Position numbers and translations under genes: made by a program. Positions 1 to 64,000 of a DNA stretch of 64,000 bases are shown here, piece by piece (position 1 is the first letter of the stretch; every line of letters starts with the position of its first letter). The notes under the pieces are model-generated. The model was not told the origin of the DNA. It worked only from the letters and a program-made list of their open reading frames with translations, and ran no database searches. The stretch is from a candidate division FCPU426 bacterium (lineage in GTDB: Bacteria; Oederibacteriota; Muellerivitia; Muellerivitales; Muellerivitaceae). Where the stretch lies: positions 1-64,000 of the forward strand of contig JASHNQ010000097.1 of assembly GCA_030041545.1 (NCBI GenBank), read 5' to 3'.

Positions 1-85
1 TGTCCTTCTTCCACTGCTCGACGGGGTATACGTCCGGCTCGGCCTTCATCAGCCAGTATTTGTAGGGTTTATCCCAGACACCCAT
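1..85 (-). CDS. EVE-domain protein, N-terminal fragment
   Basis: Only the first 28 codons are inside the window; the gene runs off the left edge. Translation from the ATG at 85 gives a start containing KYWLMKAEPDVYP, the hallmark opening of EVE-domain proteins (thymocyte nuclear protein 1 family), which bind modified bases or nucleotides. The function in this organism is not known. The call rests on one short motif. Confidence 0.7.
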   Translation of the reverse strand, partial: MGVWDKPYKYWLMKAEPDVYPVEQWKKD

Positions 86-157
86 TTTTAACCGCCTTTA
101 AGAACTAAGATCAAAAAAATCCAACACAAGGCCTCAAAGGTTCGGTTGGCGTTTGGT

Positions 158-898
158 TCAACCTTCAATCTTCTCCGTTTGCCGCCATTCCTCGAAACCG
201 CCGATGACGCTGTAAACTTCCTGGAACCCTTGGTCCACCAGGTAGGCCGCCGCGCCCTGGCTGGTGTGGCCGTGGTAGCAATAAACCACTACCGGCTTGG
301 CCCTGTCAGCCTTGGCCACGAAATCCTCCACGTTGGCGTCGGTCAAGTGCAGCGCGCCTGGCACGTGGGCGGCCTGGTAGGAGGCCGGGTCCCGCACGTC
401 CACGAAGACGGCATTGCCCGATTGGAGCATCCTCGCGGCTTCCTCCACGTCGATTTGCCCGAACCCTTCCATTTTTTTTCCCCGCCCTCCCCCCTGGTCC
501 AAAAGCCCCACGGGCCTTTTGAAAAAGGCCAGGACCAGGAATCCATAGGCATTGGCCAAGATACCCAAAAGCAGGATGAAATGAAACGTCCGGACGTAGT
601 GAAAGGCCAGGCCCCAGGGATAAACCACGCCGCCCAGGAACACCGGCGCCAAGGCCCAGCCGGCGCGCCGGTAAAAAGAGCGGAGGAAAAAGCCGGCCAG
701 CACCGCGGCCATGGCCGCCCCCGTCACCGCCAGGGCCGCGTGGTGGACGAGCTTCCAATTGAACGAGAGGGAGTCGAAATCAAGCTCGTCCTCCCAGCCC
801 GTCAGGGCGCGGAACCGCACCAGCTTTAGGAAAAGGCCGTCCGCCAGGCCGTCCAGGGCGAGGATCGCGAGCAGAAGGACGCCTTGGATATTCCGCAT
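158..898 (-). CDS. Membrane-anchored rhodanese-like sulfurtransferase
   Basis: A 246-residue protein. Residues 1-130 hold about four hydrophobic segments, and a cytoplasmic C-terminal rhodanese domain (about 145-240) follows. The active-site loop is CYHGHTS with Cys207, the GlpE-type CxxGxTS arrangement that carries a persulfide in thiosulfate:cyanide sulfurtransferases. The start abuts the stop of the upstream glycosyltransferase gene, so both are probably translated from one mRNA. The membrane half has no family I recognise; it may deliver sulfur to, or sense redox state at, the envelope. Confidence 0.85.
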   Translation of the reverse strand: MRNIQGVLLLAILALDGLADGLFLKLVRFRALTGWEDELDFDSLSFNWKLVHHAALAVTGAAMAAVLAGFFLRSFYRRAGWALAPVFLGGVVYPWGLAFHYVRTFHFILLLGILANAYGFLVLAFFKRPVGLLDQGGGRGKKMEGFGQIDVEEAARMLQSGNAVFVDVRDPASYQAAHVPGALHLTDANVEDFVAKADRAKPVVVYCYHGHTSQGAAAYLVDQGFQEVYSVIGGFEEWRQTEKIEG

Positions 899-1705
899 TC
901 AATTCTTAATGCCGCCCAACTTCCGGTATTTCACGTACTCGTGGTAGGAGGAAAGCGCGCAGACCTGGAAACCCCGCCAGCCGTCCAGGAAGCCCAGCTT
1001 CAGGAGGAACATTTTGAGGAAAAGCCAGGGGGGCATGAAGGCCAGGTAGGCCCACCAAAACCGCCGCTTCTTGGGCGAGGCGCTTTGGGTGAAAAGGTCC
1101 GAATAGCGCTCCATCTTCTCCAGGTACTGGGCGATGGAGTGGTAAGTGTAATGGTTCATGGGTTCCCCCAGGGTGAGGGTTTTCCCCTTCACCTCCAGCC
1201 CCTCATGCACCGGCCGGTTGGAGAATTTCCCCTTGCCCCTGCGGATAAGCCTAAGCTGCGCGTCCGGCCACCAGCCGCAGTGGCGGATCCACTTTCCCAG
1301 GAAAAAGGCCCGGCGCTTGATGAAGTAACCCTCCACGTCCTGGGGGGATTGGGCGATGACGGATTCGATTTCCCGGGCCAAGTCCGGCGTCAGTTCCTCG
1401 TCCGCGTCCAGGGACAGGATCCAATTCCCTTTCGCTTTTCCGAAGGCCCAGTTCTTCTGGTCCGCGTAGCCCTTCCAGGAGCGCGCCACCACCTTAGCCC
1501 CCAGTTTCCGGGCGGCCACCACGGTCCTGTCCCGGCTTTTCGCGTCCACCACCAGGATCTCTGGTTTTTTGGAAAACACCAGGCTCCGCAAACAACGGAC
1601 GATGTTCTTTTCCTCGTTGAGGGTGATGACGACTACGGAAAGCCAGTGGCCGCGCAACCCCGCCGACAAGGGGGATGGGGTAGTGTTCCAGGGGGTATGG
1701 GCCAA
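899..1705 (-). CDS. Family 2 glycosyltransferase, WaaE/KdtX-like
   Basis: A 268-residue GT-A fold glycosyltransferase. After a short N-terminal stretch the nucleotide-binding core begins with VVVITLNEEKNI; the metal-binding DxD region reads SLDADEEL and the acceptor-side signature NRPVHEGL is typical of WaaE/KdtX enzymes, which add glucose to LPS-core heptose. A hydrophobic C-terminal segment (about 215-240) suggests membrane association. It sits 12 bp downstream of a methyltransferase gene and directly before the rhodanese gene. The family is secure; the sugar and acceptor are inferred. Confidence 0.85.
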   Translation of the reverse strand: MAHTPWNTTPSPLSAGLRGHWLSVVVITLNEEKNIVRCLRSLVFSKKPEILVVDAKSRDRTVVAARKLGAKVVARSWKGYADQKNWAFGKAKGNWILSLDADEELTPDLAREIESVIAQSPQDVEGYFIKRRAFFLGKWIRHCGWWPDAQLRLIRRGKGKFSNRPVHEGLEVKGKTLTLGEPMNHYTYHSIAQYLEKMERYSDLFTQSASPKKRRFWWAYLAFMPPWLFLKMFLLKLGFLDGWRGFQVCALSSYHEYVKYRKLGGIKN

Positions 1706-1717
1706 GGTTGAACCCCG

Positions 1718-2470
1718 TTATTTCTTGATCGCGTTGATGCGGCGGAAGGGAGGAAAGGCGCAGAACTGGATTTTCGATGCCTCAACCTTTTGAAAACCCA
1801 GCTTTTCCAGGTCCTCCAGGGTTTGGCGGTTGTACTGGAAATCCTGCAGCGCCAGCCGCCCCCCCTTCTTCAGGACCCGGGCCGCCTCTCCCAGGACTTG
1901 GAGCCGGCCTTCCCTTTCCTTAATGCGGTGGAGCGCCAGGTGGGCGGTCACCGCGTCGAAGCGGCCTTGGGGGAAGGGCATCCGCCGCATGTCGCCCGTG
2001 ACCACCTCTACCCTTCTTGGGAGCCCGGCGGCCTGGAGGTTGGCGAGGGTCTTCGACCGGCTGTTGCCGAAAAGGTAGGCTTGGGACCAGTCGTCCAGTC
2101 CCACGGCCCGCCCACGCGAAAGCCGTTGCGCCGCCCGTGCGAGGAGCATTCCCCGCCCGCACCCCAGGTCCAAGAGCCTTTCGTTGCCCCTCAAGCGCAG
2201 GCTGTCCAACAGCCGCCCGCAAGCCTGCCATTTTCCATGCCAGCAGGTCCACAGCATCCACAAGGCCACCGTCACCAAAAGCAGGCCGAAGGCGAGGAAA
2301 AGAACCCCCAAGATCCCGCTGGTGGATCCTTGGAGGGAATGGCGGCGCAACACCAGGGACAGGGCCGCCAGCAAAAAGCCTCCCCCCGTCAAGTAAGCCG
2401 TCACCCGGGGCGTGTCGATGTCGTACTCGGTGAAGGCCGGGTAGGGATGTTGGGATGGGACCGTTTTCAT
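1718..2470 (-). CDS. Membrane-anchored class I SAM methyltransferase
   Basis: A 250-residue protein with two hydrophobic helices (about 24-42 and 52-76) followed by a Rossmann-type methyltransferase domain. Motif I is LLDLGCGRGMLL (about 99-110), with a downstream acidic/GDM motif and an FDAVTAHLALH segment typical of Methyltransf_11. The start overlaps the stop of the DoxX-like gene by 4 bp (ATGA), so the pair is translationally coupled. The substrate is unknown; the neighbours point to an envelope lipid, quinone or glycan. Confidence 0.8.
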   Translation of the reverse strand: MKTVPSQHPYPAFTEYDIDTPRVTAYLTGGGFLLAALSLVLRRHSLQGSTSGILGVLFLAFGLLLVTVALWMLWTCWHGKWQACGRLLDSLRLRGNERLLDLGCGRGMLLARAAQRLSRGRAVGLDDWSQAYLFGNSRSKTLANLQAAGLPRRVEVVTGDMRRMPFPQGRFDAVTAHLALHRIKEREGRLQVLGEAARVLKKGGRLALQDFQYNRQTLEDLEKLGFQKVEASKIQFCAFPPFRRINAIKK

Positions 2471-2904
2471 GCCGGGTTTTTGGATTTGGTGTTTTTAAAG
2501 TTTATGCTGCCACCCGACACCTGCCGGCTGCCAGCTGTCTCCCGGCTGTGCCAAAAGGCCCAAAGCATCAAGAACAGGTGGAAAGGGATCAAGGCCGCCA
2601 GTTGCGGCGCGGTGTAGGACGTCCCGGCCCCGCCGGTGGCTATCGTATAAAAATTGATGGGCAGGGAAACGCCCCAAAGCAGGAGGATTCCGTAGCAGGC
2701 CCCGCGCCGGGTTTTGCGGGGCAGGAAAAGGGTCGCGAGGATAGCCTGGGCCCCGCCGGTCAGCCAGATCAGCAGTTTGGGCTGGGGAACAACGGGGGGG
2801 ATGAAGGTAACGAAGTAGTCGGCCTTGAGGAAATGCGCCAATCCCGCGAAGAAATAAGTGAAGGCCATGGCGCTCAGGCTGATCTTTCGAAACATAACGG
2901 TCAT
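2467..2904 (-). CDS. DoxX-like small membrane protein
   Basis: A 145-residue protein with four predicted membrane helices. The N-terminal FFAGLAHFLKADYF and following Pro-rich turn resemble the DoxX family, small integral membrane proteins of respiratory or redox systems. It is the first gene of a four-gene minus operon running to 158. The last 20 or so residues (rich in Ser, Gly, Arg) are encoded by a CAG/CTG-rich palindromic sequence like repeats elsewhere in the window, so the natural C-terminus may have been extended by repeat invasion. Confidence 0.75.
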   Translation of the reverse strand: MTVMFRKISLSAMAFTYFFAGLAHFLKADYFVTFIPPVVPQPKLLIWLTGGAQAILATLFLPRKTRRGACYGILLLWGVSLPINFYTIATGGAGTSYTAPQLAALIPFHLFLMLWAFWHSRETAGSRQVSGGSINFKNTKSKNPA

Positions 2905-2987
2905 AATAACTTCAATTGGAGTAGGGTTAAAGCGCGTAAAAGCCCGGGATTTAGCCCATTTTGGCCAAAAACGAAAAGTTTCCTCCC

Positions 2988-3401
2988 TTAAAAGTAATCC
3001 ACTTTTTCCCGGGGGAATTTTCCCTGGGGAAGGAAGAGCTCCTCCTTCAACGCTTCCTGGTAGGCGTCGGCCAAGGTGGGATAGTTCTCCATGAATTCCT
3101 GGAATTCCAAAAGCTCAAAGGCGTTGCGGACCTCCGTGGTCATGCCCGTCAACAACAGCCTTCCCCCCCTGTCCTGGATGTTCTGGTAGGCGCTTAGGAT
3201 CAGGCTCCACCCGCTGCTGCTCACGTAGGCCGTCTCGGACAGGTCGAAAAGCACCTTCTTGCCCTTGCAGCCCGGGTAAATGGACTCCAGGTTCTTCTGG
3301 ATGGGCTCCAGGACGTTGATCCGGATTTCCCCCTTGATGCGCAAGGTGACGAAATCCGGGAATTGGGTGTTGTAGTCGATGAGGGATGAAAATTTTTCCA
3401 T
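2988..3401 (-). CDS. STAS-domain anti-sigma factor antagonist-like protein
   Basis: A 137-residue single-domain STAS protein. The fold's phospho-acceptor loop reads YVSSSGW (Ser61-63), comparable to the DSSG of SpoIIAA/RsbV, so it may be switched by a serine kinase. The ATG at 3401 was chosen because AGGAGG lies 5 nt upstream; an in-frame start 18 bp further out lacks such a site. It is monocistronic by spacing. No cognate anti-sigma kinase is visible nearby, so the partner is unknown. Confidence 0.8.
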   Translation of the reverse strand: MEKFSSLIDYNTQFPDFVTLRIKGEIRINVLEPIQKNLESIYPGCKGKKVLFDLSETAYVSSSGWSLILSAYQNIQDRGGRLLLTGMTTEVRNAFELLEFQEFMENYPTLADAYQEALKEELFLPQGKFPREKVDYF

Positions 3402-3620
3402 AAAATACCTCCTTACCAATGTTTCGGCAAAAACCGTCCGGCTTCGCCGTGAATCCTTGATGGAGCCGCATTGTGTTGGGAAAGCCCCGAAAAGTCTTAT
3501 ACCTTTGGTATAAAAATCGGGATAAATTTTCGGCCCCGGGGCCGCGGTAAACGGACCGTTAAATCGGTGAGGAGTGTGGCCCGCGTCCCATCCACTGCGG
3601 GGAAACGGAATAGGGGAAGG

Positions 3621-4595
3621 TCAGCCGGCGGTTTTAGGGCTCACGGCGGGCCAGAGTTCCTCCGGATGGTCGCGCAGGTTTTTCAGGAGGTAGCGGCGGC
3701 GCTGTTTCATCTTTCCGCTTTCGTTGCTTACCTGGGAGGCCTCGGCCAGCAATTCGTCGTCCACCGCCTCCACCTTGTCGTAGATGCCCTGCCAACGCTT
3801 CTTGACCGTGATAAGCGAGATGCCCAGGGTGGCCGCGATTTCCTCGTCGGTCTCGCCCAGCAAGGCGCGTTTCAGGATTTCCTGTTCCGGGGCGGAGAAG
3901 TTGAAGCGGGGCGAACCCAAAAGCGCGATAGCCGCGGCCGCGGTGCCGGGCTTCTTGCGGGCGGCCTCGGCCGTGACGCCCATGAGAAAGGGATGGCCCT
4001 TTTCCATAGCGGGCGGCAGGTACTTGGTGCCCAGGAATTCCTTGTAGTCGCGGTAGGTGTCGCAACCCAGGTTGGTAATGATCTCCCTTTCCTCGACCTC
4101 GTAAACCTCCTCGGCGAATTCCTTCACCCGGTAGCCCGCCACCAGGGTCAGGAAGGCCTGGGTGCAAAACTGGCGGATCTTGATGAAGCTTTCCAGGTCG
4201 TAGCGCTGGAAATCCCAGCCGTAATGTAACGCCACTACGTTGAGCCCCCGGCCCGTCTGGGCCGGATGGACGTCCGCCTTTTTAAGGAAAGGGCGGATGC
4301 CGCGTTTCCATTTTTCAAGCACCCTCAAGTGGGTGAAGGGGGGAAGGGTGGTCTTGAGTTCCTCCATGAACCGGTCGGTGGCGAACAGGCTGATGCCGAA
4401 ACCCACGTGCCGCTTGTCCGCCGGCTGGTCCCGGTCCTCGATCACCTGGGAGACGCAGCAGCCGTCCTCGATCAAGGTTTTCCAGAGGACGATGACGTCT
4501 TTCCTGAGCCTTTCATCGTAGTGGAACCGGTCGCGGATGAAGGGGTAACAGGCTTCCAGGTCGCCAGGGGTGGTGAGGCGGTAGTTCAAGTACAT
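3621..4595 (-). CDS. LuxR-type transcriptional regulator with unknown sensor domain
   Basis: A 324-residue protein. Residues 233-278 form a LuxR/GerE helix-turn-helix (FSAPEQEILKRALLGETDEE, then IAATLGISLITVKKRWQ). Residues 1-200 match no sensor domain I recognise; the beginning is acyltransferase-like (TTPGDLEAC) but lacks a clear CoA-binding loop. A basic C-terminal extension (about 295-310, KMKQRRRYLLKNL) follows the HTH. It stands alone between a STAS gene and the htrA terminator, so its targets cannot be inferred. Confidence 0.75.
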   Translation of the reverse strand: MYLNYRLTTPGDLEACYPFIRDRFHYDERLRKDVIVLWKTLIEDGCCVSQVIEDRDQPADKRHVGFGISLFATDRFMEELKTTLPPFTHLRVLEKWKRGIRPFLKKADVHPAQTGRGLNVVALHYGWDFQRYDLESFIKIRQFCTQAFLTLVAGYRVKEFAEEVYEVEEREIITNLGCDTYRDYKEFLGTKYLPPAMEKGHPFLMGVTAEAARKKPGTAAAAIALLGSPRFNFSAPEQEILKRALLGETDEEIAATLGISLITVKKRWQGIYDKVEAVDDELLAEASQVSNESGKMKQRRRYLLKNLRDHPEELWPAVSPKTAG

Positions 4596-4694
4596 GGGCC
4601 GCGTTCCTTTCCGCTTTCATTCGGGGAAAGCGGAAATTTTAGCCGGTTTCCGGCGGGTTTTTCAATATGAAAGGGACAAAATTTAGTCCGATTA

Positions 4695-4733
4695 AAACAA
4701 AAGCCCCGGCTTTGAAGCCGGGGCTTTTGTTTA
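4695..4733 (-). terminator. Rho-independent terminator after htrA
   Basis: A near-perfect hairpin, AAGCCCCGGCTT/AAGCCGGGGCTT with a 3-nt loop, flanked by A-rich and T-rich sides (TTTTGTTTTAAT on the minus strand). It lies 32 bp past the htrA stop. Confidence 0.85.
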
Positions 4734-4764
4734 ACTCCCCATTCTTAATTGCAAATGGCCGTTA

Positions 4765-6312
4765 TCACTCGTCCGACTGAAGGAACGCGAACAAATTATC
4801 CCCATTCCGCCACACGTAAAGCCGCACGCCGTCCTTGAGGTCACTCTTGTTCAAGACCACCGTCAGCTGGTTGGCCGAGACGATGGCCGTATCGCCCACC
4901 TTCAGGATAATGTCCCCGGGTTGGAGGCCCGCGGCGGCCGCGGGCGATTGTTGCGCTACGTTGGTCACCACCGGCCCCTTGGGCGCGCCTTCCGGAAGCT
5001 GGCTGGTGATGTCCGGGGTTTGGTCTTGGAACGCCAGGCCCAGGCTTTCGATCGAACCCTGGCCCGGCTTGGCGCTCCCGCCGTTGCCCCCGCCGGTGGT
5101 TCCCCCCGGCTCGGCGGAGGTTTCCTTGAGTTCCTGCAGGGTGACGGGCAGGGTGCTTTGCTGGCCGTTCCTCAGGATGGTGATTTCCACCGTTTCCCCC
5201 GGGTTATGGGTGTAAAGTTTGGCCACGAGGTCACCCGAGCTGGTCACTTTCTCGCCGTTGACGGCCAGCACGATGTCGCCCGCCTTGAGGCCGGCCTTCT
5301 CGGCCGCGCCGCCGGGGTTGATCTCGGACAAGAGCGCGCCCTCGGTGTTGGACAGCCCGAAGCTCTTGGCCATCTGGGGCGTGAGCCCCTGCACGATGCA
5401 GCCCAGGCCCGCCCGCAGGATCTTGCCGTGGTTCACCAGGTCCTCGGCCGACTTGCGGGCGATGTTGGAGGGGATGGCGAAGCCGATGCCGATGGAGCCG
5501 CCCGACTGGCTGTAGATGGCGCTGTTGATGCCGATCACCCGGCCCTCGATATCGCAAAGGGGCCCACCCGAGTTGCCGGGATTGATGGAGGCGTCGGTCT
5601 GGATGTAGTACTGGTAGCCCTGGTCCTGGCTTACCTCGACGCTGCGGCCCTTGGCCGAAATGACGCCGGTGGTCACGGTGTGGTCCAGGGCGAAGGGGTT
5701 GCCGATGGCGATGGCCCACTGCCCCACGCGGATGGCGTCCGAGTCGCCCAACACCGCGTAAGGAAACGGCTTGCCGCCGTCGGAAATCTTGACCACCGCG
5801 ATGTCCCTTTGATCGTCCTTGCCCACGATCTTGGCCGGGTAGGTGGTGCCGTCCTCAAGCGTGACCGTGACCTTCTCGGCCTTGCCCACCACGTGGGCGT
5901 TGGTGAGCACGTACCCCTCGGGCGTGATGATGACGCCTGACCCCAGGCTGCGCTGTTTTTGCTTGTACAGGCGCTGGTTGGGCATGCCGTGGGGTCCGTA
6001 GAAAAAGAAGTTGAAGAAATCATCGGGGCTTCCGAAATCCCCAAAGCCGCGGATGTCCTCGGTCCACTCGGAACTGATGTTGACCACGGCCGGGCCCACC
6101 TTAGCCGCCACGTCGATGAAGGCGTTTTGCAGGGCCACGGCCGCGCTGTTGGCGCGGTCCAGGGGGGCCGCCGGCCCGGAGGGAAGTTTCCATTCCTCGG
6201 CCGAGGCCAGGGCGGGAGCCAGGCCGTAAAGGCCCAGCGCGCCCGCAAGAAGAAGGCGCAGGGCCGGCATACGGAATAAACGGGCACGGCGCAAGCGGCG
6301 ACGGGATGGCAT
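4765..6312 (-). CDS. htrA: Periplasmic serine protease/chaperone HtrA (DegP/DegQ family)
   Basis: A 515-residue trypsin-like protease degrading or refolding damaged envelope proteins. It has a basic N-terminus and signal segment (about 10-38, ending ALASA), the protease domain with triad His140 (LTNAHVV), Asp170 (DDQRDIAVV) and Ser248 (NPGNSGGPL), and two PDZ domains (about 300-390 and 420-510) separated by a Gly/Ser-rich linker near 400. Length and two PDZ domains match DegP/DegQ. The gene follows an HspR-like regulator by 29 bp, suggesting heat-responsive co-transcription. Confidence 0.95.
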   Translation of the reverse strand: MPSRRRLRRARLFRMPALRLLLAGALGLYGLAPALASAEEWKLPSGPAAPLDRANSAAVALQNAFIDVAAKVGPAVVNISSEWTEDIRGFGDFGSPDDFFNFFFYGPHGMPNQRLYKQKQRSLGSGVIITPEGYVLTNAHVVGKAEKVTVTLEDGTTYPAKIVGKDDQRDIAVVKISDGGKPFPYAVLGDSDAIRVGQWAIAIGNPFALDHTVTTGVISAKGRSVEVSQDQGYQYYIQTDASINPGNSGGPLCDIEGRVIGINSAIYSQSGGSIGIGFAIPSNIARKSAEDLVNHGKILRAGLGCIVQGLTPQMAKSFGLSNTEGALLSEINPGGAAEKAGLKAGDIVLAVNGEKVTSSGDLVAKLYTHNPGETVEITILRNGQQSTLPVTLQELKETSAEPGGTTGGGNGGSAKPGQGSIESLGLAFQDQTPDITSQLPEGAPKGPVVTNVAQQSPAAAAGLQPGDIILKVGDTAIVSANQLTVVLNKSDLKDGVRLYVWRNGDNLFAFLQSDE

Positions 6313-6341
6313 AAGGCTTCCTCCAAATTTAAAAAATAAAA

Positions 6342-6659
6342 TCAGGCTTCCGGGTTCCCCCGTTCATTTTGCGGGTGGATCCGCCGGGATTTCAACAGCT
6401 GGTCGATTTCCGGGTGCTGGCACGACAACCGTATGACGATCTGCACGCCCGAAAGGTTGACCCCGCAAATTTTGACGAGGTAGTTGATGCACTCGAGTCG
6501 TTCGATGTCGTTCTGCGAGTAAAGCCGGGTTTTGCGGATGGTCCGGCAGGGCGAAATGAGCCCCAGGCGCTCATATTGGCGGATGGTCTGCTCATGCAGC
6601 CCCAAGAGTTGGGCCACCACGCTGATGGTATAAACCGGATGGTCCGGGTTGACTTCCAT
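6342..6659 (-). CDS. MerR-family regulator, HspR-like
   Basis: A 105-residue MerR-type DNA-binding protein. VYTISVVAQLLGLHEQTIRQ, followed by YERLGLISPCRT, and NDIERLECINYLV closely follow the HspR heat-shock repressor pattern, including the short length and lack of a large effector domain. The start has GGGGGA upstream. It precedes htrA by 29 bp in the same direction, so it may control htrA and itself. A 6-bp-stem hairpin (6681-6697) lies in the leader. I saw no HspR operator (CTTGAGT-N7-ACTCAAG) upstream. Confidence 0.8.
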   Translation of the reverse strand: MEVNPDHPVYTISVVAQLLGLHEQTIRQYERLGLISPCRTIRKTRLYSQNDIERLECINYLVKICGVNLSGVQIVIRLSCQHPEIDQLLKSRRIHPQNERGNPEA

Positions 6660-6769
6660 CTTTTTTCCCCCACGACGCTTGGCGCTCTTAAAGCGCCGGA
6701 ATTCACCACCGAACGGATTTCCAAAAACAAAGTTTTAAGTTCTAAGTTGTTCGTTTTGAGTTAAGGAAA

Positions 6770-6799
6770 TTCTCATCCTTCTTCTTGAAAGGATGAGAA
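6770..6799 (-). terminator. Possible terminator hairpin after the sigma factor gene
   Basis: An 11-bp perfect stem TTCTCATCCTT/AAGGATGAGAA with an 8-nt loop, 47 bp past the sigma gene stop. The T-tract that follows on the minus strand is weak, so it may be a processing or stability hairpin. The flanks carry repeated AAAACTCAA words. Confidence 0.45.
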
Positions 6800-6845
6800 A
6801 TTGACCAAAACTCAACACTTAAAACTCAAAACCCATAACTGACTT

Positions 6846-7700
6846 TCAGGCCACGTAGTCCTTGAGGTTGTCCGCTTCCTTGGAGGCGCGGATCTTCTTC
6901 ATGGCCCGCTCCTCGATCTGGCGCACCCGCTCCTTGGAGATGTTCAGGCGCTTGCCGATCTCGTCCAGGGTCTGGCTGCCCCGGCCGTCCAGGCCGTAGC
7001 GCCAGGTGAGGATCTTCTCGTCCCGGCGGTCGAGCGTCTTGAGGGCCGTCTGCAGCTTCTCGGCGAGGTCCTTGTCCATCAGGGCCTTCTCGAAGTTGTC
7101 CTGGTCCTTGGGGTCGCGCAGGAACTCGATGATGGGCTTCTCGCTGTCGCCCACGCGGGTGGTGTCCAGGGAAAGATAGCCGTGGGTGAATTGCTGCACC
7201 TCGTCCAGGGTTTCCCGGTCGATATCGGCCTTTTGCATGACCTCGGCGTCGGAGACCGGCTCGCCGCCGGCCTTCAAGCGCAAGGCCTCCACTTGCTTGT
7301 GGATGCGGCGGATTTTCTTGGTCTGGCTTTGGGGGATGCGCACCATGTCGGCCTTGTCCAGGATGGCCGCCAGGATGGACTGCCGGATCCACCATACCGC
7401 GTAGGACACGAACCTCACGCCTCTTTCGGGGTCGAAGGTGCGGGCGGCCTTCATGAGCCCCAGGTTACCCTCGTTGATGAGGTCCAGGAACGACAGCCCC
7501 CGGTTGCGGTAGCCCTTGGCGATGGAAACCACGAACCGCAGGTTGGATTCCACCAGCCGGGTCAAGGCTTTCTCGTCGCCCTTCTGGGCCGCGCGGCTGA
7601 CGGTTTTCTCTTCCTCAGGGCTTAAAAGGGGAACCCGGGCGATCTCTTTGAGATACGTCCCCACTGATTTTTCTTCGCTGACAAAGGGTAACTTTTCCAT
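6846..7700 (-). CDS. RNA polymerase sigma-70 family factor (RpoD/RpoH/RpoS-like)
   Basis: A 284-residue sigma factor with region 1.2 (about 10-35), region 2 (FLDLINEGNLGLMKAARTFD, then PERGVRFVSYAVWWIRQ), region 3 and region 4 (DEIGKRLNISKERVRQIEERA). It lacks the long region 1.1 of a housekeeping RpoD, which suggests a group 2 or heat-shock-type alternative factor. The ATG at 7700 is favoured because AGGAGA lies about 5 nt upstream; an upstream ATG at 7727 lacks a ribosome site. Its own promoter is a perfect sigma-70 consensus. Confidence 0.9.
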   Translation of the reverse strand: MEKLPFVSEEKSVGTYLKEIARVPLLSPEEEKTVSRAAQKGDEKALTRLVESNLRFVVSIAKGYRNRGLSFLDLINEGNLGLMKAARTFDPERGVRFVSYAVWWIRQSILAAILDKADMVRIPQSQTKKIRRIHKQVEALRLKAGGEPVSDAEVMQKADIDRETLDEVQQFTHGYLSLDTTRVGDSEKPIIEFLRDPKDQDNFEKALMDKDLAEKLQTALKTLDRRDEKILTWRYGLDGRGSQTLDEIGKRLNISKERVRQIEERAMKKIRASKEADNLKDYVA

Positions 7701-7776
7701 TGTCTCTCTCCTAGTTCCAAACGGCATAAAAAATATTATTAGTAATATTCATGTAATTGCCGTTTTTTTAATTAAG

Positions 7777-7805
7777 ATTATATGAGTCGACTTATATCAT
7801 GTCAA
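7777..7805 (-). promoter_or_regulatory. Perfect consensus sigma-70 promoter of the sigma factor gene
   Basis: On the minus strand TTGACA (7805-7800) and TATAAT (7782-7777) are separated by exactly 17 bp, in AT-rich sequence about 75 bp upstream of the start codon. Confidence 0.85.
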
Positions 7806-7872
7806 GTAAAAGAGGTACTGTCTGCATTTGAAACAGCTCTTTTAGGCCTTTTTTAAGGAGTTTTTAAGAAAA

Positions 7873-8940
7873 TTAGGACCGGGCATTCTTGATTGCGCCC
7901 TCAATGGCCTCTTCGGACTTCAGGAATGCCCGCATGGTATCCAGGTAAAGGGCGGTGGAAACCGCCATGGGCAAAAGGTAGAAAACAAAGCGGAAAAGCA
8001 AGGCCGCCACGAGGGTCGGCTCGAAACCCACCCCTAGGCGGCTGAAGACCCCCGCCAGGGCAACCTCGCTGATCCCTAGCCCTGCGGGAACCGGGTTGAT
8101 GGTGGAAGTCAGGAACATCACCGTGAAACCCACCATCAACAGGCCCAAGGGCAGGACCACCCCCACCGCCCGGAAGCAGCCATAAAGGGTCAAGGCCGTG
8201 AAAAGCCAGTCCATGCAGACCCAAAACAGGACTTCCAGGAGCCGCCACCAGTCCCGGTGCAGGAACCGCATGGTCTCTTCCATATTGTTGCGGATTTCCA
8301 CCAACCTCTGGTAGCTGGTCTGCTTCCTCAGGAAAGTCTTCCCCAGCCAGTTGCCGATTACGATGCTGCGGCGCAGGAACCACTTGCGGAAACGCCGGTT
8401 CAGGAAGAGGAGCAGCATCACCGCCACCACCGCGGCCAGGCCCAGCATGAAAAGCAAAACCAGGTATTCCCGGTCGCCTCCGATGAACTCCGGGTGCTGC
8501 CTTAGGAAAATCAGTCCCCCGAAGGAAACGCAGGCCAGCACCAGGTTGAAAACCGTGTTTTGGGCCAGGGAAACGGGCACCGTCACCGAATAGGGCACCT
8601 TCTCGAACTTGAGCAGGTAGGCCCTGAGCATGACGCCCGTCCAGCCGCCGGAGGAGGCGATGAAATTGATGGTATAGCTGATGAACATGATGGAGTAGAA
8701 CCGGTTGAAGGGCACCCGGTGGGGCGTCATGGTAAAAAGCCCGTTGAAGGAAAGTACGAAGGCCGTGTAGGCGCCGCCGGCGCAAAGCAGGGAGAAAACC
8801 ATGGGGGCGGCCTGGATGTGGTGGAAGGCGTCCATCAGCTTGTTCCGGTCGGTCTTAAAGGCCAGCACCAGCGCCAGGACCATGAAACCAACGATAAAAA
8901 AGGAGAGGATCGCCAGGACCTTTTTGTTGGGGGTGTTCAT
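7873..8940 (-). CDS. UPF0104 / LPG-synthase-TM-like integral membrane flippase
   Basis: A 355-residue protein with about eight membrane helices. The conserved block NPVPAGLGISEVALAGVF near residues 280-300 is diagnostic of the family that includes the transmembrane half of lysylphosphatidylglycerol synthase and AglD. No aminoacyltransferase domain is attached, so this is the stand-alone transmembrane form thought to move lipids or lipid-linked sugars. It appears monocistronic. Confidence 0.85.
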   Translation of the reverse strand: MNTPNKKVLAILSFFIVGFMVLALVLAFKTDRNKLMDAFHHIQAAPMVFSLLCAGGAYTAFVLSFNGLFTMTPHRVPFNRFYSIMFISYTINFIASSGGWTGVMLRAYLLKFEKVPYSVTVPVSLAQNTVFNLVLACVSFGGLIFLRQHPEFIGGDREYLVLLFMLGLAAVVAVMLLLFLNRRFRKWFLRRSIVIGNWLGKTFLRKQTSYQRLVEIRNNMEETMRFLHRDWWRLLEVLFWVCMDWLFTALTLYGCFRAVGVVLPLGLLMVGFTVMFLTSTINPVPAGLGISEVALAGVFSRLGVGFEPTLVAALLFRFVFYLLPMAVSTALYLDTMRAFLKSEEAIEGAIKNARS

Positions 8941-9166
8941 TCGATAACCTTTAAGGTGACATTATGGGGGCGGGATATTAGGCCACAAAGCGAAAACAGC
9001 GGCAGATTACCTTTTTTAGCTTTCGAACAGCTCCACCACAGCTCCCCCGAACAGGGCGAATTGGCCTACGTTCCAAAGACTGGCCAGGAAGTGGTTGAGC
9101 CCCTTGAGGGGGACGGGCTTCACCGAACGCCGACCGGCGCGGGTTAAAAAGCGGGGGTGGAGGTTC

Positions 9167-9565
9167 TTAGAATATTTGGAGTTCCTTGATCACCCGGGCG
9201 ATGTGGGTAAAGTCGGCGTCGTTGTGCAGGAGTTGCAGGTGGTGTTCGATCGCCACCTGGCAGATCAGGCAGTCCAAGGAGCCGCGGGGTGTCACGCCTT
9301 TTTCCCGGCAGCGGAAATACATTTGCGCCGCTTGGGCATAGGATTCCAAGCCCCGCGTGACGCCGTAAATAACCTGGGTGTCCAAGTAACCCCGGAGATT
9401 CCTGAAATCCCTTTGCGAAAAAGCGCCCTGGAGTACTTCTTGATAGACGCATTCCGTGATTCCGTAGGGAATGCCCCTCTCCAAAAGCCTCTCAAACCGG
9501 TCTACCGCCGTGTTCCTCCGGTCCCTCAGGAAATCGATCAAAACGGACGTGTCCACGAGGATCAC
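9167..9565 (-). CDS. vapC: VapC-type PIN-domain toxin (module 1)
   Basis: A 132-residue PIN-domain ribonuclease. The expected acidic metal-binding residues are present: Asp5 (MILVDTSVLIDFL), Glu43 (YQEVLQG), Asp98 (SLDCLI) and Asp116 (NDADF). It overlaps its antitoxin gene by 4 bp. Family members cleave tRNA or rRNA when freed from VapB. Confidence 0.9.
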   Translation of the reverse strand: MILVDTSVLIDFLRDRRNTAVDRFERLLERGIPYGITECVYQEVLQGAFSQRDFRNLRGYLDTQVIYGVTRGLESYAQAAQMYFRCREKGVTPRGSLDCLICQVAIEHHLQLLHNDADFTHIARVIKELQIF

Positions 9566-9768
9566 GGGGCAAAACCCTTCCGTAGCGTTTTGTGGTCGTA
9601 ACCCTTGCGGAAGTGGACCTTGCCCTTGAGCTCCCTCAAGTCGCGCCGGCCGTGATTGGCCACGAATTCGCGCAAGGCGGCCTCAAACAGCTCCTTTTTG
9701 GTTTTGGCCCCCGAAAACCGCAGGGCCTTGTACACCAAGTCGTCGTCCAAAACCACGTTGGTGCGCAT
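9562..9768 (-). CDS. vapB: VapB-type antitoxin (module 1)
   Basis: A 68-residue antitoxin beginning MRTNVVLDDDLVYKALRFSG, the pattern of VapB/DUF2191 ribbon-helix-helix antitoxins; the C-terminal half (KVHFRKGYDHKTLRKGF) would wrap VapC. The start at 9768 is supported by AAGGAGG about 9 nt upstream. It lies directly upstream of, and overlaps, the toxin gene. Confidence 0.85.
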   Translation of the reverse strand: MRTNVVLDDDLVYKALRFSGAKTKKELFEAALREFVANHGRRDLRELKGKVHFRKGYDHKTLRKGFAP

Positions 9769-9785
9769 TTTGATACACCTCCTTA

Positions 9786-9803
9786 TACACTTATCGTAGT
9801 GTA
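9786..9803 (-). promoter_or_regulatory. Candidate operator of vapBC module 1
   Basis: Inverted half-sites TACACT and AGTGTA separated by 6 bp, 18 bp upstream of the vapB start, where autorepressor operators of such modules usually lie. Confidence 0.5.
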
Positions 9804-9817
9804 CGCATCCCCTTGCG

Positions 9818-12133
9818 TCAACGGATTCCCCTCGCGGGGGACGCCTCATCCGTTGAGCGTCCCATCCCGGGGGGAACTTTCCCCAAAGCCCCATTGGGGA
9901 TGAACTCGAATTTCGCCTCACCCGGCCTTTTCCAAAGCAGGCCCACCGTGGCGATGGGCAGCAAGCCCTTATGAAATTTCAGGTCCAGCGAATGCCACCC
10001 CGCTTTCAAAACCATCCGTGCCGCGGGGGAAGACACGAATCCCGCCGCATCCTTGCCATCGATGGCCAACCCGGCCCTGTCAGCACCCAGGGTCGCCACT
10101 TGAAACTCGTAAACGCCGGACTGGGGTGCCCGCAACCGCCCGGTCCAATGGACATCCAAGGGGTGGGAGGTCATTGGAAGGTCGCGGAAGGTGAAGTTGA
10201 CCACCGGGTCCCACCGCTCCAGGAAAGGTTTTTCCTCCGCGTTCCCCGAAAGGCGGTATTCACCCTTGAGACCCCTTTCCACCCGGGGAGCGCCGGGCGA
10301 TAAGGCGCTCAAGGCCGTTGCCGGGACGCGCACATCGTAAAGGGTTTCCGCGCCCAGGGGGTTCACGAAGGCGTCGGTCTTCCCCCCGGGGTAAGCCTGG
10401 GCCAAATAAGCCAGGGCGCCCGCCTTGAACTCGTCCTCTAAAAAGCAAAAAGAAGTCCCCGGGGGAAAATCCGGTGGCTTCGGCGGATCGGAAAGGTCCA
10501 GGGCGTGCAGGTGGCCCCAACGGGGGTAGGTCAGGAACTTCACCGTGGGATGGCCGTAAAGGCTGGAGGTGAGGAAAAATTCGCTCTTGTCGTCCGCGGA
10601 GGCGATGAGGCGCCCGGCTGTGGATTCCGGCCAGGAGAAATCGTTGCGGCAATAGGGGTCGGAGGCCTGCTCCACGAAATAAGCGTGGAAGTTCAGGAAC
10701 GCGGATAAGCCCAAGAGACAGGCGGCCAGGACCCACGCCCCCCGCTGGAGGCCCCTTTGCCCTTGGAACACCACCCGCGCCTGGCGGCCCCCATCGGCCC
10801 AAAGGAGGCCGCAAAGGAGCGCCGTGAAGGGCGTGGCGCCCAGCATGCGTCCCGCGTGGCCGCCGTTGATGGAAAGGAGGCTGGGCAGGCTCATCGCGTA
10901 GAGGCCCGCCAGGGCGTAAAAATATTTCCTTTCCTTGAACCGCGCCAGGGCATGGAAGAATCCCAGGAGGAAAATCGCGCCCGTGACGTCGTCCAACATC
11001 CGCCGGCTGGCGTAATTGGACTGGTGGTTGATGTCCCCTTGCCGGTTGAACATGAAGGCGGCGTCCCTGAGGTTGCGCCAAACCGGCGTAAGGCTTTGCT
11101 GGTCCCGGATCTCGGTGACGACCGAAACTTCCGATTCCCTTCGCCCGATTTCCCCGTTTTGGAGCATCCAGGACGCCAGGGGCGCGGCGGTTAACAGGAA
11201 GGTGAGCCCGAAGGCCGCCCATGGCAGGGCCTTTTGACGGAGCCCCTTGGGATCCCTTGCCCATTCAAAGGCGAGGATCAACAGTAGGAGGATGGGAAAA
11301 GCCTTGAAGGACTGGTAGGCATAAAGCCCCAGGCCCGCCACAAGCCCGCCTAAGGCGGCGAAGGGCCAGCGGTTTTTAAGGAGCGCATAGAAAAGCAGCC
11401 CCAGGGCCGGCGCCATGAAAAGGACCGTCTGGCATTGGTAATAAACCTGGTGGCCGAAGGCGAAGTTCCACCGCATGACGGCTAGGAAAAAAAGGGCCGG
11501 GAGGGCCGTGGCCGGCCCGGCCCAAAGCCGGAAGACCCAATAGAAACCCAAGGCCCCGAGGGTGGAAAGCGCGGCGTCGAAATAGGAAAAAACCTGGGGC
11601 GCGGGCCCGAAAAACTTCATCCAAAGCGCGGCCAGGTAGTAAACGCAGACCTCCGGCACGTGCAGGCTAAGGGCGTCGGTGAAGGGCCGCCAATGTTCGT
11701 TCAAGATCCTCAAGGCGCCCAGGGCCACCTCGGCGCGGTCCGCGAAGACCCCGTCTGGGAAGCGGTTGGCGCCGTAAGCCCGGAAAAAAAACGCGAGGGC
11801 CGCTAAAAGGAGGAAGGCGGGGATTTCAACCCTTGGGGAAACCGCAATCGGGGACGATGGGGCCGGGATGCTGGGAGGAAGGATTTTCCAAAGCAGGGCC
11901 AGGCTCAAGCCATAAAACCCAAGGCCGATCCAAAGGGTGAAGGGCTTGTCCGCCTGGGCGAGGAAGAACTGGCCCAGCCCCGCCAGGCCCAAAACGCCCA
12001 GGGAGGCCAGAGCCGGGTTTTTCCGGAAGGAGCTTCCGTTGGGAAACATGGCCCATTTTACCTTGCCCTTCCTTCCCATCCGATTTAAATCACACGGGAC
12101 CCGTCCTTCCTTCCCTGAATTTTTAACAGGCAT
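9818..12133 (-). CDS. Polytopic ArnT/GT39-like glycosyltransferase with C-terminal PA14-like domain
   Basis: A 771-residue protein. Residues 35-480 contain about 11-13 hydrophobic helices with an ArnT/PMT-like layout; an acidic/aromatic first external loop (FPDGVFADRAE, near 128-140) sits where GT-C enzymes keep catalytic carboxylates. Residues 480-600 look extracytoplasmic. Residues 610-745 resemble a PA14 carbohydrate-binding sandwich (WTGRLRAPQSGVYEFQVAT). AAAGGA precedes the start at 12133; internal ATGs near 12047 are alternatives. It is divergent from the helical-repeat gene with a 29-bp gap. Donor and acceptor are unknown. Confidence 0.75.
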   Translation of the reverse strand: MPVKNSGKEGRVPCDLNRMGRKGKVKWAMFPNGSSFRKNPALASLGVLGLAGLGQFFLAQADKPFTLWIGLGFYGLSLALLWKILPPSIPAPSSPIAVSPRVEIPAFLLLAALAFFFRAYGANRFPDGVFADRAEVALGALRILNEHWRPFTDALSLHVPEVCVYYLAALWMKFFGPAPQVFSYFDAALSTLGALGFYWVFRLWAGPATALPALFFLAVMRWNFAFGHQVYYQCQTVLFMAPALGLLFYALLKNRWPFAALGGLVAGLGLYAYQSFKAFPILLLLILAFEWARDPKGLRQKALPWAAFGLTFLLTAAPLASWMLQNGEIGRRESEVSVVTEIRDQQSLTPVWRNLRDAAFMFNRQGDINHQSNYASRRMLDDVTGAIFLLGFFHALARFKERKYFYALAGLYAMSLPSLLSINGGHAGRMLGATPFTALLCGLLWADGGRQARVVFQGQRGLQRGAWVLAACLLGLSAFLNFHAYFVEQASDPYCRNDFSWPESTAGRLIASADDKSEFFLTSSLYGHPTVKFLTYPRWGHLHALDLSDPPKPPDFPPGTSFCFLEDEFKAGALAYLAQAYPGGKTDAFVNPLGAETLYDVRVPATALSALSPGAPRVERGLKGEYRLSGNAEEKPFLERWDPVVNFTFRDLPMTSHPLDVHWTGRLRAPQSGVYEFQVATLGADRAGLAIDGKDAAGFVSSPAARMVLKAGWHSLDLKFHKGLLPIATVGLLWKRPGEAKFEFIPNGALGKVPPGMGRSTDEASPARGIR

Positions 12134-12162
12134 TGCGTCCTTTTTTCGTTTAAAGTTCTCGC

Positions 12163-14406
12163 ATGCTCGACAACAACGGCCAAATCCAACAGGCTTCCGT
12201 GGCGGTGCGCGAATTGCGCGTGGCCCTTTCCAATTTCTTCCTTTATTCCGCCGACAACGCCATGGTGAGGCAGTCCCTGGACCGGTTCTTGGCGGCCCTT
12301 TCCCTGCTCTTTGAGGGCTTGCCTTCGGTGTCCTTGGGGGAATCCGAGGGGCGCCTGGTGGTGGAAGGTTCGCCCCTGGACGAGCGCCTCACCGGTTCCA
12401 CCAACATGATCAAGGACCTTTTCCTGACCCACAAGATCCACACCCTCACCTTCGTCCAGGGCGTGGGGATTTCCGAGGTCCAGGCCCTGTTCTCGCTCTT
12501 GAAGCCCAAGGCCCTTCCCAGCGGCCTTTCCCTGTCCCAGGCCCTGGTCCAGCATTCCCTGGAGCATATCCGCGTGAACGAGAAGGTCTTCGTGGCCCTC
12601 TCCGAGGGCGAGGTGGTGGTGCCTTCGGACCAGGCCCCGGCTGGGCCCGGGGGGGAGCAGAACCTCCAGGAAGCCCTGGAAGCCCTCCAATATTTCCTCC
12701 AGATTTTTAGCCGCGTCCGGCCCGACGCCAACAAACAGGAGGTGGCCCGGCGCCTGGTGGAAAACATGGGCGCCTGGCTGGAGGTGGAAGGGAGCGCCCA
12801 AGGAGAGGGCGGGGGCACGGGGGGAAGCGCCGGACCGTCCGTCCATGCCCAGCCCTGGCAGGAGCTGATGGGAGGTTTCCTGTCCTTGAAGGGCGCCCTG
12901 TCCTCGTTGAAAACGCCCTCCCAATTGAGCGACGCGCGGGTGAGCATGGACGACCTCTTGAGGAAATTGGTGCTCTTGGGCGAAAACATGGGCCTGTCCT
13001 CGCAAGAATTCCCGGGGGATCCGGCGGCCCCTTCCTCCCCCGGAACTTCCGCCCCGGAGGAGCCTGTCCCCGCCGAACAAGGCTCCCTCTTTGAAACCGA
13101 CCCCGTGCGCCTGGCCGTGGAAAAGGGGGATTGGGACGCCCTCCTGGCCCCGGACCTGGAGGAAAAAGTCCATGGCCAGGCGGACTGGTTCCAAGAACCG
13201 GACCAGGCGGGGGTCCTGGAATCCTTCTGGGAAAAATTGTGGGAAAAAATTTTCTCCGCGGATGAGCAAACCCAGGCCCTGGCCTTGCGCCACCTGACCC
13301 ACCTGGCCTGGAACCGCCTCCCGCGGCCGCTGCAGCTGGAGGGCCTGCGCAACCTTTGCCGCCTCCTGAAGGAGATCCGGCGACCGGCCAATTACCCGCT
13401 GGCCCTCACCCTTTGCCAGGACTGGATACCCCAGGAACTGGCCTCCCCCGATTGGACCGAACTTTTGGAAATGACGCGCCTTTTGATGAGGGCCGCCGAG
13501 CAAACCCCGCCCCGTTTCGAAAAACAAAACCAGTCCGCGCGCGTGGCCCTGGACACGGTCTTTTGCGAGCCCATCCTGGAATCGCTGCTTTCCCGGTACC
13601 CTTCCGGGGGCGGCAAGGGCGAAAACACCCGTCAGCTTTTCACGCGATTGGGGCGCCGCGCCAATCCCTTCCTTTTCCAAAAAATCGAGAGAGAACCCAT
13701 CGGAAGCCCCGACTGGGGCAAAGCCGTCGAGCTGTTGGAGGTTCTGCAAAAGGCCGATCTTCACGTTTATGAAACCTGGCTGGATTGGCCCGAAAAGCGG
13801 CCCCAACTGGAGAAATTCCTGGACATCTTTACCGCCGTCCCGCCTTCCGGCGAGCTGGAGGATTATTTCGAGCGCCACTGGAACACCTTCGGCCCGGGCG
13901 CCCAGGCGAAAATTTTGGCTGCGGCGCGGCAGTGGAAAAAACAGGGGTTCAGGCCCTTCCTGGCGCGGCTGCTGGAAAAGCCCGACGCCCCTATCGCCTT
14001 GGACGCCCTGGAAACCCTGACGGCCGTGGGGCTGGACGGCGACGGGGAAGCCATCATCCAGGCGGTGAAAAACTATCCCCCCCACGGGAAGGACAAGGAG
14101 AAATTCTGGATCAAGGCTTGCGAGGCGCTGGGCGGCCTGGCCGGCGCACCCGCCGCGGACGCCCTCATGGAATGGGCCGGAAAGTACCACTTCATGGAGC
14201 ACAAGAAAGGGCGCAGCTTGGAGGTGCGGCGCGGGGCGGTGAGGGCCCTGGGCCGCATCCGGTCCAAAACGGCGCGCGATTTCCTGGCCGCGCTGAAAGG
14301 GGATGAAAAAGAGCTGAAGGGTGACGTGGAAGAGTCATTGAAGGCCGTGGAGGCCCTGCTGTCGGCCCCGCCCGGGGAACCCCTACCCCCCAAAGAAGGT
14401 CCTTGA
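12163..14406 (+). CDS. Large helical-repeat (HEAT-like) protein of unknown function
   Basis: A 747-residue cytoplasmic protein without signal peptide or membrane helices. Residues 1-210 are alpha-helical. A low-complexity Gly/Ser/Pro linker occurs near 210-225 and another near 290-310. The C-terminal 450 residues are repeated amphipathic helices ending in HEAT-like units (ACEALGGLAGAPAADALMEW; RRGAVRALGRI). Such scaffolds normally bind proteins. I do not recognise the family. It is divergent from the glycosyltransferase gene and ends at a strong terminator. Confidence 0.7.
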   Translation: MLDNNGQIQQASVAVRELRVALSNFFLYSADNAMVRQSLDRFLAALSLLFEGLPSVSLGESEGRLVVEGSPLDERLTGSTNMIKDLFLTHKIHTLTFVQGVGISEVQALFSLLKPKALPSGLSLSQALVQHSLEHIRVNEKVFVALSEGEVVVPSDQAPAGPGGEQNLQEALEALQYFLQIFSRVRPDANKQEVARRLVENMGAWLEVEGSAQGEGGGTGGSAGPSVHAQPWQELMGGFLSLKGALSSLKTPSQLSDARVSMDDLLRKLVLLGENMGLSSQEFPGDPAAPSSPGTSAPEEPVPAEQGSLFETDPVRLAVEKGDWDALLAPDLEEKVHGQADWFQEPDQAGVLESFWEKLWEKIFSADEQTQALALRHLTHLAWNRLPRPLQLEGLRNLCRLLKEIRRPANYPLALTLCQDWIPQELASPDWTELLEMTRLLMRAAEQTPPRFEKQNQSARVALDTVFCEPILESLLSRYPSGGGKGENTRQLFTRLGRRANPFLFQKIEREPIGSPDWGKAVELLEVLQKADLHVYETWLDWPEKRPQLEKFLDIFTAVPPSGELEDYFERHWNTFGPGAQAKILAAARQWKKQGFRPFLARLLEKPDAPIALDALETLTAVGLDGDGEAIIQAVKNYPPHGKDKEKFWIKACEALGGLAGAPAADALMEWAGKYHFMEHKKGRSLEVRRGAVRALGRIRSKTARDFLAALKGDEKELKGDVEESLKAVEALLSAPPGEPLPPKEGP

Positions 14407-14451
14407 CCGGCTCCGCCAACGCCGGGGCTCGATTTTGACCCACTCTAAAAC

Positions 14452-14487
14452 AAAAAGCCCGCCTCCCTAAAGGGAGGCGGGCTTTTT
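14452..14487. terminator. Strong bidirectional terminator
   Basis: A 17-bp perfect stem AAAAAGCCCGCCTCCCT with its complement and a 2-nt loop, between convergent genes ending at 14406 (+) and 14506 (-). The A and T runs serve both strands. Confidence 0.95.
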
Positions 14488-14505
14488 AAATTTCCCGCTT
14501 GTCGA

Positions 14506-15564
14506 TCAATAAAGCATGATTTCGCCGATGTACAATCCGTAAGTGGCGCCGCCACTCGTGCTTTCCCATTGGACGTCCGTGACATCGGCGGCAACGAAGC
14601 CGCCACTGCCGCAACTGCTGCTATAGGCCTGCGTCAACGAGGCGGCAGCGGAGCCTGTTGTTCCCACCGTGACCGCGGCCCAGGAAGTGGTGGGCGTGAA
14701 CGACTCCCCAAAGGGGTCGCTGCAGGTGTTCGTGTCCGTGGTGGGGATATTGACGCGCCAGGAAGCCGTATTGGCGGCGTCCATTTTGGCGTAAAAAATG
14801 ATGCCGTTGAACATGCTGATGCTGTAAGCGGCTTTGGGGGTGAGGAACTGGAACCCCAAGCCCACGTAGGGGCACTCGCTGTAGCCGCCGGTGATGTCAT
14901 TGCCGCTGCATCCCGGGCCGAGGACGCCCTTGATGTAGGCGCAGTAGTTGGAACCGTTCTGGGCCGCCACATTGTCCATCGGGAAGGGAGTCGAGGAGTT
15001 GGAAGGCAGGTATTGGGTGGCTCCGCCGGGCCCGTCGTAGAGGGTGGATTGCCCCCAGACAATGGTGGTTCCCGAGGCGATGGTTCCGCTGTTCAAGACG
15101 GTCGCCGTTCCCAAGGTGATGGGATCGCTGGCCGTCGTTTCGCCGCTGACCACCGTGATGGCTTCGGGGGTCGGCAAGGTGACGGCGCTCGACAAAGTCG
15201 AGGAACTGTAATAATCCGTAAAGGCATACCAGGAACCATCGCGGCATTGGTTCGTCAAGAGTAGGTTGCTGTCATTCGCCTCGTCCGCGATGAGGTCGGG
15301 GGTGCTGGTTTGGGTGCAAGTGGCGAAATAGGTAGCGCTGATGTTGGGCGAACCCGCGGGAGTGGGGGTGTTGGTGGGCGCGCCTCCGCCCGATGTCGGG
15401 GTGGCGGTTGCGCCCGAAGGCGTGTTGGTGGGTGAACCGCTTGATCCCGAGGAATTTTGGGTCGGCAGGGCCAGCTGACGCGTGCAGGATTCAATAACCA
15501 AGGCCATCATCCCCAGGGCCACTAAGCCGCCAAGGAGAAGCGCCGGTTTCTTCAGGGACTTCAT
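14506..15564 (-). CDS. Secreted lipoprotein with Thr/Pro linker and carbohydrate-binding-like domain
   Basis: A 352-residue protein. A hydrophobic signal segment ends VIESC at about residue 27, a weak lipobox, followed by a Ser/Thr/Pro/Gly linker (about 36-75). The rest (about 80-352) is a Cys-containing beta-rich domain whose end (DVTDVQWESTSGGATYGLYI) resembles CIA30/CBM11-like sandwiches. The start at 15564 is fixed by GGGAGG 5 nt upstream. The leader carries a hairpin (15588-15614) with CCGG/CCGG and GCCCTTG arms just before the ribosome site. Function: probable surface glycan binding. Confidence 0.7.
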   Translation of the reverse strand: MKSLKKPALLLGGLVALGMMALVIESCTRQLALPTQNSSGSSGSPTNTPSGATATPTSGGGAPTNTPTPAGSPNISATYFATCTQTSTPDLIADEANDSNLLLTNQCRDGSWYAFTDYYSSSTLSSAVTLPTPEAITVVSGETTASDPITLGTATVLNSGTIASGTTIVWGQSTLYDGPGGATQYLPSNSSTPFPMDNVAAQNGSNYCAYIKGVLGPGCSGNDITGGYSECPYVGLGFQFLTPKAAYSISMFNGIIFYAKMDAANTASWRVNIPTTDTNTCSDPFGESFTPTTSWAAVTVGTTGSAAASLTQAYSSSCGSGGFVAADVTDVQWESTSGGATYGLYIGEIMLY

Positions 15565-15777
15565 AAAGTCCTCCCAACATTTTTTTAGCCCTTGCCGGGG
15601 CACCGGACAAGGGCGGCGGAAGGCCTTAAGGGACCTCTTTCCGCCTCGCATGAAAGTATCTCACTCCCCATGTTCGAAGTCCAAAGTCAAATTGCGCCCT
15701 GGCGGGAAAAAGGAAACATCTAAACTTAAATTGTTTTAACGATAATCCACGGCATACCTTTCATCAATGGAACTTAG

Positions 15778-16251
15778 CTAAAGCGCCAGGTCATCGGCCA
15801 CCGCCGTTTGCACGCCCAAGCCCATGACGATAGCGAAATTCACGGCCGTGGCCGAGGCAAGGTTGTTGTCATCGATGAAATCCACGTTGAGCCCCGGGCC
15901 CAGGAGGGCATAGGGCTGGAAACCGCCCAAGTCCTAAGGAACATTCCAGCTCCGCCAGGGGCCGCAGGCAGTAAATAGAGGTTGAGTTCAGGCCGTAAAA
16001 GTAAAGGCTGTCCACTTGGATCTGGAGCGCCCCAAAGTCGTCAAAGGCGTAACCGCTGGTGAACTCGCCCCCGCCCCCAACTGGTAGGACGATCCCTGGA
16101 TTTGGGTGGGAAGTTCCACGAGCGCGGCCAGGCCCGCGTAGAAATAGCCTTCGGTTTCTTCGTCCCCCTGGTCCCCCGCCGGGGTCCCTTGGGCCGTTGC
16201 GGCCGCCGGCACCAACCAAATCGCCAACAGAAAGGTCCGAAGGATCCGCAT
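15778..16251 (-). pseudogene. Decayed paralogue of the neighbouring beta-barrel gene
   Basis: Reading the minus strand gives an ATG at 16251, a signal peptide ending AATAQ, then segments matching the intact gene at 16463-17056 in three successive frames: GYFYAGLAALVELP, then SGYAFDDFGALQIQVDSLYF, then FQPYALLGPGLNVDFI and SATAVNFAIVMGLG. At least two frameshifts separate them, and a stop at 15778-15780 truncates the end by about 40 residues. Upstream ribosome-site sequences of the two genes also match. It is a recent tandem duplicate undergoing decay. Confidence 0.8.
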
Positions 16252-16329
16252 CGGCCGCCTCCCTCCGCTCCTTGAGGTCCCACCGGGCGCTGGAAAAAAG
16301 TTTCCACCCTCCCGCTCTACTCAGAACCT

Positions 16330-16457
16330 CTAACAAAAACCCAAACTCTTACCAAAAGGGCACGAAGTACACAAAGTGAGACATAAAAACGCTTGAAAAA
16401 ATCACATGGTTTAACTTCGTGTCCTTGGTGTACTTCGTGGTGAGCGTTTTTTGTTAG
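16330..16457. repeat. MITE-like palindromic repeat between paralogous genes
   Basis: Nested inverted repeats: outer CTAACAAAAA/TTTTTGTTAG (16330-16339, 16448-16457) and inner CACGAAGTACACAAAG versus the complement of CTTGGTGTACTTCGTG (16361-16376, 16424-16439; 15 of 16 match). A related 21-bp core (18 of 21 identical) recurs at 49661-49681. Confidence 0.6.
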
Positions 16458-16462
16458 GGACT

Positions 16463-17056
16463 CTAAAGGTCCAACAACATGCCCGCCTCCATGGGGATGT
16501 CCTGGGTGACCTCCCCGGGCGGGGCCGGGGTGAGGTGGTAATAAGTGACGATATACTTTCCTTCCACGTAAAAGGAAGCGTCGTCGGACACGGGAACCAG
16601 GCCGCCCAAGCCCATGACCGTCACGAAGTTCACGGCCGTGGCCGGCGTAACATCGGAAAGCATGAAATGGAAGTTCAAACCGGGGCCCAGCAGCAGGTAG
16701 GGCTGGAAATCGTCCAGGTCCAGGGAAAGCCGCAGTTCGGCCAAGGTGAGCAGGGAATAGGCGGAGTAAGGCTGGGGCCTGGAGAAATAAAGGTTGTCCA
16801 ACTGCAGCTGGACCGCCACGTTGTTGTCGAAGGCGTACCCGCCGCTTAAGTCCCCACCCGCGCCCCATTGGTAGAGGGTGCCCTGGCTAACCAGAGGCGC
16901 GGCCACCGACGCGGCCAAACCCGCGTAAAAGGAACCGCCCGTGTCCCCTTGCCCCAGGCCCTTCACCAGGCCGCCCCCGGCCGGTAGCACGATTTGGGCG
17001 AAAGACGCCCAGGGCGCCAGCCAAACCGCCAACGCCACCATGGAAAGGTTCCTCAC
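16463..17056 (-). CDS. Small outer-membrane beta-barrel-like protein
   Basis: A 197-residue secreted protein: signal peptide (VALAVWLAPWASFAQ), then alternating aromatic/polar strands such as YQWGAGGDLSGGYAFD, VQLQLDNLYF, YLLLGPGLNFHFML and FYVEGKYIVTYY. The pattern resembles OmpA/OmpW-type eight-stranded barrels. The GTG start at 17056 is chosen because GGGAGG lies upstream at the same offset as the ATG in its decayed paralogue; a longer frame starting at 17131 lacks this support. The ligand is unknown. Confidence 0.75.
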   Translation of the reverse strand: MRNLSMVALAVWLAPWASFAQIVLPAGGGLVKGLGQGDTGGSFYAGLAASVAAPLVSQGTLYQWGAGGDLSGGYAFDNNVAVQLQLDNLYFSRPQPYSAYSLLTLAELRLSLDLDDFQPYLLLGPGLNFHFMLSDVTPATAVNFVTVMGLGGLVPVSDDASFYVEGKYIVTYYHLTPAPPGEVTQDIPMEAGMLLDL

Positions 17057-17219
17057 CGGCCACCTCCCTCCCCCGCTGTTTCCGGCGGGTTGCCGCTTTG
17101 AAAGTTCCCTTACCAGCATAGTAGGTCCCACCGGGGAATCCTACCAGGGCGGCAACGGGGGAAAGACGTTTTTGTTGGGAAAGACGGGAAAAGTCCGGGG
17201 ATTGGAATGGGGAGAGCGT

Positions 17220-17488
17220 TTAGCCCCGAAAAGGGCGTTGGGTACGGGAAAAGCTTTTTTGGTAAACAATGCGGTAAGGCTTGAAATGGGTTTCGCGGAT
17301 ATCCGCCAGTCCAAGCCCCTCCAGTTCGGGGGGGAAATGGCCCCGCTCGGACATGCGGGAAGCCCCAAAATGGATTTTTCTATCCCATCCAGGATACTGG
17401 ACACTGAAGGAAGGCCTTCGTGGACTGAGAGGTAGGCATAGATTCCCTCGATATCCCCATAAGCTTGCGGGGCTAACCAGGCCAGGCG
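17220..17488 (-). pseudogene. Frameshifted ParE/RelE-type toxin remnant
   Basis: Immediately after the antitoxin stop, one frame encodes APQAYGDIEGIYAYLSVHEG and ILDGIEKSILGL. The match to ParE toxins then continues in another frame with RGHFPPELEGLGLADIRETH followed by FKPYRIVYQ, a strong family signature, before stopping at 17220-17222. One frameshift and loss of the usual C-terminal strand indicate an inactive toxin. Confidence 0.75.
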
Positions 17489-17490
17489 GT

Positions 17491-17643
17491 TCAAGCCGAT
17501 TTGCCCGCTTTGTGCACCACCAAACGGGCCCGGCCGTTTTGGGTGACGATGAGGGACTCCCCGTTGCGGCTCAATTCCTCCACCAAATCGGCGGCGTGGG
17601 CCTTCAAGTAGGAAATGGGTTGAATGGCTTTCTCCAAGCTCAT
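17491..17643 (-). CDS. Short Phd/YefM-type antitoxin
   Basis: A 50-residue protein from ATG 17643: PISYLKAHAADLVEELSRNG and SLIVTQNGRARLVV are characteristic of the Phd/YefM DNA-binding domain. The toxin-binding C-terminal tail normal for the family (total about 80-90 residues) is missing or reduced, and the adjoining toxin gene is frameshifted. It may persist as a stand-alone repressor or be decaying. Confidence 0.75.
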   Translation of the reverse strand: MSLEKAIQPISYLKAHAADLVEELSRNGESLIVTQNGRARLVVHKAGKSA

Positions 17644-17664
17644 GGCCAGTTCTCCGGACTAAAT

Positions 17665-17822
17665 TTAGAGCCGGTAACAAAATTAACCTAAACCCTCGCC
17701 CCTTGCGGGAGAGGGTAGGGTGAGGGGTGTTTTCGCCAAGTAAAATCCACCCTCACCCCGGCCCTCTCCCATCGAGGGAGAGGGGGATAGGCGTTAAAAA
17801 CGAATTTTGTTACCGGCTCTTA
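17665..17822. mobile_element. MITE-like element with 17-bp terminal inverted repeats
   Basis: GAGCCGGTAACAAAATT at 17668-17684 is perfectly inverted at 17803-17819; TTA flanks both ends (17665-17667, 17820-17822) as a possible target duplication. The 152-bp interior is two CCCTCACCC/CCCTCTCCC-rich hairpins and has no coding potential. It lies directly upstream of the decayed toxin-antitoxin pair. Confidence 0.75.
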
Positions 17823-17962
17823 GCTTGAAAATGGTCTTATTTTGCCATTTGGAGCCGGATTGTTAATCCGCAGGGATTCGGCCGGCTTGCGTTAAGGAAA
17901 ATCGGGCGGAAAATAATTCTGCGGTGGGACGTCCGGTGGAAGGGATCAAGAAACGGTCGGGA

Positions 17963-18385
17963 TCACAAAAATGGATTTTGGATGGTAAGACCGGCAACCC
18001 GCTGGCGGTGGCCGAGGTCTTCCGTGTAAAGGGTCTTGCAGCCGGCTTCCAGGGCCGAGGCCAAAATCAGGGCGTCATAGAATGAAAAACCCGTTTCTTC
18101 CTTGAGTTCCAAGGCCCTTTGGTAAAGCTTGAAGGTCGGGAGGGCCCGGCAGAGCGGCGCCAAAACCAGGTCCAGGTAGGAGCGGGCTTCCAAGGCCGAA
18201 AACGGTTTTTCGAATTTTCTCAAGGCGACATTGAGGAATTCCTGGACCACTTGGTAGCTGACCAAGCCGTTGTTGTCCAAGAGGGCCTTTTCAATCAGGG
18301 CCTGGGCTGTTTTTTGCTTGGAGGGATGTCGGGCGTCGAAGGAATAAACGAAAATATTCGTGTCCAGGAAATAACTACCGCTCAT
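17963..18385 (-). CDS. vapC: VapC-type PIN-domain toxin (module 2)
   Basis: A 140-residue PIN-domain protein with Asp8 (YFLDTNIFVYSFD), Glu49 (VVQEFLNV), Asp104 (SFYDALILASA) and Asp123 (YTEDLG), the complete acidic set for metal-dependent RNase activity. Its start overlaps the antitoxin gene by 11 bp. Confidence 0.9.
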   Translation of the reverse strand: MSGSYFLDTNIFVYSFDARHPSKQKTAQALIEKALLDNNGLVSYQVVQEFLNVALRKFEKPFSALEARSYLDLVLAPLCRALPTFKLYQRALELKEETGFSFYDALILASALEAGCKTLYTEDLGHRQRVAGLTIQNPFL

Positions 18386-18596
18386 TCATCTCGTCCCTGG
18401 AAAAAATCCGCCCGGGGCGGGCATGGCGTAACCGTTTCATTAACTCGCGGTACTCCCCCGATCGCTGTTCACCGCCGACATAACCGGCCATCCATTCGCG
18501 GAAGAGCTCATTAAGCGACTTGTGTTCCTCCAAGGCCCGACGGCGGGCCTTTTCCACCAGGGCTTCATCCGCGCTTAAAGTAATGTTTTTCAGCAT
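18375..18596 (-). CDS. Ribbon-helix-helix antitoxin (module 2)
   Basis: A 73-residue protein: MLKNITLSADEALVEKARRR then HKSLNELFREWMAGY, an RHH/CopG-like DNA-binding N-terminus with an Arg-rich acidic tail (GRIFSRDEMNER) that would bind the PIN toxin. A GGAGGGTTT ribosome site precedes the ATG. It is the upstream partner of the overlapping toxin gene. Confidence 0.85.
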   Translation of the reverse strand: MLKNITLSADEALVEKARRRALEEHKSLNELFREWMAGYVGGEQRSGEYRELMKRLRHARPGRIFSRDEMNER

Positions 18597-18613
18597 AAAC
18601 CCTCCTCAAGATA

Positions 18614-18637
18614 ACACGAAAAAAGTGTACACGAAAA
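18614..18637 (-). promoter_or_regulatory. Candidate operator of vapBC module 2
   Basis: Direct repeats ACACGAAAA at 18614-18622 and 18629-18637 surround the palindrome GTGTACAC (18625-18632), 18 bp upstream of the antitoxin start. Confidence 0.5.
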
Positions 18638-19019
18638 TATCATTGATTTCAAGGAACGTACGCGGCTTTCATTAATGGAAATCGGGGGGAAAGGGGTAGT
18701 TAATGATTCGGCAATGCCATTCGGCGGCGAAATCAAGCAATGGTTAAGGAAGAAGGGTGGAAATCGGGAATTCGGAATTCCTTTTCAGGACCAGATCCTG
18801 ATCGCCCAAAGAGTTCGAATTTACCTAAAATGTAATATGTGGCCCCTATGTTTCCCTCGGATTTCTTCGGCCATTTGCAGATTTTGATAACCGTTTAAGT
18901 TCTTGCAGAATAGGCAACTCCTTTTATCTGTTATCTCTCCCAATCGAATCTGGTTAACCTCACGATTGATCACCTTTCAGATTGCAATATTCAAGACCTG
19001 ACCTTACTTTCTCTTCACA
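18638..19019. other. Gene-free stretch with insertion-element footprints
   Basis: I see no credible gene. Near 18990-19010 the words CAATATTCAAGACCTGACC appear, resembling ends of transposase-associated repeats, followed by the left copy of the 32-bp inverted repeat. The sequence is lower in GC than the flanking core genes. Confidence 0.4.
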
Positions 19020-19051
19020 AAGTATATTCTAAAGGCCTGACCCCTTTGTTT
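19020..19051 (+). repeat. Left copy of the 32-bp inverted repeat bounding the patatin island
   Basis: Identical in reverse complement to 24539-24570 over all 32 bases; it begins AAGTATATTCTAAAGGCCTG. Confidence 0.85.
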
Positions 19052-19133
19052 GAACACCTCCTTGGAGAAGATGTTCAAGAGTATAATTTGCACACCGTCA
19101 ACGGCTCGTGCACGATGATCTGACGTTTATCAA

Positions 19134-22100
19134 CTAATGTCTTATGGAAATGCCTTTTTTCCATTCGTGCTTAATTTGCGTGACTGCCTCCTGCCCGATA
19201 TGGTGCCCCAAGCGGCGATAAGCCTCAAATTGACCTTCGCTGAAAAATTGGTCGGCGGTGGATTCATGGGGGAAATTTGAGTATTCGGCGGAGTAATTAA
19301 GGATGTCCTGGTCGGTGAGCTTGGGAAGGGAGCTTTTTACGTAAACAAGGATTCCGGTTTCATTATTTTTTCGGCCATAATGAATAGTGCCCACTCGTAC
19401 ACTTTGGCGACAAATTCCATTTTTATTTCTTTTGATCGGATTCACGTTGATATCCACATCAATGCCCATGTCCATTTTGGCGTATCGAATCACCCTCGCC
19501 AGGCCGTCGAACGTGTAATTGGGATCGTATTCGGCGTCGCAGGCCACGATCAACTTGGCATGTCGTCTGAGCAATTCATAAACCCCGAGGTTCTCGATAT
19601 GGCCCCCATCACTCAGGTTGATATAAGAACTGGTTTCATCTATAACCCTGAACATTTCCTTTAAAAGGAACCAAAAACCAACCTTGGCCATACGAGGATT
19701 TATCTGCTTCATCAATCCGCGCCATTTGCCGTCCTGGCAATGGACGTTCGGCAGCCAGTACCCCAGGCGGACATTCAAGGCGCACAAAAAGGGCGTTATG
19801 AAAGGGGGCGTCTGGGTGCCCATGTTGGGGGAAACCGCCGCCCCGGAAATAGCCATGGCCGTTCCCAGGTTTAAATCCGGGTCAAGTTGTTCGAGATCAT
19901 CGGTTTTGACGAAGCCCACATAGGGCCCCCCGCAGTAAAGCTTAGAAAAGAAGAAAAAGCTGCCCTTCCTGCCGTTCAAATCGAAGGACTTGCTGGAATG
20001 GCTGGCCGGGAGATTGACTGTGGCATTTATCAAGTGGTAGGGGCCAGGGTCATTTCCCTTTGGCGCTTGGTTGAGTTCTGAAAGGAGTTGTCCATCGTTG
20101 GATTCAACCTCATTTTTCCATATAAAAAGATACGCCGCCGACAACTGGTCCCGGTAAATCTTATGAAGAGAGGAACTGTTCACGTCCACTATTAGGAATA
20201 CTCCGTAAAACAAGAGCCACGCGAACATCATCAGCTCAAGTGCGTATCCCCAATTGGTTCCCAAATAAAACAAGGGAGTCTGGCTGATTCCCTGGGCGAG
20301 GGGGTCAAAGGGCTTTAGCGCGAACTGCAAAAAAATTCCCGCGAGGGTCCAGGAGGCGATGGCCAAAAATGCCAACAAACCTATTTTCCAATTTTCCCCA
20401 CTTTCGGCCTTGGAATCGGTTTTACCCTTTTCCACCGCTTTATCCTCCTCGCCCGCGAACAATTCCTTCGCGGCGGAGGAGGTTAACCAGATCGCCATGA
20501 CCACTAGGCCGCCGGAGGTGATTAAACTAGCCCCGTAACGGGGCGCGTTCGGAAAAAGCAAGTTTGAATATTGTGTGGCGGTCAAAAAGAGGACCCCCAC
20601 GATGGAAAAACCCACCCCCCAAGGGGTTGAACGCCTCTCGTCAAGCACGGCAATGATCCCGGACCTCAAGAAAAGAACGCTAGCTACCAGCCCCACCAAA
20701 AGAACAAAAAAATATATCCAAGTTTCCCTCGACAAGACTTCGGTGAAAAAAAACAGGAAATTGCATGAGATCGTGACGACGAAAGCGGAGACCAGCAGGA
20801 ACGATGCGAAGCGCACTTGGTCCGAAAGAAAATTAACCCCAGCCGAATACACAAAAAACAAAAGGAAGCACAGGCCCACCCCGATTAACGTCACCGGCAT
20901 CCCGGGGATAAACCCATAGCCAAGCAAGACACCCTTGGAAAATTGGGAAAAATTGTAAAAACCGGAAACCACGCTCTCCGGGTGGTCCGTGGCGGCCGGG
21001 TGATTCATCCAAAAATGGAAAAACCAGGCGCAAAGTGGAAAGATCATGATTCCGGAAAATAACGCGTTAAGCACGGAAACAATGCGGGGAAAGACCCGCT
21101 TCAACCAACCTAAAAATCCATCCGACGAATCCTTTTTTCGCTTTTTCCAATTACCGTTTAAAACAAACGCCGAGTTGAGGCATGCGGCAATAAACCACCC
21201 CCAAATGACCCATATGATGTAATCGGAGGCGGCTAGAACGTCCGCGAATTTCCCAATGGCGTTTAAAAAATCAAGGAAAGGCTCCTGGATCTGGGTCAGG
21301 CAGGTTTTCCCGTCTTGGTTCAGGCACAGCCAAGCGCAAAAATCCAAAAAGATGATAAAGGTGGTTAAAAAGGGAATGACGCCCAAGGCAGCCATACTGG
21401 CCGTTTTCGCCCAACCGGCCTTTCCGGAGGATTGATGCAACTTATAGACGATCGCGAGGGGGGAGAAGCCCAGTAGGGGTTTAAGCCAAAAAGGGCCTGA
21501 GCTTAAAATCCAGGCTGCGGCATAAGGCACCGCATCGGTAATGCCCGTCGGCTTGTGGGTTTGGACGTAAGTTGAAAGCATGGGGATCAACTGGCCGTAA
21601 CCCAGTACGCAAAGGGCTAAAACTTCAAGGGCGATACCCACAAAACAAAGGGCGAAAACAATTTCCAAGAAAACTTTGATGAAAATGGGATATTGTAGCG
21701 GGGATTTGACTTCATCTCCGGGAGTTCTATTTTTCTGCCATTGGAGGAAATGAGGTTCCAGGGGTTTCCAAATAAGGGCGGTTAAAACCAGGATCAAAAA
21801 ACCCCTCGGAATCAAGTTTAAAAAATCCGTGATGGGTTTCTTCGTATCGTAAAATCCATTAATCTTCTCGCCGAAAAGCAAATAAATCAAAAGAGCGAGG
21901 AACAGGCTCCACGGCAGGAACAACAGGAGGTTGATGATCCATCCCCTAACGAGGAACGAGCCCATGCGGATGGCCGAGAAGAAATTTGGCGGGGAAAGGT
22001 ATTTGGCCGAGACGTTCCTTAAAAAGCCAAGGACCTTGTTCTCCCCTTGGCCGTCGTTGGATTTGAGGGGAAAGGTATTATCCCCGGGGGCGGAAGGGAT

Positions 22101-22727
22101 GCCCTCCTGTTCCGCAGAATGGGACAGTGAACTGACGCAGGAGCCGATGTATCCACCACCTGAAACCGTGGAAAGATAGTCAAAGTCTTTCAACATGTCC
22201 CCATCGGCCAGAGCCTGAAGCACCCCCAAATTAAAGGTGGCGCTTCGCACTCCCCCGCCCGATAAGGCCAAGCCGGTCAGGTTATAGTTCGCCGATGGAG
22301 GCAGCGGGGATTTCTTCGGTTTTTTCTCAATATCAAATAATTTTCTCAAGTACTGGACAAAGTTTTCACCAAAAGACAGTTTCTCTTCGGATTCGGTTTC
22401 CGGATTTATTTCCGACCAAATTCTTAACTCTACTGACATTGAATCCGTTTCCTCAATCAAACCAAATCGTTTGAAATTTTTCTTTCGAAAAAATTCCCGC
22501 CTTTTATTAATTTCCTGTAATTCGACTGGAAATACTTCCGACGCGAAATGATTCAACTTTTCTTTTGCCTGGAGGAACGAATTAATCAAATTGTTTTTAA
22601 CATTTTTCTTGTTTCCTTCCTGTCTTTTATTTCTTTTATTAATTTTCACCCGTTCGGCGGGAAAAACTTTCGATTTAAAAGTATCCTCCAACCCAGGACG
22701 CTTTATCTTTTTTTTCACAAATTTCAC
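19134..22727 (-). CDS. Giant membrane patatin-like phospholipase
   Basis: A 1197-residue protein. The N-terminal 90 residues are highly basic (Lys/Arg-rich). A patatin fold starts at about 150: oxyanion loop TGLALSGGGVRSATF, nucleophile Ser189 in STVSGGGYIG, and a late SDGGH motif (near 1035) supplying the dyad Asp. Between nucleophile and Asp about 850 residues intervene, with roughly a dozen hydrophobic helices, so the catalytic domain is split by a membrane module. The GTG at 22727 is adjacent to AAGGGG; a GTG at 22718 has better spacing. GC is visibly lower than in neighbouring core genes. Role in lipid turnover or defence is inference. Confidence 0.85.
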   Translation of the reverse strand: MKFVKKKIKRPGLEDTFKSKVFPAERVKINKRNKRQEGNKKNVKNNLINSFLQAKEKLNHFASEVFPVELQEINKRREFFRKKNFKRFGLIEETDSMSVELRIWSEINPETESEEKLSFGENFVQYLRKLFDIEKKPKKSPLPPSANYNLTGLALSGGGVRSATFNLGVLQALADGDMLKDFDYLSTVSGGGYIGSCVSSLSHSAEQEGIPSAPGDNTFPLKSNDGQGENKVLGFLRNVSAKYLSPPNFFSAIRMGSFLVRGWIINLLLFLPWSLFLALLIYLLFGEKINGFYDTKKPITDFLNLIPRGFLILVLTALIWKPLEPHFLQWQKNRTPGDEVKSPLQYPIFIKVFLEIVFALCFVGIALEVLALCVLGYGQLIPMLSTYVQTHKPTGITDAVPYAAAWILSSGPFWLKPLLGFSPLAIVYKLHQSSGKAGWAKTASMAALGVIPFLTTFIIFLDFCAWLCLNQDGKTCLTQIQEPFLDFLNAIGKFADVLAASDYIIWVIWGWFIAACLNSAFVLNGNWKKRKKDSSDGFLGWLKRVFPRIVSVLNALFSGIMIFPLCAWFFHFWMNHPAATDHPESVVSGFYNFSQFSKGVLLGYGFIPGMPVTLIGVGLCFLLFFVYSAGVNFLSDQVRFASFLLVSAFVVTISCNFLFFFTEVLSRETWIYFFVLLVGLVASVLFLRSGIIAVLDERRSTPWGVGFSIVGVLFLTATQYSNLLFPNAPRYGASLITSGGLVVMAIWLTSSAAKELFAGEEDKAVEKGKTDSKAESGENWKIGLLAFLAIASWTLAGIFLQFALKPFDPLAQGISQTPLFYLGTNWGYALELMMFAWLLFYGVFLIVDVNSSSLHKIYRDQLSAAYLFIWKNEVESNDGQLLSELNQAPKGNDPGPYHLINATVNLPASHSSKSFDLNGRKGSFFFFSKLYCGGPYVGFVKTDDLEQLDPDLNLGTAMAISGAAVSPNMGTQTPPFITPFLCALNVRLGYWLPNVHCQDGKWRGLMKQINPRMAKVGFWFLLKEMFRVIDETSSYINLSDGGHIENLGVYELLRRHAKLIVACDAEYDPNYTFDGLARVIRYAKMDMGIDVDINVNPIKRNKNGICRQSVRVGTIHYGRKNNETGILVYVKSSLPKLTDQDILNYSAEYSNFPHESTADQFFSEGQFEAYRRLGHHIGQEAVTQIKHEWKKGISIRH

Positions 22728-22793
22728 CCCTTCTTTTAGCTTGTCGACTTATGCGGACTTTTTTAGTAAAAAAAATTGGCGCCCGTTCCACTT

Positions 22794-24422
22794 CTAATTG
22801 GTTCCGGGCGTTTCTCCTGGCGTTAGGGAAGGCGTTGTAGTCGGTGTTGGGGTTGGAGTTGCTGGGTAAGGACTTCCATTGGGGAATAACGCTCCAACCA
22901 AAGTGCTAACATCCTGGGAATAACCTATCCGGACAGACCAATTGTCCAGTTGATTAAGGGGATTTCGATGTCCAAGCCAGCCTTGAATAAAAGCCAGTTC
23001 ATGATCATCGCCAGTAACGTCAAACGTGAGGAAATGAAGGGCGTTGTTTTGGTCGAGTGGATAATGGAATTCCAACTTCACTAGTGCCGTGTCGTGAAGG
23101 CCGTAGTCCGCAAATCCATTCATTGAATTCACTGTAGCCGGGCCATTGCTCAATGCCATGCCAGGATCAAGGATCACATTCGGTGCATCGGTCCAGGCAA
23201 AGGGATAAAGAGCCGCTAAAATTTCGATTCGGTTAGCCTGATTCGCGATAGGAATGCCAAAATCCGATTCCAAACCGAACCCGTAATAATTGATGATTTG
23301 GGAAGATAAATTGTCGGTGGATCCACCGTAAATCCCTCCGATGGCCCAGTCCGTATCAAAGCCAGGATCATGGAAAGTCCACGAAAGCGCGTCAATCGTA
23401 ATTTCGCCAAAGAGGTTCCCAGAACCGACCACCGCGCTGGCGGTCGAGTTAGATGAAGCGCTGCTTAAACCAAATTCAACTTCCGAGATTTTGAGGAACC
23501 GGCCATGGACAGGCCAACCCCAAAATATAAACGGCAAATCAAAACCCAAATCATGGATTTGTCCACCTGTCCATGAATAGCGGTCACGGAAAACCGGATC
23601 AAAGAAAAAGATGCCTTGGGTGTTCGACGCCTTGCTGATAGTCATGTTGGTTTGCGTTACAGCTCCGGTTGTCACCAAACTAGAATTGATTTGATAGGGG
23701 TTGATCAATGCCGAACCAACGTTCAAGTAGAAATTTTTATTGAAAGAAGTTGCGGTGGGGGTGGGCGTCTCACCGGTCGTGCTGCTGGATAAACTTGGAA
23801 CAATAGCCTGGGATACAACAAAAGAGGCCAAAGCGTTAATGATGGTAACGTTGCCATTGGCGGGAATTGGTAGAGTAATCGGGCCACTTAAGCTGACGAG
23901 ATTTTCTGCACCTGAAGAAGAGCCGGCAGTCCCCTGGGAAGTAGAAGTTGAAATCGGCGTTCCAGAAGGGCTGGCTGTGGGCGTGGTCGTTGCCTTACTC
24001 GTTTTAGCGGCAAGGGTTTTGCTTGGAGTAGGTTTGGCGAGTATTGAAGTTATATCTCCTGGGGGAATAATTACCTCGGTCACGGGTAAACTCACCTCCT
24101 GACCTGAACTTCCATAGGTGATCGTGGACGGTCCGCTTAGGGTTTGAGGTTTTGAATTTGTCGTGGGGGACGGGGTGGGTGTTGCGGTGGGTTCTCCGGA
24201 CGGGTCGCTTGTCTTGGCTAACGGTTGTGCTGTTGGGGTAGGGGTTTCCGTTTTCTTTTTTTTCTTTGGCTTGATCGAAGGGGTTGAAACAGCAGAAGGA
24301 GTGCTAGACTGGGAAACATCAGATGTGCTTGATCCCGCTGTTTGGGCTAAGACCCCGTTTGACGCAGTTAAAATCGAAATGCAAACTGTCGAAAGTGAGA
24401 CAAGAAACCGATTCATGCGCAT
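22794..24422 (-). CDS. Secreted Thr/Pro-rich protein with C-terminal beta-rich domain
   Basis: A 542-residue protein with a signal peptide (about 1-27, ending GVLAQ), a long Ser/Thr/Pro and Lys stretch (about 28-230) and a beta-rich domain (about 235-515) with amphipathic strands (WAIGGIYGG, YYGFGLESDFG, FHYPLDQNNALHFLTFDVTG) suggesting a barrel or surface domain; it ends in another TPTPT tail. An ATG at 24416 is better spaced from the GGGGGG than that at 24422. It lies 66 bp upstream of the patatin gene, probably one transcript. No known family. Confidence 0.65.
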   Translation of the reverse strand: MRMNRFLVSLSTVCISILTASNGVLAQTAGSSTSDVSQSSTPSAVSTPSIKPKKKKKTETPTPTAQPLAKTSDPSGEPTATPTPSPTTNSKPQTLSGPSTITYGSSGQEVSLPVTEVIIPPGDITSILAKPTPSKTLAAKTSKATTTPTASPSGTPISTSTSQGTAGSSSGAENLVSLSGPITLPIPANGNVTIINALASFVVSQAIVPSLSSSTTGETPTPTATSFNKNFYLNVGSALINPYQINSSLVTTGAVTQTNMTISKASNTQGIFFFDPVFRDRYSWTGGQIHDLGFDLPFIFWGWPVHGRFLKISEVEFGLSSASSNSTASAVVGSGNLFGEITIDALSWTFHDPGFDTDWAIGGIYGGSTDNLSSQIINYYGFGLESDFGIPIANQANRIEILAALYPFAWTDAPNVILDPGMALSNGPATVNSMNGFADYGLHDTALVKLEFHYPLDQNNALHFLTFDVTGDDHELAFIQGWLGHRNPLNQLDNWSVRIGYSQDVSTLVGALFPNGSPYPATPTPTPTTTPSLTPGETPGTN

Positions 24423-24457
24423 CCCCCCAAATTGAATTTCCCAAAACAGCTTATGTC

Positions 24458-24486
24458 CTTATACGGTTGTGCCATTTATCGGTCAA
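24458..24486 (-). promoter_or_regulatory. Promoter of the secreted protein-patatin operon
   Basis: On the minus strand TTGACC (24486-24481) and TATAAG (24463-24458) with 17-bp spacing, about 35 bp upstream of the start codon. Confidence 0.7.
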
Positions 24487-24538
24487 TAATAATTTTGTCA
24501 ATTTTAATAAGTGCATAAATAGTGGCTGGTTTAAAAAT

Positions 24539-24570
24539 AAACAAAGGGGTCAGGCCTTTAGAATATACTT
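24539..24570 (-). repeat. Right copy of the 32-bp inverted repeat bounding the patatin island
   Basis: Exact reverse complement of 19020-19051. On the minus strand it contains a stop codon ending a coding-like remnant (KYILKA-stop). Confidence 0.85.
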
Positions 24571-24720
24571 AAGGACCTGTTGGGCGAATGGCTTGTCCTC
24601 CACCATCCGCCTTTTGGCGATCATCCAGAGGTGACCGACAGCCCCTAAACTGGCCCCCATCCTTCTCCCAATTCCCTTATCTGTTTTTCTAAAATTGATT
24701 TAACAAATCCTGAGCCCTTA
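24553..24720 (-). pseudogene. Possible transposase-gene tail remnant
   Basis: The minus strand reads GHLWMIAKRRMVEDKPFAQQ followed by VLKYILKA and a stop, preceded in another frame by FVKSILEKQIRELGEGWGPV. Amino-acid use looks coding, but there is a frameshift and no start. Its position at an inverted-repeat end suggests an insertion-element remnant; I cannot name the family. The rest of the 24423-24944 gap shows no gene. Confidence 0.4.
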
Positions 24721-24944
24721 TATCGGTTAACCAATTTCCCTGTCAACGAATTATTTTAAAAATGATATAAGTGCACATATAGTGACCTATTATTGTCTTA
24801 ACCCTTTGTTAGACTAAAAGTTGGCATGATATTTAATGTTAAAACTGTCATTTGAGATTGGAGTAAAGGCGCTTTTGAAGAAGGGCGTATCAAAACTATG
24901 GACCAGAGCGCTGAGTGCCTACCGCAACAAAAGGGCAGCGGTGT

Positions 24945-25895
24945 TTAGGGCCTTTTGTCTCTGTCTTGGGGCTGGTGGGAAGGGTGGTTTTCCCGGCGTT
25001 GGGGTATTTCTCGGGGCTGCCCGGACGGCGGGGCGGCTTGGGGCCCGGAAGGGGGATTGGGCGGGTTCCCTCCGGAAGGCTGGGCGGGGCTGGGGTTTCG
25101 CAACGACTGGAGGATCATGCGCTGGCGGTCACGTCCCTGCGCCTCGTTCGGGCCCTGGAGTATATTTTGTTTCTGATCGGGCGGCAGTTGGTCCAGGGAG
25201 CGCAGCAATTCAAGCCGGGCGTGGGCCTTGGCCCGCACCAGGGCGGCCTGGCTTTTCCAATTCTCGTAGGCGGCCTTTTCGTCCAGGGTTAAGGGGCGCT
25301 TGGGCTGGAAGGCGCCCTGGCTGAAGGAGTAGCCCCCATGCTCCCCGGCCCCGACGGTCTGGGTGTCGTTGTCTTTTTGAACCTCCACCACGTCCTCGTA
25401 GGTGCTGGCCTGGAGGTCGGAATCGTTTTTGTCCACCTCGAAGCAAGTCCCCCGCACGCCGCAGACCACCCCGCCCGATTCCACCTCGAAAGTGGAATTG
25501 CTTTCGGAAAGTTTTTCCACCTCGCAAAGGACCTTGCCCGCCGCCAGACCCAGCCGGCTGAGGAAGCCGCCCGTGTCGTTGCGTTCCAGCTGGTCCACCT
25601 TCACGTCACTGTTCTCGGGGATGTGGAACATCGTGGTTTCATCGAGGGTCAGCGTGGCCTCGGCGCCCGCCTGGGTGATGATTTCATCCCCCGCTTGGAG
25701 GGTTTGTTCCTCAACGGCGGGGTCGGGGGTGGCTTCCCCCACGGACTGGATCATAACGGTTCCCGATATATCCTCCAGCACCCAGGCCGGCGAGGCGCTG
25801 GCGACCACCGAGGGGAGCGTTTCGGAGGGCTTTTTTCCCGTGCAGGACAAAAGGATGGCGAAAAGCACGGCCAAAACCTCGGAAGATCGTCTCAT
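24945..25895 (-). CDS. FecR-domain lipoprotein
   Basis: A 316-residue secreted protein. The signal segment ends ILLSC, a plausible lipobox at residue 18. A FecR-like beta domain (about 40-200) includes LQAGDEIITQAGAEATLTLD and VESGGVVCGVRGTCFEV, the typical core. The C-terminal third is helical, then Pro/Gly/Gln-rich and disordered. It lies 56 bp downstream of the degenerate sensor kinase gene in the same direction. FecR-type domains often relay or scaffold at the envelope; the role here is unknown. Confidence 0.8.
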   Translation of the reverse strand: MRRSSEVLAVLFAILLSCTGKKPSETLPSVVASASPAWVLEDISGTVMIQSVGEATPDPAVEEQTLQAGDEIITQAGAEATLTLDETTMFHIPENSDVKVDQLERNDTGGFLSRLGLAAGKVLCEVEKLSESNSTFEVESGGVVCGVRGTCFEVDKNDSDLQASTYEDVVEVQKDNDTQTVGAGEHGGYSFSQGAFQPKRPLTLDEKAAYENWKSQAALVRAKAHARLELLRSLDQLPPDQKQNILQGPNEAQGRDRQRMILQSLRNPSPAQPSGGNPPNPPSGPQAAPPSGQPREIPQRRENHPSHQPQDRDKRP

Positions 25896-25951
25896 GCGGC
25901 GATTTTAGCCCCGGCCTATTTCCCCGGCAAGCAATCCGAAGGAACGGCCTT

Positions 25952-28900
25952 TTATTCGATCAATTCCCCTTCGCCGTCCTTGGTCTTTTGAACCTTGGAG
26001 GCGTCCAGGCCGCCGGGCGGGATACCGGGCATGGGGGCGGACCCTGAGGCTCTCAGCGGTGAGCCTGCCAGCCCTGAGCCTGTCGAAGGGTTGGGGGCTC
26101 CGGGCGGAGGCAGGGGTGCGCCCGGCATGGGGGACTTAGGCGCGCCCGCCGGAGGAACGGCTGGGGCTGCGGGCTTGGGAGGGGAGGCGGTCAGCTTCAT
26201 GCCGTCCATGTTGTCCAAATCCAGGATCCCGGGGGGGGGAGTGGTGGGTTTAATGTTTGTCGGAATCACCCTTGGCCCTGAGCCTGTCGAAGGGGTCGAA
26301 CCCGTCAAAGGGTTGGGCGCCGTAGGCACTCCTGGAACCCCAGGAGCCGCGGGTTTCGGGGCAGTGGGAGACGGAACCCCTAAAGAGGGCGCCGCGGGTA
26401 TAGGAGGCTTCAGGGCCGCTGGAATGTCCGGCATGGCCGGGGCGGCAGGTTTGGGTGGCATCGCCGGGGTGCCGGAAGCCGCAGTGGACCCTGAGGCTCT
26501 CAGCGGTGAGCCTGCCAGCCCTGAGGGGCCCGAAGGGCCGCTCGAAGGGGTCGAACCCGCTGGGGGAACGGGAGCGGTGCCTGGCTTGGCAGGCGCTGGG
26601 GGGGTTTTGAGGAGCGATTCCAACAAACCGGAAGTTGCGGAGGGTGGTTTCAACCCCGCTGGAGTCGGAGCGCCCGCAGGTGGAGGCGCTATGCCAGGCG
26701 CAGCAGGAGGTTTCAAAGCGGAGGGTGCTCCCGGCACGGGGGGAGCCGGGGCGGAGGGGACCGGCGGCTTGGGAACGCCCAAAGCGGCCGCTCCGGGTAT
26801 GGCCGGAGCCACGGGCGGTTTTACGCCCGGGGCCGTGACCGAGGGCACTTTGGAAATCAAGGAATCTAAAAGGCCTGGGGGTTTTGGCCCGGAGGCCGCC
26901 GCTGGAGAAACTGGCACCGCTGGGGTGGTTCCGCCTGGCACGGCGGAAGCGGCCGCTGGAGTCGCAGGTTTAGGCAGGCCTGGAGGCAAGGGGGCCTGTC
27001 CTGAGCGACCAGGGGGAGTCAAAGGGTTGGGAAGACCTGGGGCCATAGGCGCTCCTGGAGCGGCGGGTTTGGGAATCCCAGACGGAGCCCCCAAAGTGGG
27101 GGGGGAGGGCGGAGCGGACGGTGTAAGGCCCGGTTTGGGAAGACCGGCTTGTCCCCCGGAGCCCAGGGCGGAGGGGGAGGCCGCAGGGACCGTCACTGGG
27201 CGCGGGCTTGCGATGCCGGCTTCGCCGGGCTTCTTGATTTTCGTGGGGAAGGTGAGGATGAGCCGCGTTCCGGGCTCGGCCTTTTCCGCCACCGCCCCGC
27301 CGCCGTGGGCGGCCAGGATGGTCTTGATGAGCGCGAACTTGAGCCCCGTCCCCGCCAGTTGGGGCGAGGCCGTGTGCTTGGGGTCGTAAAACTCGTCGAA
27401 GAGTTTCGGCAAGGCCTCGGGCGTAACGGTGAGGCCCGGGTCCTGCACGGTCACCTTGACGGTTTCACCGATGGGCTCCACGGTGATGGGGATGGAGGAG
27501 CCCCGGGGCGCGTCCTTGATGATCTGCAGGTACAGGATGTTCCAGAGCTGGTTGAACCGGCGGCGCACGACGGGCACCTTGGGCACCGCGCCCTTGGCTT
27601 CCACCTTCATCTTGATGTTCTTCACCTCGGCCTGGGGCTGGAAGTTGAAGGCCAATCCCTCGACCTCCGAGGCAAGGTTGATTTCCTCATGGGGCGCTTT
27701 TTCCTGCTCGGTTTCCACTTGGTAGATGTCCAGGAGGTCGTTAATGAACTTTTCCAGCCGCGCCGACCGGTTGATGACCATGCCCAGGAATTCCTGCTGT
27801 TTCTCGTTGATGCCGCCGGGAGCCGCGCCCAGGGCGGAGGACACGTAGCCCTTGATAATCCCCAAGGTGGTCTTGAGCTCCTCCGACATGGTGCGGATGG
27901 CGGCGGCGCGCACTCCGGAGACCTGGATGGCCGAGGAGGTGGCCACGGCGGAAAGCATCTTGGCCTCCATTTCCCTCAACTTCCCCTCCAGCTGGGCCTG
28001 GACCTGGACCGTCTTTTGGTCCGCGGCGGCCTGGGCCTCCTCCAAGGAGGCGGCCTGGGCCTTGAGCTTGCCGACCTCGGCCTTGGCCTGCTCGGCCTGG
28101 TTCCTCAATCCCTCGGACATTCCCTTCATGGCCTCCAGTTCCCTGACCTTGTCCGAAAGCTGCTGGTTGACGCTCGTGAGCTCGTTTTTGGCGGCATTGG
28201 CGGACTGCTGGGCTTGCGCCGACTGGTTGGCCGCCTCGCGGCTTTTAGCCTCCCCCTCGGCGCGGGAGCGCTTGAGGAACTCCTCTTTTTCAAGTTCGGC
28301 TTGTTGACGGTCGTCCTTGAGCTTTTGCATCAAATGGGAGGCCGCCTGCACCATCTGCCCCACCTCATCCCCGCCGAAGCGGCGGGCGGCATCGGGCGTG
28401 AGGGCCCCGCCGCCGCTGGCCGCGTTCAATACCGCGGTGCTGGCCCTCCTCAAGGGCGAGAGGATGGCGCCGAACCGCAGGAAGCCCACCAGGAAAACCC
28501 AGCCCAAGCTGGCGGCCGCGGCGATTAAAAGGGGCATGCCGGTGGAACTGGTAAAGAACGCCTGGAAGTCTTCCGGCGAGAACCCGGTTTTTTGAGGGGC
28601 CGCCTGGGCCGCCGCGGGCTGCAGGGAGGAGAAGGGGATCAATCGGGCGATGCCGAAGGATTTCAAGCCCAGGGAGGTGTAGACCGCGGCCATGGGGGGT
28701 GTGGCTTCAAACCCGTTTTGCTTGGCCGAAAGGGCGCCCTGGATTTTGGCGCGCAAGGGGTCCTGGGCGGGGTTGAAGAGGGCCTGGGACCCGGTCACCG
28801 AATCGTAAAAGACCTGGCCCGAGTCGGCGTCGAGCACAACGATTTCCCCTTTCCGCGGGTCGCTGGGCCCGAAGAACGAAGCCACGTTCAAAACCGCCTG

Positions 28901-29401
28901 GGCCACGGTGGAGGCGCCCAAGGGTTGGGCGAAGATGAAAGCGGGGTAGCCCGGCCGCCGGGTGAAGAAAAGGTAGGTTTGGCCGCTGTTGTCCTGGAAC
29001 CGGTTCATCATGTTCTTGAACTCATCCGAGTTCGCGTAGGCCGGGTCCACGAGCTGGGCGGAGGCCGGGACGGACTTGAGCGCCTTGCCGCTGGTGGAGA
29101 GCAGGACCACCCCCGCCAGGTTGTGGGTGGAAACGAAGGCCGAGAGGTCGGCGTCGGTATGGTTGGCCACCAGGCCCGCCACGTCGCGGTAGGTGCCCTC
29201 AATGGCGGCCTTGAGGGACGAGGCGATGGTTTGGTCCTGCGTTTGCAGGGCCGAGAGGGTAGCCTGCAGGGCGGGCCCGCTGACGGCCGGGGCCTGCGGC
29301 GCCGGGGTTTGGCTGACGGCCAGCCAGCCAGCCACGCCCAAAACCGCCAAAACCGGCAACACGCCGACCAGGACTAGGGTGAGAAAATATTTGCTTCTCA
29401 A
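25952..29401 (-). CDS. Degenerate sensor histidine kinase with long Pro/Ala-rich tail
   Basis: A 1149-residue protein: TM1 (about 5-30), periplasmic sensor (31-285, Cache-like), TM2 (289-312), HAMP (313-365), coiled coil (366-490), HisKA-like helix, HATPase_c-like domain (570-722), then about 425 Pro/Ala/Gly-rich residues. The H-box reads MSEELKTTLGIIKGY where SHELRTPL is expected, so phospho-His is replaced by Glu507. The N-box lacks its Asn (NILYLQIIKDAP), and the G-boxes are altered (VQDPGLT; GTGLKFAL). It is likely a pseudokinase acting through protein contacts. Its tail contains exact repeats. It sits 107 bp downstream of gyrA. Confidence 0.8.
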   Translation of the reverse strand: MRSKYFLTLVLVGVLPVLAVLGVAGWLAVSQTPAPQAPAVSGPALQATLSALQTQDQTIASSLKAAIEGTYRDVAGLVANHTDADLSAFVSTHNLAGVVLLSTSGKALKSVPASAQLVDPAYANSDEFKNMMNRFQDNSGQTYLFFTRRPGYPAFIFAQPLGASTVAQAVLNVASFFGPSDPRKGEIVVLDADSGQVFYDSVTGSQALFNPAQDPLRAKIQGALSAKQNGFEATPPMAAVYTSLGLKSFGIARLIPFSSLQPAAAQAAPQKTGFSPEDFQAFFTSSTGMPLLIAAAASLGWVFLVGFLRFGAILSPLRRASTAVLNAASGGGALTPDAARRFGGDEVGQMVQAASHLMQKLKDDRQQAELEKEEFLKRSRAEGEAKSREAANQSAQAQQSANAAKNELTSVNQQLSDKVRELEAMKGMSEGLRNQAEQAKAEVGKLKAQAASLEEAQAAADQKTVQVQAQLEGKLREMEAKMLSAVATSSAIQVSGVRAAAIRTMSEELKTTLGIIKGYVSSALGAAPGGINEKQQEFLGMVINRSARLEKFINDLLDIYQVETEQEKAPHEEINLASEVEGLAFNFQPQAEVKNIKMKVEAKGAVPKVPVVRRRFNQLWNILYLQIIKDAPRGSSIPITVEPIGETVKVTVQDPGLTVTPEALPKLFDEFYDPKHTASPQLAGTGLKFALIKTILAAHGGGAVAEKAEPGTRLILTFPTKIKKPGEAGIASPRPVTVPAASPSALGSGGQAGLPKPGLTPSAPPSPPTLGAPSGIPKPAAPGAPMAPGLPNPLTPPGRSGQAPLPPGLPKPATPAAASAVPGGTTPAVPVSPAAASGPKPPGLLDSLISKVPSVTAPGVKPPVAPAIPGAAALGVPKPPVPSAPAPPVPGAPSALKPPAAPGIAPPPAGAPTPAGLKPPSATSGLLESLLKTPPAPAKPGTAPVPPAGSTPSSGPSGPSGLAGSPLRASGSTAASGTPAMPPKPAAPAMPDIPAALKPPIPAAPSLGVPSPTAPKPAAPGVPGVPTAPNPLTGSTPSTGSGPRVIPTNIKPTTPPPGILDLDNMDGMKLTASPPKPAAPAVPPAGAPKSPMPGAPLPPPGAPNPSTGSGLAGSPLRASGSAPMPGIPPGGLDASKVQKTKDGEGELIE
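26039..26078. repeat. 40-bp coding repeat, copy 1, in the kinase tail
   Basis: Exact copy of 26486-26525. It encodes LAGSPLRASGS on the minus strand and joins a CCCTGAGCCTGTCGAAGGG palindromic word (26072-26090). Further related words occur at 26276-26304. Confidence 0.8.
26486..26560. repeat. Compound coding repeat in the kinase tail
   Basis: Contains the second copy of the 40-bp unit (26486-26525), overlapping a 42-bp unit (26519-26560) that is identical to 46842-46883 inside jag. Both are read in frame. Confidence 0.85.
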
Positions 29402-29508
29402 TGAAAATCCTTTAACGGCAGATCACAGTCCACGGCTGACAGTTCACAGCAACGGCTTCCAACATCTCACCGCCAAAGTGGTTCCTGTCAACTGTGACCT
29501 GTGAGCTG

Positions 29509-32076
29509 TCAACTTTCGTTGGTGCTTTCCTCGTCCTTGGGCACGTTCACCACCGACACCAGGCGGTCCTCGTCGCTCATTTTAATCAAACGGACGCCCT
29601 GCGCCAAACGCCCCGTGGCCTTGATTTCCTTGACCCTCTGGCGGATGACCTTTCCTTCCTTGGTCATGGCGATGATCTCGTCCTCGTCTCCTACCGCGGC
29701 GATGGAGACCGCCAGGCCGTTTTTGGCCGTGGTTTTAATGTTCAGGATGCCCTTGCCGCCGCGCCCCTGGCGCCGGTAGGCGTTCAACTTGGTGCGCTTG
29801 CCGAAGCCCTTTTCCGTGGCGGTCAGGAGGGATTTGCCTTCCTTCACCACCTCCATGCCGATGACCGCGTCGTTTTTCCCGAGCCGGATGCCCTTGACGC
29901 CCTTGCCCGCCCGGCCCACTTCCCTCACCTGCTTTTCCGGGAAGCGGATGCTCTTGCCCTGGCGCGTGGCCAGGAGGACATCCTGCTTGCCGTCGGTGAT
30001 GAAGGCGGAAACCAGCTTGTCGCCCTTGGAGAGGGTGATGGCGATGATGCCGCCCGCCCTGGGCTTGTCGAAGGCCGAGAGCTTGGTGTTCTTGATGAGC
30101 CCCTGCTCGGTGGCCATCAAGACCGCGAGCTTGTCGTTGTATTCCTTGACCGGCAGGGAGGCGGAGATTTTCTCGCCCTCGCCAAGCTTCAAGACGTTGG
30201 CCAGGGCCGTCCCCTTGGCGTAGCGGGACGCCTCGGGGATCTCGTAAACCTTGAGCCAGTGCACCTTGCCGAAGGAGGTGAAGATGAGCAAGTAATCGTG
30301 GGTCGAGGCCGTGTACATGCGCTCGATGAAGTCCTCCTCGCGCATGGTGGCACCGGCCACGCCTTTGCCGCCCCGGCGCTGTTTGTGGTAGGTGTCCATG
30401 GGCAGGCGCTTGATGTAGCCCGCGTGGGAGAGGGTGATGACCGATTGCTCTTCCTCGATCAGGTCCTCTACCTTCAGGTCCTGGGCCTTGCCGATGATCT
30501 GGCTGCGGCGCGCGTCGCCGTACTTGGTTTTGATCTCGGTCAATTCGTCCTTGATGACCTGCCAGAGCTTCTTTTCCGAGGCCAGGATGCCCTTCAAGAC
30601 CTCGATGGTCTTGATGATTTCCTTGTACTCGTCCTCGATCTTCTTGATTTCCAGGCTGGTCAACTGCCTCAGCTGCATCTCGAGGATGGCCTGGGCCTGG
30701 ATGGGCGACAGGTCGAAGTTCTTGATGAGGGCGGCCTTGGCCTCCTCGGTGGACTTGGAGGCGCGGATGGTCTTGATGACCTTGTCCAGGTTGTCCACCG
30801 CGATGCGCAAGCCTTCCAAGATGTGGGCGCGCTTTTCGGCCTTGTCCAAGTCGAAGCGGGTCCTGCGGATGACCACGTCTTTCCGGTGCTCGAGGTAGTG
30901 GTGCAGGAGTCCCTTCAAGTTGAGGACCCTGGGCTGGCCGTTGACCAGGGCCAGCATGATGATGCCGAAGGACGTGCGCAGCGAGGTCTGGTTGAAGAGG
31001 TTGTTGAGGATGACCTGGGCGTTGGCGCTTCGCGCCACCTCGATGACCACGCGCATGCCGTCGCGGTCCGACTCGTCGCGCAGGTCCGTGATGCCCTCGA
31101 TCTTCTTGTCGCGGACCAGTTCGGCGATTTTTTCGATGAGCTGGGCCTTGTTCACCTGGTAGGGCAGCTCGGTGATGATGATGCGTTCGCGGTCCTTCTT
31201 GTCCGTCTCCACGCCCGCCTTGGCCTGCATTCTCACGCTGCCGCGGCCGGTGGTGTAGGCCTCCACGATGCCGTCGCGTCCCAGGATGTAGCCGCCCGTG
31301 GGGAAATCCGGCCCCTGGATGAACTTGATGAGGTCCTTGACCGTGGCCTCGGGATGGTCGATCAAGTGCACCAGGCCGTCAATGACTTCGGTCAGGTTGT
31401 GAGGCGGGACGTTGGTGGCCATCCCGACGGCGATGCCCGTGGAGCCGTTGACCAGGAAGTTGGGGAAGGCGCAGGGGAGGACCAGCGGCTCCTCGCGCGT
31501 GCCGTCGTAGTTGGGGACGAAGTCCACCGTGTTCTTGTCGATGTCCTTAAGGAGCTCCTCGGCCAGGGGGGACATGCGCACTTCGGTGTAACGCTCGGCG
31601 GCCGGCGGGTCGCCGTCGATGGAGCCGAAATTCCCCTGTCCGTCGACCAGGGGGTAACGCATGGAAAAGTCCTGCGCCAGGCGCACGATGGTGTCGTAGA
31701 CGGCCACGGTGCCGTGGGGGTGGTAGTTGCCGGTCACGTCGCCGGTGACCTTGGCGGATTTGCGGTAGGGCTTGCGGGAGGTGAGCCCTAAGTCGTGCAT
31801 GCCCATGAAGATGCGCCGGTGCACGGGCTTGAGCCCATCGCGCACGTCGGGAAGGGCGCGGCCCACGATGACGCTCATGGCGTAATCGAGGTAGGAATCC
31901 TTCATCTCCTCCTCGATGTCGGTGGCCACGATATGGCCTCGGTTCTCGTCCCCGCCGTCGCCCCCGGCCGCAGGGAATTCCTTGCCGCCCTTGACCGGCG
32001 GTGGGACTTGCCCGTTTTCCATGGGAAGCTCGGGGGATTCTTGCTCGCCGCCCTTCTTCTTTTTCAGCCTTGCCAT
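29509..32076 (-). CDS. gyrA: DNA gyrase subunit A
   Basis: An 855-residue type IIA topoisomerase breakage-reunion subunit. Active-site Tyr163 (AERYTEVR), the winged-helix region (about 90-165), the long coiled coil and the C-terminal beta-pinwheel with the GyrA box QRRGGKG are present, so this is GyrA rather than ParC. A 45-residue Lys/Pro/Gly-rich extension precedes the family start. In the quinolone-contact loop (HGTVAVYD) Val124 replaces the usual Ser83 (E. coli numbering). AAGGAA lies before the ATG. It is separated from gyrB by an inserted vapBC module. Confidence 0.97.
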   Translation of the reverse strand: MARLKKKKGGEQESPELPMENGQVPPPVKGGKEFPAAGGDGGDENRGHIVATDIEEEMKDSYLDYAMSVIVGRALPDVRDGLKPVHRRIFMGMHDLGLTSRKPYRKSAKVTGDVTGNYHPHGTVAVYDTIVRLAQDFSMRYPLVDGQGNFGSIDGDPPAAERYTEVRMSPLAEELLKDIDKNTVDFVPNYDGTREEPLVLPCAFPNFLVNGSTGIAVGMATNVPPHNLTEVIDGLVHLIDHPEATVKDLIKFIQGPDFPTGGYILGRDGIVEAYTTGRGSVRMQAKAGVETDKKDRERIIITELPYQVNKAQLIEKIAELVRDKKIEGITDLRDESDRDGMRVVIEVARSANAQVILNNLFNQTSLRTSFGIIMLALVNGQPRVLNLKGLLHHYLEHRKDVVIRRTRFDLDKAEKRAHILEGLRIAVDNLDKVIKTIRASKSTEEAKAALIKNFDLSPIQAQAILEMQLRQLTSLEIKKIEDEYKEIIKTIEVLKGILASEKKLWQVIKDELTEIKTKYGDARRSQIIGKAQDLKVEDLIEEEQSVITLSHAGYIKRLPMDTYHKQRRGGKGVAGATMREEDFIERMYTASTHDYLLIFTSFGKVHWLKVYEIPEASRYAKGTALANVLKLGEGEKISASLPVKEYNDKLAVLMATEQGLIKNTKLSAFDKPRAGGIIAITLSKGDKLVSAFITDGKQDVLLATRQGKSIRFPEKQVREVGRAGKGVKGIRLGKNDAVIGMEVVKEGKSLLTATEKGFGKRTKLNAYRRQGRGGKGILNIKTTAKNGLAVSIAAVGDEDEIIAMTKEGKVIRQRVKEIKATGRLAQGVRLIKMSDEDRLVSVVNVPKDEESTNES

Positions 32077-32227
32077 GTCGTTCCTTACTTAAAAATTTAA
32101 ACCTCAGAGCAACGCAAAGCAAAAATTTTGATTAAGCCAATTTTTCTTTACGCTTAACGCGTGCTGTTTTTTTCCTTTTCTCCTAAAAAACTGTAAATCC
32201 ACCACACCTTTACGCGAAATGGATACT

Positions 32228-32296
32228 TCAATGCTTAAACAAACGCCGGTACGCCCAGGAACAGAGTAAGATGACCGCCAGGATGAGTAGTTTCAT
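32228..32296 (-). CDS. Possible 22-residue membrane microprotein
   Basis: ATG 32296 directly follows the stop of the duplicated gyrB tail and opens a 22-codon frame, MKLLILAVILLCSWAYRRLF plus two residues: a hydrophobic helix with a basic end. There is no ribosome site; expression would need translational coupling. It may be chance. Confidence 0.25.
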   Translation of the reverse strand: MKLLILAVILLCSWAYRRLFKH

Positions 32297-32371
32297 TTAA
32301 ATGTCTAGGTTCCTCACTTGTTTGGCGTAGGCCCAGACGAAGTTCCGTCTCAGTTGATCCTCGCCCCACAT
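32297..32371 (-). pseudogene. Second, diverged copy of the gyrB 3' end
   Basis: The minus strand encodes WGEDQLRRNFVWAYAKQVRN followed by LDI and a stop. This corresponds to the intact gyrB end ([23 protein letters not shown]) about 0.9 kb away, with many nucleotide differences. Homology fades about 25 codons upstream. The copy lies between gyrA and vapBC. The remaining 32077-32442 gap shows nothing else except the microORF. Confidence 0.8.
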
Positions 32372-32442
32372 CTGATGATGGGACCCATTTTGTCGCGGTC
32401 CGAACCGCTCCTTCTTGGTTTCGCAATGACGTCTAATGGTGT

Positions 32443-32844
32443 TCACCTAATCCATTTGACCTTTATGTCTTTTTCGACCGCCTTAAATTCCGGATCACCC
32501 GTGACAAGTTGTGCGTTTTTAAGTTTTGCCGTTGCGGCTGCATAAGCGTCGGCATGGGACATCTTATGGCTTCCCTTGAACCTAGCCGCCACTAGGGTGA
32601 CCTCCTGATCCGCGTCCAAAACCTGAATGCCCAATTCCGAAAGAGCGTCTTGGTACTGGCCAGCCCTATTTTCACCGCCTTCGCGGAACGCGATGTACCA
32701 AACTTCGCCCCAGTTCACAACGCTCAAGAAAGCTTCGGCATCCCCCTCGGCCACCTCATCCAGAACAGAAATGACCTTCTCTTTTCCGTCTTCCCCTTCC
32801 AAGTAGGCCAGGAGAGAATGGGCGTCCAGAACGTAGTGTTTCAA
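32443..32844 (-). CDS. vapC: VapC-type PIN-domain toxin (module 3)
   Basis: A 133-residue PIN-domain protein with Asp7 (YVLDAHSLLAYLEG), Glu47 (VVNWGEVWY), Asp98 (SHADAYAAATA) and Asp116 (VTGDPEF). It overlaps an AbrB-type antitoxin gene by 4 bp. The module separates gyrB from gyrA. Confidence 0.9.
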   Translation of the reverse strand: MKHYVLDAHSLLAYLEGEDGKEKVISVLDEVAEGDAEAFLSVVNWGEVWYIAFREGGENRAGQYQDALSELGIQVLDADQEVTLVAARFKGSHKMSHADAYAAATAKLKNAQLVTGDPEFKAVEKDIKVKWIR

Positions 32845-33071
32845 ATAGCCCGCTCAGCTTTCTTTTCGTCGGCCAATAATTTCAATAATTTCCCTTTGGT
32901 GCCAAGAACGCCGCAGTTTTTCCGAATCAGGGCCTTGGTCATTGCCACCAAGCGGATTTCTCCGTCTTTTTCGAAAAACTTGACGGTGGTTCCTTTTTTA
33001 ATGCCGTACTTCTCCCGGAGATCGGCCGGAATCACCACCTGGCCTTTTTCCGAAACGTGCGTTTCCTGCAT
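32841..33071 (-). CDS. vapB: AbrB/MazE-type antitoxin (module 3)
   Basis: A 76-residue swapped-hairpin DNA-binding protein: VSEKGQVVIPADLREKYGIK then GTTVKFFEKDGEIRLV is the classic AbrB/SpoVT pattern; the Lys-rich C-terminal half would inhibit the PIN toxin. GGGAGGG lies upstream of the ATG. A 33-bp palindrome directly upstream is its probable operator. Confidence 0.9.
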   Translation of the reverse strand: MQETHVSEKGQVVIPADLREKYGIKKGTTVKFFEKDGEIRLVAMTKALIRKNCGVLGTKGKLLKLLADEKKAERAI

Positions 33072-33083
33072 AAAACCCTCCCC

Positions 33084-33150
33084 TAAAGTAAAACTTAAAA
33101 ATTAAGTTTTACTTTAAATAAAAGGTACAACTTTTAATATTAGTTGTCAA
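33084..33150 (-). promoter_or_regulatory. Promoter and palindromic operator of the AbrB-PIN module
   Basis: 33084-33116 is a palindrome with 15-bp perfect arms (TAAAGTAAAACTTAA and complement) around AAA, 12 bp upstream of the start. On the minus strand TTGACA (33150-33145) lies 17 bp from TACCTT (33127-33122), so the operator lies just downstream of the promoter. Confidence 0.7.
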
Positions 33151-33173
33151 TTCATCCAAGCCCAACTTTTGTC

Positions 33174-35843
<2,670 letters not shown>

Positions 35844-35851
35844 TTAAAGTC

Positions 35852-36181
35852 CTAATTTTTGTTTCTTGTCAATGTCAGCGCCAACGACTTGATCCCGATA
35901 TCGGGAAATTCCTTTTGCAGTTTCTCAAGGATTTCATTCTTCCGGAAATTCATTTCATTCATCCAAATGGAATGGTTGAAAGCCAGTTCCACGGTGCGGC
36001 CCTTCAAGGCCACGCTCGTCAACGCCTTGGAGAATTTTTCGCCCAATATTTCCCTGCACTTCTTTTCCACGCGGAACTTTTCGAAGTCGCCCTTTACCCC
36101 CAAGGTTTGAAGCGCGCCTTCCAGAAGCTCCGAAACTTCAACCAAACCGCCTTTGTGTTTTTTTCTCCTTCGCATCCTCAT
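35852..36181 (-). CDS. dciA: DUF721/DciA-family protein, putative helicase loader
   Basis: A 109-residue protein. The core (WMNEMNFRKNEILEKLQKEF following a KALTSVALKGRTVELAF strand) fits the DUF721/DciA family, the ancestral loader of DnaB helicase in bacteria lacking DnaC/DnaI. The start overlaps the recF stop by 4 bp, and gyrB follows 47 bp later. The N-terminus is strongly basic. The family call rests on length, pattern and position. Confidence 0.75.
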   Translation of the reverse strand: MRMRRRKKHKGGLVEVSELLEGALQTLGVKGDFEKFRVEKKCREILGEKFSKALTSVALKGRTVELAFNHSIWMNEMNFRKNEILEKLQKEFPDIGIKSLALTLTRNKN

Positions 36182-37296
36182 CCTTCAGGCCCGGACTGGA
36201 CCCATTGCACCCTGCCCAATTCCACCGAGAAGATCCGAGCCGCCTTGGAGGCGGCGGAAAAATCATGGGGCGAGGTGCCGGTCAAAAAGGCCTGGCCGCC
36301 TTGCCGCAGGCGGTTCAAGAAAAAGGCCTGGCGCTTCTCGTCCAGTTCGGCCATGACGTCGTCGAACAAAACCAGGGGCGCCGTGTGGCATCCCTCGGCT
36401 AAAAGGGACAGTTGGGCCAGTTTCAAGGCCAGGGCGCCCGTTCGTTGTTGCCCCTGGCTTCCGAACTTGCGCAGGAGCTGGCCGTTCACCCAAAGCCCCA
36501 AATCATCCCGGTGCGGGCCCACCACGGTGACCCCCCGGGCCGTTTCCTCGCGCCGGGCCCCTGCCAGGGCTTCCAACATTTTTTCGGCCACCGAGCTTTC
36601 CAGCCCCTCCCAAGGCAGGCAAGGCTCGTAACGCACCTCAAACCGCTCGGCGTCGCCCGTTAAATCCCTCAAAGCCTGGCCCGCGAAATCCGACAGCCGC
36701 TTCGCCACCTCGCCCCGCTTGAGCATGAGGGCCGCCCCATGCCGCGCCAGGGGCTGGTCCCAAGCCGCCAGCTGGCTTTCCGTTCCTGGAGACCTCTGGC
36801 GCAAGAGGCTGTTGCGTTGTTTCAAGGCCCGGTCGTATTGCTGCAGGTGGGTCAGGTAACCCTGGTCCATTTGAAGGACCGTCATGTCCAAGTACCGTCG
36901 CCTCAAGGCCGGGCCGCCCTTGACGAGGAACAGGTCATCGGGAGAAAAAACCACCGCCGGCAAGCGTCCTAGGAGCAGGGAGAGTTTTTTTTGTTTTTTC
37001 CGGTTCACCCAAAGGACCTTGTTCCGGCTCCGCCGAAATTCCATCCGGATCGTTTCCTCGCCCTCCTCCCGCTGAAGGATCCCCTCGACGGCCCCTTCCT
37101 CGCGCCCGAATTGAATCATCTCCTCGTCCGAGGCGGCCCGGAAAGAGCGGGTCGTGGAAAGACAGTAGAGGGCTTCCAGCACGTTGGTCTTGCCTTGGGC
37201 ATTGGGCCCCAGGAAAAGATTCAATTGAGGGTGAAACTCCACCTCCAGGGACTCATAGTTTCTAAAATGGGCGAGGCGCAGGGAACGAACATGCAA
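36178..37296 (-). CDS. recF: DNA replication and repair protein RecF
   Basis: A 372-residue SMC-like ATPase loading RecA at gaps. It starts LHVRSLRLAHFRNYESLEV; Walker A is GPNAQGKTN, and the C-terminal signature/Walker B region contains LVLFDDVMAELDEKR. The TTG at 37296 is preferred: AAGAGG is 7 nt upstream and the length matches the family; a longer frame from 37449 adds 51 unlike residues. It overlaps dciA by 4 bp. dnaN, its usual neighbour, is absent. Confidence 0.95.
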   Translation of the reverse strand: MHVRSLRLAHFRNYESLEVEFHPQLNLFLGPNAQGKTNVLEALYCLSTTRSFRAASDEEMIQFGREEGAVEGILQREEGEETIRMEFRRSRNKVLWVNRKKQKKLSLLLGRLPAVVFSPDDLFLVKGGPALRRRYLDMTVLQMDQGYLTHLQQYDRALKQRNSLLRQRSPGTESQLAAWDQPLARHGAALMLKRGEVAKRLSDFAGQALRDLTGDAERFEVRYEPCLPWEGLESSVAEKMLEALAGARREETARGVTVVGPHRDDLGLWVNGQLLRKFGSQGQQRTGALALKLAQLSLLAEGCHTAPLVLFDDVMAELDEKRQAFFLNRLRQGGQAFLTGTSPHDFSAASKAARIFSVELGRVQWVQSGPEG

Positions 37297-37636
37297 CTCG
37301 AAACCTCTTATTAAAATGTCGTCAACTTGGAGTAAACCCGCCCCCAAACAGCCCCAGAAAAAAGAAAAGGAACCGAAGGGGTTCCAAAAGGGCGTATCAG
37401 CCGAACTTGAATGCGTTTTGAAAACAGTTTTGGGGCCTTCAACGACCATCCGGCGCCATTTTTAGGGCCGGAATCGTGACTTTGGTTGATCGAAAGACGG
37501 CGTTTATTATAGACGGGGAGGGTTGGAATTACATTTTAAATGTGGCGGTATTTCCTGAATTTTTAAATGGCTTTGGGAAATAATGCCTAAAATATTAGGC
37601 TCTTAAAATGTGGGCATTTCGGCTCCCCGAGGGGAC

Positions 37637-37652
37637 TGTTCCACGTGGAACA
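37637..37652. promoter_or_regulatory. parS centromere-like site
   Basis: TGTTCCACGTGGAACA, a 16-bp perfect palindrome exactly fitting the bacterial parS consensus TGTTNCACGTGNAACA bound by ParB. It lies between rsmG and recF, the usual origin-proximal neighbourhood; parA and parB themselves are not in the window. Confidence 0.9.
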
Positions 37653-37656
37653 AAAC

Positions 37657-37725
37657 GTCAGGTGTCAGGCTTCAGGTGCCAGTCCTCAGCAACAGCTAAA
37701 GCCAAGGCGAAGACTGACACCTGAC
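37657..37725. repeat. Intergenic dyad repeat (CAGGTGTCAG type)
   Basis: GTCAGGTGTCAG (37657-37668) is perfectly inverted at 37714-37725. It belongs to a family of CTG/CAG-rich intergenic dyads also seen at 29413-29519, 38507-38565, 40487-40690, 46562-46596 and 52058-52096. The rest of 37297-37747 holds parS and no gene. Confidence 0.65.
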
Positions 37726-37747
37726 CCCTGATAACTGATCCCTGTCG

Positions 37748-38482
37748 TTACAAAGGATTCTTGGAAGGTTTCCCCACAGCCCGTGGATAAACGGATGAAG
37801 TTTTCCCCAGTTTTTCCACCATGACAAAATAGCGGCGCTGATGGAGGCCCGGTAGATGGTATTCCTCACATTTGATAATTTTTCCCGCCAGGAGTTTGAG
37901 GGCCCTTTGGGATTTATCCACGATTTCCAACTGATCTTCCGTTATCCAATCCACAAGATGTCCACCGGTTCTCAAGAGCGGAACCCCCAGCTCCAGAATC
38001 ACCCTGAAATCAGCGACGGCCCGCGCCATAACACCGTCCCAGGATTCCCGGGTGAGGCTATTTCGGCCTACTTCCTCCGCCCGGCCGGTCAGGGTTTTGG
38101 CCCTCCCCGGCCAGCCCGCGTTTTGGAGACATTCCTCCAAAGCCTTAATCTTTTTGGCTACCGAATCCAATAAAGTCGTCTCCACTTGGGGGCGGGCGGC
38201 GATTAAAACCGCGCCCGGAAAACCGCAACCCGTGCCCAAATCCACCCATTTCTGACCCGGGGATGCGAGGGGTTTTAAAAGCGGCAGGACATAAGCCGAA
38301 TCCAGCAGGTGGTGGGTCAAGACCTCCTCGTCCTTCGTCCACTTGGTCAGGTTCAGGCTTTCGTTGATTTCGAGCATCCGGTTCGTGAATCGGGCCAAGG
38401 CGGGAAGGGAATCGGAGGGAAAATAGGCCAGCAAACCGGCCTTTTCAAACGCCTCTTGCAGTTTTTCAGGAGTTAGACTCAT
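37748..38482 (-). CDS. rsmG: 16S rRNA (guanine527-N7)-methyltransferase RsmG
   Basis: A 244-residue class I methyltransferase modifying G527 of 16S rRNA. Motif I is WVDLGTGCGFPGAVLIAARP, followed by LLDSVAKKIKALEE and VMARAVADF, typical of GidB/RsmG. ATG 38482 (MSLTPEKLQEAF) gives the family length; a frame beginning at 38572 adds unlike residues encoded by a dyad repeat. It follows mnmG, the usual partner, by 61 bp. Confidence 0.95.
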   Translation of the reverse strand: MSLTPEKLQEAFEKAGLLAYFPSDSLPALARFTNRMLEINESLNLTKWTKDEEVLTHHLLDSAYVLPLLKPLASPGQKWVDLGTGCGFPGAVLIAARPQVETTLLDSVAKKIKALEECLQNAGWPGRAKTLTGRAEEVGRNSLTRESWDGVMARAVADFRVILELGVPLLRTGGHLVDWITEDQLEIVDKSQRALKLLAGKIIKCEEYHLPGLHQRRYFVMVEKLGKTSSVYPRAVGKPSKNPL

Positions 38483-38506
38483 TAAGAACAGGGGGATTAA
38501 GAAGAA

Positions 38507-38565
38507 AGGTGAACAGGTGGCCGGAAGGTGGGAAGGGAACCTGTCACCTGATCTCCTGTTCACCT
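38507..38565. repeat. Dyad repeat at the mnmG-rsmG junction
   Basis: AGGTGAACAGG (38507-38517) is perfectly inverted at 38555-38565; the second arm lies inside the last codons of mnmG. Confidence 0.6.
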
Positions 38566-40445
38566 GTTCCAATGCTCTGGGCTTTAGCCCAGCGGCTCAA
38601 AGCCAGCAAAAGCACGGCTAAGTCCGCCTGGGTGACCCCCTGGATGCGGGTGGCCTGGCCGAAAGTTTCAGGCTTGATGCGGTTGAGTTTTTCCTTGGCT
38701 TCCCTGGCAAAGCCGGAGACTTCCAAATAGGGGAAATCCCGGGGAATGGGCTGGTTTTCATTTCGGCTCTGGCGCTGGATCTCAAGCCTCTGTTTGCGCA
38801 AATAGCCCTCATACTTGAGTTCCACCTCCACTTGGAAGGCCACTTTGGGCTCAAATTGGAGATCGGGTGGCAGGTAGGGTCTCAGGGCCTCATAGGTCAT
38901 CCAGGGCCGGCGCAGGATGTTTTCCAAAAGCAGGGCCCGGTCCTGGACGGTCAGCTGCAGGGATTCGTTGGGGGCCGCTTCCGGAGGCAAAACCCGGGTC
39001 CGAAAAGCCTTTAATCCCCCCTCAATCTGGGCCTTCTTCTCCATCAAGGCTTCCCGGGCTTCCCGGGGGATTAACCCCAGTTGAAACCCCTTTTCCATCA
39101 GGCGCAGGTCCGCGTTATCAGGCCGCAAAAGCAGCCGGTATTCGGCTTTGGAGGTGAAAAGCCGGTAGGGTTCCTCCGTGCCCTTGGTCACCAAATCGTC
39201 CACCAGGACCCCCATATAGGCCTCCGTGCGGGAAAGAAGGAACGGGGAAAGGCCCTTCACCGCCAAGGCGGCGTTCAAGCCCGCCACCAGGCCCTGGGCC
39301 GCCGCCTCTTCATAACCCGAGGTGCCGTTGATTTGGCCCGCCAGGAACAGGTTCTTCACCCGGTGGGTTTCCAGGGCATGGGATACCTGGGTGGGCGGCA
39401 CAAAGTCGTACTCCACCGCATAACCCGGCCGCACGATCTCGGCCCCTTCCAAGCCCGGAATGGTGCGCAAGAAGGCGTATTGGGCGTCCAGGGGCAGGGA
39501 AGTGGAGAGCCCGTTCAGGTAAAACTCGCTGGTGGAAAGCCCCTCGGGTTCCAGGAAGATTTGGTGGCGTTCCTTGTCCGGGAACTTCACCACCTTGTCC
39601 TCGATGGAAGGGCAGTACCGGGGACCAATGCCCTTGATGACCCCGGAATAAAGGGGCGAGCGGGACATGTTGTCCCGGATAGCCTGGTGAGTTTTGTCGT
39701 TGGTATAGGTGATATAGCAGGACACCTGGGGCTGCAGGGGGAAGGTGGTAGTGAAGTGGGAGAAGGGAACCGGATCCTCGTCGCCCCTTTGCTCCTCGGT
39801 CTTGGAGAAATCGATGGATTCGCGCCGCACCCGCGGGTTGGTGCCGGTCTTCAGGCGCCCCACCTCAAATCCTAATTCCCTCAAGTGGGCGGGAAGGCCC
39901 TTGGCGGAGAGCTCGCCCGTGCGGCCGCCCTCGATCTTGGTTTCGCCGATGTGCATCAGGCCGTTTAAAAAGGTGCCGGTGGTGATGACCACCGCCTGGG
40001 CGCGGATCTCCTCGCCGTATTGGGTGATCACACCCTTCACCACGCCGTTTTCCACGACGAGCCGCTCGACGGTGGCTTGCTTGAGGGAAAGATTCGGCTG
40101 GCGCAAGACGGTCTCGCGCAGGCGCTGGTTGTAGAGTTCCTTGTCGCACTGGGCGCGCAGGCCCCACACGGCCGGGCCTTGGGTTTTATTGAGCACGCGC
40201 GATTGGATGGAGGTGGCATCCGTGGCTTTTCCCATCTCGCCGCCCAAGGCGTCGATCTCGCGCACCAAGTGGCCCTTGGCCAGGCCCCCCACCGCCGGGT
40301 TGCAGCTCATCTTGGCTACCGTGTCGGGGTTCATGGTCAAAAGGGCGGTGGCAAGCCCCATGCGCGCGCAGGCCAGCGAGGCTTCGCAGCCGGCATGGCC
40401 GGCGCCTACCACGATCACGTCATAGGATGAGGAATAGAAAGCCAC
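38544..40445 (-). CDS. mnmG: tRNA uridine-5-carboxymethylaminomethyl modification protein MnmG (GidA)
   Basis: A 633-residue FAD-dependent enzyme that, with MnmE, makes cmnm5U34 in tRNA. FAD motif [20 protein letters not shown] near the N-terminus, GidA signatures [20 protein letters not shown] and [15 protein letters not shown], and a helical C-terminus (MnmE-binding) ending in SRWAKAQSI are present. The start is GTG with GAGGGA about 8 nt upstream. Its extreme C-terminus extends into a dyad repeat. MnmE lies 4.2 kb upstream, displaced by inserted genes. Confidence 0.97.
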
Positions 40446-40692
40446 GGAAAACGTCCCTCAAGAAATTTGGTGCGAGTTTATAGCACAAAGACAGCCGGCA
40501 GTCGACAGGCGTCGAGCCCACAGCTAACCGAAAGTCTTCCGGCTTCATTCCACAATCCCATCCCCGATGATCTTGCACAACCTTTGCGAAATAGGGAGTC
40601 AAAACCAAGATGGATACCCAAATCCAAACGCAAAAGTGGGGTTGTTAGGCCGCTCCTGTGGACTGTCGACCGTGAACCGTTAACTATCGTTG
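40446..40692. other. Intergenic region with CTG/CAG-type dyads
   Basis: This gap between divergent mnmG and the next toxin-antitoxin module (module 4) contains imperfect CAG/GTC-rich dyads (AGCCGGCAGTCGACAGG; GACTGTCGACCGTGAACC) and no gene. Its right end holds a parS-like site and the module promoter. Confidence 0.5.
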
Positions 40693-40708
40693 CGTTCCAC
40701 GTGGAACA
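40693..40708. promoter_or_regulatory. parS-like site 2
   Basis: CGTTCCACGTGGAACA differs from the perfect parS at 37637 only in its first base. It lies 3.06 kb away, immediately upstream of the module 4 promoter. Confidence 0.75.
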
Positions 40709-40712
40709 TTCA

Positions 40713-40755
40713 TTGACAGGTTTATTTTCTTACGTTATATTTCTTACGTAAGAAA
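40713..40755 (+). promoter_or_regulatory. Promoter and operator of toxin-antitoxin module 4
   Basis: TTGACA (40713-40718) and TATATT (40736-40741) spaced by 17 bp. A palindrome TTTCTTACGTAAGAAA (40740-40755) overlaps the -10, and an extra half-site TTTTCTTACG lies in the spacer, consistent with antitoxin autorepression. Confidence 0.8.
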
Positions 40756-40771
40756 ATAAAAGGGGCCTTTT

Positions 40772-41023
40772 ATGGATAAAATCTTCTCGGCGCGCCTGGA
40801 TGAAGCCGTCCTGGCCGAAATGGATCACGTTACCCATCAGCACCACATGACCAAAAAAAAGTTCCTGGAAGAGGCCATCCGCCGTTTGGCCGAATCAATG
40901 GCTCAAAAAGATGTTTGGGCTGAGACCCGGGGTGCCTGGAAACGGAAAGAAAGTGCCGCGGCCATTGTGAAAGAAATTAAATCCAGTTGGCAGAAAAACT
41001 ATAGCAGGCATCACCGTCCATGA
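40772..41023 (+). CDS. Ribbon-helix-helix antitoxin (module 4)
   Basis: An 83-residue protein: MDKIFSARLDEAVLAEMDHV followed by HHMTKKKFLEEAIRRLAES is a ribbon-helix-helix domain; the basic C-terminal third would contact the toxin. A palindromic operator and strong promoter lie just upstream. Overlaps the toxin gene by 4 bp. Confidence 0.85.
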   Translation: MDKIFSARLDEAVLAEMDHVTHQHHMTKKKFLEEAIRRLAESMAQKDVWAETRGAWKRKESAAAIVKEIKSSWQKNYSRHHRP

Positions 41024-41400
41024 GAGCCTATATCGACACGGACATCCTTATTTGGCAATTAAAAGACGAAAAAAAGGCTGAGGACCTTTTACGGCGTCTT
41101 TTCTCCGAAGGCGCGGAATTGTGGACTGGAGCTTCGCAAAGAGCCGAAATTGTTTTTTACATGAAACCTGAGGAAGAAAAAATTACCCGGCTATTATTGT
41201 CCCACATTAGAACTCAGGCGGTCACTCAAGAAATCGTCGATAAAGGCGGGGAGTATTTTCGGAAGTGGAATCCCAGCCATGGCATTGATCAAAACGACGC
41301 CCTCTTAGCGGCTTGTGCAAACCTCCATGGAGGACGCATCTATACCCTCAATGTGAAACACTTTCCCATGTCCGACATCACCGTCGTCAAGGGCTGGTAG
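41020..41400 (+). CDS. vapC: VapC-type PIN-domain toxin (module 4)
   Basis: A 126-residue PIN protein with Asp6 (MRAYIDTDILIWQLK), Glu in SQRAEIVFY, Asp in DQNDALLAACA and the common TLNVKHFP ending. Asn replaces the fourth acidic residue, as in many active family members. The histidine phosphatase gene starts 2 bp after its stop, so that gene may be co-transcribed with the module. Confidence 0.85.
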   Translation: MRAYIDTDILIWQLKDEKKAEDLLRRLFSEGAELWTGASQRAEIVFYMKPEEEKITRLLLSHIRTQAVTQEIVDKGGEYFRKWNPSHGIDQNDALLAACANLHGGRIYTLNVKHFPMSDITVVKGW

Positions 41401-41402
41401 GG

Positions 41403-42110
41403 ATGCGCCTTTATATCATCCGCCACGCCGAACCGGACTATGAACACAACACGATCACGCCGAAAGGCCACCAGGAAGCCAAGGCCCTGGCCAAGCGGTT
41501 GAAGGCGGAAGGCCTTACCCGCCTTTATTCCTCTCCCCTTGGCCGCGCCCTGCACACGGCCCAGTACACTTCGAAAGCCACGGGCCTGAAGGTGAAAGTG
41601 GAAAATTGGGCCCAGGAGCTTTCGGGCCTGGATATGGGGGATGTTCCCCCTTGGGGCCCGCTCATGGCCTGGGACTTGCCGGGGGAAATTATCCGAAAGA
41701 AGAAACAATACCTGGACTACGACGGTTGGCCGCGCATTCCCTTCCTCCATCTCCAAAAGTTTCAAAGGATCGTTTCCAAGGTGGGCCGTTCCTCGGACGC
41801 GTTCCTCCAGCGTCATGGTTACCGGCGGGAAGATGGGCGTTACCGTGTCCTTCAGGAGAACAAGGAACGCATCGCGGTCTTCTGCCACAACGGCTTGGCT
41901 TTGACCTGGATGGCGCACCTCTTGGAAATCCCCCTGCCCTTGGTGTGGTCAGGCTTCTGGATGGCGCCTTCTTCCATTACGACCATTCTCATGGACATGC
42001 GGTCTAAAAACTTAGCGGTGCCCCGTTGCATCGGCTTTTGCGACGTTTCCCACCTGCGCCAGACGGGCCTTCCGGTCTCCACCCACGGCATCAAGGCTAA
42101 TTTCGACTGA
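41403..42110 (+). CDS. Histidine phosphatase superfamily protein
   Basis: A 235-residue phosphoglycerate-mutase-fold protein. The catalytic loop IIRHAEPDY starts at residue 5 and the second catalytic His is in VFCHNGLALTW; Arg in YSSPLGRALHTAQYT completes the pocket. The length exceeds minimal SixA/CobC proteins by a middle insertion. It could be a phosphatase for a sugar, nucleotide or protein substrate; a CobC role is possible but not shown. It lies 2 bp after a VapC gene. Confidence 0.85.
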   Translation: MRLYIIRHAEPDYEHNTITPKGHQEAKALAKRLKAEGLTRLYSSPLGRALHTAQYTSKATGLKVKVENWAQELSGLDMGDVPPWGPLMAWDLPGEIIRKKKQYLDYDGWPRIPFLHLQKFQRIVSKVGRSSDAFLQRHGYRREDGRYRVLQENKERIAVFCHNGLALTWMAHLLEIPLPLVWSGFWMAPSSITTILMDMRSKNLAVPRCIGFCDVSHLRQTGLPVSTHGIKANFD

Positions 42111-42230
42111 AATGGAAAAAGCCACATTCCTGTCGTTTCATCCCCACTTTTAACATGAAGATTTACACTCCCGAAACCCAACCCCGCTGAAGCGTTCTAT
42201 CATGGTTCCAGTTGATTGTGGGGTGACGTG

Positions 42231-43232
42231 ATGATGAACCTAAGTGCCGCGCGCTTTTCCGACACCTTCCTCCAAAACTCAAAACCCAAAATCGACGATT
42301 TCATCCACCGCCTTCTGGTGCCCGTCCCTCCGGTGAACCCGCAAACCCAATGCGAGGAAGTTTACGGCATCTTCGCCCAGGACCGGTCCATCCAGTCCAT
42401 TGCCGTGGTCGAGGACGAACGTCCCGTGGGGCTGGTCAACCGCTTCGCGCTGATCGACCGTTTCTCGAGGCGTTTTTTCCGCGAGCTTTACGAGCGCAAA
42501 CCCATCTCGTTGGTGATGGAAAAAGCCCCCCTGATCGTGGAAAGCACGGTGGGGCTTGATGACCTGAGCGCCATCATCGCGGATGAGGAAGAGAAATACC
42601 TGTACGAGGGTTTCATCATCACCCGCAAGGGAAAGTACTTAGGAATAGGCACGGGCCAGCGATTGATGAAAGAAATGACCGACCGCAAGCAAGCCCAACT
42701 TTACCACCTGGCCCACCACGATCCCCTGACTGGCCTGCCCAACCGGCTTCTGTTTTACGACCGCCTCTCCCAGGCCCTTTCCCAGGCCGAGCGCACGGGG
42801 AAGCACCTGGGGGTGCTTTTCATCGACCTGGACCATTTCAAGCGCGTCAACGACACCTTGGGCCATCCCATGGGGGACCTCCTGCTGCGGGAAGTGGCGC
42901 AGGGAATCCAGAATTGCCTCAGGAGCGGGGACACGGTGGCCCGGCAGGGCGGTGACGAGTTCACGGCCATCCTCACCAATATCGCCCAGCCGCAGGACGT
43001 GGAGCTGGTGGCGGGGAAGATCCTGCAAGTAATCTCCCAGCCCATCCGCCTGCAGGAACACGAAGTCCGGGTCACCTGCAGCATCGGGGCCGGGCTTTTC
43101 CCCCAGGACGGGGACAATATCGACGTCTTGATCCAGAGAGCGGACACCGCGGTGTACCACGCCAAGCGAACCCGCAATTGCTTCCGTTACTTCGACGGGG
43201 CCATGGCCCCCAAGGACCCGGGATCCAATTAG
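42231..43232 (+). CDS. Diguanylate cyclase with N-terminal CBS-like domain
   Basis: A 333-residue protein. Residues 25-150 resemble paired CBS motifs (IQSIAVVEDERPVGLVNRFA; GFIITRKGKYLGIGTGQRLM). The GGDEF domain (about 160-320) has the intact catalytic motif RQGGDEF and, five residues before it, RSGD, an RxxD inhibitory site, so it should make c-di-GMP with product feedback. ATG 42231 was chosen because GGGGTGA lies about 6 nt upstream; a TTG at 42216 is possible. No membrane segment. Confidence 0.9.
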   Translation: MMNLSAARFSDTFLQNSKPKIDDFIHRLLVPVPPVNPQTQCEEVYGIFAQDRSIQSIAVVEDERPVGLVNRFALIDRFSRRFFRELYERKPISLVMEKAPLIVESTVGLDDLSAIIADEEEKYLYEGFIITRKGKYLGIGTGQRLMKEMTDRKQAQLYHLAHHDPLTGLPNRLLFYDRLSQALSQAERTGKHLGVLFIDLDHFKRVNDTLGHPMGDLLLREVAQGIQNCLRSGDTVARQGGDEFTAILTNIAQPQDVELVAGKILQVISQPIRLQEHEVRVTCSIGAGLFPQDGDNIDVLIQRADTAVYHAKRTRNCFRYFDGAMAPKDPGSN

Positions 43233-43372
43233 GAATCGGCTCGAATGGGTCCTTTTTGGAGGATGGCGATATAAATGCTGCCAGTGGGCTTTAAGATATT
43301 TTTGATCGCCCATCCTGTACCCTGAAGTATCCCCGCATTTTCTTTTCTGATACCAGCAAGCAATCCATCCAA

Positions 43373-43810
43373 TTACTTATAAGAATGAAGCCAGGCCACC
43401 TCGCAGCCTAAACCTTTGGCGGCTTTGGCCTGGGGCTCATCCGCCGTCAGCAACCCCGTGTCGAGATGAGCCGCTAAAACAACATAAACGGCATCATAAA
43501 CAGTGAATTTCGAATTACGACTTTGCCTCTCCTGTAACGTCAACTCGAAAGCCTGGACGGCTTGGGTGTGGGTGAGCGGATATCGGCGTGGAAAAAGTTG
43601 GAATAATTGCCATACCATGGGGGTATTGGAACCGGACTCCCGGCTTAAACGATTGGCCGTTTCCAAAAAAGCGAGGTCGGGGACAACCAATTCTAACGTC
43701 CCTTTTAAATAACGCTCCCGTGCCAAGAGAGCCTGATCGATATCCGGTTCGTTGTCCTTTAAGTACCATTTGAGAATGACACTGGCGTCAATAACATAGC
43801 TGATGCTCAA
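43373..43810 (-). CDS. vapC: VapC-type PIN-domain toxin (module 5)
   Basis: A 145-residue PIN-domain protein: Asp8 (YVIDASVILKWYLKD), Glu in AFLETANRL, Asp in TVYDAVYVVLA and Asp in LLTADEPQ. Overlaps its antitoxin by 4 bp. Located in the mnmE-mnmG interval. Confidence 0.9.
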   Translation of the reverse strand: MSISYVIDASVILKWYLKDNEPDIDQALLARERYLKGTLELVVPDLAFLETANRLSRESGSNTPMVWQLFQLFPRRYPLTHTQAVQAFELTLQERQSRNSKFTVYDAVYVVLAAHLDTGLLTADEPQAKAAKGLGCEVAWLHSYK

Positions 43811-44064
43811 TGACTTTCCCTATCCTCGCGGATCAATTGCTCGGAGGATTTCCGGGACCGGCCCCGGTGCCGGAAGGCGTCCATCTCACGGATCATTTCA
43901 CGGATTCCGGGACGCTCCATGGGTGGAATATGGTCTTGACCTTCCTTGATCCAAAAACTCAAAGCCTGGCGCGCCGCCTCGGACCTTTTGAGGTGATTTA
44001 TCTTCGCCTTAGCGTCCACCTGGCGAAGAAGCTGATCGGGAATTTCTAAAAGGATTTTTGACAC
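43807..44064 (-). CDS. Ribbon-helix-helix antitoxin (module 5)
   Basis: An 85-residue protein: MSKILLEIPDQLLRQVDAKA then LKRSEAARQALSFWI is a typical RHH/CopG domain; the charged C-terminus (EMDAFRHRGRS) would bind the toxin. GGGGGGAAAGC precedes the ATG. A 21-bp AT-only palindrome lies upstream. Confidence 0.85.
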   Translation of the reverse strand: MSKILLEIPDQLLRQVDAKAKINHLKRSEAARQALSFWIKEGQDHIPPMERPGIREMIREMDAFRHRGRSRKSSEQLIREDRESH

Positions 44065-44083
44065 GCTTTCCCCCCTTGCTATT

Positions 44084-44104
44084 AATATATATAAAATATA
44101 TATT
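44084..44104 (-). promoter_or_regulatory. Palindromic AT-rich operator of module 5
   Basis: AATATATAT-AAA-ATATATATT, a perfect 21-bp palindrome 19 bp upstream of the antitoxin start; it probably also contains the -10 region. Confidence 0.6.
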
Positions 44105-44171
44105 TTTGAAGTGCGTTTTTCAATCTCCTAGTGGGCAAACCGCGCTCCAGCGACTAAAGGGGGAAACCAAA

Positions 44172-44630
44172 ATGGGAATGTTCGACTGGTATGAACCGGA
44201 TCCCCCCTTGGTTTGCCCCTTGTGTCAAACTCGGCTGGTGGAATGGCAAGGCAAAGATGGCCCTTGTCTCCTTTTTCGCTGGAAGCAGGGCCGGGGTGAC
44301 CCTGGAAACCAGCCGGAGTGGTCCGAATATAAGCCCCAATTTCGGGACAAGTATCGGCTTCCCAAGCAGTTTGAACTTTATTCTTATGATTGTGAGAACC
44401 ACCAACCCATCACCGCTTTGGGCCGAACCATAAAGGGTATTTGGAAAACCACAAAAATCATGGGCCATGGCTGGTTTGAAAAACGTAAAGGGCGTTTCCA
44501 GTGGAAGCCATATTCAATGATGGATCGGAATTTCGGAATGCTAAAAGGTGGAAAAAAATCCCTCGCCAAGGCGCTGCTTCAGGAACGAAGAAAAGACAGG
44601 GTGAGGGAAGATAGGAACGCCAAAGGCTAA
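44172..44630 (+). CDS. Hypothetical protein with zinc-ribbon-like CPLC motif
   Basis: A 152-residue soluble protein opening MGMFDWYEPDPPLVCPLCQT, then VEWQGKDGPCLLFRW. Cys at CPLC, GPC and YDCENH suggest a small metal site. I recall similar openings in hypothetical proteins of distant bacteria but know no function. The C-terminus is strongly basic (RRKDRVREDRN). It ends 6 bp from the convergent mnmE stop. A start at 44172 with GGGGGAAACC upstream is preferred over a longer frame from 44058. Confidence 0.65.
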   Translation: MGMFDWYEPDPPLVCPLCQTRLVEWQGKDGPCLLFRWKQGRGDPGNQPEWSEYKPQFRDKYRLPKQFELYSYDCENHQPITALGRTIKGIWKTTKIMGHGWFEKRKGRFQWKPYSMMDRNFGMLKGGKKSLAKALLQERRKDRVREDRNAKG

Positions 44631-44636
44631 ACCTAT

Positions 44637-46004
44637 TTACTTCCCGATGCAAAACTTCGTGAAGATTTCCTCGAAGGCCGTGGCGGGCAGGTTGCGGCCG
44701 CGGATGCGGCCGACCGCCAGGGCCGCCTCCCGGAGCTCCTCGGCCCATAGATCATAGGATTCCTTCCGGTTTATCAATCCTCTCAAGCGGTCCAAGGCGT
44801 CCAGGGCATTGCGGGCCTCCACCAGGTGCCGGGTGGAAGTCAAAACCACGTCTTCGCCGACGGTCGGGGCCTGGATCAAGGCTTCAATTTTTTCCACTAC
44901 CTTATCCAAGCCTTCCTTCGTTTGGCAGGAAAGGGAAAGACACCGCTTGGGGTCCAATCCCGTGCTTTCCCATGGCCGGCCCCTTTTCACCAGGTCATTT
45001 TTATTGAATAAAAACCAAGTCCGGTCGGCGGGAAGTTTGTTTTTTTTGATTTCTTCCAATGACTCTTGGGGATTGGAAGCATCAATGATCCAAAAAAGAA
45101 TATCCGCTTCCTCGATGACCTGGCGGCTACGGCGGATACCTTCCACCTCCACAACATTCTGGGCTTCGCGGATTCCCGCCGTGTCGAATAGCCTCACCTT
45201 CACGCCCTTGAGGAGGATTTCCCCCTCCACTACGTCCCGGGTGGTGCCGGCCAGGGGTGTCACAATAGCCCTCTGGGTGCCCAGGAGCGCGTTTAAGAGG
45301 CTGGACTTGCCCACGTTGGGTGGCCCCACTAGGGCCACGGCCAAACCTTCGCGGATGATCTTGCCCTGATGGTAGCTTTCCAACAATTTGCGCAGTTCGG
45401 CCTCCACCGCTGCCGCTTCCTTCTTAAATTTTTCCAGGTCCAAAAGCGGGATGCCGTCCTCGGAAAATTCCAGCCGCGCCTCGATTTTAAGGTAAAGGGA
45501 CTTCAACGATTCTTCCAAAGGCTCCAAATGGGCCGCCAAGCCGCCCGTTAATTGCCGCAAGGCCTGCCTCCGAGCCGCTTCCCCTTGGGCCGAGACCAGG
45601 GCTTCTACGGCCTCAGCCTGGGTCAAATCCAAGCGTCCGTTCAGGAAGGCCCGGTAGGTGAACTCTCCCGGTTCGGCCGGCCGGGCTCCCAGGGAAACTA
45701 AGGCTTCCATAAGTTTTTCCAGGACTGTCGGGCTTCCATGCGCGTGGAATTCCACGACGTCCTCGGTGGTGTAGCTGTGGGGTTTGGGCATGACCAAGAG
45801 GATGCCCTCGTCCAAAATTTCGCCGGTGGAGGGGCTTCCGAACTTTCCGAAAAGAACCTGCCGTTTCAATTCGAATGAATGGGAGGAAACGAATATTTTC
45901 TTCGCGAGGGGAAAAGCCTTTTCACCGGAGACGCGCACGATGCCGATTCCCCCCACTCCGGCGGGGGTGGCGATGGCGCAAATGGTGTCTTCTAAAACAT
46001 ACAT
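44637..46004 (-). CDS. mnmE: tRNA modification GTPase MnmE
   Basis: A 455-residue GTPase partner of MnmG. N-terminal folate-binding domain (DTICAIATPAGVGGIGIVRV; EFHAHGSPTVL), helical domain, and an inserted G domain with GPPNVGKSSLLNALLG, DTAGIRE and FNKNDL. The family's C-terminal catalytic Cys motif CIGK ends the protein. ATG 46004 (MYVLEDTICA) is the conserved start; a longer frame from 46136 adds unlike residues. It is downstream of jag but separated by a terminator and 590 bp. Confidence 0.96.
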   Translation of the reverse strand: MYVLEDTICAIATPAGVGGIGIVRVSGEKAFPLAKKIFVSSHSFELKRQVLFGKFGSPSTGEILDEGILLVMPKPHSYTTEDVVEFHAHGSPTVLEKLMEALVSLGARPAEPGEFTYRAFLNGRLDLTQAEAVEALVSAQGEAARRQALRQLTGGLAAHLEPLEESLKSLYLKIEARLEFSEDGIPLLDLEKFKKEAAAVEAELRKLLESYHQGKIIREGLAVALVGPPNVGKSSLLNALLGTQRAIVTPLAGTTRDVVEGEILLKGVKVRLFDTAGIREAQNVVEVEGIRRSRQVIEEADILFWIIDASNPQESLEEIKKNKLPADRTWFLFNKNDLVKRGRPWESTGLDPKRCLSLSCQTKEGLDKVVEKIEALIQAPTVGEDVVLTSTRHLVEARNALDALDRLRGLINRKESYDLWAEELREAALAVGRIRGRNLPATAFEEIFTKFCIGK

Positions 46005-46595
46005 AGATAACCTGTCATTACGATCTGACTTCGCCAACCTGTCCTCCGAAGTTTTAACGAAGGGGGAGGCTACCCCAGACAGGGGAATGAAATGACGACT
46101 TGTCCCCCGTAGCTCCAAGAGCGAAGGGGGAAGCAACCTCAGTTTAAATATGACTTTGCAAAGAATCTACGAAGAAGGCTAAAACCACCCACGAACTGAG
46201 GTTGTCCTTGGCCTATGGCCAAGGATGGTTGGCCTGAATTCCAGGCCAACTACTCCAAGCCTGCCGCAAACTTCGCGGCTCCTATGAAACAACCCCCAGG
46301 CACCCCTCACCCCGCCCGTCTCCCTAAAAGCTCTCACAGGGGAAAGCCCCTGTGTACCCCCAAAACCGAAAAGCCAAGGGGCGAGGGCGACGAGTACCCC
46401 TTCTCCCTTGAGGGGAGAAGAATGGGATGAGGGTGATGGTTTCTTACTCAAATCACCCGGCGCCTTCCGGCGGGCCCTGGCTCGCAACGACAGATCAAAC
46501 ACAAAATTTTGAAAACAAAAAAGGCCCTCCCGGTTGGGAGAGCCTTTTCTTTTTGCTTTACCTGCCAACTGCGAACTGTGAGCTGTCAGCTGACG
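46005..46595. other. Gene-free stretch with tandem hairpins, mnmE-jag interval
   Basis: No credible gene. Three clean hairpins occur: TCCTTGGCC-TAT-GGCCAAGGA (46205-46225), GTTGGCCTG-N5-CAGGCCAAC (46228-46250) and CACAGGGG-AAAG-CCCCTGTG (46335-46354), then a CCCTTGAGGGGAGA repeat word near 46400-46420 and the jag terminator. Confidence 0.6.
46516..46555 (-). terminator. Terminator after jag
   Basis: AAAAGGCCCTCCC-GGTT-GGGAGAGCCTTTT stem with one mismatch, with T runs on both strands, 41 bp beyond the jag stop. Confidence 0.8.
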
Positions 46596-47855
46596 TTACG
46601 CTTTGTTCCCGATACCGTCGTCCACTTCCCGTTCTTTAGGCGCCACGTTGCCGGGCTCGGGTCCCTCGGCGGGCGCTGGTGCCGGGACGGCTTGCGCCAC
46701 CGGAACCGGCTGGGCGTCCGACGGCGCGGTTTTAGCCTCCGCCGGGACCGCATTGCCGGGTTCCACGGCGGGTGCGGAGGCGGCCTGCCCTGAGCCGCCC
46801 TGCGGTGAGCCATTCGATAAACTCATGGCTTGATTATTTTGCCCTGAGGGGCCCGAAGGGCCGCTCGAAGGGGTCGAACCCGCCGAAGGAACTTCGGCCT
46901 TCACCTTGGGCACGATGACCACCTTGCGGCGCAGCCCTTCGCCCCGGCTCTCGGTGGTGACGTGCTCATGGTCCTTCAAGGCCAAATGCACCACCCGGCG
47001 GTCCTTGGAGCTCATGGGCCGCATGGGGACCTCCACGCCCGTTTCTTTGGCCTTGCCGGCCAGGGAAAGGGCCAGTTCCTTAAGCTTGTCTTTCTGTCGC
47101 TCCAGGTAATTTTCCACGTCTACGATCACGATGGACTTCTCGTCGCCCGTCACGCGCTGCACCACCTTGGACACCAGGTATTGCAGGGCCTCCAAGCTGT
47201 GGCCGTGGCGGCCGATCAAGGTGCCGCTGGAGGGGCCCTGGATGTTCAGCACCGTGTTGGAGTCTTCATCCTTGCGCACGGCCACCTTGTCCGGCAGGCT
47301 CATGCCGCGCAGAAGGCGGCTTAAGACGCCTTCTGCGAAGGCAGGCACGGCCGAGGGCTTGAGGGAAATCTTGACCTTGGCCGGCTTGGAGCCGATGCCC
47401 AAAAAGCCCTTGCTGCCTTCCTCCACGGTTTCGGTCTTCAGGTCGGCCGTGTTGACGTTGAAGCGCCGGCAGGCCTCCTCCAAGGCCTCCTCCACGGACC
47501 GGCCCGTTACTTCCACCCAGGAGCTGCCACGGGGGCCCGGCGCGCCTTCATGCCGAGGGCGTTCCTCGCGCTCGTGGCGCTGCTCGTGACGCTCGTAACG
47601 GTTGCCGGCGGAATAGCCGCCCGAACGGCCGCCGCCATAGCGTTGCTCGCCCCGGTCGCTCCGCGGCCTTTCCTCGTAGCGGCCGGCCGTGCGGTTGCCA
47701 TAGCCGCCGCCCCGGTGGTCCCGGTTATCCCGGCCTTCCCGATCGCGGTAATGCCCCCCGCCGCCCTGCCCTTTATAGCCGCCCCGGTTGCCCTGGGGCC
47801 TGGAGGTGTTTCCTGAGGGCCTTCCCCCCCCTTGCTGATTCGAATAATTTCTCAT
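46596..47855 (-). CDS. jag: Jag/KhpB-like KH-R3H RNA-binding protein with RG-rich N-terminus
   Basis: A 419-residue protein. Residues 1-110 are an Arg/Gly/Tyr-rich disordered extension (GGYKGQGGGGHYRDREGRDN). Jag_N follows (113-160, TVEEGSKGFLGIGSKPAKV), then KH (165-250, IGRHGHSLEALQYLV) and R3H (255-315, MSSKDRRVVHLAL), and a Pro/Ala-rich tail to 419. The tail includes a 42-bp repeat shared with the pseudokinase gene. ATG 47855 overlaps the yidC stop by 4 bp with GAGGAAGG upstream. Canonical Jag is about 200-250 residues. Confidence 0.92.
   Translation of the reverse strand: MRNYSNQQGGGRPSGNTSRPQGNRGGYKGQGGGGHYRDREGRDNRDHRGGGYGNRTAGRYEERPRSDRGEQRYGGGRSGGYSAGNRYERHEQRHEREERPRHEGAPGPRGSSWVEVTGRSVEEALEEACRRFNVNTADLKTETVEEGSKGFLGIGSKPAKVKISLKPSAVPAFAEGVLSRLLRGMSLPDKVAVRKDEDSNTVLNIQGPSSGTLIGRHGHSLEALQYLVSKVVQRVTGDEKSIVIVDVENYLERQKDKLKELALSLAGKAKETGVEVPMRPMSSKDRRVVHLALKDHEHVTTESRGEGLRRKVVIVPKVKAEVPSAGSTPSSGPSGPSGQNNQAMSLSNGSPQGGSGQAASAPAVEPGNAVPAEAKTAPSDAQPVPVAQAVPAPAPAEGPEPGNVAPKEREVDDGIGNKA
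46842..46883. repeat. 42-bp palindromic coding repeat in the jag tail
   Basis: Identical to 26519-26560 within the pseudokinase tail; both are read in the same frame (STPSSGPSGPSG). A partial CCCTGAGC word also lies at 46789-46796. Confidence 0.85.
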
Positions 47856-49564
47856 GACTTGCCTTCCTCGACTTTCTTCTTGTGATGCTGGATTTCCCGG
47901 TTCACCACTTTCTGTTGGATCATCGAAAGCACGTTCGTCACCACCCAGTAAAGCAGGAGCCCCGAAGGCCACTTGGTGGAAATAAACGTGAGAACGACCG
48001 GCATCATCCACATCATCATTTTTTGTTGGCCGGTGGCCTGGTTGGCCATCTGGCCCGACACCTTCTGCTGGAGGATCATGGTTCCACCCATCAGAAGGGG
48101 AAGCACGTAGAACGGATCGTAAAGGGTCAGGTCCCTCAGCCAAAGGAACCCGGCCCCCCGCAGCTCGATGCTGTGGCCCAGGGCGGCATAAAGGGCCCAG
48201 AAAACCGGCAGTTGTAAAAACATCGGCAGGCAGCCGCCCAGCGGGTTGACGCCGGCCTCCTGGAAAAGCTTGGCTTGCTCCTCACGCTGCTTGGTAGGGT
48301 CGTCGGCGTACTTGCGTTTCAGGGCGTCCATTTTGGGCTGGATCTCACGCATCTTCTGCTGGGTCAGGTACATGTTCTTGTAGCTGTTGTGGGTGGGCAG
48401 CCACAACACCAGCTTGACCACGATGGAAAGCAGGATCACCGCCAGGCCCCAGCTGTGGCACCAGGTGTCGAACCATTGCAGGAGCTTGAGCATGTAGACG
48501 GCGATGAAACCGAATGTCCCCAGGTCCATGGCCCCGTCCAGGTTGAGGCCCTTCAACAGCTGGTACTCTTGGGGCCCGAGGAAAACTTGGGCCCCGCGAG
48601 TGAAACTTTCGCCGCCCTTGAGGGCCTGCCCGGAGAAAACCAGTATCGGCCGGGGGGTGAAGACTTTGGGGTTTTCCGTCGGCTGGGGATTCTCCTCGGT
48701 AGGCGACTGGTAGGCGTGGTAGTCCCGTTCCACGCGGGCCGAAGCCCCGCCGCTGGAAGGATCGGGCATCAAGGCCACCAGGAAAAACTGGTTGGCCAAG
48801 GCGGTCCAACTGACGTTGGAGATGTCCGTGGAAACCTCGGAACTCTTCGGACGCTCGAAGTCCAGCCCGCTGGGAGAGAAAGTGGACACCCGGTACCCGC
48901 CCACCCGGGAATTGGTCCCGGTGTTTTCCTCCGGCCCCAGGGTATCGGCCCATTCCACGGCTAGGTTGGCGGCGGGAGTGGAACCCGATCCTGTCTGGCG
49001 CACGGTCAAGCCAAGATCCAACAAATAGCTCCCGTACTGGAAGCCAAAGCTCTTCTCCAAAACACGGCCGTTCTCGTCCACGTAGCGGAAGCTTACGGAA
49101 GTAGCGGGATCGGCCTTGGAGAGTTTTTGAGGGGTTCCTAAAACCTCAAACATCTTTTGGTTCAGATCGGGAATGGGATCGTAGGAAAGGGAAAACGGCT
49201 TGGGGTGGGCGGGATCGGGGTTGACCAGCTGGACGGGTTTTTGGGTTTCCCGGTTGCGGTACTTCTTCAATTCGTAGCTGGTGAGCACCCCGCCTTGGTT
49301 GGAGAAGACCGCGACGTAGTCGTCGGTCTCAACGGTCACGGATTGGGCGGGGACTTGGGCGGTTTTCCTGGCGTGTTCGGATTTCACGGGAGCCGCGGCC
49401 GCTGAAACGCCTTCCGAGGGCGCGGGAACGGGGGCGGCCTGGGAGACGGCGTTGGAGGACAGGTCAGTTGTCGGAGTAGGCGTTGGGAAAAAGTAGGACC
49501 AAACGAAAAGAATAAGGAACGCACTAATGATGAAAAGTACAAATCGTTGGCTGTTGTTGTCCAA
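47852..49564 (-). CDS. yidC: Membrane protein insertase YidC
   Basis: A 570-residue Oxa1-superfamily insertase. One N-terminal helix (RFVLFIISAFLILFVWSYFF), a Thr/Pro/Ala linker, a large periplasmic P1 domain (about 60-330), then the five-helix core with the cytoplasmic hairpin (MREIQPKMDALKRKYADDPT) and a basic C-terminus. The P1 domain is typical of diderm bacteria. It sits in the rpmH-rnpA-yidD-yidC-jag operon. Confidence 0.97.
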   Translation of the reverse strand: MDNNSQRFVLFIISAFLILFVWSYFFPTPTPTTDLSSNAVSQAAPVPAPSEGVSAAAAPVKSEHARKTAQVPAQSVTVETDDYVAVFSNQGGVLTSYELKKYRNRETQKPVQLVNPDPAHPKPFSLSYDPIPDLNQKMFEVLGTPQKLSKADPATSVSFRYVDENGRVLEKSFGFQYGSYLLDLGLTVRQTGSGSTPAANLAVEWADTLGPEENTGTNSRVGGYRVSTFSPSGLDFERPKSSEVSTDISNVSWTALANQFFLVALMPDPSSGGASARVERDYHAYQSPTEENPQPTENPKVFTPRPILVFSGQALKGGESFTRGAQVFLGPQEYQLLKGLNLDGAMDLGTFGFIAVYMLKLLQWFDTWCHSWGLAVILLSIVVKLVLWLPTHNSYKNMYLTQQKMREIQPKMDALKRKYADDPTKQREEQAKLFQEAGVNPLGGCLPMFLQLPVFWALYAALGHSIELRGAGFLWLRDLTLYDPFYVLPLLMGGTMILQQKVSGQMANQATGQQKMMMWMMPVVLTFISTKWPSGLLLYWVVTNVLSMIQQKVVNREIQHHKKKVEEGKS

Positions 49565-49660
49565 AGCGATTCCCCCGTAAACCGCCTCTTACCACTAAGC
49601 TCACCCAGGGCACCAAGTAAGCCCTCCATGTCTTGAAGAACAAAGGCCCCACTTTGTGAC

Positions 49661-49681
49661 CTTGGTGTCCTTCGTGGCGAG
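49661..49681 (+). repeat. Copy of the CTTGGTGTCCTTCGTGG intergenic repeat
   Basis: A 21-bp core 18/21 identical to 16424-16444, with a partial inverted partner near 49596-49611, in the yidD-yidC gap. Confidence 0.5.
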
Positions 49682-49699
49682 AGATCGGTTGTTAAAATC

Positions 49700-49921
49700 C
49701 TACGAAACGGGGTGGAACCCTCCGGATGAGGCGGGATGGCAACGGCACAAACGCTTCAGGCCCATGAGAAGGCCCTTCCCAACGCCATATCGTTCCACGG
49801 CTTGGCGGGTGTATTCGGAGCAAGAGGGCGTAAACCGGCAGGAAGGGGGTAGGTAAGGCGAGATCATCAGCTGATACCCCTTGAGGAACATTAAAAGCCC
49901 CTGCTTCAAGAGTTTGTCCAT
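49700..49921 (-). CDS. yidD: Membrane protein insertion efficiency factor YidD
   Basis: A 73-residue protein with the DUF37 pattern: YQLMISPYLPPSCRFTPSCS then EYTRQAVERYG and CRCHPASSGGFHPV. It lies 2 bp after rnpA and upstream of yidC, the standard order. It assists YidC-dependent insertion at the inner membrane. Confidence 0.95.
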   Translation of the reverse strand: MDKLLKQGLLMFLKGYQLMISPYLPPSCRFTPSCSEYTRQAVERYGVGKGLLMGLKRLCRCHPASSGGFHPVS

Positions 49922-49923
49922 TT

Positions 49924-50289
49924 TTAAGATCCCTGCTTCATCCGGGGGAGGAGGCCTGAGCGCGCGGCGAGGGTGAGGAAGGAAGTCCTCAACTCGCCGA
50001 AGCCGCGGCCCGCGCTTCCGCGCCGGGGAACCACGATGACCTGGTATCCCCCGCGGAACTTTTCTTTTTCCACCCGGTAAATTTCCCGGAGACGCCGCTT
50101 GAGGCGGTTGCGAAGGTAGGCCTTGCCCAAGGCCCGACTCAACGAAACGCCGAATTTACGCAGGGCGGTGTCCCCGCTGAACTGCACGTACAGCGCTAAA
50201 TGGCTGTCTTCCAACTTGCGGCACTGCTGAAAAACCGCTTTAAACTCCTTCGACCGCTTCAGCCGCTCAGCCTTTAAAAATCCCGGCAC
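49924..50289 (-). CDS. rnpA: Ribonuclease P protein component
   Basis: A 121-residue basic protein that binds RNase P RNA for tRNA 5' maturation. The signature RNRLKRRLREIYR is intact, along with RSKEFKAVFQQ near the N-terminus. The start appears to be GTG (50289) without a clear ribosome site; a start some codons downstream is possible. It follows rpmH by 141 bp containing an AT-rich dyad. Confidence 0.95.
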   Translation of the reverse strand: MPGFLKAERLKRSKEFKAVFQQCRKLEDSHLALYVQFSGDTALRKFGVSLSRALGKAYLRNRLKRRLREIYRVEKEKFRGGYQVIVVPRRGSAGRGFGELRTSFLTLAARSGLLPRMKQGS

Positions 50290-50314
50290 CTAAAACACCC
50301 TAAACGTCAATTTT

Positions 50315-50416
50315 GAATTATGAATTCTAAATTATGAATTGTTGTGGATTTTTGACGGCCTAACGCCATCAAGAATCTTCCAAGATTCAAAATTAAAAAT
50401 TCAAAATTCATAATTC
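50315..50416. repeat. AT-rich dyad repeat between rpmH and rnpA
   Basis: GAATTATGAATT (50315-50326) inverted at 50405-50416, with additional TTCAAAATT/AATTTTGAA words between. The type (AATTCATAATTC) is common in intergenic regions and lies inside an operon here. Confidence 0.6.
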
Positions 50417-50430
50417 GGCGTTTCTTGCCG

Positions 50431-50568
50431 TTACTGGACGCTGATTTTGTAACGGCCTTTTTTCCGGCGGCTGCTCAAAACCCGGCGGCCCCCGACCTTT
50501 TTCATCCGGCTGCGAAAACCGTGAACCTTCTGGCGTTTACGGCGGTTGGGCTGGTACGTTCGTTTCAT
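50431..50568 (-). CDS. rpmH: 50S ribosomal protein L34
   Basis: A 45-residue protein, [20 protein letters not shown] then [19 protein letters not shown], unmistakably L34. It heads the operon rpmH-rnpA-yidD-yidC-jag. In most bacteria dnaA is divergently adjacent; here cobU occupies that place. Confidence 0.97.
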
Positions 50569-50628
50569 GTTTTAGGAAACCCTTGTTTTGTTATGAGGTA
50601 AAAAGGCGGCCTGCGAAAAAGAGGGATG

Positions 50629-50658
50629 ATTGTAACCTATAAAAGCGGAAACCGTCAA
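50629..50658 (-). promoter_or_regulatory. rpmH operon promoter
   Basis: On the minus strand TTGACG (50658-50653) and TACAAT (50634-50629) with 18-bp spacing, about 60 bp before the rpmH ATG. Confidence 0.65.
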
Positions 50659-50788
50659 CGAAAGGCTGGCCTGCCTTCTGCGTGTTTTATCAAGAAAAAC
50701 GGGAATAAAAAGCGTTTTTAGGCTACAGGTATGGATGGAATTTAAAACCGTCCTTGGTGGAAACCTACAGGGGTGGTAAAAAGACCCC

Positions 50789-51337
50789 ATGAAACCCTAC
50801 ATCCAGCTCATCCTGGGAGGCGCCCGGTCGGGAAAGTCACGTTACGCCCTTCACCAAGGCGATGAGGATTCCTTTCATCCTAAGGTCTTCCTGGCCACGG
50901 CTTCGGCCCATGACGCAGAAATGGCCTGGCGCATCAAGCGCCACCGGGAGGAGCGGGGAGCCCAATGGCAAACGGTCGAGGAGCCTTATGAGGTACTGGA
51001 GGCTTTATTGAAATATTCCATATCCCCCGGGGGATTGCTCGTGTTGGATTGCGCCACCCTTTGGATTTCAAATCTGTTGTGTGGCATAGGCGGAAAAAAC
51101 TTGACCTTTCCCGAAATTGAAGCATTATTTGAAAAATTCCTCCGAATCCTGCCTGAATTAAAAGTAAATTTAAGGATTGTCTCCAATGAAGTGGGGCTTG
51201 GAATCGTTCCGGAAACGGCTTTAGGCCGCGAATTCCGCGATTTACAAGGCCGTTTCAACCAATCCGTCGCTTGCATCGCCCACCAGGTGGTGCTCCTGGT
51301 GGCGGGTATCCCTGTCCCCATCAAAACGTCTAAATAA
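50789..51337 (+). CDS. cobU: Adenosylcobinamide kinase/guanylyltransferase CobU
   Basis: A 182-residue bifunctional enzyme that phosphorylates and then guanylylates adenosylcobinamide. P-loop GGARSGKSRYA at the start, LVLDCATLWISNLL and IVSNEVGLGIVPE are CobU/CobP signatures. First of the plus-strand cobalamin genes and divergent from rpmH. I saw no riboswitch upstream. Confidence 0.95.
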   Translation: MKPYIQLILGGARSGKSRYALHQGDEDSFHPKVFLATASAHDAEMAWRIKRHREERGAQWQTVEEPYEVLEALLKYSISPGGLLVLDCATLWISNLLCGIGGKNLTFPEIEALFEKFLRILPELKVNLRIVSNEVGLGIVPETALGREFRDLQGRFNQSVACIAHQVVLLVAGIPVPIKTSK

Positions 51338-51435
51338 AGCTAGAATAAACAACAACTCAAAACTTGAAAAAAATTCCAAACCTGCCAAACTACCGGTCGA
51401 AAACGTTGCAAGTTTTTGACTAAGAGAGAGTGACC

Positions 51436-52056
51436 GTGGCCTTCAAAATTCCAACCGCCGTCCCAAAAGCTCAGTGGATCAAGGGTTTATCCGCGTTAAA
51501 TCGTTTGTGGAAAAGGGGACTGTTCCCGGAAGACCTGGATCGGCATTATTTCCTCCATTGGTTCGTGGTCTACAAGGGAAACATCATCCAGACCGCCAAG
51601 GCCCTGGACATCCACCGCAATACCATCCAGGGACATTTCCTGGAACTGGGTTATTCCAAAAAATCCGTCAAACTGCGCCATACCTGGCAAAAGATGGAGG
51701 AGGACTCCCCCAAGATCCCCTTTGAAAAGAAATTCCATATCTTTTACAACCGGTTTTCCGGAAAACCCCGGTTCTCCGCCGAAGAAAACGCAGCCTTAAT
51801 CGGCCTGTGGCGGGCCAAGTTCCCCTTTAAGTCCCTGACGCCCCATTACCTGCTCTGGACCATCCGCAGCGGCAAGCCCAAGGATTGGGTCGAGAGGAAA
51901 ATGGGATATTCCTACCGCCACAAGGCCCGCCTCTTGAGCCAAATCGTCAAGCCCAAGACCCGCGACGGCTTCTGGCTTTCGCCCTTGAAGCCCCAAATCA
52001 ACGAAATCTACTCCAGGCGCTACCGCGCCATCATGGCCCACAAGAAAAAACGCTGA
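51436..52056 (+). CDS. Fis-type helix-turn-helix protein of unknown function
   Basis: A 206-residue basic protein without other recognised domains. HWFVVYKGNIIQTAKALDIH followed by RNTIQGHFLELGY (about 40-72) resembles the Fis/NtrC C-terminal HTH. The remainder is basic and helical with Trp-rich stretches (HTWQKMEED; LLWTIRSGKPKDW). GTG 51436 has GAGAG about 7 nt upstream; a GTG at 51430 is an alternative. Its position between cobU and cobT hints at a regulator of cobalamin genes, but this is inference. Confidence 0.6.
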   Translation: MAFKIPTAVPKAQWIKGLSALNRLWKRGLFPEDLDRHYFLHWFVVYKGNIIQTAKALDIHRNTIQGHFLELGYSKKSVKLRHTWQKMEEDSPKIPFEKKFHIFYNRFSGKPRFSAEENAALIGLWRAKFPFKSLTPHYLLWTIRSGKPKDWVERKMGYSYRHKARLLSQIVKPKTRDGFWLSPLKPQINEIYSRRYRAIMAHKKKR

Positions 52057-52171
52057 ACGGCAGCTAACAGCTCACAGTCGGCGGCTGACAGCCTACCCAA
52101 TCCACCGTTCCACCCTTTTATCGTTTGTGGTTAAATACGCCTTGTTGAAATCCACAAAAAAAGGCAAAACC

Positions 52172-53260
52172 ATGAACCTCTCCAAGCTGGTTTCCTCCAT
52201 CCCTGAACTCCATTCCAAGGCCATCCAGGAGGCCCAAAAGCGCCAGGCCCAATTGACCAAGCCCGCGGGCAGCCTAGGCCGCCTGGAAACGATCGCCGTG
52301 CAGGTAGCCGGCATCACGGGCCAGGCCGTGCCCTCCCTTGGCAAAAAACGAGTCATTTTATGTGCAGGCGATCACGGGGTCGCGGCGGAGGGGGTCTCGG
52401 CCTTCCCCTCGACCGTGACGCCCATGATGGTGCTGAATTTCCTGAAGGGGGGCGCGGCCATCAACGCCCTGGCCCGCCAGGCGGGGGCCGAGGTCCAGGT
52501 GGTGGACGTGGGGGTAGCCGCTGAATTGCCTAAAAACAGGCAATTGATCCAGGCCAAGGTCGCCAAAGGAACCCGCAACTTCAAGGTGGAATCCGCCATG
52601 ACCGAGGCCGAATGCCAAAAAGCAATAGAATGGGGCGTCCGGCTGGCCGATACCGCCAAGAAAGACAAGGTGAAATGGGTGGTCCTGGGCGAGATGGGCA
52701 TCGGCAACACCACCTCGGCCGCGGCCCTCATGGCCGCGCTCCTGCCCTGCGCGGTGGAGGATGTGACGGGCTACGGCACGGGCATTGACCGCGCCCAATG
52801 GATGAACAAGTGCCGGGTGATCCAGGAAGCCCTTCAATTTCACCGCCTAGGCGTGGAAAAACCCCTGGAAGCCCTTCAAAAGGTGGGGGGCTTGGAAATC
52901 GCGGCTTTAACCGGCGTGGTCTTAGGCTGCGCCAAGAACCGCATTCCGTTGGTGGTGGACGGTTTTATCACTTCCTCCGCTTTCCTGGTGGCCCACCGCT
53001 TGAATCCCAAAGTGAAGGATTTCGCCTTCTTTTCCCACCGTTCCGAGGAGCCGGGCCACACGAAATTCTATGAAATGCTGGGCGGAGAGCCCCTGTTGAA
53101 CCTCCAGATGCGCCTGGGGGAAGGCACGGGCGGGGCCTTGGCCTTGAATATCCTGGAGGCCGCCGTCCGGGCCCACGCGCAGATGGCCACCTTCGAGAGC
53201 GCCAAGGTGCCTAAAAAAATTGAAAATAAAAAGGAAAAGCGAGTTTCAAAAACCCCCTAA
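52172..53260 (+). CDS. cobT: Nicotinate-nucleotide-dimethylbenzimidazole phosphoribosyltransferase CobT
   Basis: A 362-residue enzyme that activates the lower ligand as alpha-ribazole phosphate. Signatures LTKPAGSLGRLE, CAGDHGVAAEGVSAFP, LKGGAAINALARQAG and GEMGIGNTTSAAAL are intact. ATG 52172 with AAGG upstream gives the standard N-terminus; a longer frame from 52127 is unlikely. The C-terminus ends in a Lys-rich tail. It is followed by a toxin-antitoxin pair, then cobS. Confidence 0.96.
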   Translation: MNLSKLVSSIPELHSKAIQEAQKRQAQLTKPAGSLGRLETIAVQVAGITGQAVPSLGKKRVILCAGDHGVAAEGVSAFPSTVTPMMVLNFLKGGAAINALARQAGAEVQVVDVGVAAELPKNRQLIQAKVAKGTRNFKVESAMTEAECQKAIEWGVRLADTAKKDKVKWVVLGEMGIGNTTSAAALMAALLPCAVEDVTGYGTGIDRAQWMNKCRVIQEALQFHRLGVEKPLEALQKVGGLEIAALTGVVLGCAKNRIPLVVDGFITSSAFLVAHRLNPKVKDFAFFSHRSEEPGHTKFYEMLGGEPLLNLQMRLGEGTGGALALNILEAAVRAHAQMATFESAKVPKKIENKKEKRVSKTP

Positions 53261-53330
53261 TCCATCCGGGAAAAGATTCTTGTGGAAAGAATCCGAGGAG
53301 CCTAAATTAGCAAGTAGCGGAGGCATTCTC

Positions 53331-53552
53331 ATGACTAAAACAGTGAAAAAATTGGCGACAGAGATTCATACGCTACCCGATGTTGAAAAATTACAGTTGG
53401 TGGATGCGATCCTTACGGATTTAGACAAACCCGATCCAGCCATTGACCGGGTATGGGCGCAAGAAGCCCGTAAACGTTGGGCAGCTTATAAAGCCGGCAA
53501 AATCGAAACGGTATCGTATGAAACCGTTATGGGCAAACACCGCCGTCCGTGA
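53331..53552 (+). CDS. Addiction-module antitoxin (ParD/TIGR02574-like, module 6)
   Basis: A 73-residue protein: LATEIHTLPDVEKLQLVDAI then LTDLDKPDPAIDRVWAQEAR, with RWAAYKAGKIET, matches the small addiction-module component family that pairs with RelE/ParE toxins. CGGAGG 9 nt upstream supports ATG 53331. Overlaps the toxin gene by 4 bp (GTGA). Confidence 0.85.
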   Translation: MTKTVKKLATEIHTLPDVEKLQLVDAILTDLDKPDPAIDRVWAQEARKRWAAYKAGKIETVSYETVMGKHRRP

Positions 53553-53842
53553 AAGTCCGCTTTCTTGTACTAGCCCGGCTCGAACTCGACGACGCAGTGG
53601 ACTGGTACAACCGACAATCCTCAAATTTGGGCCAGGAATTCCTCGATGAATTGGATCGGGCTGTGCGACGCGTTATCCACCTCCCCTTGTCTTGCGCGGA
53701 AATAGAGCCCGGCTTACGCCGGTGCCTCTTAGCCCGCTTTTCCTATGGGCTGATCTACGGTAGGGAAGAAAAAACCATCGTTGTAATCGCCGTGGCACAC
53801 TTGCATCGAGAACCCCATTACTGGTTGGACCGGATTGAATAA
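53549..53842 (+). CDS. ParE/RelE-type toxin (module 6)
   Basis: A 97-residue protein starting at GTG. VLARLELDDAVDWYNRQSSN, FLDELDRAVRRVIHLP, CLLARFSYGLIYGRE and VAHLHREPHYWLDR are the family's helices and strands; targets are gyrase or ribosome-bound mRNA. The next gene, cobS, begins within its last codons (8-bp overlap), so toxin and cobS are likely translationally coupled. Confidence 0.88.
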   Translation: MKVRFLVLARLELDDAVDWYNRQSSNLGQEFLDELDRAVRRVIHLPLSCAEIEPGLRRCLLARFSYGLIYGREEKTIVVIAVAHLHREPHYWLDRIE

Positions 53843-54593
53843 CCTTATAAAGCCTTTACTCATTTCCTTTTCCACCCTGACCCTCCTGCCGGTTTCGCCT
53901 AAACATTGGAAACCTGCCGATGTGAAGGCCTCGGTGGCCTTTTACCCCCTGGTCGGGGCGCTCTTGGGGGGAATCCTGGCCCTTGTCTCCCGGATCCACT
54001 TTGCCCATGAATTGAAAATCCTTCTGATCCTCCTCACGTGGGTCATCGGGACGGCGGCCTTCCATTTGGACGGCCTGGCGGACTGTTGCGACGGTTTTTT
54101 CGGCGGTAAGACGCCGGAAGGCCGGCGGCGCATTATGAAGGATTCCGCCACGGGCGCCTATGGCGTGACGGGCATCGCTCTGATCCTTCTTTTCAAGTAC
54201 AGCCTTCTGGGTCAACTTTGGGCCGGGGATGGGGTTTGGAAATGGCTTCTCTTGATTCCATTAGCCGCACGTTGGGCCGTCACCCTTTCCTGTACGGTCT
54301 TCAATGCCCCTCCGGGGGATAAGGGCCTGGGATCGCAAGTGTTGGGGCTTCCCGCGCCTTTCTTCTCGGCCTCGACCCTCCTGAGTTTGGCGGCAGGGGT
54401 GGTCCTTTTGAAAATCCAGGCCCTCGAAGTTTTTTTTACGGCAGGGGTCGTCGCCCTGGCCGTTGGATTTCTTTCACAATCCAAGATCAGGGGATTGACC
54501 GGCGATGGGCTGGGAGCCACGATCGAGCTGGCCGAGGCGGTTTGCCTCTTTTTCGCAGTGCTAATGCTTCATAATGGATTTCCCCAGTTATGA
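53835..54593 (+). CDS. cobS: Adenosylcobinamide-GDP ribazoletransferase CobS
   Basis: A 252-residue polytopic enzyme joining adenosyl-GDP-cobinamide to alpha-ribazole. The conserved catalytic loop HLDGLADCCDGFFGGKTPEG followed by RRRIMKDSATGAYG is intact, with about six hydrophobic helices. The start is TTG at 53835, inside the toxin gene; the N-terminus MNNLIKPLLISFSTLTLLPV fits the family. The 3' end overlaps the chelatase gene by 4 bp. Confidence 0.95.
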   Translation: MNNLIKPLLISFSTLTLLPVSPKHWKPADVKASVAFYPLVGALLGGILALVSRIHFAHELKILLILLTWVIGTAAFHLDGLADCCDGFFGGKTPEGRRRIMKDSATGAYGVTGIALILLFKYSLLGQLWAGDGVWKWLLLIPLAARWAVTLSCTVFNAPPGDKGLGSQVLGLPAPFFSASTLLSLAAGVVLLKIQALEVFFTAGVVALAVGFLSQSKIRGLTGDGLGATIELAEAVCLFFAVLMLHNGFPQL

Positions 54594-54958
54594 AGCGTGT
54601 CATCCTGATCGTAGCCCATGGCAGCCGGGACAAGTCAGCCCAGCAGGAATTCAAGCGGCTGGTATGGAGATACCAAAAACGGCACCCAGGATGGACAATC
54701 GCCCATGCCTTCCTGGAACTGGCGGAACCTTCCATTCCGGAAGCCTTGGAATCCCTTTCCGCATCTTCGGACGAAATCCTGGTTCTTCCTTTGTTCCTTT
54801 TCACGGCCAAGCACGTGAGGAAGCACATCCCCGAAATCCTTAAAGCTTTTCACAAGAACCATCCGAAGGTCCAAATCCGATTGGCCAAACCCCTGGGCGC
54901 GGACGGAAAACTCCTAGACATCCTGGACCAGCGGCTTCACCCAATCTCCCGCAAATAA
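54590..54958 (+). CDS. Short CbiX-like sirohydrochlorin chelatase
   Basis: A 122-residue single-domain chelatase-fold protein. VAHGSRDKSAQQEF holds the catalytic His; ELAEPSIPEALESL and LPLFLFTAKHVRKHIPEIL supply the second His region. This is the size of the short CbiX/SirB-type, working as a dimer to insert cobalt or iron into sirohydrochlorin. ATGA overlap with cobS ties it to cobalamin. Confidence 0.85.
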   Translation: MKRVILIVAHGSRDKSAQQEFKRLVWRYQKRHPGWTIAHAFLELAEPSIPEALESLSASSDEILVLPLFLFTAKHVRKHIPEILKAFHKNHPKVQIRLAKPLGADGKLLDILDQRLHPISRK

Positions 54959-54960
54959 AA

Positions 54961-54998
54961 AAGCCGGAGAGCGGGTCCCTGAAACCCGCTTCCGGCTT
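54961..54998. terminator. Terminator between the cobalamin operon and btuB
   Basis: Stem AAGCCGGA-AGCGGGT with complement ACCCGCTTCCGGCTT and one bulged G; A-rich on the left and T/A on the right. Lies between convergent genes ending at 54958 (+) and 55023 (-). Confidence 0.8.
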
Positions 54999-55022
54999 AT
55001 CCCCCCACCTTGAAGCTGGCTC

Positions 55023-57164
55023 TTAGAACGAAACCTGCGTTCCCCCGTAAGCCGACAGGCCCGGCGCGCTGTAGCCGTACACTTCCTCGTACCATTGGTT
55101 GAACAGGTTGTCCACCCGGGCAAAGAGCTTCACCTGGCTGTTCACCTGGTAGGAAACCCTCAAGTTCACCAGGAAGTAACTAGGCAGTGTCACCACCGTC
55201 GTAGCGGTTTCCCCCGTGGCCGCGTTCACCAGGTTGTTTCCAAAATCATCGTCCAAGCTGTCACCCACGTAAATCAAGGAAGCTCCCAAGCCGACCTTGT
55301 CCAGCTGGTAATCCAAGTCGCCGCCCGCCTTGTTCTGAGGCCGCCTGATGAGCGGGACGTTATCGGTCAAGTCCCAAGCGCAAGTGTAGGTGTAGTTTCC
55401 CCTCACGCTCAAGTTGGGAATGCCGTCGAATGCCAGTGTGGCTTCCACGCCGTAGGTCCGGGCCTTGCCGATATTCTGGTAATTCGTGGAACCGAATTGG
55501 ATCAAATGGGTGATGTCGCTGTCAAAATAATCGGCGCCGATTTTTAGGAACTTCTCACCGCCGATCGGTTGTTCAAAGCCGAAGTCGTATCCCAAACTTG
55601 TTTCCGGTTGAAGTTGCGGATTCCCATAATTGGGGTCATAAAGCTGGTAAAGGTTCGGCGCCAAAAAACCCGTCCCATAATTGGCCGTCCATTTCGTATC
55701 CAACCCGGGCACCCAATAAGCCAATCCCGCCTGGTAGGTCGAATGGGTTCCAAATTGGCTGTTGTCCTCCCAGCGGCCCCCCAGGTTGAAAAATAAACGG
55801 TCTTCGAGCGAGGTCAGGCTTTCCGCGAAACCGGAAAGAACCTGGACCATGGTCGCGGGGGACGCATCCGTGAACGGCCCATAGATCGGGTCGGCGCTGG
55901 TGTCGTTGGAAGCCGCCCATTCGTCCTGGCCCTGCACGCCCAGCACGACCGATTCCTCCTTCAGCAAATGAAGATCGTTCTGCCAAATGGCTTGGGCGGT
56001 CTGGCCGTCGAAGTTCCCGGTTTCCGAGTAATTGTTGTAAGCGTTAGTGACGGCGTTATAAAGGCGGTTGTCGTCAAAAAAGGCCAAATTCAAGGATTGC
56101 TCCCAACTTCCATCCAAGAGCTTCCAATCCGTACGGCTGTCGGCCATGAACTGTTTTTGGAGGGCGAAATAATCGGGATCGTCCGTCAGATAAGAGGCTG
56201 TCGCCAGGCCTCCGTCAAAAAGAACTGTGTTGTAGGCGTCCAGGCTGGTGTTGGACTGGCTGTAACGCAGGAAAACTTTTTCTTCCAGGTTCGAAGCCAA
56301 ATCCGATCCCAGCCGCAGGGAAGCGGTGTTGGTATCGTCGCCGTTGTTGACGGACCCGGCGGTTGACGGTTCAAAAGCGGCATCGGCCGCGTCCAAACCC
56401 TTGACACTCAAAGCCGGAAACCCAGCCGTGTTATAGTGGGACGCGTCGAAATTGAAGTAACCGCCGTTGTCCCCGCCTTGGGCCGAAACCACCTCACGGG
56501 AAGTCCCGTAGGAGCCCCCTTCCACCAAAGCCGAACCACCTAAAGGCGCCGGGCCGCTTTGGGGGATGATGTTGATGACCCCGCCGATGGCGTTGGAACC
56601 CCATAAAGTGCTTTGGGGTCCACGGACCACTTCGATTTGTTGGATCCCTTCCAGCGATAATCCATCCAGGTAGTCGTAAGAGAAAGCCGCGCCAATAGGA
56701 TCATTCAAGGGGATTCCATCCAACAAAACCAAGGTGTCCTCCGGATTATTACCGCGGATATAAATGGAAGCGACTTCCCCCGGGTTGCCGGTTTGGGCAA
56801 CCTCCAACCCCGGCACCTCCTGAATGGCATCCAGGGCCGTGCTGGATTGCTTTTTTTCAATGTCCTGGGCCGTGATCACGGTCATGGAATCGGTCACCTG
56901 GGAAACCGGCGTGTCCAGCCGGTTGGCGGTCACCACCACTTCGGACATGGAAATCGGCGCTTGGGCCGCGGTGGTATTGGCGGAAGGCTCAACGGCGGAG
57001 ATGTTACCGGCGGCCGTTGGGGTGGCCCCCGAAAGCGGAACGGACGGCGTGGAGGAAGGAACCGGGGTTGACTCTTGCGCGGAAAGGGGGCTTATCCCCC
57101 CGAAGAAAAAAACCAGGAACAGCGAAAGAACGGCCAACTGCAACGACAGGATGATTCTCATCAT
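55023..57164 (-). CDS. btuB: TonB-dependent vitamin B12 receptor BtuB
   Basis: A 713-residue outer-membrane receptor. Signal peptide (about 1-30), Thr/Ser/Pro-rich linker, TonB-box-like SEVVVTANRLDTP (74-86), plug domain (YIRGNNPEDTLVLLDGIPLN; EVVRGPQSTLWGSNAIGGVI) and a C-terminal 22-strand barrel ending in Phe. A cobalamin riboswitch upstream identifies the ligand as a corrinoid. ATG 57164 lies 9 nt from GGGAG. No btuCD is visible in the window. Confidence 0.92.
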   Translation of the reverse strand: MMRIILSLQLAVLSLFLVFFFGGISPLSAQESTPVPSSTPSVPLSGATPTAAGNISAVEPSANTTAAQAPISMSEVVVTANRLDTPVSQVTDSMTVITAQDIEKKQSSTALDAIQEVPGLEVAQTGNPGEVASIYIRGNNPEDTLVLLDGIPLNDPIGAAFSYDYLDGLSLEGIQQIEVVRGPQSTLWGSNAIGGVINIIPQSGPAPLGGSALVEGGSYGTSREVVSAQGGDNGGYFNFDASHYNTAGFPALSVKGLDAADAAFEPSTAGSVNNGDDTNTASLRLGSDLASNLEEKVFLRYSQSNTSLDAYNTVLFDGGLATASYLTDDPDYFALQKQFMADSRTDWKLLDGSWEQSLNLAFFDDNRLYNAVTNAYNNYSETGNFDGQTAQAIWQNDLHLLKEESVVLGVQGQDEWAASNDTSADPIYGPFTDASPATMVQVLSGFAESLTSLEDRLFFNLGGRWEDNSQFGTHSTYQAGLAYWVPGLDTKWTANYGTGFLAPNLYQLYDPNYGNPQLQPETSLGYDFGFEQPIGGEKFLKIGADYFDSDITHLIQFGSTNYQNIGKARTYGVEATLAFDGIPNLSVRGNYTYTCAWDLTDNVPLIRRPQNKAGGDLDYQLDKVGLGASLIYVGDSLDDDFGNNLVNAATGETATTVVTLPSYFLVNLRVSYQVNSQVKLFARVDNLFNQWYEEVYGYSAPGLSAYGGTQVSF

Positions 57165-57171
57165 GGGCCCA

Positions 57172-57197
57172 CTCCCGAGGCGAGGCTTGATCGGGAG
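57172..57197 (-). promoter_or_regulatory. Hairpin sequestering the btuB ribosome site
   Basis: CTCCCGA (57172-57178 on plus) pairs with TCGGGAG (57191-57197). On the mRNA this buries the GGGAG ribosome site, a plausible OFF-state helix of the riboswitch's expression platform. Confidence 0.6.
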
Positions 57198-57271
57198 AGA
57201 AGGGGAGGAAAAACCGGTGAGGCGAGGTTAGTTCTCCGCTTCTTATTCCCGAAGAAGCCGTCGAAAATTCA

Positions 57272-57420
57272 CCTCAAGGCCGGTCTCCTGACTCGGGGCT
57301 TCTTATCCGGGCCTTCCCATCCTTGCGGACAGTGGCTGCCGGAAGAAAACATCGCCCCTCACAGTGGCGGGTCCGTGCCGGATTCTCACCGGCTTCCCGA
57401 ACACCCTGAGTTGTAGAGGT
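57272..57420 (-). promoter_or_regulatory. Cobalamin riboswitch
   Basis: On the minus strand GAAGCCGGTGAGAATCCGGC, GCCACTGT (twice), and the B12 box GAGTCAGGAGACCGGCC (57294-57278) occur in standard order and spacing. It starts just beyond the cbiA stop and ends about 108 nt before btuB. Binding of adenosyl- or methylcobalamin would turn btuB off. Confidence 0.95.
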
Positions 57421-57429
57421 TAAATACTC

Positions 57430-58923
57430 CTATCGTTGCGGCTTGTCAACGTCAAACCTTTCGCACCGATCCATGAAAGCGGCGGCGATCCGGGGATTGG
57501 ATATGAAGTGCAGGTGGATATAGCTGGCCAATAGGTTCCGGGATTGGAAGCCTTCCGTAAAATTTTTTCCCGTACTGGTGACGCAGTCGTAGGCGGGCTT
57601 TCCCTTGAAGCGGTTGGAGACGATCCGGGAATGGTGGAACTCATGCCCCCGCGCCGGGGTGCCTTGGGGACCCAGCAGGCAGTCCCGCGCGGCTTTCAAT
57701 TCCACGTAACGGATGGTGAGGTGGTTTTTCTCCATTTTCACTTTCAGGGGGAGGGCCCCCACCATGGGGAAAGCCTCACCGTCGAAACCGGCAAGGCTCT
57801 TCGAAAGATACATCAGGCCGCCGCATTCGGCGTAGACCGGCATGCCCTCCTTGGTCCGGCGGAGAATTTCTTTTTTCAATCCCTGGTTCGCCGCCAGTTC
57901 CTTTGGAAAACTTTCCGGATAGCCTCCGCCGAAGTAGAGGCCCTTTAAGCCAGGCGGAAGCCTGCGGTCCCTCAAGGGGCTGAAGTAAACCAATTGGGCG
58001 CCGGCTTCCTCCAGCATTCCCAAATTCTCCGCGTAGTAAAAGCAAAAAGCCTCGTCCCTGGCCACGCCGATGCGGATTTTAGGAATTGCGGGCGAACTGG
58101 AGGGTTGGTCCTTTCCCCCTCTGAAAGAGGGGGACAAAGGAGGAGTTAGCCTTATCCCATTACTGCTTCGGGAACGGCTAATACCCCCCCACCCCCCTTT
58201 TTCAAAGGGGGGCATCGCTGCTGTCGATTTACCTTTCTGAACTTGCAAAAACCGAGTCCATTTATCTAAATCCACTGTTTGTTCCGCAACTTCCACCAAG
58301 GCTGCCTTGACCTTTTCGGCTTTCTCGTTCTCCTCGATGGTCTTTAATCCCAAGTGCCTCTCGGGGATGGCGAAACTTTCCAAACGGGGCAAATAGCCGA
58401 CGACTTTCCTCCGGAGGGAGGGCTTTAGGGATTTCATCACCATCTCGTAATGAGCCCGGCTGCCGGCCCGGTTGAGGAGGATGCCCGCGATCTTCACGCG
58501 AGGGTCGAACGCCATCAAGCCCTCAATCACCGCGCCTGCGGTCACCGTCATGCCCCAAATATCCACCACCAACACAACGGGCACATCCAGGCGCCGGGCG
58601 ATTTCCGCCGAACTGCCCGAGGTCGTCCCGTTTTTACCGTCATAAAGGGCGCCCATGCCTTCCAGCACGGACACTTCCACGCGATTGGAATATTCCCGGA
58701 AGCTCTCCTCCACGCCTTTCCAGCCCATCATCCACAGGTCCAGGTTGATGGAATCTTTGCCGGCGGCCAAGCGGTGGTAGCCCCCGTCGATGAAGTCCGG
58801 GCCGATCTTAAAGGGCTGGACCTTGAAACCTTTTTGGGCCAAAAGGGAGAGAAGGGCGAACGTAACGGTGGTTTTACCCACGCCGCTGTGGGTGCCGGCT
58901 ATGAGGAAAGTAGTCGGGTTCAT
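57430..58923 (-). CDS. cbiA: Cobyrinate a,c-diamide synthase CbiA/CobB
   Basis: A 497-residue glutamine-dependent amidase: ATP-binding domain with GTHSGVGKTTV (10-20) and IGPDFIDGGYH, and a class I GATase-like domain with Cys367 (VYAECGGLMYL) and GHEFHHSR. Between them residues 237-272 are a low-complexity stretch encoded by palindromic repeats, absent from ordinary homologues. It lies upstream of the btuB riboswitch and overlaps btuF by 4 bp. Confidence 0.93.
   Translation of the reverse strand: MNPTTFLIAGTHSGVGKTTVTFALLSLLAQKGFKVQPFKIGPDFIDGGYHRLAAGKDSINLDLWMMGWKGVEESFREYSNRVEVSVLEGMGALYDGKNGTTSGSSAEIARRLDVPVVLVVDIWGMTVTAGAVIEGLMAFDPRVKIAGILLNRAGSRAHYEMVMKSLKPSLRRKVVGYLPRLESFAIPERHLGLKTIEENEKAEKVKAALVEVAEQTVDLDKWTRFLQVQKGKSTAAMPPFEKGGWGGISRSRSSNGIRLTPPLSPSFRGGKDQPSSSPAIPKIRIGVARDEAFCFYYAENLGMLEEAGAQLVYFSPLRDRRLPPGLKGLYFGGGYPESFPKELAANQGLKKEILRRTKEGMPVYAECGGLMYLSKSLAGFDGEAFPMVGALPLKVKMEKNHLTIRYVELKAARDCLLGPQGTPARGHEFHHSRIVSNRFKGKPAYDCVTSTGKNFTEGFQSRNLLASYIHLHFISNPRIAAAFMDRCERFDVDKPQR
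58114..58212. repeat. Palindromic repeat inserted in frame in cbiA
   Basis: Two perfect hairpins, TCCCCCTCT-GAA-AGAGGGGGA (58114-58134) and CCCCCCTTT-TTC-AAAGGGGGG (58192-58212), bracket about 57 bp. The minus strand reads through as MPPFEKGGWGGISRSR and LTPPLSPSFRGG. Confidence 0.85.
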
Positions 58924-59789
58924 GGTTCGGGAGTCTTGCGAGCCTGGGCAAAGGCGTCGGACAACAGCTCGGCCAAGTGCAGTATGGTGGGGCCCGGCAC
59001 CATCAGGTCGTCGCCTTGGAAGCTATAGATGTGCCCTTCCCGGACGGCCTTCAAGGACGGCAGCTGTTTCCAGGAATCCAAGTCCGCTTTTTCCTCCCCC
59101 GGTTTCGTCTGGGGGGGAAGGACCGTGATGATGACGTCCGGGTCGCGGCTCACGATCTGCTCCTTGGAAACCATGGGATATTCCACGGGCGAATCCTCCA
59201 GTACGTTTTTGCCGCCCGTCCATTGGATGAGCTCATCCACGAAATTATGGGATCCCACGCCATAAAGCTGTTGGAGCGTGCCGGGCGTGTGGTCCACGAT
59301 GAAAAGCACGGAAAGAGGGGTTTCGTGGGGCTGGCTGCCCTTGAGTCGGTCCAGCCGGGCCTGGAGGCGGGCTTTGGCCCTCCGCGCATCGGCCACATGA
59401 CCTAATTTTTCACCGATGGCGTCATAAAGCTTCAGGACATCCTCGACCGTGGCCCAGTTCAGGACCCAAACCGGCAGGTGCAGCTTCTTGAACTTCGCCC
59501 CGCCGTCGCTGGTGAACTGGGGCACCAGGATGAGGTCGGGCTTGAGTGAAACGATTTTTTCAATATTAGGATTCAACCACCCCCCAACCTTTGCCTTTTG
59601 CTGGGCTTCGGGCGGGAACTTGCAGTAATTGGTCACCCCCACCAATTGGTCCTGGGCGCCGATGTCGTAGATGATCTCGGTGAAATTGGGGGAGAGGGAG
59701 ATCACCCGCTGGGGAGGGGCTTGGGAAAAAGCATGGCCAAGCCCCAAAATGAGAAAAATAGCCAGCCCCATCAATCCCCGAAGTTTCAT
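58920..59789 (-). CDS. btuF: Periplasmic cobalamin-binding protein BtuF
   Basis: A 289-residue type III substrate-binding protein with signal peptide (about 1-23, ending AFSQA). RVISLSPNFTEIIYDIGAQD, TNYCKFPPEAQQ and IVSLKPDLILVP are BtuF-family motifs. ATG 59789 lies about 5 nt from GGTGG; a GTG at 59798 is the alternative. It is the first gene of the btuF-cbiA unit. The ABC transporter components are not nearby. Confidence 0.88.
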   Translation of the reverse strand: MKLRGLMGLAIFLILGLGHAFSQAPPQRVISLSPNFTEIIYDIGAQDQLVGVTNYCKFPPEAQQKAKVGGWLNPNIEKIVSLKPDLILVPQFTSDGGAKFKKLHLPVWVLNWATVEDVLKLYDAIGEKLGHVADARRAKARLQARLDRLKGSQPHETPLSVLFIVDHTPGTLQQLYGVGSHNFVDELIQWTGGKNVLEDSPVEYPMVSKEQIVSRDPDVIITVLPPQTKPGEEKADLDSWKQLPSLKAVREGHIYSFQGDDLMVPGPTILHLAELLSDAFAQARKTPEP

Positions 59790-59804
59790 GGAATCCACCG
59801 CCTA

Positions 59805-59832
59805 TTGGAATGAAAAGCCTCTCGTGTACAAT
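59805..59832 (+). promoter_or_regulatory. Promoter for a probable leaderless transcript
   Basis: TTGGAA (59805-59810) and TACAAT (59827-59832) with 16-bp spacing. The predicted start point falls at 59838-59840, on the ATG of the CWC gene, which has no ribosome site. Confidence 0.65.
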
Positions 59833-59838
59833 TCTCCT

Positions 59839-60036
59839 ATGGCATTTCCCCAACCCACCACCAAGCATTGCAGCCGCTGCGGCAAAAGTTTCCAATGCGG
59901 CACCGCCGAAGTCAACGGCAATTGCTGGTGTTCCTTTTATCCCGTTTTGAAGGTCCGCACCGGGGCGGATTGCATGTGCCCGGACTGCCTGCTCAAGGCC
60001 ACCCTGCTGCAGGAACCGGAGGAGAAGCGGAAATGA
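59839..60036 (+). CDS. Cysteine-rich CWC-family small protein
   Basis: A 65-residue protein: CSRCGKSFQCGTAEVNGNCW followed by C, then CMCPDCLLKA. Eight cysteines in CxxC/CWC pairs suggest a metal or redox site, as in the cysteine-rich CWC family. The stop overlaps the start of the following cobalamin-binding protein gene (ATGA), so the two are coupled. Function unknown. Confidence 0.8.
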   Translation: MAFPQPTTKHCSRCGKSFQCGTAEVNGNCWCSFYPVLKVRTGADCMCPDCLLKATLLQEPEEKRK

Positions 60037-60956
60037 AAAACTTGCGCATCGCCACCTTCATGCCCTCGGCCACCGAAATGGTCTGTTCCCTTGGGCTCTT
60101 CGACCAACTCGTGGGCGTTTCCCACCATTGTAACTACCCCGAGGAAGTCCAACAAAAGCCCGTCGTGGTGAAAAGCGTCCTGGACTACACGGTCATGACC
60201 TTGGCCCAGATCGACGAAGCGGTCAGCCGGCGCCACGCCTCGAGCCACAGCCTCTACGACGTGGATGAAGCCCTCATCCGTCAAACCGCCCCCAACCTCA
60301 TCGTCACCCAAAACCTCTGCCAGCTTTGCGCGCCCTCGGGCAACGAGGTCACCCAAGTGCTCAAGACCCTCGACCCCAAGCCCGATATCCTTTGGCAGAC
60401 CCCCCATTGCCTGGAGGACATCTTCAGCGACCTGCTGGCCCTGGGCGAGAAAACGGGCACCTTGGCGAAGGCCCAAGCCATGGTCCGGGACGCCCGCCAG
60501 CGCATCGCGGCGGTCCAACAAGCCACGAAGGGCCTTCCCAAAATGAAGGCTTTCTTCATGGAATGGGTGGACCCCACTTACTGCGGCGGCCACTGGATCC
60601 CCGAGATGATGGACTGGGCCGGGGGCAGCGACCCCATCGCCCGGCCTGGGGTGGACTCGGTGCGCACCGCCTGGGAGGATGTGGTGGCCTATAACCCTGA
60701 CGTTTTAGTGGTGGCCCCCTGCGGCTTCGACACGAAAAAATCCCTGGAACAGGCAGAGCTACTCAAAAATCGGCCCGGTTGGGCAGAGCTCTCGGCGGTG
60801 AAAAAGAAACAGGTCTGGGCGGTGGCCGCCAACAGTTATTTCGCCCGGCCTGGCATGAGGCTCGTGGACGGCGTTGAGATCCTGGCCCATCTTTTTCATC
60901 CCGGACAGTTCCCTTGGAAAGGGCCCCAAGACGCTTTCGCGCCAGTACCTCTTTAA
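60033..60956 (+). CDS. Non-secreted cobalamin-binding (BtuF-fold) protein
   Basis: A 307-residue periplasmic-binding-protein-fold protein (PF01497-like) but without signal peptide; it starts directly MKNLRIATFMPSATEMVCSL. VGVSHHCNYPEEVQQKPVVV, DEALIRQTAPNLIVTQNLC and MEWVDPTYCGGHWIPEMM are conserved in cytosolic cobalamin-binding proteins. It overlaps the CWC gene by 4 bp and converges on nrdB with a 15-bp gap and no visible terminator. Confidence 0.85.
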   Translation: MKNLRIATFMPSATEMVCSLGLFDQLVGVSHHCNYPEEVQQKPVVVKSVLDYTVMTLAQIDEAVSRRHASSHSLYDVDEALIRQTAPNLIVTQNLCQLCAPSGNEVTQVLKTLDPKPDILWQTPHCLEDIFSDLLALGEKTGTLAKAQAMVRDARQRIAAVQQATKGLPKMKAFFMEWVDPTYCGGHWIPEMMDWAGGSDPIARPGVDSVRTAWEDVVAYNPDVLVVAPCGFDTKKSLEQAELLKNRPGWAELSAVKKKQVWAVAANSYFARPGMRLVDGVEILAHLFHPGQFPWKGPQDAFAPVPL

Positions 60957-60971
60957 TTCCCCAAAATCTAC

Positions 60972-61970
60972 CTAAAAGTTCTCGTTGAAGGCCACTTCCC
61001 CGGTGACGCCCACCTGGTAGGCGGACACGCGGCGCTCAAAGAAATTGGTCAGTTCCTGGACGTCCTGCAACTCCATGAAATGGAAAGGGTTCCGGGAACC
61101 ATAATGCGGTTGGAAGCCCAGATTCAGGAGCCTTTGATCCGCCACGTATTGCAGGTATTGGCGCATCTCGGCGGGGGAGAGCCCCGCCACCCCCTCCCCC
61201 AGCAGGTCCTCGGCGAACTGCGTCTCGCACTCAATGGCGTCCGATATCATTTCCAGCACTTGTTTCTCCAAACCCGCTTCCACGAGGGAAGGGGATTCCT
61301 GCCGGATGGTTTCCACCACTTGGAAGGCGAAGGCCATGTGCATGCTTTCGTCCCGGAAGACCCAGTTGGTGCCCGCGGCCAACCCGTTGAACAGCCCTTT
61401 CGAGCGCAGGAAATAAACGTAGGCGAAAGCCGCGAAGAAGAACATGCCTTCCACGGCGGCGGCGAAGCTGATGAGGTTCAGCAGGAACCGCCGTTGGTCC
61501 TCCGCCGTCCCCAGTTCGCCCATGGCTTGTATGGAACTAATCCACTTGAAGCAGAATTGGGCCTTCTTCTTGATCGTGGGGATGTTTTCCACGGCCGCGA
61601 AGGCCTTTTCCCGCTCCTTCACGTCCGGCACGTAATTGTCCAAAAGGGTCAGGTAAAACTGGACGTGCAGGGCCTCCTCGTAAAGCTGCCGCGAGAGGTA
61701 AAGCCTGGCCTCCGGCGAGTTGATGTGCTTGTAGAGGTTCAACACCAGGTTGTTGGCCACGATGGAATCGCCGGTGGCGAAGAAGGCCACTAGCCGCTGG
61801 ATCAAATGCCGCTCCGCCGGGGATATCCTTTCCCGCAAGTCGGCGAGGTCCGTGGAAAAATCCACCTCCTCCACGGTCCAGGTGTTCTGGATGGCCTTCT
61901 TGTACATCTCGTAGAAGACCGGGTACTTCATGGGCCTGAGCGTTAGTTGAAAACCGGGTTCCAGGATCAT
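60972..61970 (-). CDS. nrdB: Class I ribonucleotide reductase small subunit NrdB
   Basis: A 332-residue R2 protein. Metal ligands include Asp68 (ATGDSIVANN), Glu99 and His102 (YEEALHVQFY) and the later RDESMHMAF; Tyr106 in ExxHxxxY is in place for a tyrosyl radical. The C-terminus FNENF would dock to NrdA. ATG 61970 overlaps the nrdA stop by 4 bp. The enzyme needs oxygen, in contrast to B12-dependent NrdJ. Confidence 0.95.
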   Translation of the reverse strand: MILEPGFQLTLRPMKYPVFYEMYKKAIQNTWTVEEVDFSTDLADLRERISPAERHLIQRLVAFFATGDSIVANNLVLNLYKHINSPEARLYLSRQLYEEALHVQFYLTLLDNYVPDVKEREKAFAAVENIPTIKKKAQFCFKWISSIQAMGELGTAEDQRRFLLNLISFAAAVEGMFFFAAFAYVYFLRSKGLFNGLAAGTNWVFRDESMHMAFAFQVVETIRQESPSLVEAGLEKQVLEMISDAIECETQFAEDLLGEGVAGLSPAEMRQYLQYVADQRLLNLGFQPHYGSRNPFHFMELQDVQELTNFFERRVSAYQVGVTGEVAFNENF

Positions 61971-64000
61971 TGGCAGGCCTCGCAGGAGTTCGGGTTTTCC
62001 AGCGAACAGGCCACTGCCTGTCCGTCCGGTAGGGGGGCCGGGGTGGTCGCCTTGGAGGCCGCCACCTCCACCGTGGACTTGGCGATCCTGGTGGCGGGCC
62101 TCGAGCGCAGGTAATAGGTCGTCTTGAGCCCCTTCTTCCATGCGTACATGTACATGGAGGAGAGTTTGCCGATATTGGGGGATTCCATGAACAAGTTCAG
62201 CGACTGGCTTTGGTCGATAAAAGCTCCTCGGGACGCCGCCATGTCCACCAAGGACTTTTGGGGAATCTCCCAAACCGTGCGGTAAAGCTCCCGGATGGGA
62301 GCGGGGATATCCGTGACCTCCTGGATGGACCCCTCCCCCGCCTTGATCCGGTTTCGGATGGATTCGGTCCAAAGTCCCAGGTTCTTGAGCTCCGCCACCA
62401 GGTAGCGGTTGATCTGCATGAACTCGCCCGAAAGGGTCTCCCGCTTGAAGAGGTTGGAAACCTGGGGTTCGATGCACTCGTAACAGCCACAGAGGGAGGC
62501 GATGGTGGCCGTCGGGGCGATGGCGATCATGAGGGAATTGCGCAATCCGTGTTTCTTGATCCTCTCTCGCAATTCCTCCCACCGGCCCATCTCCTTCAGC
62601 GCGACGCCCCAAAGTTCGAACTGGAAGACACCCTCGGCCATACGGGTCTCTTTGAACGCCTCGTGGGCACCTTGCTTTTCAGCCAACTCGCAGGAAGCGG
62701 AAAGGGCGGCGAAATAGATCTCCTGTTGGATTTGGGTGGAAAGCTCCTGGGCCTGGGGGCTGTCAAAGGGAATCTTTATTTGGAAAAAGACGTCCTGGAG
62801 CCCCATGATCCCCAGCCCCACGGGGCGCCAGCGGCGGTTGGAATCCTCCGCCGAGGGGATGGCGTAATAGTTGATGTCGATCACCCGGTCCAGCTGCCGG
62901 ATGGCCAGGGCCACGTTGGCCCGCAGCTTCCCGAAATCGAACCCGCTGGAGGTGACGTGCCGCCCTAGGTTGAGCGACCCCAGGTTGCAGACCGCCGTTT
63001 CGTCCTTGGAGGTGACCTCCAAAATCTCGGTGCAAAGATTCGAGAGGTGGATGGTTCCGCCCTGGGCCGTCTGGTTGCCCTTGCGGTTGGCCGAATCCTT
63101 GAAGCACATCCAGCCGTTGCCCGTTTGGGCCAGGGTCCGCATCATCTTGGCATAAAGGTCCCGGGCCGAAACTTGTTTCGTGAAAAGGCCCTGGGCCTCG
63201 GCCTCCACATATACCTTCTCGAACCTTTCCCCGTAGAGGTCCGTCAATTGCGGGACAGCCTTGGGATCGAACAGGGACCACAGGGCCCCGTCCACGGCCC
63301 GCCTCATGAAAAGGTCCGGCACCCAGTTGGCCAGGTTGAGGTTGTAGGTGCGCCGGGCCCCGTCGCCGGTATTGTCCTTGAGCTCCAGGAATTCCTCAAT
63401 ATCCGCGTGCCAGGGTTCCAGGTAGACGCAGCAGGCTCCCTGGCGCTTACCCCCCTGGTTGACCGCGGCTACCGAGGAATCCAAGGTCTTGAGCCAAGGC
63501 ACGATCCCCGAGGAATGGCCGTTGGTGCCCTTGATCAGGGAACCCCGGCTCCGGATCCGGCTGTAGGCAATGCCGATGCCGCCCGCGAATTTCGAAAGAA
63601 GGGCGGCGTCGGTGTATTTTTGGTAGATGGATTCCAGGTCGTCTTGGGGCGAATCCAGGAGGAAACAGGACGAGAGTTGGGGGCGCCGGGTGCCCGAGTT
63701 GAACAGGGTGGGTGTGGAGGGCATGTATTCCAGCGAAGAGACGAGCCGGTAGAAATCCACGGCCTCGCCCGCGTCCTGGAATAAACCGCAGGCGATCCGC
63801 ATGAAGAAATATTGGGGGGTCTCAATGACATCGCGCGTGGTGGGATTCTTGAGAAGGTACCGGTCGTAAAGGGTCCTCAGCCCGAAGTATTCGAAGAGGT
63901 CGGTGGAATAAGATTCGATGGCCGTGTTCAACTTGCGGCTGTTCTCGGAGGCGGCCTTCACCATCTTCTTGTCCACCAACCCCAGTTTGGCGCCCGCTTC
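61967..64000 (-). CDS. nrdA: Class I ribonucleotide reductase large subunit NrdA, partial
   Basis: The gene enters from the right edge; 677 codons are inside. The barrel has LSSCFLLDSP (first redox Cys), NLCTEI (thiyl Cys and Glu), CNLGSLNL (second redox Cys) and APTATIASLCGCYECIEP; the C-terminal SCEACQ carries the CxxC relay to thioredoxin. A TTG at 63979 begins the last in-window segment but the frame continues open upstream, so the true start, and any ATP cone, lie outside. Operon with nrdB. Confidence 0.95.
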   Translation of the reverse strand, partial: EAGAKLGLVDKKMVKAASENSRKLNTAIESYSTDLFEYFGLRTLYDRYLLKNPTTRDVIETPQYFFMRIACGLFQDAGEAVDFYRLVSSLEYMPSTPTLFNSGTRRPQLSSCFLLDSPQDDLESIYQKYTDAALLSKFAGGIGIAYSRIRSRGSLIKGTNGHSSGIVPWLKTLDSSVAAVNQGGKRQGACCVYLEPWHADIEEFLELKDNTGDGARRTYNLNLANWVPDLFMRRAVDGALWSLFDPKAVPQLTDLYGERFEKVYVEAEAQGLFTKQVSARDLYAKMMRTLAQTGNGWMCFKDSANRKGNQTAQGGTIHLSNLCTEILEVTSKDETAVCNLGSLNLGRHVTSSGFDFGKLRANVALAIRQLDRVIDINYYAIPSAEDSNRRWRPVGLGIMGLQDVFFQIKIPFDSPQAQELSTQIQQEIYFAALSASCELAEKQGAHEAFKETRMAEGVFQFELWGVALKEMGRWEELRERIKKHGLRNSLMIAIAPTATIASLCGCYECIEPQVSNLFKRETLSGEFMQINRYLVAELKNLGLWTESIRNRIKAGEGSIQEVTDIPAPIRELYRTVWEIPQKSLVDMAASRGAFIDQSQSLNLFMESPNIGKLSSMYMYAWKKGLKTTYYLRSRPATRIAKSTVEVAASKATTPAPLPDGQAVACSLENPNSCEACQ

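Follow-up and report, generated by a model that had tools for sequence, protein, structure and literature searches.

Probable remnants of RAYT-like elements beside a compositionally foreign gene pair in a candidate division FCPU426 bacterium

The analysed window (64,000 nt of contig JASHNQ010000097.1 from a candidate division FCPU426 bacterium) contains two minus-strand genes located between the arms of a perfect 32-bp inverted repeat. The upstream gene encodes a 542-aa secreted protein, and the downstream gene, 66 bp away, encodes a 1197-aa membrane patatin. A PIN-domain (VapC-like) protein (PF01850) is encoded just left of this region (17963–18385, minus strand). The features of the locus are as follows.

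18981–19003, plus strand: end repeat ATTGCAATATTCAAGACCTGACC of a second dispersed element family, with 9 genome copies at up to 3 mismatches
19020–19051, plus strand: left 32-bp repeat, a solitary RAYT-like terminal repeat of the type located 5′ of the transposase gene, with the edge AAAGTATATT
19134–22727, minus strand: predicted 1197-aa multi-pass membrane patatin-like phospholipase (Pfam PF01734, alignments, structure model, fold match, hydropathy)
22769–22809, minus strand: terminator-like hairpin with a U8 run, overlapping the stop codon of the gene for the 542-aa protein (fold z -2.16)
22794–24422, minus strand: 542-aa orphan secreted protein with an N-terminal signal, a Ser/Thr/Pro-rich linker and a beta-rich C-terminal region
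24539–24570, minus strand: right 32-bp repeat, a terminal repeat including the stop codon of a RAYT gene
24550–24678, minus strand: relic of a RAYT (Y1_Tnp) gene, the last ~42 codons, with the remainder deleted (tblastn and DNA match)

Judged by its sequence, the 1197-aa protein belongs to a widespread family of multi-pass membrane patatins. The patatin core is split by about 12 predicted membrane segments, with 12 hydropathy peaks at residues 259–847. In an alignment of 39 members, S156-G159, R161, S189-G192 and D1040-G1042 are invariant; the conserved motifs read GGG.R / SGGG.RS, V-S189-GGG and D1040-GGH, and the conserved Ser189 and Asp1040 represent the putative catalytic dyad. The structure model is confident for the two catalytic halves and has low confidence for the helical middle. 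In the fold comparison, cytosolic phospholipase A2 (cPLA2) ranks first, followed by patatins, all with low TM-scores because the membrane part is unmatched. We hypothesize that the two halves bearing the dyad may meet across the inserted membrane domain, forming an enzyme predicted to cleave membrane lipids.

Members of this family (PF01734) are found in Rhizobium, Bradyrhizobium, Verrucomicrobiota and others under the name “patatin-like phospholipase family protein”. The window protein shares with them an N-terminal half containing GGG.R and SGGG, a variable hydrophobic middle, and a C-terminal half with DGG(H).(E/D)N and DQFFSE-type motifs. However, it is longer than most of them (690–1374 aa in the set), is about 27–36% identical to the others, and is placed alone on a long branch in the tree, so that no donor can be named. 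At least 572 loci encoding relatives were retrieved from a species-representative genome set with an alignment query, a single-protein query having found nothing. They are distributed among Pseudomonadota, Verrucomicrobiota, Acidobacteriota, Planctomycetota, Myxococcota and other phyla, and 43 plasmid records, mainly rhizobial, contain relatives as well. Among the 59 genomes searched, the patatin is present in the source genome alone and absent from the 58 others. A distant paralogue (C63:25400–28200, minus strand) is broken into three ORFs by an in-frame stop codon and a change of frame, and is either a pseudogene or the product of an assembly error.

The 542-aa protein possesses a signal-like N-terminus and a Ser/Thr/Pro-rich linker reaching about residue 225. 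The initial annotation, which described a secreted Thr/Pro-rich protein next to a giant patatin, was correct for both genes. Structure prediction from the single sequence is unreliable (pLDDT 33). Searches against Pfam, NCBIfam and PADLOC gave no match, and the 59 genomes contain only weak matches, confined to the N-terminal 140 residues. Relatives are missing near the 80 patatin-relative loci examined and from the plasmids and phages searched, which led us to reject a conserved operon. We consider this protein a lineage-specific secreted, probably envelope, protein.

The two genes had also been proposed to share one promoter and to form a candidate undescribed lipid-acting or defence-type unit. 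Their common strand and the 66-bp spacing would suit a functional, co-selected module, with the secreted protein controlling or delivering the patatin, and one patatin relative in Mesorhizobium is found among TIR-domain genes. However, the partner is an orphan encountered at 0 of the 80 patatin relatives, and the terminator-like hairpin at the stop codon of the upstream gene (missing from the list of a simple consensus scan) separates the two genes. Promoter-like sites do not exceed the frequency seen in shuffled sequence, and the patatin itself is part of a large known family. PADLOC returned no family at E up to 0.1 for the patatin, the 542-aa protein or the PIN protein, and a known anti-phage defence unit was rejected on this ground. 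Neither the common promoter nor the novel two-gene unit is thus retained, and we regard a functional module as most unlikely.

The patatin defence effectors CapV and CapE share the patatin/cPLA2 fold with the window protein, and both structures are weak matches to its model. However, the window patatin differs from them in its membrane-embedded architecture and has neither a PADLOC match nor a conserved partner gene. The Mesorhizobium relative is located on a plasmid (873–6775) and has three TIR-domain genes around it, a neighbourhood of interest with regard to defence.

The GC content of the island is 0.479, and only 0.7% of 600 sampled 5.5-kb segments of the same genome are at or below this value (mean 0.572, sd 0.029). 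The low GC initially reported is therefore genuine; its bounding by the repeats is not, since the low-GC tract continues past both of them (0.467 at 18386–19019 and 0.425 at 24571–24944).

The surroundings of the locus can be traced in two genomes of the same genus. One contig of G001 carries the left flanking HEAT-type gene (12163–14406, 73% identical), the right flanking kinase (67%) and gyrA; about 9.7 kb separate the flanks, with nothing detectable in common with the corresponding 11.5 kb in the window. This difference in content indicates that the interval is variable within the genus, in agreement with acquired DNA. G002 retains the left flanking gene (82%) and the next, outer-membrane-type gene, and its contig ends before the site. 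A FecR-type gene was unhelpful as a right-flank marker because it belongs to a multi-copy family. No precise empty site was found in these two relatives, and neither the source genome nor the 58 others contain a second copy of the 5.5-kb unit. The same gene pair at a repeat-free locus was not encountered either, as the pair occurs in none of the relatives. The pair probably entered this genus-variable locus by horizontal transfer, and the repeats give no indication of the route. The variable interval of G001 (7.8–17.5 kb) encodes a different large secreted protein of 968 aa with a Thr/Pro/Ser-rich N-terminal part, and given this protein the locus may repeatedly host envelope proteins.

The two 32-bp arms are 100% complementary over 32 nt and spaced by 5487 nt, in full accordance with the initial annotation. 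Shuffled sequence never yielded even the 24-bp core of the repeat with up to 3 mismatches, and the inverted repeat is therefore not due to chance. Genome-wide searches identified five further copies of the full-length 32-mer at up to 3 mismatches, 18 copies of a 25-mer at up to 3 mismatches (reversed control pattern, 0) and 31 copies of a 16-bp core at up to 2 mismatches; reversed control patterns in such searches gave 0–2 matches per strand. Among the 59 genomes compared, the family is essentially limited to the source genome, with one copy of the 25-mer in G001 and none in G002. The arms differ from each other at 0 of 32 positions, while the nearest other genomic copies differ by 3 and the other local pairs by 1–9. 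This identity points to a shared source of fairly recent date, which is slightly unexpected for two unrelated insertions.

The 32-mer is a terminal repeat of a REP-associated-tyrosine-transposase-like (RAYT, Y1_Tnp) element family, and the earlier reading of the repeats as insertion-element ends holds. Y1_Tnp transposase genes at C22, C49 and C85, intact at C22 and C49, are each enclosed by related repeats in inverted orientation, and a related repeat borders a fourth gene of this kind at C48. The three longest intact proteins (C22, C49 and C48) reach scores of 85.8–89.7 with the NF047646 model (REP_Tyr_transpos; curated cut-off 80). The transposases also exceed the Y1_Tnp cut-off, contain the HYH motif and end in a DnaA-C/sigma-like helix-turn-helix tail. 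Miniature derivatives consist of a repeat pair around 56–470 bp only, which in two cases include the 3′ end of the transposase gene. The repeats are mostly non-palindromic (mean fold z +0.43 over 27 copies), with a hairpin in few; canonical palindromic REPs were rejected by this folding, and we classify the repeats as RAYT-like terminal repeats.

RAYT elements and REPINs/BIMEs are the closest known systems for these repeats (PMC2817692, PMC3116915). The likeness includes an NF047646-matching Y1_Tnp transposase between two inverted repeats of a kind that also occurs scattered through the genome, short paired copies without the gene, and solitary decayed copies. However, the repeats described here are not individually palindromic, and their copy number is in the tens, not hundreds. 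The C-terminal region of the transposase differs by its DnaA-C/sigma-like helix-turn-helix, and the RAYT motif NP(L/V)(R/K)xG (PMC2817692) is replaced by NPVRAHM: the sequences read NPVRAHMV or NPVRARMV, lacking the terminal Gly. In addition, the window holds remnants only, facing the opposite way.

The right remnant contains part of a transposase gene. On the minus strand, positions 24678 to 24550 encode KGIGRRMGASLGAVGHLWMIAKRRMVEDKPFAQQVLKYILKA-stop, and over 40 residues this peptide shares 70% identity with the C-terminal end of the intact transposase at C22 (tblastn, E 6e-13); the DNA match is 79% over 138 bp. The coding-like end KYILKA-stop, noticed earlier in the repeat, is accordingly the genuine C-terminus of a decayed transposase, because a truncated RAYT gene has its 3′ end in the right repeat. 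No further transposase relic or second repeat was found to the right of 24678.

The AAAGTATATT edge of the left repeat matches, in direct reading, the 5′-side ends of intact elements. No transposase relic was found to the left of 19020; the left-hand body sequence is missing, which weakens the case for an origin of this repeat from a separate element. The end repeat of the second family lies about 17 bp further left, so that the left spacer is simply rich in elements. The second family includes two close pairs, both arranged (-)...(+), in the same order as the RAYT-like pairs. Close to the right repeat, the spacers contain two matching 21-mers (ATAAGTGCAYAWATAGTGRCY) as direct repeats, at 24507–24527 and 24767–24787; a wider repeat family was rejected here, as the genome contains only one further weak match.

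Nine other local pairs of the RAYT-like repeat, which are element ends or miniature derivatives (0.06–1.65 kb), are all arranged (-)...(+), with the CCCCTTTG end / CCCC outward. The window pair is reversed to (+)...(-), with the CCCCTTTG ends pointing into the gene pair and no transposase gene between them. The inward-facing CCCCTTTG ends place the genes outside the elements, between two remnants, rather than enclosed as cargo. The same reversed order is seen between adjacent copies at C95:2242(+)/3662(-). The island as cargo within one element is thus rejected by the orientation of its repeats, and the initial suggestion of mobilised cargo is not supported, on this point as well as on the missing second copy. 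In our judgement, the repeats are very probably remnants of RAYT-like elements beside a compositionally foreign gene pair, with co-movement unsupported.

An arrangement of the composite-transposon type, in which two direct RAYT copies moved the genes and their outer parts then decayed, would leave exactly the inner ends R(+) and L(-) around the genes. The unusual identity of the arms, the foreign composition of the genes and the restriction of the patatin to the source genome would agree with it. However, low GC runs 0.4–0.6 kb beyond each repeat, the expected outer element parts are missing on both sides, the unit has no second copy, and all other pairs of the family enclose a transposase or short remnants only. 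RAYTs are not known to carry cargo (PMC2817692, PMC3116915), and we give this arrangement a slim chance. Joint mobilisation of the 5.5-kb two-gene cargo by two RAYT-like copies is highly improbable; if true, it would mean that RAYT elements are able to form composite transposons.

Another way to obtain the R(+)-genes-L(-) order with near-identical ends is integration of a circular or duplicated segment, carrying the genes and one element, by homologous recombination within an element, splitting its halves around the genes. Such an event should leave hybrid full elements on both sides, but no relic or second repeat is present beyond 19020 or 24678, and we consider it quite unlikely.

Under the preferred reading of the repeats as element remnants, a small RAYT-like element would have inserted twice, separately, in the intergenic DNA flanking the gene pair (or left decayed copies there). 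The right remnant would retain the element 3′ end with the last ~42 transposase codons, and the left one the terminal repeat only. By analogy with the family, these elements may spread via a Y1/HUH tyrosine transposase acting on the terminal inverted repeats, a process that would leave transposase-less miniature copies. We infer both this decay history and lipid hydrolysis by the patatin. Taken as a whole, the finding is ordinary: remnants of elements lie next to a variable gene pair of foreign appearance. It calls for caution, as a perfect inverted repeat around unusual genes mimics a mobile island, and the orientation and genome-wide copies of the repeat reveal spacer debris. It also documents, in a little-studied lineage, a RAYT-like family whose ends are non-palindromic, which has miniature derivatives and whose transposase carries a DnaA-C-like helix-turn-helix tail.

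Two further observations concern this family in the assembly. Contigs C14, C30 (at its end), C51, C52, C67, C84 and C91 stop inside Y1_Tnp genes; the assembly was therefore probably broken by transposase repeats, and the copy number is underestimated. At C49:170.2–171.3 kb, the terminal motif is found in tandem beside some element ends (TGACCCCTTTGTTTG twice and TGACCCCTATGCG twice), suggesting either insertion beside a pre-existing end or slippage.
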